Below, piece after piece: positions 1 through 33,725 of a DNA stretch of 33,725 nt. Positions within the stretch are counted from its first letter, which is position 1. Each line of letters starts with the position of its first letter. Origin of the DNA: Opitutus sp. (GTDB lineage: Bacteria > Verrucomicrobiota > Verrucomicrobiia > Opitutales > Opitutaceae); assembly GCA_013821985.1 (NCBI GenBank), contig PNJQ01000040.1, forward strand, positions 1 through 33,725. Reading direction: 5' to 3'. The position numbers and the translations under genes were made by a program. The notes beneath the pieces are model-generated. The model had not been told where the DNA came from and ran no database searches. It worked only from the letters and a program-made list of their open reading frames with translations.

Positions 1-3000
1 CTGGCTGCCGCGCAGATACGCGATCTGGCCGGAGAGATGCGTGCCGAGGCAGCGCGACTCGTTCGTCACCTTGTAGGTGCCGGCGAAACGCCCGGCGCGG
101 CCCGCAATGACGTGCCGCGCTTCCTGCACGATGTGTTCGTCGAGCGAGCCTTCGCCGCCAAAGCGCTCGTTGCGCTCGCGCGTGTGGAAACGATCAAGCT
201 GGCCGGTCGGATCGACGTTGTGCAGCACGCCGCTGAGGTTGAGGAAGCGCGTCTTCGGATTTGCGGGGTCGTCGATCTGCTCGAGCAACTCGGGGCGGCC
301 GATGACATCGTTGAGCGTCGCGGCGCCGAGGCGCGCGAGGTAGTGGCGGACCTCCTCGGCCACGGCGTTGAAGTAGGCGATGACATTCTCGGGCTTGCCG
401 CGGAACTTCGCGCGCAAGTCCTCGCGCTGCGTCGCGACGCCCACCGGACACGTGTTCTGGTGACAGACGCGGAACATCGCGCAACCGGCCGCGATGAGCG
501 CGGCGGTGCCGAAGTTGAATTCTTCCGCGCCGAGGATCGCAGCGATGACGATGTCGCGACCGGTCTTCATGCCACCGTCGGTGCGGAGCGTGACACGGTT
601 GCGGAGACCGTTCATCAGGAGAACCTGGTGCGCCTCAGCGAGACCGAGCACCCAGTCCGAACCCGCGTTTTTGATCGAGCCCAGCGGCGAGGCGCCCGTG
701 CCACCTTCGTGACCGGACACGAGCACGACGTCGGCGTAGGCTTTCGCGACGCCCGCGGCGATCGTGCCGACGCCGGAGGACGAGACGAGTTTCACGCACA
801 CTTTTGCGCGCGGATTCACTTCCTTCAAATCGAGGATCAACTGCGCGAGGTCCTCGATCGAGTAGATGTCGTGGTGCGGCGGCGGCGAGATGAGCGTGAC
901 GCCCGGCACGGAGAAACGCAGCGAGGCGATGAGCGGCGACACTTTGTGGCCGGGCAACTGGCCGCCTTCGCCGGGCTTCGCGCCCTGCGCCATCTTGATT
1001 TCGATCTCGCGCGCGTTGGCGAGGTATTCGGCCGTGACGCCGAAGCGACCCGACGCGACCTGTTTGATCGCGCTGTTCGCACTGTCGCCATTTTCGCGCA
1101 GGCCGAAGCGCGCGGGATCTTCGCCGCCTTCGCCCGAGTTCGATTTGCCGCCGATGCGGTTCATCGCGATCGCGAGCGTCTCGTGCGCCTCGGGCGAAAG
1201 CGCGCCGAGTGACATGCCGGCGGTCGTGAAACGGCGGCGGATGTCCTCGACCGGCTCGACTTCCTCGAGCGGCATTCCCTCGGTGGGGAAGCGCAGCTTG
1301 AGCAGGTCCTTGATCGTGACGGGCGGATGCTCGTCGGCGGTTTGCGCGAACACCTTGTAGTCGTCCGGCGCGGCGCCCTTGAGAAATTTGTGCATGCCGG
1401 CGACGACCTTCGGATTCCAGCCGTGGAACTCGCCGTCGCCCTTCTTCGAGACCTTGTAGTAGCCTTCGTTCGTCAACGCGGTCGCGGGCACAGCGCTCGC
1501 CTCGGCCTCGGCTTCGGAGGCGGCGTTGCTCGTCCGCGGGAACGCGCGCTCGTGACGGCGCAACAATTCCTCGGCGATTTGCCGGTAGCCGATGCCGCCG
1601 ATGGGCGACGGCGTGCCGCCGAAACAGTCTTCGATGACTTTGCCGCCGATTCCGATGGCCTCGAAGATCTGCGCGCCGCGGTAGCTCGCGATCGTCGAGA
1701 TGCCCATGCGCGCGAGGACCTTCAACAGGCCCGCCTCGACGGCCTTCTTGTAGTTCTTCTCCGCGTCGGCGGGAGCGACGGGCGCGGACAACTTGTTCTG
1801 CGCCGCGAGTTCGCGCGCGGTGGCGAGCGCGAGGTAGGGATTAATCGCGTTCGCGCCGTAGCCGATGAGGCAGGCGACGTGGTGGACGTCGCGCGCTTCG
1901 CCGGTCTCGGCGACGACATCGCACTTCAGCCGCAGGCCCGCGCGGATCAGGCGGTGTTGCACTGCGCCGGTCGCCAGCAGCATCGGAATCGCGGCCTTGT
2001 CGGGCGCGAGACCCTTGTCGGAGAGGATGACGATCTTCGCGCCTTGGTTCTCCACGGCGTTGAGCGCGCGCTGCGCGAGATCGTGCACGGCGTCGGCGAG
2101 CGTGTCGGGGCCGGCGTTAGCGTTGAACAACACCGAGAGGCGCACGACGGCGTTGCGGAACAACGGGACGGCTGACAGCGCCTCGAGTTCGTGATCGAGA
2201 ATGATCGGCGACTCGAGCGTGAGCACGCCGCTCGGGGCGAGCGCGGTTTCGAAGAGGCTGATGCGCGGGCCGAGCGCGGCTCCGAGCGACATGACGGATT
2301 TCTCGCGGATGGAATCGATCGGAGGATTCGTGACCTGCGCGAAGAGCTGCTTGAAATACGAGTAGAGCAGCTTCGGCCGACGCGAGAGCACGGCGAGCGG
2401 CGTGTCATCGCCCATCGAGCCGGTCGGCTCGAGGCCGACCGCGAGCGAGGCGAGCACGAGTTCGAGTTCCTCGGTGTCGTAGCCGAACGCGAGCTGTTGC
2501 TGCAACGGCGTGGCCGCAAACGTCGCGGGCGGCGTGATGATTTCCGGCTCCGGTGCGGCGGCGGCAAATTTCTGCAGGCTGATGAGGTGGCGCGAACACC
2601 AGTCGCGATAGATGGGCTTCTCGGCGATCTCCCTCTTGATGTCCTCGTCCATCAGCACGCGCTGATTCTCGAGATCGACCGCAATCATGCGGCCGGGTCC
2701 GAGCCGGCCCGATTGCACGACCTGACCGGGGAGGTTCGGGACGAGGCCGGTTTCCGAGGCGAGGAGGATGTGCCCGTCGTCGTAAAGCTTGAAGCGCGCC
2801 GGGCGCAGGCCGTTGCGGTCGAGCGTGGCGGCGACGACACGGCCATCCGAAAACACGAGCGCCGCCGGGCCGTCCCACGGCTCCATGAGCAACGAGTGAT
2901 ATTGGAAGAATGCGCGCGCGTCATCGCTGAGGCGCGGGTTTTGTTCCCACGCGAGCGGCGCCATCATCATCATCGAGTGCAGCGCGGAACGTCCGCCGAG

Positions 3001-3921
3001 ATTCAGCACCTGGAGCACGTTGTCGAAACTCGCCGAGTCCGACATGCCCGGTTGCACGATCGGGTGCAGGTCGGCGAAGCGCCCGCCCCATACGCCGCCC
3101 GCCATCGCACGCTCGCGCGCGTGCATGCGCACGCGGTTGCCGCGGATGGTGTTGATCTCGCCGTTGTGCGCCATGAGGCGGAACGGCTGCGCGAGATGCC
3201 ACGTCGGAAACGTGTTCGTGGAGTAACGCTGGTGAAAGATCGTGAACGCAGTCGTGTAACGCACATCGCGCAGGTCGGGAAAATAGCGGCGGACCTCGGG
3301 CGCGTTGAGCAAGCCCTTGTAAACAATCGTGCGCGACGAGCACGAGCAGACGTAGAAGCCGTCGAGCCGCGCCTCGCCGCACCGACGCTCCGCGACTTTC
3401 TGCGCGAGGAACAGATGACGCTCGAAGTCCTCGTCGCTCGAGTCAGCGAGGCGCGCGATGATCGCCTGCAAGACGAACGGGCGTGTGTCGGCGGCCTTGC
3501 GACCGAGGATCGAATAGTCGGTCGACACCTCACGCCAGGCGACGAAGCCGAGGCCTTCCTCCTTCACGGCCTCGATGAAGATTTTTTTGATCTGCGCCTG
3601 CGCGAGGTCGTTTTCGCGCGGGAGAAACAGCATCGCAACCGCGAGGTCCTGGTCCTTCGGCACGACGCTGAGTTTGAGCGCGGTCAGGTGCGCGCGGATC
3701 AGCTCGTAAGGCAGCTGCGTCATGATGCCCGCCCCGTCGCCGGTGGACGAGTCGGCGTCGATCGCGCCGCGGTGCGCGAGGGCCTTCAGCGCGGTCAGGC
3801 CGTGTTTTAGGACGTCGTGCGTGCGGTGTCCGTCGGTGCGGGCAATGAAGCCGACACCGCAGGCGTCGTGTTCGAAGGCAGGGTCATAGAGCGGCGAAGG
3901 GACAACAACGCGGGAAGGCAT
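1..3921 (-). CDS. gltB: Glutamate synthase large subunit, 3' end cut by window edge
   Basis: GOGAT large chain: transfers the amide nitrogen of glutamine to 2-oxoglutarate to give two glutamates, working with a small flavoprotein subunit (gltD, not in the window). 1307 codons are present of about 1500. The start ATG at 3919-3921 gives a short propeptide, then CGVGF, whose Cys is the N-terminal nucleophile of the class II glutaminase domain after processing. The central domain follows, then the FMN synthase domain with GGKSNSGEGGE and AQGAKPGEGGQLPGHK. The cluster motif CAMFRVCHQNTC (near 439-474) has the CX5CX4C spacing of the 3Fe-4S ligands. The last residues enter the C-terminal GXGXG domain. 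No frameshift is seen. Upstream of the ATG there is no clear Shine-Dalgarno. The gene is divergent from the small membrane protein at 4087. Confidence 0.97.
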   Translation of the reverse strand, partial: MPSRVVVPSPLYDPAFEHDACGVGFIARTDGHRTHDVLKHGLTALKALAHRGAIDADSSTGDGAGIMTQLPYELIRAHLTALKLSVVPKDQDLAVAMLFLPRENDLAQAQIKKIFIEAVKEEGLGFVAWREVSTDYSILGRKAADTRPFVLQAIIARLADSSDEDFERHLFLAQKVAERRCGEARLDGFYVCSCSSRTIVYKGLLNAPEVRRYFPDLRDVRYTTAFTIFHQRYSTNTFPTWHLAQPFRLMAHNGEINTIRGNRVRMHARERAMAGGVWGGRFADLHPIVQPGMSDSASFDNVLQVLNLGGRSALHSMMMMAPLAWEQNPRLSDDARAFFQYHSLLMEPWDGPAALVFSDGRVVAATLDRNGLRPARFKLYDDGHILLASETGLVPNLPGQVVQSGRLGPGRMIAVDLENQRVLMDEDIKREIAEKPIYRDWCSRHLISLQKFAAAAPEPEIITPPATFAATPLQQQLAFGYDTEELELVLASLAVGLEPTGSMGDDTPLAVLSRRPKLLYSYFKQLFAQVTNPPIDSIREKSVMSLGAALGPRISLFETALAPSGVLTLESPIILDHELEALSAVPLFRNAVVRLSVLFNANAGPDTLADAVHDLAQRALNAVENQGAKIVILSDKGLAPDKAAIPMLLATGAVQHRLIRAGLRLKCDVVAETGEARDVHHVACLIGYGANAINPYLALATARELAAQNKLSAPVAPADAEKNYKKAVEAGLLKVLARMGISTIASYRGAQIFEAIGIGGKVIEDCFGGTPSPIGGIGYRQIAEELLRRHERAFPRTSNAASEAEAEASAVPATALTNEGYYKVSKKGDGEFHGWNPKVVAGMHKFLKGAAPDDYKVFAQTADEHPPVTIKDLLKLRFPTEGMPLEEVEPVEDIRRRFTTAGMSLGALSPEAHETLAIAMNRIGGKSNSGEGGEDPARFGLRENGDSANSAIKQVASGRFGVTAEYLANAREIEIKMAQGAKPGEGGQLPGHKVSPLIASLRFSVPGVTLISPPPHHDIYSIEDLAQLILDLKEVNPRAKVCVKLVSSSGVGTIAAGVAKAYADVVLVSGHEGGTGASPLGSIKNAGSDWVLGLAEAHQVLLMNGLRNRVTLRTDGGMKTGRDIVIAAILGAEEFNFGTAALIAAGCAMFRVCHQNTCPVGVATQREDLRAKFRGKPENVIAYFNAVAEEVRHYLARLGAATLNDVIGRPELLEQIDDPANPKTRFLNLSGVLHNVDPTGQLDRFHTRERNERFGGEGSLDEHIVQEARHVIAGRAGRFAGTYKVTNESRCLGTHLSGQIAYLRGSQ

Positions 3922-4086
3922 AGCGACTTCATGGTTAGCACGGACTATGCCCTCGCGATGCAAGGGTGTGACATAGCGGAGGTATTAGGATGCGCTGGAA
4001 TTGCCGCCCGCGCGCCGGGCCCGCGAACGCGTCCCACTCGCGCGAAAGAGCTTTTGCATAAGGCAACCCGCGGCATGCTCCCGCGC
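3922..4086. other. Divergent intergenic region gltB / membrane protein
   Basis: 165 bases between two divergent starts, so it must hold the gltB promoter and probably one for the plus-strand gene. I see no convincing -35/-10 pair, operator dyad or leader peptide in it. Confidence 0.4.
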
Positions 4087-4470
4087 ATGGCCGACGAGCC
4101 GGAACCCACGCCCCGCACGTTCACGTTCAAGCCGAAGGAATTCGAGCGCGTGAACGCGCCACGTCCGGAAGTGGGCGACGACACACCCGCGGCCGCGCCG
4201 TTGGCCAAAGACGTCTTCGCGATGCAGCGCGACCTGCGCGCCCGCGAGATCGCCGCCGGCATGGACCAACTCAAGCCCGTCGATCGTCCTGAATCGAAAC
4301 GCCGCCGCCGTGACTACTGGCTGCTGCTCCTCACGGGCTACGCGATCCTCGCGTCCGCCGCGCTGATCTTTCCCGGCAACCCGGTGGTGCTGCTCTACGT
4401 GTTCGCGGGTATAGTGTTGTTCAGCATCGGCCTGACGTGGGTGATGTGGTTCGTGATGGGGCGCTACTGA
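4087..4470 (+). CDS. Small membrane protein with two C-terminal helices, function unknown
   Basis: 127 aa. The first 75 or so residues are hydrophilic, rich in Pro, Glu and Lys/Arg, and end in a basic patch (ESKRRRRDYW). Two hydrophobic segments follow, roughly residues 77-95 (LLLLTGYAILASAALIF) and 100-124 (VVLLYVFAGIVLFSIGLTWV). The arginine patch before helix 1 suggests the long N-terminus is cytoplasmic. I chose the ATG that starts MADEPEP. An in-frame ATG at 4075 (MLPRMADEP) is possible and has a weak AAGG 11 bases ahead of it. I recognise no family. It stands alone: divergent from gltB, and 113 bases from the next gene. Confidence 0.75.
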   Translation: MADEPEPTPRTFTFKPKEFERVNAPRPEVGDDTPAAAPLAKDVFAMQRDLRAREIAAGMDQLKPVDRPESKRRRRDYWLLLLTGYAILASAALIFPGNPVVLLYVFAGIVLFSIGLTWVMWFVMGRY

Positions 4471-4583
4471 CCCTCACGTCCGTCGCGTAAAAACTGTTTA
4501 CCGCCGGTGAAATACGGGCCGATGGAAGGAGAGCCGCAGAAATTTCTCGCGGCACTGCATCGCCAAGACAAAACTCGCCGCAC

Positions 4584-5399
4584 ATGGTCACCCGGAGAGA
4601 GATTTTGCGTTGGACGCTTGGCTGCGCCGTCGTGCTGGTGACGGTCGGCATGGCGAATGCGCAAACCGCGATCAACACGGCCACGACATTATTCATCGCC
4701 GATGGAGACAGCACCTCGATCAAGTTGATGGCGGTCAACACCACAAGCGGCTCGGTCATCTACACGACCAACACCGGTTACATGGGCAACGCCCTGGCGG
4801 TCACTGATCGCATCTGGATGCTCGATCACTACAACAATCCCGGCAGCGCCCACTCGTTCGGGCTCGACGGGACGAGCGGCCGCGACTCGTCCACTTTCAG
4901 TCCGCTCGGCGTGTCGCAGTTCCTCGACGGAACGACCAATGGGATTTTCAACTACACTCTCGCTTGGACGGGCGGCGACGCCGTGGTTTACCGCGCGAGC
5001 ACCGATTGGACGAACCTGACCTCGATCTTCACCGCGACCGGCAGCGACATCGCGGGCATCGCCTACGATATGGCAAGCGACACGCTCTGGATTTCCGGCA
5101 GCAGCACCATTTACCAATATTCCCTGACCGGCACGGTCCTCGGGCAGTTTAGCCACACCGGCGGGCGCGGCGGCCTCGCCTACCAGCCATCGACCGACTC
5201 CCTGTGGCTTGTGCCGAACAATGCTTCGAGTCCGTTGCTACAATACTCCAAATCCGGGACGCTGCTGCAAAGCCTCACCGTCACCGGCCGCTCAAGCAAC
5301 GTGTGGGGGGCGGAATTCGTCGCCGTTCCCGAACCGTCCACCTACGCGCTGCTCGCGCTTGGGCTCGCTTTGGTTCTTTGGGTGCGCCGCAGGCGCTAA
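4584..5399 (+). CDS. PEP-CTERM sorting domain protein, exported
   Basis: 271 aa. The N-terminus is a signal peptide: RR near residues 4-5, a hydrophobic core at 11-22, and probable cleavage after ANA (residue 26). The C-terminus is a PEP-CTERM tail: VPEP at 248-251, a hydrophobic helix, then four arginines. In the known system this tail is recognised by an exosortase (EpsH/XrtA family), which cuts near PEP and releases the protein to the surface or matrix. The body is rich in Ser, Thr, Gly and Asn and has recurring units of the type 'DTLWISG...YQYS' and 'DSLWLVP...LQYS', suggesting a beta-propeller-like fold. No exosortase gene is in the window. The ligand or role is unknown. It converges on pheA, 27 bases away. 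Confidence 0.88.
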   Translation: MVTRREILRWTLGCAVVLVTVGMANAQTAINTATTLFIADGDSTSIKLMAVNTTSGSVIYTTNTGYMGNALAVTDRIWMLDHYNNPGSAHSFGLDGTSGRDSSTFSPLGVSQFLDGTTNGIFNYTLAWTGGDAVVYRASTDWTNLTSIFTATGSDIAGIAYDMASDTLWISGSSTIYQYSLTGTVLGQFSHTGGRGGLAYQPSTDSLWLVPNNASSPLLQYSKSGTLLQSLTVTGRSSNVWGAEFVAVPEPSTYALLALGLALVLWVRRRR

Positions 5400-5401
5400 A
5401 C

Positions 5402-5418
5402 GCCGCGGGAACCGCGGC
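5402..5418. terminator. Short GC hairpin between convergent genes
   Basis: A perfect 7-bp stem, GCCGCGG / CCGCGGC, with a GAA loop, lies in the 27-base gap between the stops of the PEP-CTERM gene (plus) and pheA (minus). The position fits a shared bidirectional terminator. There is no T-tract on either side, so this is weak as an intrinsic terminator. Confidence 0.4.
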
Positions 5419-5426
5419 CCGGAGGG

Positions 5427-6506
5427 CTAGACCGATTTGGTCGCCGGATAACTGCCGAGCCACTTCACGAGCGGACATTGCCGGCGCAGGTCCTTCAACG
5501 CCGCCTGCATCGCCGGCTCCTCGTAGTGGCCGCTGACATCGAGGAAGAATATGTAGTCCCACGGCCGCAATCGGCTCGGCCGCGACTCGATCCGCGTGAG
5601 ATTCAATTTCCGCCGGTCGAACGGCTGCAATGCCTTCAGCAACGCACCGGGTTCGTGGTGCAGCGAAACGAGCAGGCTCGTCTTGTCGTGCCCGCGACCG
5701 GCCGGCCCCGAGGGCTCGCGGCCGAGGATGCCAAAGCGCGACGTGTTGTTCTTCTGGTCCTGGATGCGCATCGCCGCCGCGGCGACGCCGTAGCGCTCGC
5801 CCGCGAGTCGCGGGCCGACAGCCGCGGCGCCCTTCTCCTTCGCGGCGCGTTGCACGCCGAGCGCCGTGCTATCGACATCGACGAGCTGCGCATGCGGCAG
5901 ATTGCGCTGCAGCCAGCGGCGGCATTGCGCGAGCGCCTGATCCTTCGAATAGACGCGGCGAATCTTCGCGAGCGGCTCGTTCGAGAGCAGCGTGTGCTCG
6001 ATCTCGAGCTGCAACTCGGCGACAATCTTCAGCGGCGTCTCGACGAACAGATCGAGCGAGTCGCGCACGGAGCCTTCGGTGGAATTTTCGATGGGCACCA
6101 CACCGTAGTCGGCCTCGCCCTTTTCGACCGCGGTGAACACGTCCGCGAGCGACGGCATCGCCCGATACTCGACGCTCGCGCCGAATTTCTTCAGCGCCGC
6201 CGCATGCGTGTTCGTCGCTTCAGGTCCGAGATAGGCGATGACGAGCGGCTTCTCCAATGCGAGCGCCGCCGACATGATCTCGCGATAGATGGCCTGCAAC
6301 GCCGCCGGCTTGAGCGGACCGTCGTTCGCCGCCGCGACGCGACGCAACACATCCGCTTCGCGCTCGGCGACGTAGATGCGTCCGCGCGCGTGACGCTTCA
6401 CCTCACCGATGCGCTGCGCGAGTTTGAGGCGCGCGTTGAGGAGTTGAACGACGCGTTCGTCGAGGGCATCGATCTTCGTGCGAATAGCGGAGAGTTCTTT
6501 TTTCAT
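5427..6506 (-). CDS. pheA: Bifunctional chorismate mutase / prephenate dehydratase (P-protein)
   Basis: 359 aa. It converts chorismate to prephenate and then to phenylpyruvate, the committed steps to phenylalanine. An AroQ-type chorismate mutase domain covers about residues 1-88. The prephenate dehydratase domain spans about 90-265, with YLGPEAT (92-98) and VVPIENSTEGSV (136-147). The motif that is usually TRF reads NTSRF (254-258), so the catalytic-position Thr appears as Ser, a conservative change. A C-terminal ACT domain (about 275-330) holds ESRP (307-310), the usual Phe-binding feedback site. The ATG overlaps the aroF stop in ATGA (6503-6506), so the two are translationally coupled. The longer open frame back to 6653 lies inside aroF and is rejected. 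Expression probably follows the aroF leader attenuator. Confidence 0.95.
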   Translation of the reverse strand: MKKELSAIRTKIDALDERVVQLLNARLKLAQRIGEVKRHARGRIYVAEREADVLRRVAAANDGPLKPAALQAIYREIMSAALALEKPLVIAYLGPEATNTHAAALKKFGASVEYRAMPSLADVFTAVEKGEADYGVVPIENSTEGSVRDSLDLFVETPLKIVAELQLEIEHTLLSNEPLAKIRRVYSKDQALAQCRRWLQRNLPHAQLVDVDSTALGVQRAAKEKGAAAVGPRLAGERYGVAAAAMRIQDQKNNTSRFGILGREPSGPAGRGHDKTSLLVSLHHEPGALLKALQPFDRRKLNLTRIESRPSRLRPWDYIFFLDVSGHYEEPAMQAALKDLRRQCPLVKWLGSYPATKSV

Positions 6507-7558
6507 GCGTGGGTGGCAACGGCGGGTTGGGGACGCAGCGCGGCGTGGAGTGCGCGGGCGCGCTTGATCAAATCCGTGAGCACGGCGGGCGTGACGGCCT
6601 GTTTCGGATCGTCGCCGATGCCGTGCGACGGGCTGACGTGCGCTTCGAGACAAAGCCCATCGCAGCCGTAAGCAACCGCGGCAAGCGCGGCGGCAGGGAC
6701 GTAGCCGGCCTTACCGACCGAGTGTGACGGATCCACGACGACCGGCGCCCACGTTTTTTCCTTCAGCAGCGGCGTGATCGATTCATCGGGCTGGTTGCGG
6801 TAGCCGTCGAGCTGCGGCTGCGTGCCGCGCGGGCAGAGGATGACGTTGGGATTGCCGAAGGCCGCAATGTATTCGGCGGCGGAGATGAACTCGCTCAGCG
6901 GCCCGTTGTGGATGCTGCGCTTGAGCATGACGGTCGTGTTGCGCCCGGCGATCGCGCGGCCGATCTGGCGGAGCAGCGAGTAGTTGAGCGCATTGCGCGC
7001 GCCGATCTGCAGCACGTGCACACCGCAATCGAGCGCGAGATTGATGTGCTCCTGTTCCATCACCTCGGTCACGACCGGGAGGCCGGTGCGACGCGAAGCC
7101 TCCATCAGGATTTCGAGAGATCGCGCGTCGCCTTGGAAGCTGTAGGGATTCGTGCGCGGTTTCCACACGCCGCCGCGCAGCGCATTGGCCCCGGCTTCCT
7201 TCACCGCCTGCGAGGTCTCGAGGTAATAATTGGGATTCTTCGGATCGATGGTGCACTGGCCGGCGATGACGAGGAGTTCATCGCCGAGAGTGACACTGCC
7301 AATTGCGATACGGTGGTTGGCGAGGTCCGAGCGGCGGTCCATAAGCTTGAACGGCGACTGGATGCGATCGATCCGGTCGATGTAATCGAGTCCCTCGAGG
7401 CGGTTGATCATCAGGTCGTCGCGCTCATCGCCCACGATGGCGTAGATGGTGCGCACGGCGCCGACGATCGGCTGAATCTTGCAGCCGAATTCGGCGACCA
7501 CGCCGGTGATTTCGACGACCTGTTCGGGCGTGAGGCGATTGTTCTTGGGAAGAATCAT
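6503..7558 (-). CDS. aroF: 3-deoxy-7-phosphoheptulonate (DAHP) synthase, type I-beta, divergent
   Basis: 351 aa. It condenses phosphoenolpyruvate and erythrose 4-phosphate, the first step of the shikimate pathway. A ferredoxin-like/ACT-like N-terminal regulatory domain covers about residues 1-75, as in the Thermotoga-type I-beta enzymes. The barrel follows. The usual GPCS reads AGQCTID (99-105), keeping the metal Cys102. KPRTNPYSFQG (133-143), LQIGARN (183-189), DPSH with His279, Glu305 and Asp316/317 are present, so the metal site looks intact. Two motifs differ from the common I-beta form: KRSIHNGP where KRG plus ATIEE is usual, and CPRG where CERG is usual. The ATG at 7558 is preceded by a pyrimidine-rich stretch with no Shine-Dalgarno. 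It is first in the aroF-pheA operon, behind an attenuator. Confidence 0.92.
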   Translation of the reverse strand: MILPKNNRLTPEQVVEITGVVAEFGCKIQPIVGAVRTIYAIVGDERDDLMINRLEGLDYIDRIDRIQSPFKLMDRRSDLANHRIAIGSVTLGDELLVIAGQCTIDPKNPNYYLETSQAVKEAGANALRGGVWKPRTNPYSFQGDARSLEILMEASRRTGLPVVTEVMEQEHINLALDCGVHVLQIGARNALNYSLLRQIGRAIAGRNTTVMLKRSIHNGPLSEFISAAEYIAAFGNPNVILCPRGTQPQLDGYRNQPDESITPLLKEKTWAPVVVDPSHSVGKAGYVPAAALAAVAYGCDGLCLEAHVSPSHGIGDDPKQAVTPAVLTDLIKRARALHAALRPQPAVATHA

Positions 7559-7606
7559 GGTGAGAGGAGAGCGGGGGAGGAGACGGGGTGCAGTTGCCGG
7601 GCGTGG

Positions 7607-7640
7607 AAAACAAAAGAGCCGCCCGGGTGAGGGCGGCTCT
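7607..7640 (-). terminator. Intrinsic terminator / attenuator in the aroF-pheA leader
   Basis: On the minus strand a perfect 10-bp stem, AGAGCCGCCC (7640-7631) with GGGCGGCTCT (7624-7615), closes a 6-base loop and is followed directly by TTTGTTTT (7614-7607). It lies 57 bases before the aroF start and just after a Tyr/Phe-rich leader ORF. It is therefore best read as an attenuator of aroF-pheA rather than the terminator of glgA, whose stop is 375 bases upstream. Confidence 0.85.
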
Positions 7641-7736
7641 GGTGCTAAAATCTGGTGAGTCAGTTTATGCTTCGAGACAGCCGCCCATGGTTCGCGGGGC
7701 AAAAAAACCGGCGAACGCAAAATAGTAATAGGCGGC
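7615..7736 (-). promoter_or_regulatory. Four-segment attenuator (pause hairpin, antiterminator, terminator)
   Basis: Four segments on the minus-strand RNA can pair alternately. Segment 1 is GCCGCC (7736-7731), the two Ala codons just before the Tyr run. Segment 2 is GGGCGGCT (7686-7679). Segment 3 is AGAGCCGCCC (7640-7631). Segment 4 is GGGCGGCTCT (7624-7615). 1:2 gives 6 bp, 2:3 gives 8 bp and 3:4 gives 10 bp plus a T-tract. A ribosome stalled on the Tyr/Phe codons would cover segment 1 and free segment 2 to form 2:3, allowing readthrough. A ribosome that reaches the stop codon (7665-7667) would cover segment 2, so 3:4 forms and transcription ends. This is the logic of the known trp and phe attenuators. 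The pairings are seen; the mechanism is inferred. Confidence 0.8.
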
Positions 7737-7748
7737 GGAACTAAGCAT
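7665..7748 (-). CDS. Tyr/Phe-rich leader peptide of the aroF-pheA operon
   Basis: A 27-residue ORF with ATG at 7746-7748 and TAA at 7665-7667. Residues 7-10 are Tyr-Tyr-Tyr-Phe, and Phe recurs at 12, 15 and 16, so seven of 27 residues are Tyr or Phe, all before the segment that forms the antiterminator. This is what a leader that senses charged tRNA-Tyr and tRNA-Phe should look like, and the genes below it make the shared precursor and phenylalanine. It resembles PheL in concept; no sequence homology is claimed. No Shine-Dalgarno precedes the ATG, but most genes in this window also lack one. An ATG inside the ORF (7686-7688) is unlikely to be the true start because it would leave out the Tyr/Phe codons. 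Confidence 0.78.
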   Translation of the reverse strand: MLSSAAYYYFAFAGFFAPRTMGGCLEA

Positions 7749-8015
7749 CGGCCAAGAGGCGTGGCGGCGCGGCCACCGCGTGTCAACGATGCGCTTGCCC
7801 GCGCGTGTCATAGCTCGAGCGGTAGGGCGGTGAGTCCTTCACCAGGGATTTGCCACGAAAAACACCGGAAGCCTTTTGCGCCGCGGACGTGATGGTCGGG
7901 CGGCTATCGCCGCCATAAAATCTCCCGTGCGGTCAGCCCTTTGTGTTTTTCGTGGCCAAAGGATTGAGGCAGGGCGCGACTTCGGCGCGGACGGAGTCCA
8001 CCCTCCCCTCAGGAC
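7749..8015. other. Gene-free region between glgA and the aroF leader
   Basis: 267 bases downstream of glgA and upstream of the leader peptide. It holds the inverted-repeat element at 7848-7960. It also has a 5-bp stem at 7829-7843 (GGTGA/TCACC) and, on the minus strand, a perfect TTGACA (7786-7781) without a matching -10 at normal spacing. The aroF leader promoter must lie here or overlap it, but I cannot place it. Confidence 0.5.
7848..7960. repeat. 113-bp inverted-repeat element with an inner hairpin
   Basis: The 14-base sequence GCCACGAAAAACAC (7852-7865) recurs as its exact reverse complement at 7943-7956. Both are flanked by TTTG-type bases, so the arms extend to about 17 bases with one inserted base. 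Between them, at 7899-7914, is a second perfect hairpin, GGCGGC-TATC-GCCGCC. This nested palindrome has the look of a dispersed non-coding repeat or MITE-like unit. It carries no ORF of note. Only one copy is seen in this window. Confidence 0.6.
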
Positions 8016-9482
8016 TTACGGCGCCACGCCCGTGCGCGACTCGACGGCCCAGCGATACGCATCGACGTATTTCGGCGCGTTGCTCGCCCACGAAAAATCC
8101 TGCGCCATCCCGCGCAGCTGCATCGCGCGATATTCGGCGGGGCGATCGTAATACACGGCGCATGAGCGCCCGATCGCTTGATACAGTGCGGCGGAATTGG
8201 CCTCGCGAAACACGAACCCCGTGCCCGCCTCCCCGCCTTCGACGAAGTTCGAAACCGTATCAACCAGACCACCCGTCGCCCGCACGACCGGCGGCGTGCC
8301 GTAGCGCATCGCATACATCTGCGTCAGCCCGCACGGTTCGGAGCGGCTCGGCATCACAAAAAAATCGCTGCCGGCCTGCACGAGGCGCGACAGCGCGCCG
8401 TTGAAACCGACAAACGCGCCAACGCGCCCAGGATAACGCGTCATCGCGTGGCGAAACATCGCCTCGACGCGCTCATCGCCGCTGCCGAGCAGCGCGAATT
8501 GCACGTGCATGCGCTCGACAATGTGCCCGAGCGCTTCGCCCAGCAGATCGAGCCCCTTCTGGTGCACAAGTCGCGCAACGACCCCATAAACCGCAACGTG
8601 GGGATCGATCGTGAGACCGAGTTTTTCCTGCAAGGCCGCCTTGCACTTCGTCTTGCCCGCGAAATCCGCAGCGGAATAATTCGCGGGCAACGACGCATCC
8701 GTTGCCGGATCCCAGGCCGCGGCATCGATGCCATTGAGAATGCCGAGCAGGTCCGCCGAGCGGAAACGCAACACGCCATCGAGCCCGAAGCCGCCGTCGC
8801 GCGTGCGGATTTCCTGCGCGTAGGTCGGACTGACCGTCGTGAGCTTCGTCGAATGATAGAGCCCCGCCTTCATCATGTTCACCGAGCCGTAGCTCTCGAG
8901 GCTGTCGCTGCGAAATTCACCCGCCGGCAGCCGCGCAAACTCCACCAGCGCGCGCGGCGCGAGACCCTGGTGCTCGAGATTGTGGATCGTGAAAACCGTC
9001 GCGACCTTCCCGAGCGTCGTGTCGCGCAACGTCGTGTTGAGCATCACGGGCAGCAAGCCCGTCGTCCAATCGTGGCAATGAATCACGTCCGGAACCCACC
9101 CGAGCTGCTCGCACAGCGTGAGCGCCGCGCGACAGAAAAACGCAAATCGATACGGATTATCGCTCGCCTCGCTGTAAACCTCGGCGCGGCCGAAATACCA
9201 ATCGTGCTCAATGAAATACGCGGGCACCTTGCCACCGGGCAAAGTCGTTTCCCAAGTGCGCGCCCAGCGGGTTTCCGGACCGACCTCGACCCCGAGCGGT
9301 TCCTCACGCGAAATCCATTCGCCGACACGCTTCGTCGTGCTGTAGAGCGGACACATCACGCGCGCATCGTGACCGAGCGCGGCGATCTCCTTGGGCAACG
9401 CGCCGACCATGTCGGCCAAACCACCGACTTTCACGAAGGGCTCCACCTCGGGTGAAACGAACAGAACCTTCAAGGGACGCAT
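8016..9482 (-). CDS. glgA: Glycogen (starch) synthase, GT5 family
   Basis: 488 aa, the normal length for GlgA. It extends alpha-1,4-glucan chains using ADP-glucose. The N-terminal GT5 domain starts with KVLFVSPEVEPF and K18-V-G-G, the nucleotide-sugar binding lysine loop, here with Val where Thr is usual. HCHDWTTGLLP and the region around IHNLEHQG follow. The C-terminal Rossmann domain has VARLVHQKGLDLL, LLGSGDE and PSRSEPCGLTQMYAMRYG, with the catalytic-site Glu in SEPCG, then VRATGGLVDTV. The start ATG at 9482 gives the canonical N-terminus. It lies 36 bases downstream of the FAD oxidoreductase on the same strand and may share its transcript, though no functional link is obvious. No other glycogen gene is in the window. 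Confidence 0.95.
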   Translation of the reverse strand: MRPLKVLFVSPEVEPFVKVGGLADMVGALPKEIAALGHDARVMCPLYSTTKRVGEWISREEPLGVEVGPETRWARTWETTLPGGKVPAYFIEHDWYFGRAEVYSEASDNPYRFAFFCRAALTLCEQLGWVPDVIHCHDWTTGLLPVMLNTTLRDTTLGKVATVFTIHNLEHQGLAPRALVEFARLPAGEFRSDSLESYGSVNMMKAGLYHSTKLTTVSPTYAQEIRTRDGGFGLDGVLRFRSADLLGILNGIDAAAWDPATDASLPANYSAADFAGKTKCKAALQEKLGLTIDPHVAVYGVVARLVHQKGLDLLGEALGHIVERMHVQFALLGSGDERVEAMFRHAMTRYPGRVGAFVGFNGALSRLVQAGSDFFVMPSRSEPCGLTQMYAMRYGTPPVVRATGGLVDTVSNFVEGGEAGTGFVFREANSAALYQAIGRSCAVYYDRPAEYRAMQLRGMAQDFSWASNAPKYVDAYRWAVESRTGVAP

Positions 9483-9518
9483 GGCGGCAATCGAGCCGAA
9501 GAGGCGCGCGGTGCCGAG

Positions 9519-10664
9519 TTAATTTTCGACCGATTTGCCCATCCGGCGCGCCCCGTCCAACAAGTCCGCCCACGAGGAAGTCCCATCGCACGCCAGCGTC
9601 GCGGCCGCGCGTCCGCAGAGCGCACCCACGATGTTGCCCGTGCCATTGTAGCCGCCGACGGCCCAAACCCCCGGCGCGACTTCTTCGAAAATCGGCAATC
9701 CATCCGGCGTGTAGCCGACCGACGCCGCCCAGCGATGCGTCACCAGTGCGGTCACGCGAAGGTGTTCGCGCAGAAAACATTCGATGCGCTGCTGCATCGC
9801 CGCCGTCGGCTCCGCGGAACTCGTCCACTCCTCCTCGAGCGCATGATCGCGAAACCCGCCGAGCGCGATTCGGCCATCGGCGAGTTGCTGCCAATATTCG
9901 AAGCCATAGCGCCAATACACCGCGCGCGGAAAACTCACCTCCGGCGCCGGCGCCGTCGCGAGCATCTGCAACCGCGCCGTGCGCACGCGGCCGGCGAGTT
10001 CGCGCGGGAAGAGCGCTTCAAGCTTTCCGTCCACTGCCACGATTACGCGTTCGCACTCGATCAGGCCGCGGTCGGTCACCACGCGTGTTGCCGACACCGC
10101 TCGCACCGGCGACCGCTCAAACAACTGCACGCCGCGCTGGCGAAGCTGCTGTGCCAGCATGCGCACGCGTGTCATCGGCTGGAAGACGCCGTCCGTCGGC
10201 AGCAACAGCCCCTCCCCTTCCGGCCCGCGATACCATTCGACGGGAAAGTTGTCCGCGCGCAACGCCGCTGCGTGGGCGTGGCAATCCGCGATTTCCTCCG
10301 CATCCGCTGCGAGCCGCAGCGAGCCATTGAGCTGGAATACTCCGGGCAGCGCCGCCGCCTGCCGCCGGATTTCCTCCGTGGTGGCGCGGTAGATCGCCGC
10401 CGCCGTCTCGCGCCCGAACTGCGCGACGCTCTCGTGATAAAATCTCGCCAACCCCGCGAGGACGAAGCCTCCATTGCGCCCCGCCGCCCCCGCGCCGACC
10501 GCCACGGCGTCCACGCCCACCACATCCACGCCGCGCGCCTGCAATTCGTCCAGCGCGGCCAGCCCCGACCCGCCCAGCCCCACGACGCAAACCTCCGTCC
10601 GCCGCTTCCCTTCCAGCCGCGGCAATCCCACTCCAGGGGCATCATCCCAAACCGGAATATTCAC
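9519..10664 (-). CDS. FAD-dependent oxidoreductase, DAO / amine-oxidase-like family
   Basis: 381 aa from the GTG at 10664. It has a DAO fold: beta-alpha-beta FAD site VCVVGLGGSGLAALDEL near residue 25, a GAGAAGRNGGFVLAG loop of the kind seen in the glycine oxidase / gamma-glutamylputrescine oxidase group, and a C-terminal FAD-contact region, ASVGYTPDGLPIFEEVAPGV followed by GGYNGTGNIVGA. Such enzymes oxidise a C-N bond of an amino acid or amine; the substrate cannot be read from the sequence. A TTG at 10700 would add 12 residues but would start inside the 25-bp repeated site, so GTG (VNIPVWDDAPG) is preferred. It lies behind the same site that precedes kynU, which suggests co-regulation with kynurenine catabolism. 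Confidence 0.85.
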   Translation of the reverse strand: MNIPVWDDAPGVGLPRLEGKRRTEVCVVGLGGSGLAALDELQARGVDVVGVDAVAVGAGAAGRNGGFVLAGLARFYHESVAQFGRETAAAIYRATTEEIRRQAAALPGVFQLNGSLRLAADAEEIADCHAHAAALRADNFPVEWYRGPEGEGLLLPTDGVFQPMTRVRMLAQQLRQRGVQLFERSPVRAVSATRVVTDRGLIECERVIVAVDGKLEALFPRELAGRVRTARLQMLATAPAPEVSFPRAVYWRYGFEYWQQLADGRIALGGFRDHALEEEWTSSAEPTAAMQQRIECFLREHLRVTALVTHRWAASVGYTPDGLPIFEEVAPGVWAVGGYNGTGNIVGALCGRAAATLACDGTSSWADLLDGARRMGKSVEN

Positions 10665-10701
10665 GCGGTCCCAACATCTCTGATTCTCCGTCCCCAGCAA
10701 C

Positions 10702-10726
10702 CCCGAACCATGTTGGGGCTATTAAG
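10702..10726 (-). promoter_or_regulatory. 25-bp site upstream of the FAD oxidoreductase (copy 2)
   Basis: Read on the minus strand it is CTTAATAG followed by CCCCAACATGGTTCGGG. It matches the copy at 11092-11116 in 22 of 25 positions and points toward the oxidoreductase, as the other copy points toward kynU. The core is an imperfect dyad around AAC/GTT. It lies 37 bases before the GTG start and just downstream of the regulator stop. A likely operator or shared promoter element, probably bound by the HTH protein between the two copies. Confidence 0.7.
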
Positions 10727-10732
10727 CAGCTT

Positions 10733-11086
10733 TCACGTTTTCTCTTCCCGCCCTCTTTGTCCCAGCCAGACGAGCAATTGCAACGCTCGCTCGGCATCCG
10801 GCATCGCGGATTTCGCGACGAAAAACTTCGAGATTTGCGATCGATGCAGACCCAGTTCACGCGCCAAAAGCGCCTTTGCGCCTCTGCGGGCAATGAAGGG
10901 CTGTATCTCGGAAACTACCGCCGCCCACAGCGGGGTTTCGATCCCCGGCCGCAGCGTGGCACCACGTGACCGCGGAGCTGATTTCATCCGCTTCCGCATC
11001 TGTGCCGCCAGTTCCACCGCCAGCATGTCGAGCAGCTCGGCCAGGGCCAGAACCTGATTGAGGCGGGCGCCACCGGAATATCTCAT
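10733..11086 (-). CDS. Small HTH DNA-binding regulator
   Basis: 117 aa. The N-terminal half (about 1-45) is helical, starting with Leu/Ala-rich LNQVLALAELLDMLAVELAA, and could dimerise. A basic linker follows. The C-terminal part holds a Cro/XRE-like helix-turn-helix at about residues 72-100: AKALLARELGLHRSQISKFF, where the ARELGLHRSQISKF segment is the recognition unit. It is flanked on both sides by near-identical 25-bp sites, one in the gap shared with kynU and one before the FAD oxidoreductase. It is therefore the best candidate to bind them and to control itself, kynUB and the oxidase. It is not of the Lrp type known as KynR. The effector is unknown; a kynurenine-pathway compound is my guess. 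Confidence 0.72.
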   Translation of the reverse strand: MRYSGGARLNQVLALAELLDMLAVELAAQMRKRMKSAPRSRGATLRPGIETPLWAAVVSEIQPFIARRGAKALLARELGLHRSQISKFFVAKSAMPDAERALQLLVWLGQRGREEKT

Positions 11087-11091
11087 CGTTG

Positions 11092-11116
11092 CTTATTAGC
11101 CCCAACCTGGTTTGGG
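11092..11116 (+). promoter_or_regulatory. 25-bp site between the HTH regulator and kynU (copy 1)
   Basis: CTTATTAG followed by CCCCAACCTGGTTTGGG. The 17-base core (11100-11116) is a dyad centred on T11108 with one mismatched pair: CCC-C-AACC-T-GGTT-T-GGG. It lies 5 bases from the regulator start on one side and 60 bases before the kynU ATG on the other. A protein bound here could affect both divergent genes. Copy 2 is at 10702-10726. Confidence 0.75.
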
Positions 11117-11175
11117 CGGCAAGCGCTAAGCTTTTCGCGTTTACGCCCGGGCGACGGGACGTGAATCTCCGTTCG

Positions 11176-12456
11176 ATGTTCCCCACCCCGCTCATGGAAA
11201 AGGCTGCGGCGCTCGACCGCGCGGATCCGCTCGCGCGCTTTCGCGGCGAGTTCTACGTCCAGCCCGGCGAGATCTACCTCGATGGCAACTCGCTCGGCTT
11301 GATGGGCCGTCCCGCCGAGGCCGCCGCGGTGCGAGCGCTCGCGGAATGGCGCGCGCTCGGCATCAATGGCTGGACCGACGCGTCGCCCCCGTGGGTCGAT
11401 TTGCCGGAGTCGATTGCCGCGCAACTTGCGCCGCTCGTCGGTGCGGCCGCGGACGAGATTTGCCTGACCAGTTCTACGACGGGCAACCTGCACCAACTGC
11501 TCGCGACGCTGTTTGTTCCGACCGCGCAACGGAGCGTCATCCTCGGTGACCAGCTCAATTTCTCCTCGGACGCGCACGCGATCACGAGCCACTTGCGTCT
11601 CCGCGGGCTTGACCCCGCGCAGCACTACCGGGAAGTCACGAGTCGCGACGGACGCACGTTGCGCGAGGAGGATATCGTCGCGGCGTTCACCGACGACGTT
11701 GCGCTCGCGGTGTTGCCCGCGGTGTTGTTCACCAGCGGACAACTGCTCGACGTCGCGCACCTCACGCGTGAAGCGCGCGCGCGCGGCGTGATGCTCGGGT
11801 GGGATTGCTCGCATTCGATCGGCGCGGTGCCGCATGCGTTCGATGCCGATGGCGTCGATGCGGCGTTCTGGTGCTCCTACAAATATCTCAACGGCGGTCC
11901 GGGTGCGGTGGGCGGACTTTATTTGAACCGCCGGCACTTTGACCGCGCGCCCGGCCTCGCCGGCTGGTGGGGCGTGAAGCTCTCGCGTCGCTTCGCGATG
12001 TCCCACACGCATGAACCGGCGGCGGGCGCGGCGGCATTTCATGTCGGCACGCCGCATCTGCTGAGCCTCGCGCCGTTGCAAGGCGCGCTGGAGATTTTTT
12101 CCGCGGCGGGCGGCATCGCGCCGCTGCGCGCAAAGTCCCTCGCCCTCACGCGCTTTCTCATGGAGGCGATCGACGCGGAACTCTCCGGGCTCGGCTTCAC
12201 GATTTCGAATCCGCGCGCGGATGCGCAGCGCGGGGGACATGTCGCGCTGGCCCATGCCGAAGCGTGGCGGATTTGTCAGGCGCTCAAGGTCGAAAAAGTT
12301 GTCCCGGACTTCCGACAACCCGATGTCATCCGCCTCGCACCAACTGCGCTCTATAGTTCGTTCAACGACTGCCTTGAAGCGGTCGTGCGGCTGAAGCACA
12401 TCATGACCACGCGGGCCTACGAGCAATTCGCGGCGCGCACCGGAGGAGTTACATGA
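11176..12456 (+). CDS. kynU: Kynureninase
   Basis: 426 aa from ATG 11176. A PLP enzyme that splits L-kynurenine into anthranilate and L-alanine (and 3-hydroxykynurenine likewise). The family N-terminus is clear: LDRADPLARFRGEFYV, then YLDGNSLG (34-41). PLP contacts include STTGNLHQLL and the GWDCSHSIGAVPH segment (Asp210). The Schiff-base lysine is K236 in SYKYLNGGPGAVGG. The open frame begins at 11089, but that would run through the 25-bp operator. ATG 11194 (MEKAAALDRADP) is also possible. The stop overlaps kynB in ATGA (12453-12456). No kynA (tryptophan 2,3-dioxygenase) is nearby, so the operon may take external kynurenine or depend on a distant kynA. Confidence 0.95.
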   Translation: MFPTPLMEKAAALDRADPLARFRGEFYVQPGEIYLDGNSLGLMGRPAEAAAVRALAEWRALGINGWTDASPPWVDLPESIAAQLAPLVGAAADEICLTSSTTGNLHQLLATLFVPTAQRSVILGDQLNFSSDAHAITSHLRLRGLDPAQHYREVTSRDGRTLREEDIVAAFTDDVALAVLPAVLFTSGQLLDVAHLTREARARGVMLGWDCSHSIGAVPHAFDADGVDAAFWCSYKYLNGGPGAVGGLYLNRRHFDRAPGLAGWWGVKLSRRFAMSHTHEPAAGAAAFHVGTPHLLSLAPLQGALEIFSAAGGIAPLRAKSLALTRFLMEAIDAELSGLGFTISNPRADAQRGGHVALAHAEAWRICQALKVEKVVPDFRQPDVIRLAPTALYSSFNDCLEAVVRLKHIMTTRAYEQFAARTGGVT

Positions 12457-13076
12457 AACTCATCGATATCAGCCGCCCGATCTTCACCGGCATGCCCGTC
12501 TGGCCCGGCGATACGCCCGCGCAATTCGATTTCGCCGCGACCAAATCCGGCGGCTACTCGTGCAACGTCGGCCGCCTGCGCGTGAGTATGCACACGGGCA
12601 CGCACGTGGACGCGCCGTATCACTTCGACGATGCCGGCCTGAAGATCGATGAGATCCCGGTCGATCTCTACGTCGGCCCCGCGCGAGTGGTGGACGTTCG
12701 CGGACGGGCGACGATTACGCCGGAAATGTTCGCGAGCCTCGATCTTGCGGCGACTCCGCGCGTGCTGCTCCGCAGCGATGCATGGACGAACCTCGCGGAA
12801 TTTCCCACGACTTGGCCGCAGTATGCTCCGGGGCTCGCCACGTGGCTGGCCGAGCGCGGCGTGCGGCTGATCGGCATGGATTTTCCGTCGGTCGATCATC
12901 TCACCAGCAAGGACCTGCCGATCCACCACGAGTTCGGCCGAGCCGGCGTGTTCATTCTCGAAAGCCTTGATCTGTGCGGCGTCGAAGCGGGCGTATATGA
13001 ACTGATCGCGCTGCCGCTGCGCGTGCGTGGTGCCGACGGCTGCCCCGTGCGCGCGGTGTTGCGCGCCCGCGATTGA
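12453..13076 (+). CDS. kynB: Kynurenine formamidase, cyclase family
   Basis: 207 aa, the usual KynB length. It hydrolyses N-formylkynurenine to kynurenine and formate. The metal-binding signature HTGTHVDAPYH is at residues 47-57. The family N-terminus IDISRPIFTGMPVWPGD and the later GMDFPSVDHLTSKDLPIHH, with further His/Asp ligands, are present. The start ATG overlaps the kynU stop by 4 bases and has a good Shine-Dalgarno (GGAGGAG, 6 bases ahead), one of the few in the window. Together KynB and KynU take formylkynurenine to anthranilate. The gene converges on the TrmH-family gene, 66 bases away. Confidence 0.95.
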   Translation: MKLIDISRPIFTGMPVWPGDTPAQFDFAATKSGGYSCNVGRLRVSMHTGTHVDAPYHFDDAGLKIDEIPVDLYVGPARVVDVRGRATITPEMFASLDLAATPRVLLRSDAWTNLAEFPTTWPQYAPGLATWLAERGVRLIGMDFPSVDHLTSKDLPIHHEFGRAGVFILESLDLCGVEAGVYELIALPLRVRGADGCPVRAVLRARD

Positions 13077-13091
13077 CCTGCGCGGTGCGAA

Positions 13092-13117
13092 CGGAATCCG
13101 GACCCCACCCGATTCCG
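13092..13117. terminator. Weak hairpin between convergent kynB and TrmH-family gene
   Basis: CGGAATC (13092-13098) pairs with GATTCCG (13111-13117) across a 12-base loop. It sits midway between two converging stops. There is no T-tract in either direction, so the terminator call rests mainly on position. Confidence 0.35.
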
Positions 13118-13142
13118 CTCAGGCCGACGTGGCGGCCGAGCT

Positions 13143-13904
13143 TTAGCGAAGGCCAAAGAATTCCCAGCAGAGCACGGCGGCGGCGGCGGAGACGTTGAGC
13201 GACTCGACGGTGGCCGCGCCGGGAATTTTCACGAGGCGGTCGCAGGCGCTCGCGACGGCGGGCGCGATGCCTTTCTCCTCGTTGCCGAGGATTACCGCGG
13301 CGGGCCGCGGCAGCCCGCGCTCGCGCACCTCACGCGGCGAAAGCTGCGTGCCGCGCAGGCTCGTGCCGATAAGGTAATGGCTGCGTTTCAACTCGGCGCA
13401 AAATTCCGGGAGCGCGGGCACGCGGAAAAATTCCACGAATTCCATGCCGCCCTCGGCCACGCGATAGGCCGCCTCTCCGGGCAGTGCCTGACCGGGCGCG
13501 TCGGGAATGATGATCGAGCGCACGCCAAAATAGGCCGCGGTGCGCACCAGCGCGCCGAGGTTGTTCGCATTGCTGATGCGATCGAGCAGCAACAGCGGCG
13601 CCTTTTCGCGTGCCCACCGCTCGAGCACGTCGCGCGTCACCCGTTGCAGCGGCCGCGCCGCGATCACGGCGACGATGCCGCCGTGGTGCACGGTGCCCGC
13701 GACCTTCTCCAATTCCTCCGGCGGAACCTGCCGGTAGATGCGCTTGGTCTTCGCGAGATACGAACACATCTCGCCGGTGCGCTTGCCGGTGGCGGGATCG
13801 AAAAAGAGGCGGATGACTTCGCCCGGATGTTGCGCAAAGAGCGTCGAGACGGCCTGCCAGCCGCAGACGTTGAGTTCGGGGATTTTGTGCGGAGCGGATT
13901 TCAT
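13143..13904 (-). CDS. TrmH/SpoU-family RNA 2'-O-methyltransferase (YfiF-like)
   Basis: 253 aa. A SPOUT methyltransferase that transfers methyl from SAM to a ribose 2'-OH in rRNA or tRNA. An N-terminal SpoU substrate-binding-like domain (about 8-90) includes GTVHHGGIVAV. The SPOUT domain carries motif 1 DRISNANNLGALVRTA (108-123), motif 2 ILGNEEKG (205-212) and motif 3 IPGAATVESLNVS (227-239). Arg121 in motif 1 matches the catalytic Arg of TrmH. The arrangement, including AYRVAEGGMEFVE, recalls E. coli YfiF, whose target is unknown to me, so I give no symbol. The ATG at 13904 overlaps the upstream rlmM stop in ATGA. A longer open frame to 14324 runs inside rlmM and is rejected. Confidence 0.9.
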   Translation of the reverse strand: MKSAPHKIPELNVCGWQAVSTLFAQHPGEVIRLFFDPATGKRTGEMCSYLAKTKRIYRQVPPEELEKVAGTVHHGGIVAVIAARPLQRVTRDVLERWAREKAPLLLLDRISNANNLGALVRTAAYFGVRSIIIPDAPGQALPGEAAYRVAEGGMEFVEFFRVPALPEFCAELKRSHYLIGTSLRGTQLSPREVRERGLPRPAAVILGNEEKGIAPAVASACDRLVKIPGAATVESLNVSAAAAVLCWEFFGLR

Positions 13905-14920
13905 GCGCGGAGATGGCCGACGACCGTGAACTCCTCGCGGTCGTGATACAAGTGGCGGAGGCGGACACCCGGCGCGCAACGCGCGAACACCGAACCCGAC
14001 GCGCGCAGCTCGCGTAGCAACGCGAGTGCGTCGATGCGGCCGAATTTCAGATTGATGACGAAGTGCCGGCACCAACCCCGTTCGAGCCAGGGCGTGACGA
14101 GATTTTCCATCACATGATGCGGCTCCTCGACGAGATCGCAAAACAGCCAGTCGAACGTCTCGCCCTCCCGCGGCGCGAACTTGAACGCATCCTCCAGGCG
14201 ATGCTCGATCGCCGGATGGCCGAACGCGCCGCCCTTCAGCGGACCGTTGTCGAGCGCGACGACTTTCGCGCCGCGCTTCGCCGCGCTGTAACTCCAGCCG
14301 CCCGGCGCCGCCCCGAGATCGCAAACCGTTTCGCCTGCCACCGGTTCACGGCCGAGCACGACGTAGGCTTCCTCGACCTTGAGGTAGGAACGTGACGGCG
14401 CGAGGTCGTCATCCGCCATCCGGCGCTGGCCGCCGCGCCACGCATCGCGCCCGGCAAAGACGCGGCCGAAGTCAGAGAAGAAGACGAAAAATCCGCGAGC
14501 TGGTCCCGAGCCGCGCGGTGTGTCCGGCGTGGCGAGCTTGGCGATGCGGCGGAGTTTTTTCGTGAGCAGTTCGTGAAAGGCCCTTTCCACGCCGCTGGTG
14601 CGCCGGCCGAGGCCGGGGATTTCCGCCGCCTCGAGAAACACGCACGGCCACGCCGCCTCGATGCGTTCGCCGCGCAGGCTCTCGAGAAAATAGTCCGCGA
14701 GCTGCTGCGCGAGCGCGTTGACCGAGTCACCGCGGATTTCGCGGGGAGCGAGCAGCGTCAGGTGCGGAAATGCCAGCTCGTCGATCGCGCGCGGCACGGC
14801 ATCGCCCGGCACCACCTCCGCGCCCGCCCAACCGGGACCGGTCTCGTTCACGGTCAGGCCGTCGGCCATCAGCTCGCGTTCGAGCAGCAATTGGTAGCCG
14901 TGTTGACAGAGGAAGAGCAT
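13901..14920 (-). CDS. rlmM: RlmM-like 23S rRNA ribose 2'-O-methyltransferase
   Basis: 339 aa (E. coli RlmM is 366). RlmM methylates the 2'-OH of C2498 in 23S rRNA. The N-terminal 165 or so residues would be the THUMP-like RNA-binding part. The C-terminal FtsJ/RrmJ-type domain has SAM motif DLGAAPGGW (201-209), then DNGPLKGGAF, very like RlmM. A K-D-K-E catalytic tetrad can be placed: K181 (SYLKVEEA), D262 (CDLVEEP), K292 (NLKFGR) and E330 (REEFTV). The start is ATG 14920, with no Shine-Dalgarno. It is divergent from aroG (88-base gap) and coupled to the TrmH-family gene. The exact target site is assumed from similarity. Confidence 0.85.
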   Translation of the reverse strand: MLFLCQHGYQLLLERELMADGLTVNETGPGWAGAEVVPGDAVPRAIDELAFPHLTLLAPREIRGDSVNALAQQLADYFLESLRGERIEAAWPCVFLEAAEIPGLGRRTSGVERAFHELLTKKLRRIAKLATPDTPRGSGPARGFFVFFSDFGRVFAGRDAWRGGQRRMADDDLAPSRSYLKVEEAYVVLGREPVAGETVCDLGAAPGGWSYSAAKRGAKVVALDNGPLKGGAFGHPAIEHRLEDAFKFAPREGETFDWLFCDLVEEPHHVMENLVTPWLERGWCRHFVINLKFGRIDALALLRELRASGSVFARCAPGVRLRHLYHDREEFTVVGHLRA

Positions 14921-15008
14921 GCGCGCGACCAGTGTTTGTCATAGCGACGGCGAGGCGACGAAAATCTCCGTGCAATTTCCCGGGCCGCCCGTTCACTCGA
15001 ACTTCCCT

Positions 15009-16073
15009 ATGCGCCAACCGACTTCCGACCTCCGCATCCGCACCGCGCGGCCGCTGTTGTCGCCGGCGATTCTCGAGGAAGACCTGCCGTTGAACGAGAC
15101 CGGGGCGGCGCTCGTGCAGCGGGTGCGACGCGAGATCGGCGACATTCTCGCGGGACGCGACGACCGGCTGCTGGCGGTGGTCGGCCCTTGCTCGATTCAC
15201 GATCCGAAGGCGGCCCTCGAATATGCCCAGCGGCTGAAGCCGGTCGCCGACCGCCTCGCGAGCGATGTGCTCGTGGTGATGCGCGTGTATTTCGAGAAGC
15301 CCCGCACGGTGGTCGGCTGGAAGGGTCTGATCAACGATCCGCATCTTGACGGGAGCTTCATGGTCAACACGGGGCTGCGTCTCGCGCGCCAGCTATTGCT
15401 CGACATCAACGCGGCGGGCCTGGCGATCGGCACGGAGTTTCTCGATACGACGCTCGGGCAGTATTACGCCGACCTCGTTTCGTGGGCGGCGATCGGCGCG
15501 CGCACGACCGAAAGTCAGATCCATCGCGAGCTCGCCTCCGGGCTGTCGATGCCGGTCGGTTTCAAAAACCGCACCGATGGCGATCTGCAGGTGGCGGTGG
15601 ACGCCATCGTTTCGGCGAGTCACCCGCATTGGTTTCCGTCGCTCACACGCGAAGGCGCGCCGGCGGTGCTGGCCACGACCGGCAATCACGAGTGTCACCT
15701 CGTGTTGCGCGGCGGCAGCCGCACGGGGCCAAATTATTCCGCCCAAGCGATCGCCGAGGCCGTGGCACTGCTCCGGTCGGCCAACGCGACCCCCGCGGTG
15801 CTCGTCGATTGCAGCCACGGCAACAGCGTCAAGCAGCCCGAGAAGCAGATCGAGGTCGCGGCCGACGTCGCGCGCCAGATCGCGGGCGGCAGCCGCGCGA
15901 TCCTGGGCGTGATGCTGGAGAGTAATCTCGTCGCCGGCACCCAGCGCGCCGAGGCGGGGAAGGCGCTGCTTTACGGCCAGAGCATCACGGATGGCTGTCT
16001 GGGCTTCGACGAAACGCTGCCGTTGCTCGAGCAACTCGCCACGGCCGCAGCGGCGCGGCGCCAATCCCGTTGA
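15009..16073 (+). CDS. aroG: DAHP synthase, type I-alpha (AroG/AroF/AroH class)
   Basis: 354 aa, the size of E. coli AroG. Same reaction as the enzyme at 6503: phosphoenolpyruvate plus erythrose 4-phosphate. Family motifs: VVGPCSIHDPKAALEYA with GPCSIHD at 59-65, MRVYFEKPRTVVGWKG, NDPHLDGS, GFKNRTDGD, LRGG near 15705 and VDCSHGNS. The start ATG at 15009 (MRQPTSDLRI) gives the expected length. An upstream in-frame ATG at 14919 would overlap the rlmM start and is rejected. I see no leader peptide or attenuator before it, unlike the other copy. E. coli isozymes of this class are inhibited by Phe, Tyr or Trp; which one acts here cannot be told. The symbol marks the class, not the feedback type. 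Confidence 0.93.
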   Translation: MRQPTSDLRIRTARPLLSPAILEEDLPLNETGAALVQRVRREIGDILAGRDDRLLAVVGPCSIHDPKAALEYAQRLKPVADRLASDVLVVMRVYFEKPRTVVGWKGLINDPHLDGSFMVNTGLRLARQLLLDINAAGLAIGTEFLDTTLGQYYADLVSWAAIGARTTESQIHRELASGLSMPVGFKNRTDGDLQVAVDAIVSASHPHWFPSLTREGAPAVLATTGNHECHLVLRGGSRTGPNYSAQAIAEAVALLRSANATPAVLVDCSHGNSVKQPEKQIEVAADVARQIAGGSRAILGVMLESNLVAGTQRAEAGKALLYGQSITDGCLGFDETLPLLEQLATAAAARRQSR

Positions 16074-16125
16074 CGGGAGCAATTCCGGTTGCGGACGCCG
16101 GGCAGGCGCGCACATTTCCAAGCGC

Positions 16126-16800
16126 GTGACCCTCCACCCCGAGTCGCCCGAGCACGACGAGCCGCCGCATCACAAAGCCGAGCGCTTCGCCCGCATCCGG
16201 CGCGTGAAGCAGTTCCTGAAATTCATGCCCCGCCGCGCGGTGTTGCACAAATATCCGCTCGTCGGCCGGTTCGCGGAGATGGCGCGCAAGCGGGCGTATC
16301 TCTGGTCGGTGAAATACGAGCACATGCGGCCGTCCTTCTACGCCGGCTCGATCCTTTCCCTCCTGCCGGTGATGGGCCTGCAACTGCCGCTGGCCCTCGT
16401 CCTCTCGCTGATGCTGCGCACAAATTTCATGGTGATGGGAGGACTGCAGTTCATCACCAATCCGTTCACCGCCGCGCCGATTTACTACGCGACGCACGAA
16501 CTTGGCGCATACGTGATCAAGACAGCGGGTTTCGGCGAGGCATTGCCGGCCGCGGATCCCAACGAATCCATTTTGCCGCTGAACGAGGAACACGAAGTCA
16601 CCGCTCCTGCACCCAAAGCCGAGAACGTGCGACCCTCGCGCGTCCGCCGGATCGGCACCGCGATCAACGCGTTGATCGTCGGGGGCGTCATCAGCGGCGC
16701 CGCCCTCGGGCTCGTGCTCGACATTCTTTATCGCAACTACTGGCAACACCACACGCACGCGCCGCCGCGCCGCCGCCCCCGGCCGCCCGCGGCGCAATAG
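16126..16800 (+). CDS. DUF2062 membrane protein
   Basis: 224 aa from GTG 16126. A hydrophilic N-terminus (His/Glu-rich, then basic RARIRRVKQFLKFMPRR) leads into the DUF2062 region: SFYAGSILSLLPVMGLQLPLALVLSLMLR split over helix 1, then NFMVMGGLQFITNPFTAAPIYY over helix 2. A loop of about 60 residues and a third helix (INALIVGGVISGAALGLVLDILY) follow, ending in a Pro/Arg-rich tail. In other bacteria this domain sits beside envelope or glycosyltransferase genes, but its function is not known. The open frame reaches back to 15991 inside aroG; the GTG 52 bases after the aroG stop is the sensible start. Confidence 0.8.
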   Translation: MTLHPESPEHDEPPHHKAERFARIRRVKQFLKFMPRRAVLHKYPLVGRFAEMARKRAYLWSVKYEHMRPSFYAGSILSLLPVMGLQLPLALVLSLMLRTNFMVMGGLQFITNPFTAAPIYYATHELGAYVIKTAGFGEALPAADPNESILPLNEEHEVTAPAPKAENVRPSRVRRIGTAINALIVGGVISGAALGLVLDILYRNYWQHHTHAPPRRRPRPPAAQ

Positions 16801-16860
16801 TCCCGCGGCACGGGTGTTTCTCCTCGCCAGCGCCCGGTGCCGACCGCAGAAAAACCGCAC

Positions 16861-18216
16861 ATGCCCCGCTGGTTGCCCGTGAAATTTTCGACCGGACTCG
16901 TCCTCGCCGGCGCGCTCGCCCTGCTGGCCGGCTGCGCCAGCGAGCCGAAAAAACCCCCCGAAGAGCCGCGCGTTCCAAACGCACCGCAGCCCGCGCTGCC
17001 CGAAAACCTGCCGCCCGTGATGCTCGGCATCGACGTGCTTGAGGCGAACGGGTTCAAGGAAATCGCCGGCAAGAAAATCGGACTGCTCACCCATCCCGCC
17101 GGCGTGAACCGCCGCGGCGAGAGCACAATCGACGTCATCCGCACGCGCGCGCGACAGACAAAGCTCGTGTCGCTCTTCGCCCCGGAACATGGGTTCGACG
17201 GCCAGATCACCGCCGCGGTGAACTTCGGCGACTCAGTCCACCAGCCGTCGGGGCTGCCCATCTTTTCGCTGCACGGCAAGACGCGCAAACCCACGCCCGC
17301 GATGCTCAAGGGGCTCGATGCGGTGGTGATCGATTTGCAGGACATCGGTTCGCGTTCCTACACGTTCGCCAGCGCTATGCTGACAACGATGGCGGCGTGT
17401 TTCGAAGCCGGCGTCGAAGTCATCGTCCTCGACCGGCCAAATCCGCTCGGCGGTCTGAAGGTGGACGGCCCTCCCCTCGACGCGGAATGGAAGAGCTACG
17501 TCGGCGCTCTGCGCGTGCCTTATGTGCACGGGTTGACGATGGGCGAGATGGCGCGAATGGCAAAGGAGCTGCCGCGGATGCTCACGATTCCTGGCATCAT
17601 CAATGTGTCCGACTCGGCGCGCGAGAAAGGCCGCCTGACTGTCGTGCCGATGCGCGGCTGGACGCGCGCGATGCGCTGGCCGGAGACCGGGCTGCGCTGG
17701 ATCAAGACCTCGCCGATGGTGCCGACCTACGACGCGGCCGTCGGTTACGCGATGGTCGGGCTCGGCACGCAAAATTCAGGTTGGACGCATGGCATCGGAC
17801 GCGAGTTTCCCTTTCGCGGCATCAGTTTCCCGAAGAAAACGCCCGATGAAATCATCAAGACGATGGAGGCCTACAAGATTCCCGGCGTCCGCTTCGTGAA
17901 GATGCAGGGACTGGGCCGCGACAACAAGCCGCGCCCCGGCGTCTATGTCGAAATCACGGACTGGAACGCGTGGCGCCCGACCGAGCTCTCGCTTTATCTG
18001 CACAAGCAGGCCGCGCGGTGGACCCGGCTGAATCCGTTTGCCGCCCTGACCAGCGCCGAGGAGCGCACGTTTCTCATTCACGTCGGGTCCAATGCCTGGC
18101 TCGCCGCGTTGAAGTCGCAGGGCGGACGCGTCGATCCGCAGCTGTTCGTGAAAAACTGGACGGAGCGCGCGGCGGTTTATCAGCAGCAGGCGCGGAAGTT
18201 CTGGTTGTATCAGTGA
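16861..18216 (+). CDS. NamZ-like (DUF1343, GH171) lipoprotein, exo-beta-N-acetylmuramidase
   Basis: 451 aa. The N-terminus is a lipoprotein signal: hydrophobic core, then lipobox LLAGC, with the lipidated Cys near residue 25. A Pro-rich linker follows. The rest is the DUF1343 domain: IGLLTHPAGVNR, LFAPEHGFDG, VVIDLQDIGSRSYTFASAM, VLDRPNPLGG, YVHGLTMGEMARM. Members of this family (NamZ of Bacillus and Tannerella) remove N-acetylmuramic acid from peptidoglycan fragments, so this is probably an envelope enzyme for wall recycling. The start ATG at 16861 is chosen over GTG 16837 because it gives a standard signal peptide. It lies 60 bases after the DUF2062 gene. No murQ or murK partner is in the window. 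Confidence 0.88.
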   Translation: MPRWLPVKFSTGLVLAGALALLAGCASEPKKPPEEPRVPNAPQPALPENLPPVMLGIDVLEANGFKEIAGKKIGLLTHPAGVNRRGESTIDVIRTRARQTKLVSLFAPEHGFDGQITAAVNFGDSVHQPSGLPIFSLHGKTRKPTPAMLKGLDAVVIDLQDIGSRSYTFASAMLTTMAACFEAGVEVIVLDRPNPLGGLKVDGPPLDAEWKSYVGALRVPYVHGLTMGEMARMAKELPRMLTIPGIINVSDSAREKGRLTVVPMRGWTRAMRWPETGLRWIKTSPMVPTYDAAVGYAMVGLGTQNSGWTHGIGREFPFRGISFPKKTPDEIIKTMEAYKIPGVRFVKMQGLGRDNKPRPGVYVEITDWNAWRPTELSLYLHKQAARWTRLNPFAALTSAEERTFLIHVGSNAWLAALKSQGGRVDPQLFVKNWTERAAVYQQQARKFWLYQ

Positions 18217-18339
18217 AGGAGCGCCGGAGCTCGGACCGGCCCGCAAGCGTCATGCCCGGCGGAGAGGCCATGCGGTCGGAGACCAACGCCACTTGGGCGA
18301 CATGCGCGCGGCCGGACAATCCCACCTGATTCGCGTTTG

Positions 18340-18362
18340 CCGCACCAGCCCGGGTGCGGTTT
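18340..18362 (+). terminator. Hairpin just before the M48 protease start
   Basis: CCGCACC (18340-18346) and GGTGCGG (18353-18359) form a perfect 7-bp stem with a 6-base loop, followed by TTT then AAA. It could be a short terminator for the NamZ gene, 124 bases after its stop. But it ends only 12 bases before the next ATG and would be part of that 5' UTR if the promoter is upstream. It contains the GTG at 18354, which argues against that codon as a start. Confidence 0.4.
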
Positions 18363-18371
18363 AAAGCCAAC

Positions 18372-19652
18372 ATGCCCCGCCTATCCCGACTGATGACTCG
18401 CGGCGCGTTGTGCGTGTCCGCTTGGTTGGTGTCGTTGAGCAACCATGTGTCGGCCGCAACCGGCTTCGATCCCGTCGCCGCGACCGAAGCCTACCTCGCC
18501 AAGATGTCGCCCGAAGCGCGCGCGCGATCCGACGCGTATTTCGAAGGCAACTACTGGCTGATCCTCATCAACCTCATTGTCTCACTGTTGCTCAGCTGGC
18601 TCTTGCTGAAGACCGGCTTTGCGGCAGGGCTGCGCGCGCGCGCGGAGCGCTGGGCCTCACGCACCTTCGTGCAAACGTGGCTGTTCGTCGTGTTGTTTTC
18701 GATCGTGTCGTGGGCGCTGAATTTGCCGCTCGATTATTACGAGGGATTCTGGCGCGAACATTTCTATCAGATGTCCACGCAAACGGCGGGCGCGTGGTTC
18801 GGCGATAAAGTGAAAGGACTCGTCATTTCGCTCCTCATGGTGCCGCTGCTGGTCGCGCTGCTTTATGCGGGGATTCGCAGATTTCAGCAGCGCTGGTGGA
18901 TCGTTGCGTCGATGGTGACGCCGTTCCTGCTGCTGTTCTTCATCGTGCTCGCGCCGGTCTTTCTCGCCCCGGTGTTCAACAAATACGTCCCGCTCGCCGA
19001 CCCGAAGGTGCGCGATCCCATCCTGTCGATGGCGCGCGCCAACGGCGTGCCGGCGGACAACGTCTATGAATTCGACGCGTCGCGTCGCACCAAGCGCGTG
19101 AGCGCCAATGTCAGCGGCGCGTTCAACACCATCCGCGTTTCGCTGAACGACAACCTGCTCACCCGCTGCCCGCCCGAGGGCGTAATGGCGGTGATGGGAC
19201 ACGAACTCGGTCACTACGTGCTCAACCACGTCCATCGGCACGTCGTCTATCTCAGCCTGCTTTTCGCCCTTGGGTTCTGGTTCACCAATTGGTTTTTCCA
19301 CTTTGCGCTCGCGCGTTGGGGCGCTGCATGGGGCGTGCGCGGCATTGGCGACATCGCGGGCCTGCCGCTCGTGGGCATGGGACTGGGTATCTTCCTGTTC
19401 CTCGCTACGCCGATTCGCAACACGATCATCCGCGTCGCGGAAGTCGAGGCCGACTACTACGGCCTCAACTCGGCGCGCCAGCCCGACGCCATGGCGGATG
19501 CGTTCCTCCTGCTCGGCGAGTATCGGAAAATGCATCCGGGCAAGTGGGAGGAAATCGTCTTCTTCGACCACCCGAGCGGCTACAACCGCATCCTCGCCTG
19601 CATGCGCTGGAAAGCCGAACACCTCGACGAACTGGCGGCGGCAAAGAAATAA
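18372..19652 (+). CDS. M48-family zinc metalloprotease, Ste24 / CAAX protease type
   Basis: 426 aa. The N-terminus could be a cleavable signal or first helix (TRGALCVSAWLVSLSNHVSAA). Several membrane helices follow at about residues 60-80, 100-120, 150-170 and 185-210. The catalytic zinc site is HELGH (277-281), with the third ligand Glu in EVEADYYG (357-365). Two more helices lie between. This order (helices, HEXXH, helices, EXXXD) is that of Ste24/HtpX-like peptidases, here closest to the Ste24 form with its N-terminal peptidase_M48_N region. In bacteria such proteases act in membrane protein quality control; the substrate is not predictable. It converges on msrB, 26 bases away. Confidence 0.92.
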   Translation: MPRLSRLMTRGALCVSAWLVSLSNHVSAATGFDPVAATEAYLAKMSPEARARSDAYFEGNYWLILINLIVSLLLSWLLLKTGFAAGLRARAERWASRTFVQTWLFVVLFSIVSWALNLPLDYYEGFWREHFYQMSTQTAGAWFGDKVKGLVISLLMVPLLVALLYAGIRRFQQRWWIVASMVTPFLLLFFIVLAPVFLAPVFNKYVPLADPKVRDPILSMARANGVPADNVYEFDASRRTKRVSANVSGAFNTIRVSLNDNLLTRCPPEGVMAVMGHELGHYVLNHVHRHVVYLSLLFALGFWFTNWFFHFALARWGAAWGVRGIGDIAGLPLVGMGLGIFLFLATPIRNTIIRVAEVEADYYGLNSARQPDAMADAFLLLGEYRKMHPGKWEEIVFFDHPSGYNRILACMRWKAEHLDELAAAKK

Positions 19653-19678
19653 TCCGCGCGCGCCGCGACCACCCTCGA

Positions 19679-20317
19679 TCACTCGCCCGGTTGCGCCGGG
19701 CTGTTCTTCGCCGCCCACTCGGCATATTCGGCGCGCGGCAGAAATTTCAGCGAAGCGCTGTTGATGCAGTAGCGCTGGCCGGTGGGGCGCGGGCCGTCGT
19801 CGAACACGTGACCGAGATGGCTGCCGCACACGGCGCAATGCGTCTCGGTGCGAACCATGCCCCAGCTCGAATCCGTTTCTTCGGCGACGAATGCCTTTTC
19901 GAGCGGCTGCCAGTAGCTCGGCCAGCCCGTGCCGGAGTCGAATTTGTGCCGCGAGTCGAACAGCGGCGTGTCGCAACCGACGCACATATAGACTCCGTCG
20001 GCGTGATTGTTCCAATACGGGTTGCGGAACGCGGGCTCGGTGCCCTGCTGGCGCGCGACGCGGTATTGCTCGGGCGTGAGGCGCGAGCGCCACTCGGCCT
20101 CGGTGCGTTTCACCTTCGCCTTGCTCATGTCGATCACGACCTTGGATGGCAGGCCGCAGGCGGATTTTGAATCACCCGGCGGGCAGTAAGCAGCATCGGT
20201 CGCGGGAGTGTCGGCGGAGGAAGCGGAAGATTTCATAACCGGAGAATTCGAAGCGCGGAGAATGACCGCAGCGACAGCGGCTGCAGCGAGAAGCAGCGGA
20301 AGGAACCACTTGTTCAT
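19679..20317 (-). CDS. msrB: Peptide-methionine (R)-S-oxide reductase, exported or membrane-anchored
   Basis: 212 aa. It reduces methionine-R-sulfoxide in proteins. Residues 5-20 form a hydrophobic segment (WFLPLLLAAAAVAAVIL), a signal anchor or signal peptide, followed by a Ser/Ala/Pro-rich linker. The MsrB domain starts near residue 75 (WRSRLTPEQYRVAR). Zinc ligands are CVGC (112-115) and CAVC (161-164). GTGWPSYW, GSHLGHVFDDGP and RYCINSASLKF are classic, with catalytic Cys184. Two more Cys (45 and 54) lie in the linker. The N-terminus places it outside the cytoplasm, so it would need an electron donor there. The ATG at 20317 has a CU-rich stretch rather than a Shine-Dalgarno in front. Confidence 0.93.
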   Translation of the reverse strand: MNKWFLPLLLAAAAVAAVILRASNSPVMKSSASSADTPATDAAYCPPGDSKSACGLPSKVVIDMSKAKVKRTEAEWRSRLTPEQYRVARQQGTEPAFRNPYWNNHADGVYMCVGCDTPLFDSRHKFDSGTGWPSYWQPLEKAFVAEETDSSWGMVRTETHCAVCGSHLGHVFDDGPRPTGQRYCINSASLKFLPRAEYAEWAAKNSPAQPGE

Positions 20318-20440
20318 CGGGAGAGGAGGTTGCACAGAGGTGACGGATTGGCAAATGCGGGGGAAGCGGGCGGGCGCGCGGATTTTTTGGCCGGCCGCCC
20401 GCAAAAGCCGGACGCAACTCAGAGCGCGATACCCGGACAA

Positions 20441-21724
20441 TTATTCCACGCGCGTGCGGATCTTTCCGTCGGCGAACTCCGTGGTGAGCGACTGGCCGGA
20501 CTGCACGCCCTTGGCGCGCGCGACAGGCCGGCCCATTTCGTCGCGCACGAGGGCGAAACCACGTTTCAACACCGATTGCGGACTCGCCGACTCGAGCCGC
20601 TTCCACAGCGCGAGCAGGCGGTGCGACTCCTGTTGCACGCGCCGTTCGGGCGAGGCGGCGGACAGGCGGGCGCGCGCAGCGCCGAGCTGCTCGCGCCGTT
20701 CCTGGGTCGCATGCCGCAACGCAGAGGCGAGACGATTCGTGAGATCGTCCACGCGCAACTGGTTCTGCTCGATCAGGGCGGACGGCGACAGCAGGCGCAG
20801 CCGGCTGCGGGCGTGATCGAGCTGCTGGCTGGCGTGCACCAGCCGCGACGCGGCGATGTCCTCGATCGCCGAGCCGGCGTTGAGCACGCGCTCGACACAT
20901 GAGAGGTGTTGCGAGGAGATGAGTTCCGCCGCGCCGCTCGGCGTTTCGGCGCGAATGTCGGCCGCGAAATCGCAGAGTGTGTAGTCGATCTCGTGGCCGA
21001 CCGCCGAGATGATCGGCACCCGGCTCGCCGCGACTGCGCGGACCAGGACCTCTTCGTTGAACGCCCACAAATCCTCGATGCTGCCGCCGCCGCGACCGAT
21101 CACGAGCAGGTCGAAAATGTTCAGCTCCTGCGCGAATCGCAGCATCTCCGCCATCTCGGCCGCGGCGCCAGCGCCTTGGACCTTCGCGGGCAGCACGACG
21201 AGCCGTCCGCGCCATTCGCGCCGACGCAGGATGCGGATGAAATCCTGCACAGCCGCGCCGGTCGGCGACGTGATGAAGCCCACCCTGCACGCCGCGAACG
21301 GCAGCGGGCGTTTTTTCCCCGCATCGAACAACCCTTCCGCAGCGAGTCGCTGTTTCAGTTCCTCGAACTGCTGTTGCAGGCGGCCGAGGCCGTGATCGAC
21401 CACCGCGCGGACGATGAGCTGGTATTGCCCGCGCGCCTCGTAAACATCCACTTCGCCATAGACGAGGACCTGCAAACCGTCCTTCAACTTCGTGCTCTGG
21501 CGCGCGGCATCGCCGCGGAACAGAACGCAGCTCAACTGCGCGCCGGCGTCCTTGAGGGAAAAATAAAAATGCCCGCTCGCCTGCGCGCGCAGGTTGGAAA
21601 TCTCCCCGCGCACCCAGCCGGCCGGAAGGCCGCCCTTCAGCAGTTCGCGCACGCGGCGCGTAAACTCCGTGACGGTCTGCACGCGGCCGCTGTCGTCCTG
21701 CAGGGCGAGTTCGTCGGTTTTCAC
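20441..21724 (-). CDS. xseA: Exodeoxyribonuclease VII large subunit
   Basis: 427 aa from GTG 21724, normal for XseA. The large subunit of the nuclease that degrades single-stranded DNA to short oligonucleotides. The N-terminal OB fold: VQTVTEFTRRVRELLKGG, WVRGEISNLRAQASGHFYFSL with a typical GH-YF-L pattern, CVLFRG. The catalytic core: FITSPTGAAVQDF, VIGRGGGSIEDLWAFNEE, ISAVGHEIDYTLCDFAADIRAETPS. A long helical C-terminal region with several RL-rich segments, then the QSVLKRGFALV motif. The GTG overlaps the stop of the TVP38 gene in GTGA (21721-21724). The open frame reaches back to 22522 through that gene and is rejected. The small subunit xseB is not in the window. Confidence 0.94.
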   Translation of the reverse strand: MKTDELALQDDSGRVQTVTEFTRRVRELLKGGLPAGWVRGEISNLRAQASGHFYFSLKDAGAQLSCVLFRGDAARQSTKLKDGLQVLVYGEVDVYEARGQYQLIVRAVVDHGLGRLQQQFEELKQRLAAEGLFDAGKKRPLPFAACRVGFITSPTGAAVQDFIRILRRREWRGRLVVLPAKVQGAGAAAEMAEMLRFAQELNIFDLLVIGRGGGSIEDLWAFNEEVLVRAVAASRVPIISAVGHEIDYTLCDFAADIRAETPSGAAELISSQHLSCVERVLNAGSAIEDIAASRLVHASQQLDHARSRLRLLSPSALIEQNQLRVDDLTNRLASALRHATQERREQLGAARARLSAASPERRVQQESHRLLALWKRLESASPQSVLKRGFALVRDEMGRPVARAKGVQSGQSLTTEFADGKIRTRVE

Positions 21725-22398
21725 GCCGCCTTTTTGCGCCGCTCGTAGTGCTTGCGCACGAGATGCAGCGTCGTCGTCAGAGCCACCAGCGCACAGATCG
21801 ACAGGAGCGCCATCTTCCCTTTTCCGTGCAGCAGCGCGTCGCCGAAGAGGAGAAACGCAACGTTGAGCGGCCAGGTCACGACCACTGAGACGAGAAAATA
21901 ACGCGCAAAGGGAACTTCCGCCAACCCGGCGAGATAGTTTTGCGCGAAAAACGGAATGCCCGGAGTCACGCGCAAGAGGATGACGAGATCCGTGGCGTCG
22001 CCCACCTCCACCTCCGGGAGGCGATAGCCCAATTTTGCCACGACGCCCTGCAACAGCGGGCGAAGCCACCGGCGCGCCAGGGCGTAACCGAAGCACAAAT
22101 TGACCGTCACGGCCGCAAGCGATAGTCCGACGACTCCGCCAGTGCCAAATTGCGGACCGTAAAGCGAGACGGCGGGCAAGGTGAACGCCAGCATCGGGAC
22201 CGCAGCAAGCGGCAGCAGCGCCATGCCGCTGAAGAATGCGACCGGGCCGGCGCGGCGAACGAAATCCATTCCGGCCGTAATCATTCCCTTCACATCCAGA
22301 CCCCGCGCCACCAGCACCGCGCCCACGACAAGCACAGCGGCAACCACGCCCAACTTGATGAGCAGCGCGCGGGAGGAACGGGGAGTGGTTTCGGCCAT
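21721..22398 (-). CDS. TVP38/TMEM64 (DedA-superfamily) membrane protein
   Basis: 225 aa. Start ATG 22398 (MAETTPRSS). A first helix ([21 protein letters not shown]), then the SNARE-associated/VTT domain: helix pair with [18 protein letters not shown], glycine-rich [17 protein letters not shown], and the re-entrant-type motif [20 protein letters not shown] with its Pro and Asn residues. One more helix ([17 protein letters not shown]) and a basic C-terminus follow. DedA/VTT proteins are linked to lipid-carrier or phospholipid movement across membranes. That would suit a neighbour of polyprenyl-phosphate glycosyltransferases, but it is coupled to xseA rather than to them. Divergent from the glycan operon, with a 104-base gap. 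Confidence 0.88.
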
Positions 22399-22502
22399 CG
22401 GGAAACGATGCGCGCGGGCCTTCCGCGCCGTCAAGGCCGGAGCCGTCCACGTCTTTGCACTTCCCTCGCCCGGACGCTCCTCTAGCGTGCCGGCGCCCTC
22501 GC

Positions 22503-23195
22503 ATGAAGCTCTCCATCGTCATCCCCTGCTACAACGAGCGTCATACGATCCGCTCGATCGTCGAAGCCGTCCGCACCGCACCCGTGCGCGACAAGGAGAT
22601 CATCATCGTGGACGACTGTTCGACCGACGGCACCCGCGAGATCCTGCAAAACGAAGTCGCCGCGCTCGTGGACAAAGTAATCTATCACCCCGTGAATTGC
22701 GGCAAAGGCGCCGCGTTGCGCACCGGTTTCGCTGCGGCGACCGGCGACGCGGTGATCGTGCAGGATGCCGATCTCGAATACGACCCGCAGGAATATCCGC
22801 GCCTTCTCAAGCCGATCGCCGACGGGAAGGCCGACGTCGTCTTCGGCTCGCGCTTCATGGGCGCCGAGGCGCACCGCGTGGTTTATTTCTGGCACATGGT
22901 CGGCAACCGTTTCCTGACGCTACTCTCGAACATGTTCACGAACATCAATCTCACGGACATGGAAACATGCTACAAGGTGTTCCGCCGCGACGTGCTGCAG
23001 AAAATCACGATTGAGGAGAACCGTTTCGGCTTCGAGCCCGAGATCACCGCGAAAGTCGCCGGCCTCGACGGCTGCCGGATCTACGAGGTCGGCATCAGCT
23101 ACTACGGCCGCACTTACGCCGAGGGCAAAAAAATCGGCTGGCGCGACGGCTTCCGCGCGATCTACGCGATCGTGAAATACAACGTGCTGCGCTGA
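22503..23195 (+). CDS. Family 2 glycosyltransferase, dolichyl-phosphate sugar synthase-like
   Basis: 230 aa, a GT-A domain without the usual C-terminal helices. IVIPCYNE (5-12), VDDCSTDGT (36-44), [12 protein letters not shown] (65-76) and [12 protein letters not shown] (87-98) with the metal-binding DAD. The later [21 protein letters not shown] and [15 protein letters not shown] segments mark the DPM1/DPG-like group, which loads a sugar from a nucleotide donor onto polyprenyl phosphate. It would supply the lipid-linked donor used by the membrane glycosyltransferases downstream. First gene of a four-gene plus-strand operon: the stop is 3 bases from the next start. No Shine-Dalgarno before the ATG. 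Confidence 0.9.
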
Positions 23196-23198
23196 GCC

Positions 23199-24650
23199 GT
23201 GAAGGCCGCGGTTACCACCGGGCGGACGAATTATTTCTGGACCGGCCTCGCGCTGTTTGCCGCCGCCGGGTGGCTCTGGATCAGCTGGTGTCGCGTGCCG
23301 GCCTCGAGTTGGAATGATTTGCGGCTCACCGCGGTCTTCATGGGCGCGCAGGGCGAACCCGTTTACACACTGCCCGGCGCGGGCGTGCTCACGACGTGGA
23401 TGTATGGACCCGTGCCGTTGTGGCTCTGGAGCCCGGCCGTCCTCGCGCGCGACGCCGTCAGCGCCGTGCTGGCCGCCGGAGCGATTAATCTCCTGCTCGC
23501 GCTCGCGGCCCTCGGGGCGACGTGCCTGCTTTGGCCGAGCGCGAACGCCCGACCCAGCGATCGCTGGCTCGCCTTGGCGCTCACCTGTCTCATTTGGCCG
23601 GAGCCGGCATTTCGCTTTCTTCAAGCGGACAACCTTCTCGTCGCGCTCGGACTCGCAGCCAATCTCGTGCTCGCGCTCACGCCGCCGTCCGCTCGCCGGC
23701 GCTGGCTGGCGGCGCTCGCGACCGCCGCCGCGCTCGGCTGCAAGCCGACCGCGCTGGCGCTGCTGCTCGCGCAACTGGTCTGGCTCTTCCGCGCGGAAGG
23801 CGCGCGCAGCGCGAGTTTCCATCTCGGACGCACGCTGCTCACGGGAGGAGCGCTCGCCGCGGCCGCAGTGGCCCAATTTGGCTGGAGGGAGCTTTGGTTC
23901 GGCGCCGTGACCGTTCCCGCGCGGTTGCCGTGGGCCGACGCGCCTTGGGTCCGCCTCGCCGACCTCGCCCCGCATCTCGCGGTGCAAGGAGGCGCCGCGC
24001 TTCTCGTGCTGCTCGCGTTCGGTCGCGCACTCCGGCGCGAGTCACGGGCGCTCGAACTGCCGATGATCGCATGGGGCGTGGCGCTGCCGTTTGGCCTCGC
24101 GGGCATTTTGACCACCGGCGGCACGACCAATAATTTGCACGGCTTTCAGTGGCTCCTGCCCGCGGTGCTCGTCGCCGCGCTGGGTCTCGCGCGCCAGCGG
24201 TGGACGCTCGCGCCAGCGTTCGCAGCGGGCATCGCGGCGGTCCTTTTGTCCGCGCGACTCGCCACGACCGATCACCTTCCACTGCGTCCGGCCACGGCGC
24301 GCCTGCACGCCGCCGACCAGATCGCGCGCGCCGCGCCCGACGCGACCTGGCTGCCGTGGGCTCCGCTGGTGGGCTACTTTGCCAGCGGCCGTTTCGATCA
24401 CACGGAGGACGGCATTTATGTGCGCTTCATCACCGGACACCCGGTGTCGTTCGCGCAGGCGCACGCGCATTTACCGCCGCACTTCACTGCGCTGGTGTTG
24501 CCAGGCGACGGGGCGGATTGGGGACTGGCGGCGAAACTCGCTCCGCCGCCGTTAACAATTGATGAAATTGGCGGCTGGCGGGTGCTGCGCTGGGAGAAAC
24601 CGGTGCCACTGCATAATCGCACTTCCGCTCCGCCGCCGGTTCACCCATAA
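23199..24650 (+). CDS. Multi-pass membrane protein, probable GT-C glycosyltransferase
   Basis: 483 aa from GTG 23199. About ten hydrophobic helices, starting at residues 12-30 (YFWTGLALFAAAGWLWISW). The first external loop has WNDLRLT and then an MYGPVPLWLW segment. The Asp after helix 1 and the aromatic-rich loop fit a GT-C glycosyltransferase that uses a polyprenyl-linked sugar, but I cannot name the family. A long helix-rich middle is followed by a soluble C-terminal part (about 385-483) with YFASGRFDHTEDGIYVRF and WRVLRWEKP. It sits 3 bases after the GT2 gene and 8 before the next GT2, so it is cotranscribed with them. Confidence 0.78.
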   Translation: MKAAVTTGRTNYFWTGLALFAAAGWLWISWCRVPASSWNDLRLTAVFMGAQGEPVYTLPGAGVLTTWMYGPVPLWLWSPAVLARDAVSAVLAAGAINLLLALAALGATCLLWPSANARPSDRWLALALTCLIWPEPAFRFLQADNLLVALGLAANLVLALTPPSARRRWLAALATAAALGCKPTALALLLAQLVWLFRAEGARSASFHLGRTLLTGGALAAAAVAQFGWRELWFGAVTVPARLPWADAPWVRLADLAPHLAVQGGAALLVLLAFGRALRRESRALELPMIAWGVALPFGLAGILTTGGTTNNLHGFQWLLPAVLVAALGLARQRWTLAPAFAAGIAAVLLSARLATTDHLPLRPATARLHAADQIARAAPDATWLPWAPLVGYFASGRFDHTEDGIYVRFITGHPVSFAQAHAHLPPHFTALVLPGDGADWGLAAKLAPPPLTIDEIGGWRVLRWEKPVPLHNRTSAPPPVHP

Positions 24651-24658
24651 AACCTGCC

Positions 24659-25603
24659 GTGCATCGCCCGCCCCACATCGCGATCGTCATCCCCGCGTTC
24701 AACGAGACGGCTGTGCTGCCGCAACTCTTCGCGCGGCTGGCGGCGGTGTTCGACGCCCAACCGGGGGTGACGTGGCGCGCGATCCTGATCGATGACGGCA
24801 GCCGCGACCACACAGCGGAACTGATCGAAGCGCAGTGTGCGCGCGACCCGCGCTTCCGCTTCGTGGCCCTCTCCCGCAATTTCGGATTTCAAAACGCGCT
24901 CGCCGCGGGCCTGGCGGAATGCCGGGAGGTCGATGCGGTCGTGACGATGGACGCCGACCTGCAGGATCCACCGGAGGTCATCCCGGAAATGGTCGCCGCT
25001 TGGAAAAACGGCGCCGAAGTCGTGCTCGCCGTGCGCCGCTCGCGCCAGGAAGGCGGTCTGCGGCGGATCGGGTTCGACGTGTTTCACCGCTGCTTCGGTG
25101 CGTTGGTCGATATCCCCGTTGAGCGCAACACCGGCACCTTCGGCCTGCTGGGACGTAATGCGCTGCAGGCGTTCAACGATCTGCCGGAAGTGCATCGCTT
25201 TTTCCCCGGCTTGCGTTCGTGGGTGGGATTCCCCCGCGCGGAGGTTTTCTACGATCGGCTCGAGCGCGCCGCCGGCACGCCGGCGCAAAATTTCCGCCGC
25301 CTTGTCCGCTACGCTCTCGACGGGGTGTTCAGTTTTTCGCGTCTGCCCCTGCGCATGCTGACTTACTCCGGGTTGTTCGTGGCGACGGTCGGCTTTTCCG
25401 TCGGGCTGTTCTTCATCGTCCGCCGGCTGCTCGGCGTGGAAATCGCGCAGACGGGATTCACGACGCTGGTCACACTCGTGCTGTTTCTCGGCGGCGTGCA
25501 ATTGATCGGCATCGGCGTGCTCGGCGAATACCTCGGCCGTGTTTACGACGAAGTGAAGCGGCGTCCGAACTACATCGTCAAACGGCGTGTCGGATTCGAT
25601 TAA
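24659..25603 (+). CDS. GtrB/DPM-type family 2 glycosyltransferase with two C-terminal helices
   Basis: 314 aa from GTG 24659. GT-A domain: IAIVIPAFNETAVLPQL, LIDDGSRDHT, LSRNFGFQNALAAGL, MDADLQDPPEVIPEM, RNTGTFGLLGRNAL. The C-terminus has two helices (LTYSGLFVATVGFSVGLFFIV and TLVTLVLFLGGVQLIGIGVLG), then EYLGRVYDEVKRRPNYIV, the signature of the bactoprenol glucosyltransferase/ArnC group. Members move a sugar from UDP-glucose or a similar donor to undecaprenyl phosphate on the inner face of the membrane. Its stop overlaps the next gene by 17 bases. With the GT2 at 22503 the operon has two different lipid-sugar synthases. Confidence 0.93.
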   Translation: MHRPPHIAIVIPAFNETAVLPQLFARLAAVFDAQPGVTWRAILIDDGSRDHTAELIEAQCARDPRFRFVALSRNFGFQNALAAGLAECREVDAVVTMDADLQDPPEVIPEMVAAWKNGAEVVLAVRRSRQEGGLRRIGFDVFHRCFGALVDIPVERNTGTFGLLGRNALQAFNDLPEVHRFFPGLRSWVGFPRAEVFYDRLERAAGTPAQNFRRLVRYALDGVFSFSRLPLRMLTYSGLFVATVGFSVGLFFIVRRLLGVEIAQTGFTTLVTLVLFLGGVQLIGIGVLGEYLGRVYDEVKRRPNYIVKRRVGFD

Positions 25604-27794
25604 GCAGTTCGTGCGCGGCGGCGTGGTGCTGGCGGCGCTGGTCGCATTGGCGTGGTGCGGTTACTGGCTGCATTTCACCCAATACATGGCTTACGACGAC
25701 GAGGGTTACGTCCTCTGGTCGTATCGAAACTACATCGCCCACGGATCGCTTTACGCGGACGTCTTCAGCCAATACGGCCCGTTCCCCTACGTGCTGTATC
25801 ACGTCGGCACGCTGCTCACGGGCGGAACGATGGACACCGTCGCCGTGCGCTGGCTCAACCTGGGTTACTGGCTCGTCTGCGCCGGCGTTGCAGGGCATTT
25901 TGTGCGCCGGCAGACCGGCAGCGCAGGCACGGGAGTCGCGGCGGCAACACTGACTTTTCTGAGCCTGATCGTGATGATCAGCGAACCGGGTCATCCCGGC
26001 GGCTTGCTCGCAGCAATTACCGCCGTGGGAACACTCGTAGCGGCAAATGCGGTCGAAACGAAGCGCCCTCGTCGGTTCGCGATCGCGACGGCGCTCACGG
26101 GCGTGGCGCTGCTGCTGAGCAAGATCAACGTCGGCGTGTTCTTCTGCATCGCCGCGGGTGCGTGGCTCGCGTTGCACACGAAGGCCGGAAGCGCCCGGCG
26201 CACGTTGTTCTGGCTGGTGGCGCTCGGCAGCGTAGGGACGCCGCTCGCCCTGATGCGCACGCTGCAACACGAGCAATGGGTGATGATTTTCGCCTTCGTC
26301 GTTGCGGCGGGCGCGCTGGCATTGCTCGCGCTGATTGCGCCGCATTGCCGCGAGGAAGCCTCGCCCAGCGATTGGCTCGCCGGGATCGCGACGGCCGGGA
26401 GTGTCGCGGCGCTGGTCGTCGCGGCGGTCTGGGCCCGAGGCACGCCGCTCGGAACGCTGTGGCAGGGTCTCGTCGTCGAGCCGCTGCGGCATCCGCTCGT
26501 CTATGTGCATCCACTTTCCTGGCCGGTAGCGGCGCCCTGGTTGGCGGCGGCGGGATTGGCCGCTGCCCTGTGGCACGCCCGGAAAGGCGATCGTCCGGCC
26601 TGGTGGACGCGGGCGATCGCCGGCCTGCGACTCGCCGCGCTGGCTTGGTTGGGCTGGATTTCGCTTCACGCGATCGATTTTTCACTGACTTCGTTTGGCC
26701 TGAGATTCGGCGCTCCGCTCATCTGGCTGATGGCCGTCCCGCTGCAATCCGGGCCGACGACCCCCGCCCAACGCGCGCGGCTCTGGGTCGCGTGGGTCGC
26801 AGTCTGGCAATTGCTGCAGGCTTATCCGGTCGCGGGCAGCCAAACGGCGTGGGGCGGCTTTCTGTGGTTTCCGGTCGCCCTGGTCGGCGGCTGGGAAGCG
26901 GTGCGGCACCTCGCGGCCGACGGAGTGCGACTCGCACGCTGCTGGCGTGGGGCCGCTGCGCTCAGTCTGGCGATTGTGGGGAGCGTCGCCTTCGGTCGCG
27001 CGTGGGCAGCGAGCTATGAGCGCTATCATTCGAGCCAGCCGCTCGGACTGCCGGGCGCGGAGAAACTGCGCCTGACCGACGACTACCGACTGAATCTGCG
27101 CATCCTCACGCGCAACGCCGCGCGGCATGGGAACACGCTGTTCAGTTACCCGGGCATGTTCAGCTTCAATGTCTGGTCCGGCCGGCCCTCGCCCACGCTC
27201 GCGAACGTCACGCATTGGTTCTCGCTGCTCGATGAGCGCCAGCAGCAGGCGATCATCGACCGGTTGGAAGCTGACCCGCGCGCGGTCGTGATCGTGCAGA
27301 GCTACCTCATCAACTTCCTCGTCGTCCGCGATCTCGCGCCGCGGGGTCGGCTGCATGATTATCTGCTGAAGAATTTCGCCGCGGCTTTTCGCCTCGATAC
27401 CTACGAATTCTGGGTGCGGCGCGGCCGCACGATCGCGGCCGATGGCACCGCGCGCTTCGTGCGCGATGCGGCCGGCGTGCATCTCGAGGTGATTCCCGAG
27501 CAGGCCGGCGACGTGGCGATTGTCGAGTTGCAGCCGATCTTCGGCGGCGGTCCTCCGCTCGCGCGCTTCGCCGTTTCGCCGCATCGTCCCTGGAACGCGC
27601 TGGCGCTCGCCGCGGACGGCACGGCGCGCGCCCCGGGTTGGAGCGCGACCGCCCCGGTGCGCACCGGCGATCATCTACGCCTGAGCATCCCGTTGCCCAC
27701 GCCGCTGCCGGTATTGCCGCGCTCGGATTACCTGCGCGTCGTGCTCTACGCTCGCGATGGCCGGGAGATCGAAACCCTGCGCTTCGCCCATTAA
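25587..27794 (+). CDS. Large membrane glycosyltransferase-like protein (GT-C fold)
   Basis: 735 aa from GTG 25587, overlapping the previous gene by 17 bases. The first helix is at about 10-28. The first outer loop has AYDDEGYVLWSYRNYIAHG, with an acidic DDE as in GT39/GT83-type enzymes, where such Asp/Glu are catalytic or bind metal. It continues with SQYGPFPYVLYH. Ten or more further helices run to about residue 470. A soluble C-terminal domain of about 260 residues follows (from SYERYHSSQPL), which would face the periplasm. It probably transfers a sugar from a polyprenyl carrier to an envelope acceptor. The TAA stop overlaps that of the methyltransferase on the other strand in TTAA (27791-27794). 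Exact acceptor and sugar unknown. Confidence 0.8.
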   Translation: MSDSIKQFVRGGVVLAALVALAWCGYWLHFTQYMAYDDEGYVLWSYRNYIAHGSLYADVFSQYGPFPYVLYHVGTLLTGGTMDTVAVRWLNLGYWLVCAGVAGHFVRRQTGSAGTGVAAATLTFLSLIVMISEPGHPGGLLAAITAVGTLVAANAVETKRPRRFAIATALTGVALLLSKINVGVFFCIAAGAWLALHTKAGSARRTLFWLVALGSVGTPLALMRTLQHEQWVMIFAFVVAAGALALLALIAPHCREEASPSDWLAGIATAGSVAALVVAAVWARGTPLGTLWQGLVVEPLRHPLVYVHPLSWPVAAPWLAAAGLAAALWHARKGDRPAWWTRAIAGLRLAALAWLGWISLHAIDFSLTSFGLRFGAPLIWLMAVPLQSGPTTPAQRARLWVAWVAVWQLLQAYPVAGSQTAWGGFLWFPVALVGGWEAVRHLAADGVRLARCWRGAAALSLAIVGSVAFGRAWAASYERYHSSQPLGLPGAEKLRLTDDYRLNLRILTRNAARHGNTLFSYPGMFSFNVWSGRPSPTLANVTHWFSLLDERQQQAIIDRLEADPRAVVIVQSYLINFLVVRDLAPRGRLHDYLLKNFAAAFRLDTYEFWVRRGRTIAADGTARFVRDAAGVHLEVIPEQAGDVAIVELQPIFGGGPPLARFAVSPHRPWNALALAADGTARAPGWSATAPVRTGDHLRLSIPLPTPLPVLPRSDYLRVVLYARDGREIETLRFAH

Positions 27795-28525
27795 CGCCGC
27801 CGCGCGACGAGCACGAGGCTGACGCCAAAGGGAAACGGCACCGGCCAGAAGGCCGGTCCGACAAACAGCGCGCGCAGCACGGAATTGGCGAAGGGACCGG
27901 GCAACTTATCCTCCGCCCGCTCGCCGCCGGCGCGCGCCGGAAACCATTTTCGCCAGCGCCGCAGCAGCCACACCGCCGGAAAGGCGAAGACGTTCGTGTA
28001 GTTGACGTGCACGAGTTCCCATTGGTCGGCGGGAAACAGCGCGCGCAACTGCGGAAGCGAGTAGCGCCGAAAATGATGCAGGCTCACGTCCCAGTCGCTC
28101 CACAACGCCATGCTCGCCGGCACCGTGACAACGGCGAGGCCGCCCGGCCGCAACAGCCGATGAAAACCGCTCACCACTGCCGCGTCGTCCGGCACGTGTT
28201 CGAGCACGTCGAGCGCGGTGACGTATTCCAGCGAGCCGTCGGGCAGCGGAACGCGGTCGCCCGCGAGACTGAGCACCTGCTCGGGGCGAAACAGCGCCCG
28301 CAAGTGCCGCAGCGCCTCCTCGTGGTCGTCGAGTGCGAGCACGCGGCAGTGCGCCTCCATTTCCTTCGCGAAACGGCCGGTGCCGGCGCCACAGTCCAAC
28401 AGCGTGTCGGCCTTCTCGGGCGGACGCGCGCGCTGGATCCAGCGGCGCACCAGCTCCCGTTTGCCAGCGTAATACCAATGCGTGCCTTCGACGCGCGCGA
28501 GGTTGTCGTATTCCGAAGCGTTCAC
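27791..28525 (-). CDS. Class I SAM-dependent methyltransferase
   Basis: 244 aa from GTG 28525. Methyltransf_11/25-type fold: TLLDCGAGTGRFAKEM (motif I), then VLALDDHEEAL (the acidic residue that binds SAM ribose), ALDVLEHVPDDAAV (motif after strand 4) and LLRPGGLAVVTVPA. The start EYDNLARVEGTHWYYAGKRELVRRWI is typical of methyltransferases that sit with glycosyltransferase genes. It may methylate a sugar or a polyprenyl-linked intermediate, but the substrate is not visible. The C-terminal 60 residues have hydrophobic stretches (FAFPAVWLLRRW, FVGPAFWPVPFPFGVSLVLVA) and may touch the membrane. The open frame reaches back to 28867, inside the divergent gene, so the GTG is chosen. It is divergent from 28574 with 48 bases between. 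Confidence 0.85.
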   Translation of the reverse strand: MNASEYDNLARVEGTHWYYAGKRELVRRWIQRARPPEKADTLLDCGAGTGRFAKEMEAHCRVLALDDHEEALRHLRALFRPEQVLSLAGDRVPLPDGSLEYVTALDVLEHVPDDAAVVSGFHRLLRPGGLAVVTVPASMALWSDWDVSLHHFRRYSLPQLRALFPADQWELVHVNYTNVFAFPAVWLLRRWRKWFPARAGGERAEDKLPGPFANSVLRALFVGPAFWPVPFPFGVSLVLVARRR

Positions 28526-28573
28526 CGGCGCACAGGTTGACGAATCCGTCTGCGACTCCAAGCTCCGAGCTGC

Positions 28574-30586
28574 GTGTCGCGCCGCTTCACTCGTTTTTTC
28601 ACCGGACTGATCCTCGCCGCATTCGCGGTCATGGCGGTGAGCACGTCGTCGCGTGTCGGCGTGACGTTCGACGAGCCGGCGCACCTCGTCGGCGGGCGCG
28701 CCTACTGGGATGCGGGCGACTATCGGTTTCACGCGGAGAACGGCATGTTCCCCCAACGCTGGGCCGCGCTGCCCGCGGAGGCGACGCAGATGAAGTTCAC
28801 CCGCGAGCCGGCCGCGGCGTGGCAGCGCGGTGACGTTTGGGGAGTGGCACGCAATTATCTTTTCCATGCGGGCAACGATCCCGACGCCGTGTTGCGGTCA
28901 GCGCGCGTGATGATCGTGCTGCTCGGTGTCGCGCTGCTGTTATTGCTCGGTCGCTGGGCGGCGTCGCTGTGGGGCGAACGGGGTGCGCTGCTGACCTTGG
29001 GACTCGCGGCGTTTTGTCCTCACCTGCTTGCCCACGGCACCCTGGTGACGTCGGATCTCGCCGCGACCCTCGGCTTCACCGCGGCACTGGCGGCGTGGTG
29101 GCGGATGTTGCACGCGGTGACGCCGGCGCGCGTCGCGGCGGCAGGGCTGGCGACCGCGCTGCTGGCGTTGTCGAAATTTTCCGCCGTGCTGCTCGCCCCG
29201 GTGGTCGTGCTGTTGCTCGCGCTCCGGCTGGTGCGGCGGACGGCGCTGCCGGTCAAGTTCGGCCGACGCCGACAGCTGCCCGTGGGCGGACGCCGCATCG
29301 CCCCTCTCGGTCTGGCGACGTTAGCAGCAGCGGGGATCGCCTGGCTCGGCGTGTGGGCTGGCTACGGATTTCGCTATTCAGCGGATCCGACCGACCGCAC
29401 CGCGCAGTTTGCTCAGCCGTGGGCGGAAGTGCTGATTGAACAACCGCGGCTGGCAGGTTCGACGATGGCGGACGGTTCGCTGCCGGCGGACGCGGTGGAG
29501 TTGCGGCCCGGAATTGTGCAAAAATTCGTGCGTTGGGCGCGCGGGCACGAATTGCTGCCGGAAGCGTATCTTTATGGGCTCGCATTCACTGACCGTTTCT
29601 CGCGTCACCGGCTGGCGTATTTCGCCGGGGAATATCGCGAGCGCGGCTGGCGGGAGTTTTTTCCCGCGGCGTTCGCGCTGAAGACCACGTTGCCGGCTCT
29701 CGCGCTGGCCGCGCTTGGCTTGCTCGCGGTGGGGCGGCACCCCCGCCGCGCGCGCCTGCTCTATCGTGTTTCGCCTTTGCTCGTCTTTGCGGGCGTTTAC
29801 GGAGCATTCGCGCTCACGACCAATCTCAACATCGGCCATCGCCACCTGCTGCCGCTCTATCCGGCGCTCTACCTGCTGGCGGGCGCCGCCGTCCATTTCT
29901 CCCGACGCCGCATGGCCGCCGTGTTGATCGCGGTGCTCGCGCTCTGGCACGCTGCGGAGTCGTGGCGCGTGCGTCCGCACTACCTGACCTATTTCAATCA
30001 GCTCGCCGGCGGACCCACCGGTGGACACCGCTATTTTGTCGATAGCTCGCTCGACTGGGGCCAGGGCTTGCCGGATTTGCGCGACTGGCTCGCCGCGAAC
30101 GCTCGCGGCGAGCGCGTGTATCTTTCCTATTTCGGCTCGGACGATCCCGCACGGCTGGGGATCAACGCCACCCGCCTCGGTGACCACTATTTCGACTATT
30201 CTCCCCAGCGGCTCGTGCTTCCGCCACTGGAGAACGGCGTGTATTGCATCAGCGCCACCATGCTGCATCGCGTTTACACGCAGGTGCGAGGACCGTGGTC
30301 GGATTCCTATGAAAACGAATACCGCCGGCTCGTCGCCTGGAGATCCGCCGCGGAAGCGCAGCCGCCCGGGGCGCGGCGCAACGCCGATGGCCGGCCGCTG
30401 GATGCCGCCGGCTGGCGCAGTGAACTGACGCGATTGGAACAACTGCGATTCGGACGGCTGTGCCGACATCTCGCGCAGCAGGCGCCCGACGCGACCGTCG
30501 CGAATATATTTTTTGTTTACCGGCTCGACGCCACCGAACTTCAGCGGGCGCTCGAAGTCACCGGCGACGCGCTCCCGGCGCCCTGA
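28574..30586 (+). CDS. Dolichyl-phosphate-mannose protein mannosyltransferase-like (GT39-type) membrane enzyme
   Basis: 670 aa from GTG 28574. The first helix is at about residues 8-24. The first outer loop has VGVTFDEPAHLVGGRAYWDAGDY, with the Asp-Glu pair typical of PMT/GT39 and ArnT enzymes. Helices follow through residue 470 or so, including PHLLAHGTLVTSDLAATLGFTAAL and NLNIGHRHLLPLYPALYLLAG, the latter a recurrent PMT-like pattern. The C-terminal 200 residues are soluble: YFNQLAGGPTGGHRYFVDSSLDWGQGLPDL is characteristic of a bacterial subgroup of these proteins. It probably adds a lipid-linked sugar to a protein or glycan outside the cytoplasm. The last 46 bases overlap the 3' end of the GT87 gene on the opposite strand. 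Confidence 0.86.
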   Translation: MSRRFTRFFTGLILAAFAVMAVSTSSRVGVTFDEPAHLVGGRAYWDAGDYRFHAENGMFPQRWAALPAEATQMKFTREPAAAWQRGDVWGVARNYLFHAGNDPDAVLRSARVMIVLLGVALLLLLGRWAASLWGERGALLTLGLAAFCPHLLAHGTLVTSDLAATLGFTAALAAWWRMLHAVTPARVAAAGLATALLALSKFSAVLLAPVVVLLLALRLVRRTALPVKFGRRRQLPVGGRRIAPLGLATLAAAGIAWLGVWAGYGFRYSADPTDRTAQFAQPWAEVLIEQPRLAGSTMADGSLPADAVELRPGIVQKFVRWARGHELLPEAYLYGLAFTDRFSRHRLAYFAGEYRERGWREFFPAAFALKTTLPALALAALGLLAVGRHPRRARLLYRVSPLLVFAGVYGAFALTTNLNIGHRHLLPLYPALYLLAGAAVHFSRRRMAAVLIAVLALWHAAESWRVRPHYLTYFNQLAGGPTGGHRYFVDSSLDWGQGLPDLRDWLAANARGERVYLSYFGSDDPARLGINATRLGDHYFDYSPQRLVLPPLENGVYCISATMLHRVYTQVRGPWSDSYENEYRRLVAWRSAAEAQPPGARRNADGRPLDAAGWRSELTRLEQLRFGRLCRHLAQQAPDATVANIFFVYRLDATELQRALEVTGDALPAP

Positions 30587-31797
30587 CGGTCGGAGCGCCA
30601 GCGGCGCCACATGACCACGACCGCCGCCGCCACCACGACGACAGTCACGAGCAGCCAAACCGCCTGCTCCACGCCGGCCATGAAAACAATCAGGTGCAAC
30701 GCCCAGCTTTCCTGTGGATGGGACTCGGTGTAGTTCGCGAGCCAAAACTTCGGCGCCGCCCACCAGCAGATCGCAACGACAATCCAGAGGATGCGCCCAC
30801 CCAGCTGCGGAGCGCCGCAGCGCAGCCAAGCCGGAAAAACCAGCAGCAGCAACACGACCCGATAAGGGAAGCTCGGCACGAGGAGGAAGCACGCGGTCCA
30901 CGCCGCGCCGCCCGCCAGCATGAGCGAAGCCCGCCAACCGTCCGCCGGCATGAGCGAGATGACGTCGGCGCGTTGGCGCCACAGTGCGGCGCCGCCCGCC
31001 AGCAACACCGGCAACCAGCCCGCCAGCAGCCAACCGCGTTCCGCGGGCAGGTAACTCCACGTCACCTGTGTCACCGGCAAGCCATAGGCGAAAACCGTGA
31101 TCGGCTGAGGCGTGAGCGCGAGCGCGCGGGAAATGTCGTGCCGCCAAAGCCACCAAAACGCCGCAAAGACAAGCAGCCCCCCTCCGATCAGCGCCACGCG
31201 GCGACCGAGCGCTTCCGGCCGCACGAGCACCGCGACCAAACATACGAGGGGATAAAACTTGAGCGCCGCCGCGAAGAGGATGATCCCGGCTCCGGCCAGC
31301 GCCGCACCGCGTTCACGGACAGAAACCAGCGCCGCAGCCGCAGCGACCAACAAGAAGATCACGAGGTCGTTATTGCCCCGCTCCAGCCCGAGCACGACCG
31401 GCGGCGACAACAGAAACAGGACGGCTCGCGCCACTGCGCCGCGATTGGTTGGAGCCAGCAATCCGGCCGACACCCCGATGAAAATCACCGCGAGACAACC
31501 GCCGAGCCACCACGCATCCGTCATGCCCCAGCCCAACCCGCCCGTCAGCAGCCACGCCGGACCGTAAACGTGGGGACGCCCGTAGGGATCGAGCGAAACA
31601 TCGCCGTAAACATCGCCACCGGCCGCATGCAGTTCCCCGGCCGCCAGCACCGCCACGAGATCCGTGTAGTAAGGGCGCATGTGCAGCACGCCCCAGATGC
31701 CCCACAAGCGGCCATTGAGCAGCAAGCCGCTAAACACCGTGGCGACCAACGCGGCCGTCAGCACCGTCCAACGCCAGCGCTGCCACCACGCTTGCAT
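30541..31797 (-). CDS. GT87-family membrane glycosyltransferase (DUF2029)
   Basis: 418 aa from ATG 31797. GT87 members are polyprenol-phosphate-mannose-dependent alpha-mannosyltransferases with many helices; about ten are seen here. Helix 1 is at about 10-27 (WTVLTAALVATVFSGLLL). A loop follows with YYTDLVAVLAAGELHAAGGDVYGD. The motif LGLERGNNDLVIFLLVAAAAAL is the characteristic helix-loop of this family, followed by ALKFYPLVCLVAVLV. The tail is a last helix (VWLLVTVVVVAAAVVVMW) plus a basic end. The start overlaps the stop of the fused methyltransferase-glycosyltransferase by one base (TGATG), so the two are coupled. The open frame reaches to 33102 through that gene and is rejected. Confidence 0.85.
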   Translation of the reverse strand: MQAWWQRWRWTVLTAALVATVFSGLLLNGRLWGIWGVLHMRPYYTDLVAVLAAGELHAAGGDVYGDVSLDPYGRPHVYGPAWLLTGGLGWGMTDAWWLGGCLAVIFIGVSAGLLAPTNRGAVARAVLFLLSPPVVLGLERGNNDLVIFLLVAAAAALVSVRERGAALAGAGIILFAAALKFYPLVCLVAVLVRPEALGRRVALIGGGLLVFAAFWWLWRHDISRALALTPQPITVFAYGLPVTQVTWSYLPAERGWLLAGWLPVLLAGGAALWRQRADVISLMPADGWRASLMLAGGAAWTACFLLVPSFPYRVVLLLLVFPAWLRCGAPQLGGRILWIVVAICWWAAPKFWLANYTESHPQESWALHLIVFMAGVEQAVWLLVTVVVVAAAVVVMWRRWRSDRQGAGSASPVTSSAR

Positions 31798-33254
31798 CAG
31801 CGTTCGCCCTCGCGCGGCGGACGGAGCGGGAAACAACGCAGCTTCCACAGGCCGAACCACGTCATGCGAAACAACAGCGCGCCATGGCGGAAGCGCGAGA
31901 TGTTCGTTTCCCCGTAGGTGCGGTCCTTGTAGCGGACCGGCACGTCGCGGATGCGAAGATTCAGCAGCGCGGAACCGAAGAGCAGGTTGAAATCGCCAAA
32001 CGGGTCGAAATCGCCGAACGGCGCGATGCGGCGAAGCACGCGCTCGTAGTCGGAGCGCAACAGCATCTTGGTGCCGCAAAGGCTGTCTTTCACGGGCTGC
32101 CCGAGCACAAAGGAAAGCGAGAGGGCAAAGAACTTGTTGCCGACAAAATTCAGGAACCGCATGGCCGCGTCTTCCATCGGATAAACGAGCCGGCTGCCGT
32201 TCGCGAATTCGGCGGTGCCGCTCGCGATCGCTTCGTGGAACTTCGGCAAATCCTCCGGGGGAGCGGTGAGGTCCGCGTCCTGAATGACCAGCACGTCGCC
32301 GCGCGCGAGCGCGAAGCCGGCGTGCACTGCGTCCCACTTGCCCTTGCCGGGCTGCCGGATCGCGCGCACCGCGTGGGGCCCGCGGTAGGCGGCGGTCTCG
32401 CGCTGGATCGTTTCCCAAGTGTCGTCCTTGCTGTGGCCTTCGACGAAGATCACCTCGGTCCGGCGGCCGAGCACCGGGATGCGTTCGAGCGCCGCGCGGA
32501 TGTTGCCGGATTCGTTGCGCGCCGGAACGATGACGGAACAGGAAATTTCGCCGTCGAGGCGCGGTGCCACTCGCGGCCGCGCCGTGAGCGCCACGGTGAT
32601 GCCGAAGTGGCGGAAAAACGGCAGCCGCACGATCGCCCGATTGAACAGCGGCGCGAGCAGCGGGATGTTTACGGGGAGGAGCTGTTGGTGTTCCAGGCGC
32701 ACGACCTCCCAACCGGCCAGTTCGAGTAGATTGACGATGTCCTGATGCGCCAGCCAAGCGCTGGGCGGCTGCGGCATCACGGCGCCCACCTTCGTCGCCA
32801 GGTTGAGCGGCCCGCGCCAAATGGTGTTGAGCGAGGTCAGGTGCAGCCGCGTGCGCGGGTGCGCCGCGGCGCGGAGGCGTTCCAGCACGGCTTGGATGTC
32901 CGGCAGATAACCGGTGAGATAATCGAGGACGATGTGGTCGAATTTTTCCGTCCATTCCGCCTCGCTCACATCGAGCACGCGAAACTCCAGCCCTTCCTGT
33001 GCACCGTGCCGCGCGCGGGCCTTGTCGATCATCACCGGGCTGAAATCGACACCGAGTCCGCGCGAGGGCCGCAACGACGCCAGCAGGTCCCCCGCGCCGC
33101 ATCCGAGTTCGAGCACGCTGTCGCCGCGCGAAATCTGATGCGCAAAATGCGCCCGGAGCTGCGCGTGAAACCCCCGCTGGACCTCACGTGCCGTCGCATC
33201 ATGGGCCGCCACCCAGTCGAAATGTCCGCGCAGGTCGAATCGTGCCGTGCTCAT
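31797..33254 (-). CDS. Fusion of a class I methyltransferase and a family 2 glycosyltransferase
   Basis: 485 aa from ATG 33254. Residues 1-230: SAM methyltransferase, with VLELGCGAGDLLASL (motif I near 47-61), GVDFSPVMIDKAR and FDHIVLDYLTGYLPDI. Residues 235-485: GT-A glycosyltransferase, with SVIVPARNESGNIRAAL (240-256), VIFVEGHSKDDT, RQPGKGKWDAVHAGF and QDADLTAPPEDL (325-336) with the DAD metal site. GSRLVYPMEDAAMRFLN, DSLCGTKML and APFGDFDPFGDFNLLFGSALL follow, then YGETNISRFRHG. The GT part is of the DPM1/polyprenyl-phosphate group and lacks terminal helices. Both active sites look intact, so one chain would methylate and transfer a sugar in the same pathway. Its ATG overlaps the previous stop in ATGA (33251-33254). 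Confidence 0.9.
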   Translation of the reverse strand: MSTARFDLRGHFDWVAAHDATAREVQRGFHAQLRAHFAHQISRGDSVLELGCGAGDLLASLRPSRGLGVDFSPVMIDKARARHGAQEGLEFRVLDVSEAEWTEKFDHIVLDYLTGYLPDIQAVLERLRAAAHPRTRLHLTSLNTIWRGPLNLATKVGAVMPQPPSAWLAHQDIVNLLELAGWEVVRLEHQQLLPVNIPLLAPLFNRAIVRLPFFRHFGITVALTARPRVAPRLDGEISCSVIVPARNESGNIRAALERIPVLGRRTEVIFVEGHSKDDTWETIQRETAAYRGPHAVRAIRQPGKGKWDAVHAGFALARGDVLVIQDADLTAPPEDLPKFHEAIASGTAEFANGSRLVYPMEDAAMRFLNFVGNKFFALSLSFVLGQPVKDSLCGTKMLLRSDYERVLRRIAPFGDFDPFGDFNLLFGSALLNLRIRDVPVRYKDRTYGETNISRFRHGALLFRMTWFGLWKLRCFPLRPPREGER

Positions 33255-33725
33255 GGAGTCGGCCGATTCACGGGGGCCGGCGGCGTCACGTCCAACCGAA
33301 TCTCCTTCACCCGGCTGATTCGCGCAATCCGCACGCCGAAGCGCCGCTCGGTCACGGGTTCGAGCACGTAGTTGTCCGGCAGGCGGTCCGCTGGATCGAG
33401 TTGGAACCCACCGTCCGCGCCGATCGGCCGCAGCACCTGCGTCACGAGCACTTCCTGAAACGTGTGATGATCGAGGTGAAACTTCACCGACTCGGCGCGC
33501 CACCGTGCCCGACCCATCGAGAGCGCCGGCACTTCGCGCCCGACCCAGAAGAGCGGCGACTTGTTCGAAACGATCAGCCGGTTTGCCGGCGGCAGAGCGT
33601 CGATCGTTTCGGCCTCCCAAGCGATTTCGCGCATGAGAAAATTCTGTTCCCCGTGATGCGCATTGGCGCGCAAACCGGAAACGAGATACGAGAGGAGCGC
33701 TCCGGCGGCGACCGCGCCAATCGCC
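33251..33725 (-). CDS. C-terminal part of a membrane protein, probably a glycosyltransferase; 5' end outside window
   Basis: The frame stays open to the right edge. The visible 157 codons begin in a hydrophobic helix (IGAVAAGALLSYLVSGL) and continue as about 140 soluble residues. The segment NRLIVSNKSPLFWVGREVPAL and the later DNYVLEPVTERRFGVRIARISR look like the periplasmic tail of GT-C membrane enzymes such as the others in this cluster, but no catalytic motif is in the window. A TTG at 33673 could start a 140-aa protein; the helix read upstream makes a larger protein more likely. The stop overlaps the ATG of the fusion gene by 4 bases, so it is the upstream member of that minus-strand operon. 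Confidence 0.7.
   Translation of the reverse strand, partial: AIGAVAAGALLSYLVSGLRANAHHGEQNFLMREIAWEAETIDALPPANRLIVSNKSPLFWVGREVPALSMGRARWRAESVKFHLDHHTFQEVLVTQVLRPIGADGGFQLDPADRLPDNYVLEPVTERRFGVRIARISRVKEIRLDVTPPAPVNRPTP

Follow-up and report, generated by a model that had tools for sequence, protein, structure and literature searches.

The aroF gene in the window, a 33,725-nt stretch of DNA from Opitutus sp. (contig PNJQ01000040.1), is preceded by a leader unit which, judged from its sequence and that of its homologues, is very probably a ribosome-mediated transcription attenuator of aroF that senses shortage of aromatic amino acids. The minus strand carries the whole layout, which runs from a short leader ORF through a pairing segment (arm 2) and a terminator to aroF and then pheA. 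A sequence-only reading of the window had proposed this feature without giving its strand; the feature itself was recovered, with all of its parts on the minus strand:

7786-7605, minus strand: leader unit overall
7781-7786, minus strand: -35 box TTGACA of the predicted leader promoter, its distance to the leader start being kept across loci
7757-7763, minus strand: -10-like element CACGCCT (family consensus CACNNCT, from a 45-locus position profile)
7748-7750, minus strand: predicted transcription start, 0-2 nt 5' of the leader start codon, placed by the constant spacing between box and start and by the preceding C
7665-7748, minus strand: leader ORF MLSSAAYYYFAFAGFFAPRTMGGCLEA, 27 codons plus stop, with homologues at 50 other loci of the family
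7728-7736, minus strand: arm 1 GCCGCCTAT, pairing with 7688-7680 in the fold
7679-7686, minus strand: arm 2 GGGCGGCT, 5' arm of the antiterminator, codons 22-23 (Gly-Gly) of the leader
7631-7640, minus strand: arm 3 AGAGCCGCCC, common to antiterminator and terminator
7615-7624, minus strand: arm 4 GGGCGGCTCT, 3' arm of the terminator
7640-7615, minus strand: terminator stem of 10 bp, 7640-7631 with 7624-7615
7605-7614, minus strand: T-rich terminator tail TTTGTTTTCC
6503-7558, minus strand: aroF, 3-deoxy-7-phosphoheptulonate (DAHP) synthase with a ferredoxin-like regulatory domain, ATG at 7558
5427-6506, minus strand: pheA, chorismate mutase-prephenate dehydratase (P-protein), overlapping the aroF stop by 4 nt
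9482-8016, minus strand: glgA, the upstream neighbour, stop at 8016

The leader unit in the window

The 27-residue leader peptide, read directly from the ORF at 7748-7665, contains Tyr at residues 7-9 and Phe at residues 10, 12, 15 and 16, exactly as the sequence-only reading had it. At least seven aromatic residues occurred in three of the 487 window ORFs of 18-40 amino acids, the leader ORF being one of the three and two of the three being nested in one another. As expected of an attenuator, the leader is a short ORF rich in codons for the amino acids of the pathway encoded downstream. Re-measurement of the RNA arms agreed with the initial description on three points: the first eight bases of arm 4 are identical to arm 2; the 8-base core of arm 3, AGCCGCCC (7638-7631), is able to pair with either of them; and arms 3 and 4 form a 10-bp stem followed by a T-rich tail. 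Pairing of arm 1 with arm 2 was also found again, over nine positions (7736-7728 with 7688-7680) rather than the 6 bp given at first. Folding of the RNA, which had been suggested as a check, placed the free RNA 7760-7600 at 5.4 standard deviations below dinucleotide shuffles, none of 200 shuffles being as good.

The AroF polypeptide matched Pfam PF00793 and PF18152 above cut-off; NCBIfam DAHP synthase models were its best matches but remained below their own cut-offs. PheA matched the Pfam domains CM_2, PDT and ACT; its NCBIfam match, NF008865, was above cut-off.

Distribution of the unit in the Opitutaceae

At E 1e-3, 34 of 38 relatives yielded an aroF homolog, of which only 23 were full-length strong matches; at E 1e-60, one was present in 170 of 200 genomes of the family. 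Upstream DNA was compared at 143 loci, one per genome (23 + 100 + 20), comprising 140 loci from the Opitutaceae and three from other families; the first set of 23 comprised 20 of the family loci and the three others. The 140 are a portion of the aroF loci that the family has. The whole unit stood before aroF at 51 of the 140 Opitutaceae loci, and these represented 12 genera. It was found at none of the three loci from other families, a thin sample. Within the genus of the window all ten loci with a full aroF had it, the other three of the 13 same-genus genomes having yielded no full aroF, so that the short Tyr/Phe ORF and arms that had been anticipated in related genomes were indeed present there. 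The 51 loci consisted of 45 from the main scan and six added ones; one listing of 45 required TTGACA at 35-42 nt before the leader start, and a listing made without that rule also gave 45. The 89 family loci without the unit were judged as such by a GCCGCC/GGCGG terminator rule, and 123 loci were also scanned for terminators and ORFs in general; one negative locus (L073) offered only 84 nt of upstream sequence.

On a tree of AroF that covered 96 of the 143 loci, seven changes sufficed to explain where the unit is present, compared with 32 when labels were shuffled; gains and losses of the unit were poorly separable because 41 of the 93 inner branches had support below 80. A search of 288 genomes of the phylum with an RNA model (R1) matched 13, ten of them in the Opitutaceae, under strict filters that missed unit-bearing genomes of the family (including G045, G069 and G088), so that a lack of matches elsewhere does not imply absence. 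Two of the three matches outside the family resembled ordinary terminators, the third (G241) being left out.

Aromatic codons and operon context

Aligned on their last aromatic codon, the 51 leaders had Phe, Tyr or Trp at codons 0, -1, -4 and -6 in 100%, 84%, 92% and 84% of cases, respectively, and in 0-2% at codons +1 to +7, while the remaining positions were variable. Each leader contained four to nine aromatic residues. Phe was present in all 51 leaders (mean 4.96 residues per leader), Tyr in 50 (mean 2.0) and Trp in 24 (mean 0.47), with a preference of Trp for a single column, codon -3, which it occupied in 17 of the 51. The Phe and Tyr codons of the leaders mostly ended in U (TTT 165/253, TAT 66/102; 65% each), and those of aroF itself preferentially ended in C (TTT 165/619, 27%; TAT 270/920, 29%).

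The pheA gene followed aroF at 19 of the 51 loci, all in one clade and accounted for by one inferred change on the AroF tree. The other 32 loci (26 of 45 in the main set) had aroF without an adjoining pheA, which was located elsewhere or not found nearby; a convergent mutS was the next gene after aroF at two such loci that were checked, and others looked alike by eye. None of 20 stand-alone pheA loci examined was preceded by a Phe leader. The attenuator unit belongs to aroF and not to the aroF-pheA pair: where an attenuator of aroF-pheA had been proposed, the assignment to aroF stands and that to pheA applies to a single clade. Likewise, the Tyr/Phe codon set described for the window leader is correct and has to be widened for the family, with Trp codons in 24 of the 32 leaders outside the pheA clade and in none of the 19 within it. 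Since the linkage of pheA arose once, the absence of Trp codons alongside it is one coincidence and not a tested correlation; in independent contrasts of Trp against pheA, only one pair of loci was comparable. If functional as described, the unit offers a rare natural series, with leaders with or without Trp codons and an operon that gained pheA, in which the matching of leader codons to operon content can be tested.

A real, though rather doubtful, possibility is that the unit attenuates in response to Phe only, Tyr and Trp codons being passengers as near neighbours of Phe codons. Phe is the commonest aromatic residue and the one found in every leader, and the operon also includes pheA at 19 loci. 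In addition, the accessible portion of the literature on the Corynebacterium glutamicum aroR leader describes induction by Phe limitation, with ribosome stalling raising transcription, and no effect of Tyr supply in spite of a Tyr codon (PMC11802643), so that a leader may contain Tyr and Trp codons without sensing these amino acids. Against sensing of Phe only, most leaders precede an aroF gene that lacks an adjoining pheA, Tyr is missing from just one leader, and Trp, where present, favours a fixed column.

Predicted promoter and leaderless start

The sequence TTGACA was located 36-38 nt before the leader start at 47 of the 51 loci, 41 nt before it at two and 35 nt at one; it was absent at one (L182, among the six added loci). 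The weight of this box comes from its conservation across loci and not from window statistics, its distance to the leader start being not significant in the window alone (one match against 1.93 expected). At -10 spacing the 45-locus profile gave CACNNCT (C 44/45, A 39/45, C 34/45, T 35/45), which differs from TATAAT, and a promoter search of the leader region of the window found no standard promoter. A C directly preceded the predicted start at 39 of 45 loci. Taken with a 17-nt spacer, the position of TTGACA puts the predicted transcription start at the leader start codon, which suggests that the leader transcript is leaderless. The missing Shine-Dalgarno sequence was rejected as evidence for this, as a 4-mer of AGGAGG occurred before one of 51 leaders and likewise before only one of 96 aroF genes.

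Two further observations concern these boxes. The occurrence of CACNNCT behind a strong -35 box, in the window and at 44 other loci, makes it conceivable that this element marks a type of promoter specific to the lineage or is bound by a regulator. At six aroF loci that lack the unit (L184, L185, L187, L192, L199 and L167), TTGACA was present 41-59 nt before the aroF start, where it may be a simple promoter without an attenuator.

Competing RNA folds

The last aromatic codon and arm 2 were 15 nt apart in 40 of the 51 leaders, 14 nt in five, 13 nt in one, 12 nt in three and 18 nt in two. A stalled ribosome masks roughly 15 nt of RNA in front of its A site. Arm 2 was kept even where it is not translated: in genus g34 the leader ended before arm 2 at six of seven loci (L105, L120, L121, L170, L176 and L178), and AGCGGC was retained there as non-coding RNA 3' of the leader stop, at about the usual distance, showing that the RNA is conserved apart from the peptide.

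When a ribosome occupied the last aromatic codon of a transcript still lacking arm 4, arm 3 paired upstream with a probability of at least 0.8 in 50 of the 51 leaders, compared with 10.9% of 1020 shuffles in which the spacer and arm 2 were shuffled. A cruder ribosome mask, too late for leaders with aromatic codons at or after arm 2, gave upstream pairing in 47 of 51. The folds with arm 4 absent show the antiterminator expected of an attenuator, a rival structure to the terminator whose 5' arm is left uncovered only by a stalled ribosome. With the stalled ribosome in place and arm 4 present, 3:4 pairing won at equilibrium in 47 of 51 leaders and the probability of 2:3 pairing was at least 0.5 in only four. 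Because the terminator is favoured at equilibrium, the switch would have to be kinetic, 2:3 forming first and then holding; attenuators are usually taken to depend in this way on which arm is made first. A ribosome placed at the stop codon gave 3:4 pairing in all 51 leaders (a figure without shuffle control), but it also formed in 48 of 51 free RNAs, and the former result is therefore not discriminating.

Compensatory changes, which the sequence-only reading had called for, differed between the stems. Across 45 leaders 93.8% of the cells of the 3:4 stem were paired, with covariation in three pairs and 16 two-sided changes, a number reached by none of 500 shuffles; together with the 10-bp stem and the T-rich tail, this covariation identifies an intrinsic terminator between leader and aroF. 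For 2:3, 88.9% of cells were paired around an invariant core, and as that core barely varies, the lack of a covariation signal speaks neither for nor against the pairing. For 1:2, the pairing that in an attenuator safeguards termination when the leader is not translated, 69.9% of cells were paired with covariation above shuffles; by folding, the pairing was obtained in 48 of 51 leaders and in 71.5% of composition shuffles, little better than the shuffles.

It is highly improbable that another sensor, such as a riboswitch, a T-box or a regulator acting on TTGACA-CACNNCT, controls the terminator with the peptide in a secondary role. The spacer between arms 2 and 3 shows good conservation within the genus, and the upstream boxes strong conservation, which would agree with such a sensor. 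Between genera, however, that spacer is not conserved, unlike the aromatic codons and the interval that separates them from arm 2. Within the window, no Rfam family scored as high as its gathering threshold; below threshold, the leader matched best to what is itself a leader-peptide family (RF01859, Phe_leader; 24 bits, where the gathering score is 55). A riboswitch or T-box was rejected on the variable spacer and the lack of an Rfam match above threshold. Equally hard to credit is an ordinary glgA terminator beside an incidental short ORF, with aroF using its own promoter downstream of 7615: glgA does have the same orientation and ends 230 nt upstream, and the stem-loop is a good terminator, but this was rejected because leader, TTGACA and arm 2 are kept together at 51 loci, many of them behind other genes (for example a pseudouridine-synthase-like ORF, named by eye), and because a plain terminator leaves the fixed aromatic codon positions and the 15-nt gap unexplained.

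Proposed mechanism

For the attenuator of aroF we propose that RNA polymerase initiates at the leader start codon or no more than about 2 nt away from it, and that the leader is translated from the leaderless end of the mRNA. When charged tRNA runs short for Phe, Tyr or, in other genera, Trp, the ribosome would stall among the aromatic codons with its front edge just short of arm 2. Arm 2 would then pair with newly made arm 3 before arm 4 exists, permitting readthrough into aroF, or aroF-pheA in the window. With ample aromatic amino acids, the ribosome would reach the stop codon and cover arm 2, and 3:4 pairing would terminate transcription. If the attenuator works as read, ribosome-mediated attenuation operates in the Verrucomicrobiota, and transcription and translation would consequently be closely coupled in this phylum, at least at aroF.

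A wider form of this proposal, which we regard as quite possible if still slightly doubtful, is that a single leaderless leader reads the supply of Phe, Tyr and Trp together and thereby controls the first enzyme of the shikimate pathway in the Opitutaceae. The codon set would be tuned to the operon, Trp codons having been lost as the ancestor of the window clade acquired pheA next to aroF, and the near-constant 15 nt would bring the ribosome edge to the antiterminator such that the last aromatic codon is a sharp switch point.

Relation to known attenuators

The sequence-only reading knew of no attenuator for a DAHP synthase-P-protein operon in this lineage; for DAHP synthase genes elsewhere, one is known and another has been proposed. 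The closest known system, as far as the accessible portions of its descriptions go, is the aroR-aroF attenuator of C. glutamicum (work of Neshat et al., 2014; PMC11802643, PMC4046766), in which a leader with Phe and Tyr codons (Phe-Tyr-Phe in aroR) likewise precedes a DAHP synthase gene. It belongs to another phylum and has a much shorter aromatic run, unlike the Opitutaceae leaders with their higher number of aromatic codons, often including Trp; the likeness is one of description and not of sequence comparison. In Acholeplasma, again another phylum, the uORFC-13-1 motif was predicted as a Phe-coding uORF beside a terminator, exclusively before aroF, and differs in having a ribosome binding site and few Phe codons, according to the part of the report available (PMC8632094). 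The enterobacterial pheL-pheA system (Phe_leader) resembles the unit in its Phe codons, competing arms, terminator and downstream enzyme of the Phe branch, but controls pheA, whereas the unit of the Opitutaceae goes with aroF.

Attenuator leaders that are leaderless, with transcripts starting at the leader start codon as predicted here, are described in the accessible portions of reports on Sinorhizobium meliloti trpL (PMC7298713) and several Streptomyces leaders (PMC8079986). These concern other amino acids and other phyla, and the leaderless start was measured in those cases, while for the Opitutaceae it is predicted from the box distance. For phenylalanine/tyrosine operons of the Actinobacteria, the portion of the source consulted reports no conserved upstream RNA structure (PMC1262725). 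A search of the open-access literature, mostly by title and start of abstract and with subscription papers mostly outside it, found no report of a leader-peptide attenuator in the Verrucomicrobiota. This mode of attenuation is known, and its occurrence in this phylum seems to be undescribed. Short leader ORFs are readily overlooked in annotation.

Related leaders in the same genome

An RNA model built from 12 leaders found a Leu/Ile/Val-rich leader before ilvD (L305) in the genome of the window (G000), the downstream gene being identified as ilvD by NF002068 (686 bits). It also found a second leader of this branched-chain kind there (L306), which makes three attenuator-like units in the genome:

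G000:C45:22763-22904, minus strand: L305, attenuator-like; leader MTPSLQLSLLAITALIIAVVILLTPSTGRLSHTY, then terminator GGCCGCCC, then ilvD (dihydroxy-acid dehydratase)
G000:C76:2724-2851, minus strand: L306, attenuator-like; leader ending HVVVILFAPIAGRLSHT, and terminator

The 1.5 kb following L306 contained short ORFs and a tRNA-Thr gene only, with no branched-chain gene seen. In another genome (G116), a similar leader (L321) was noticed before an ORF that by eye resembles ilvD.
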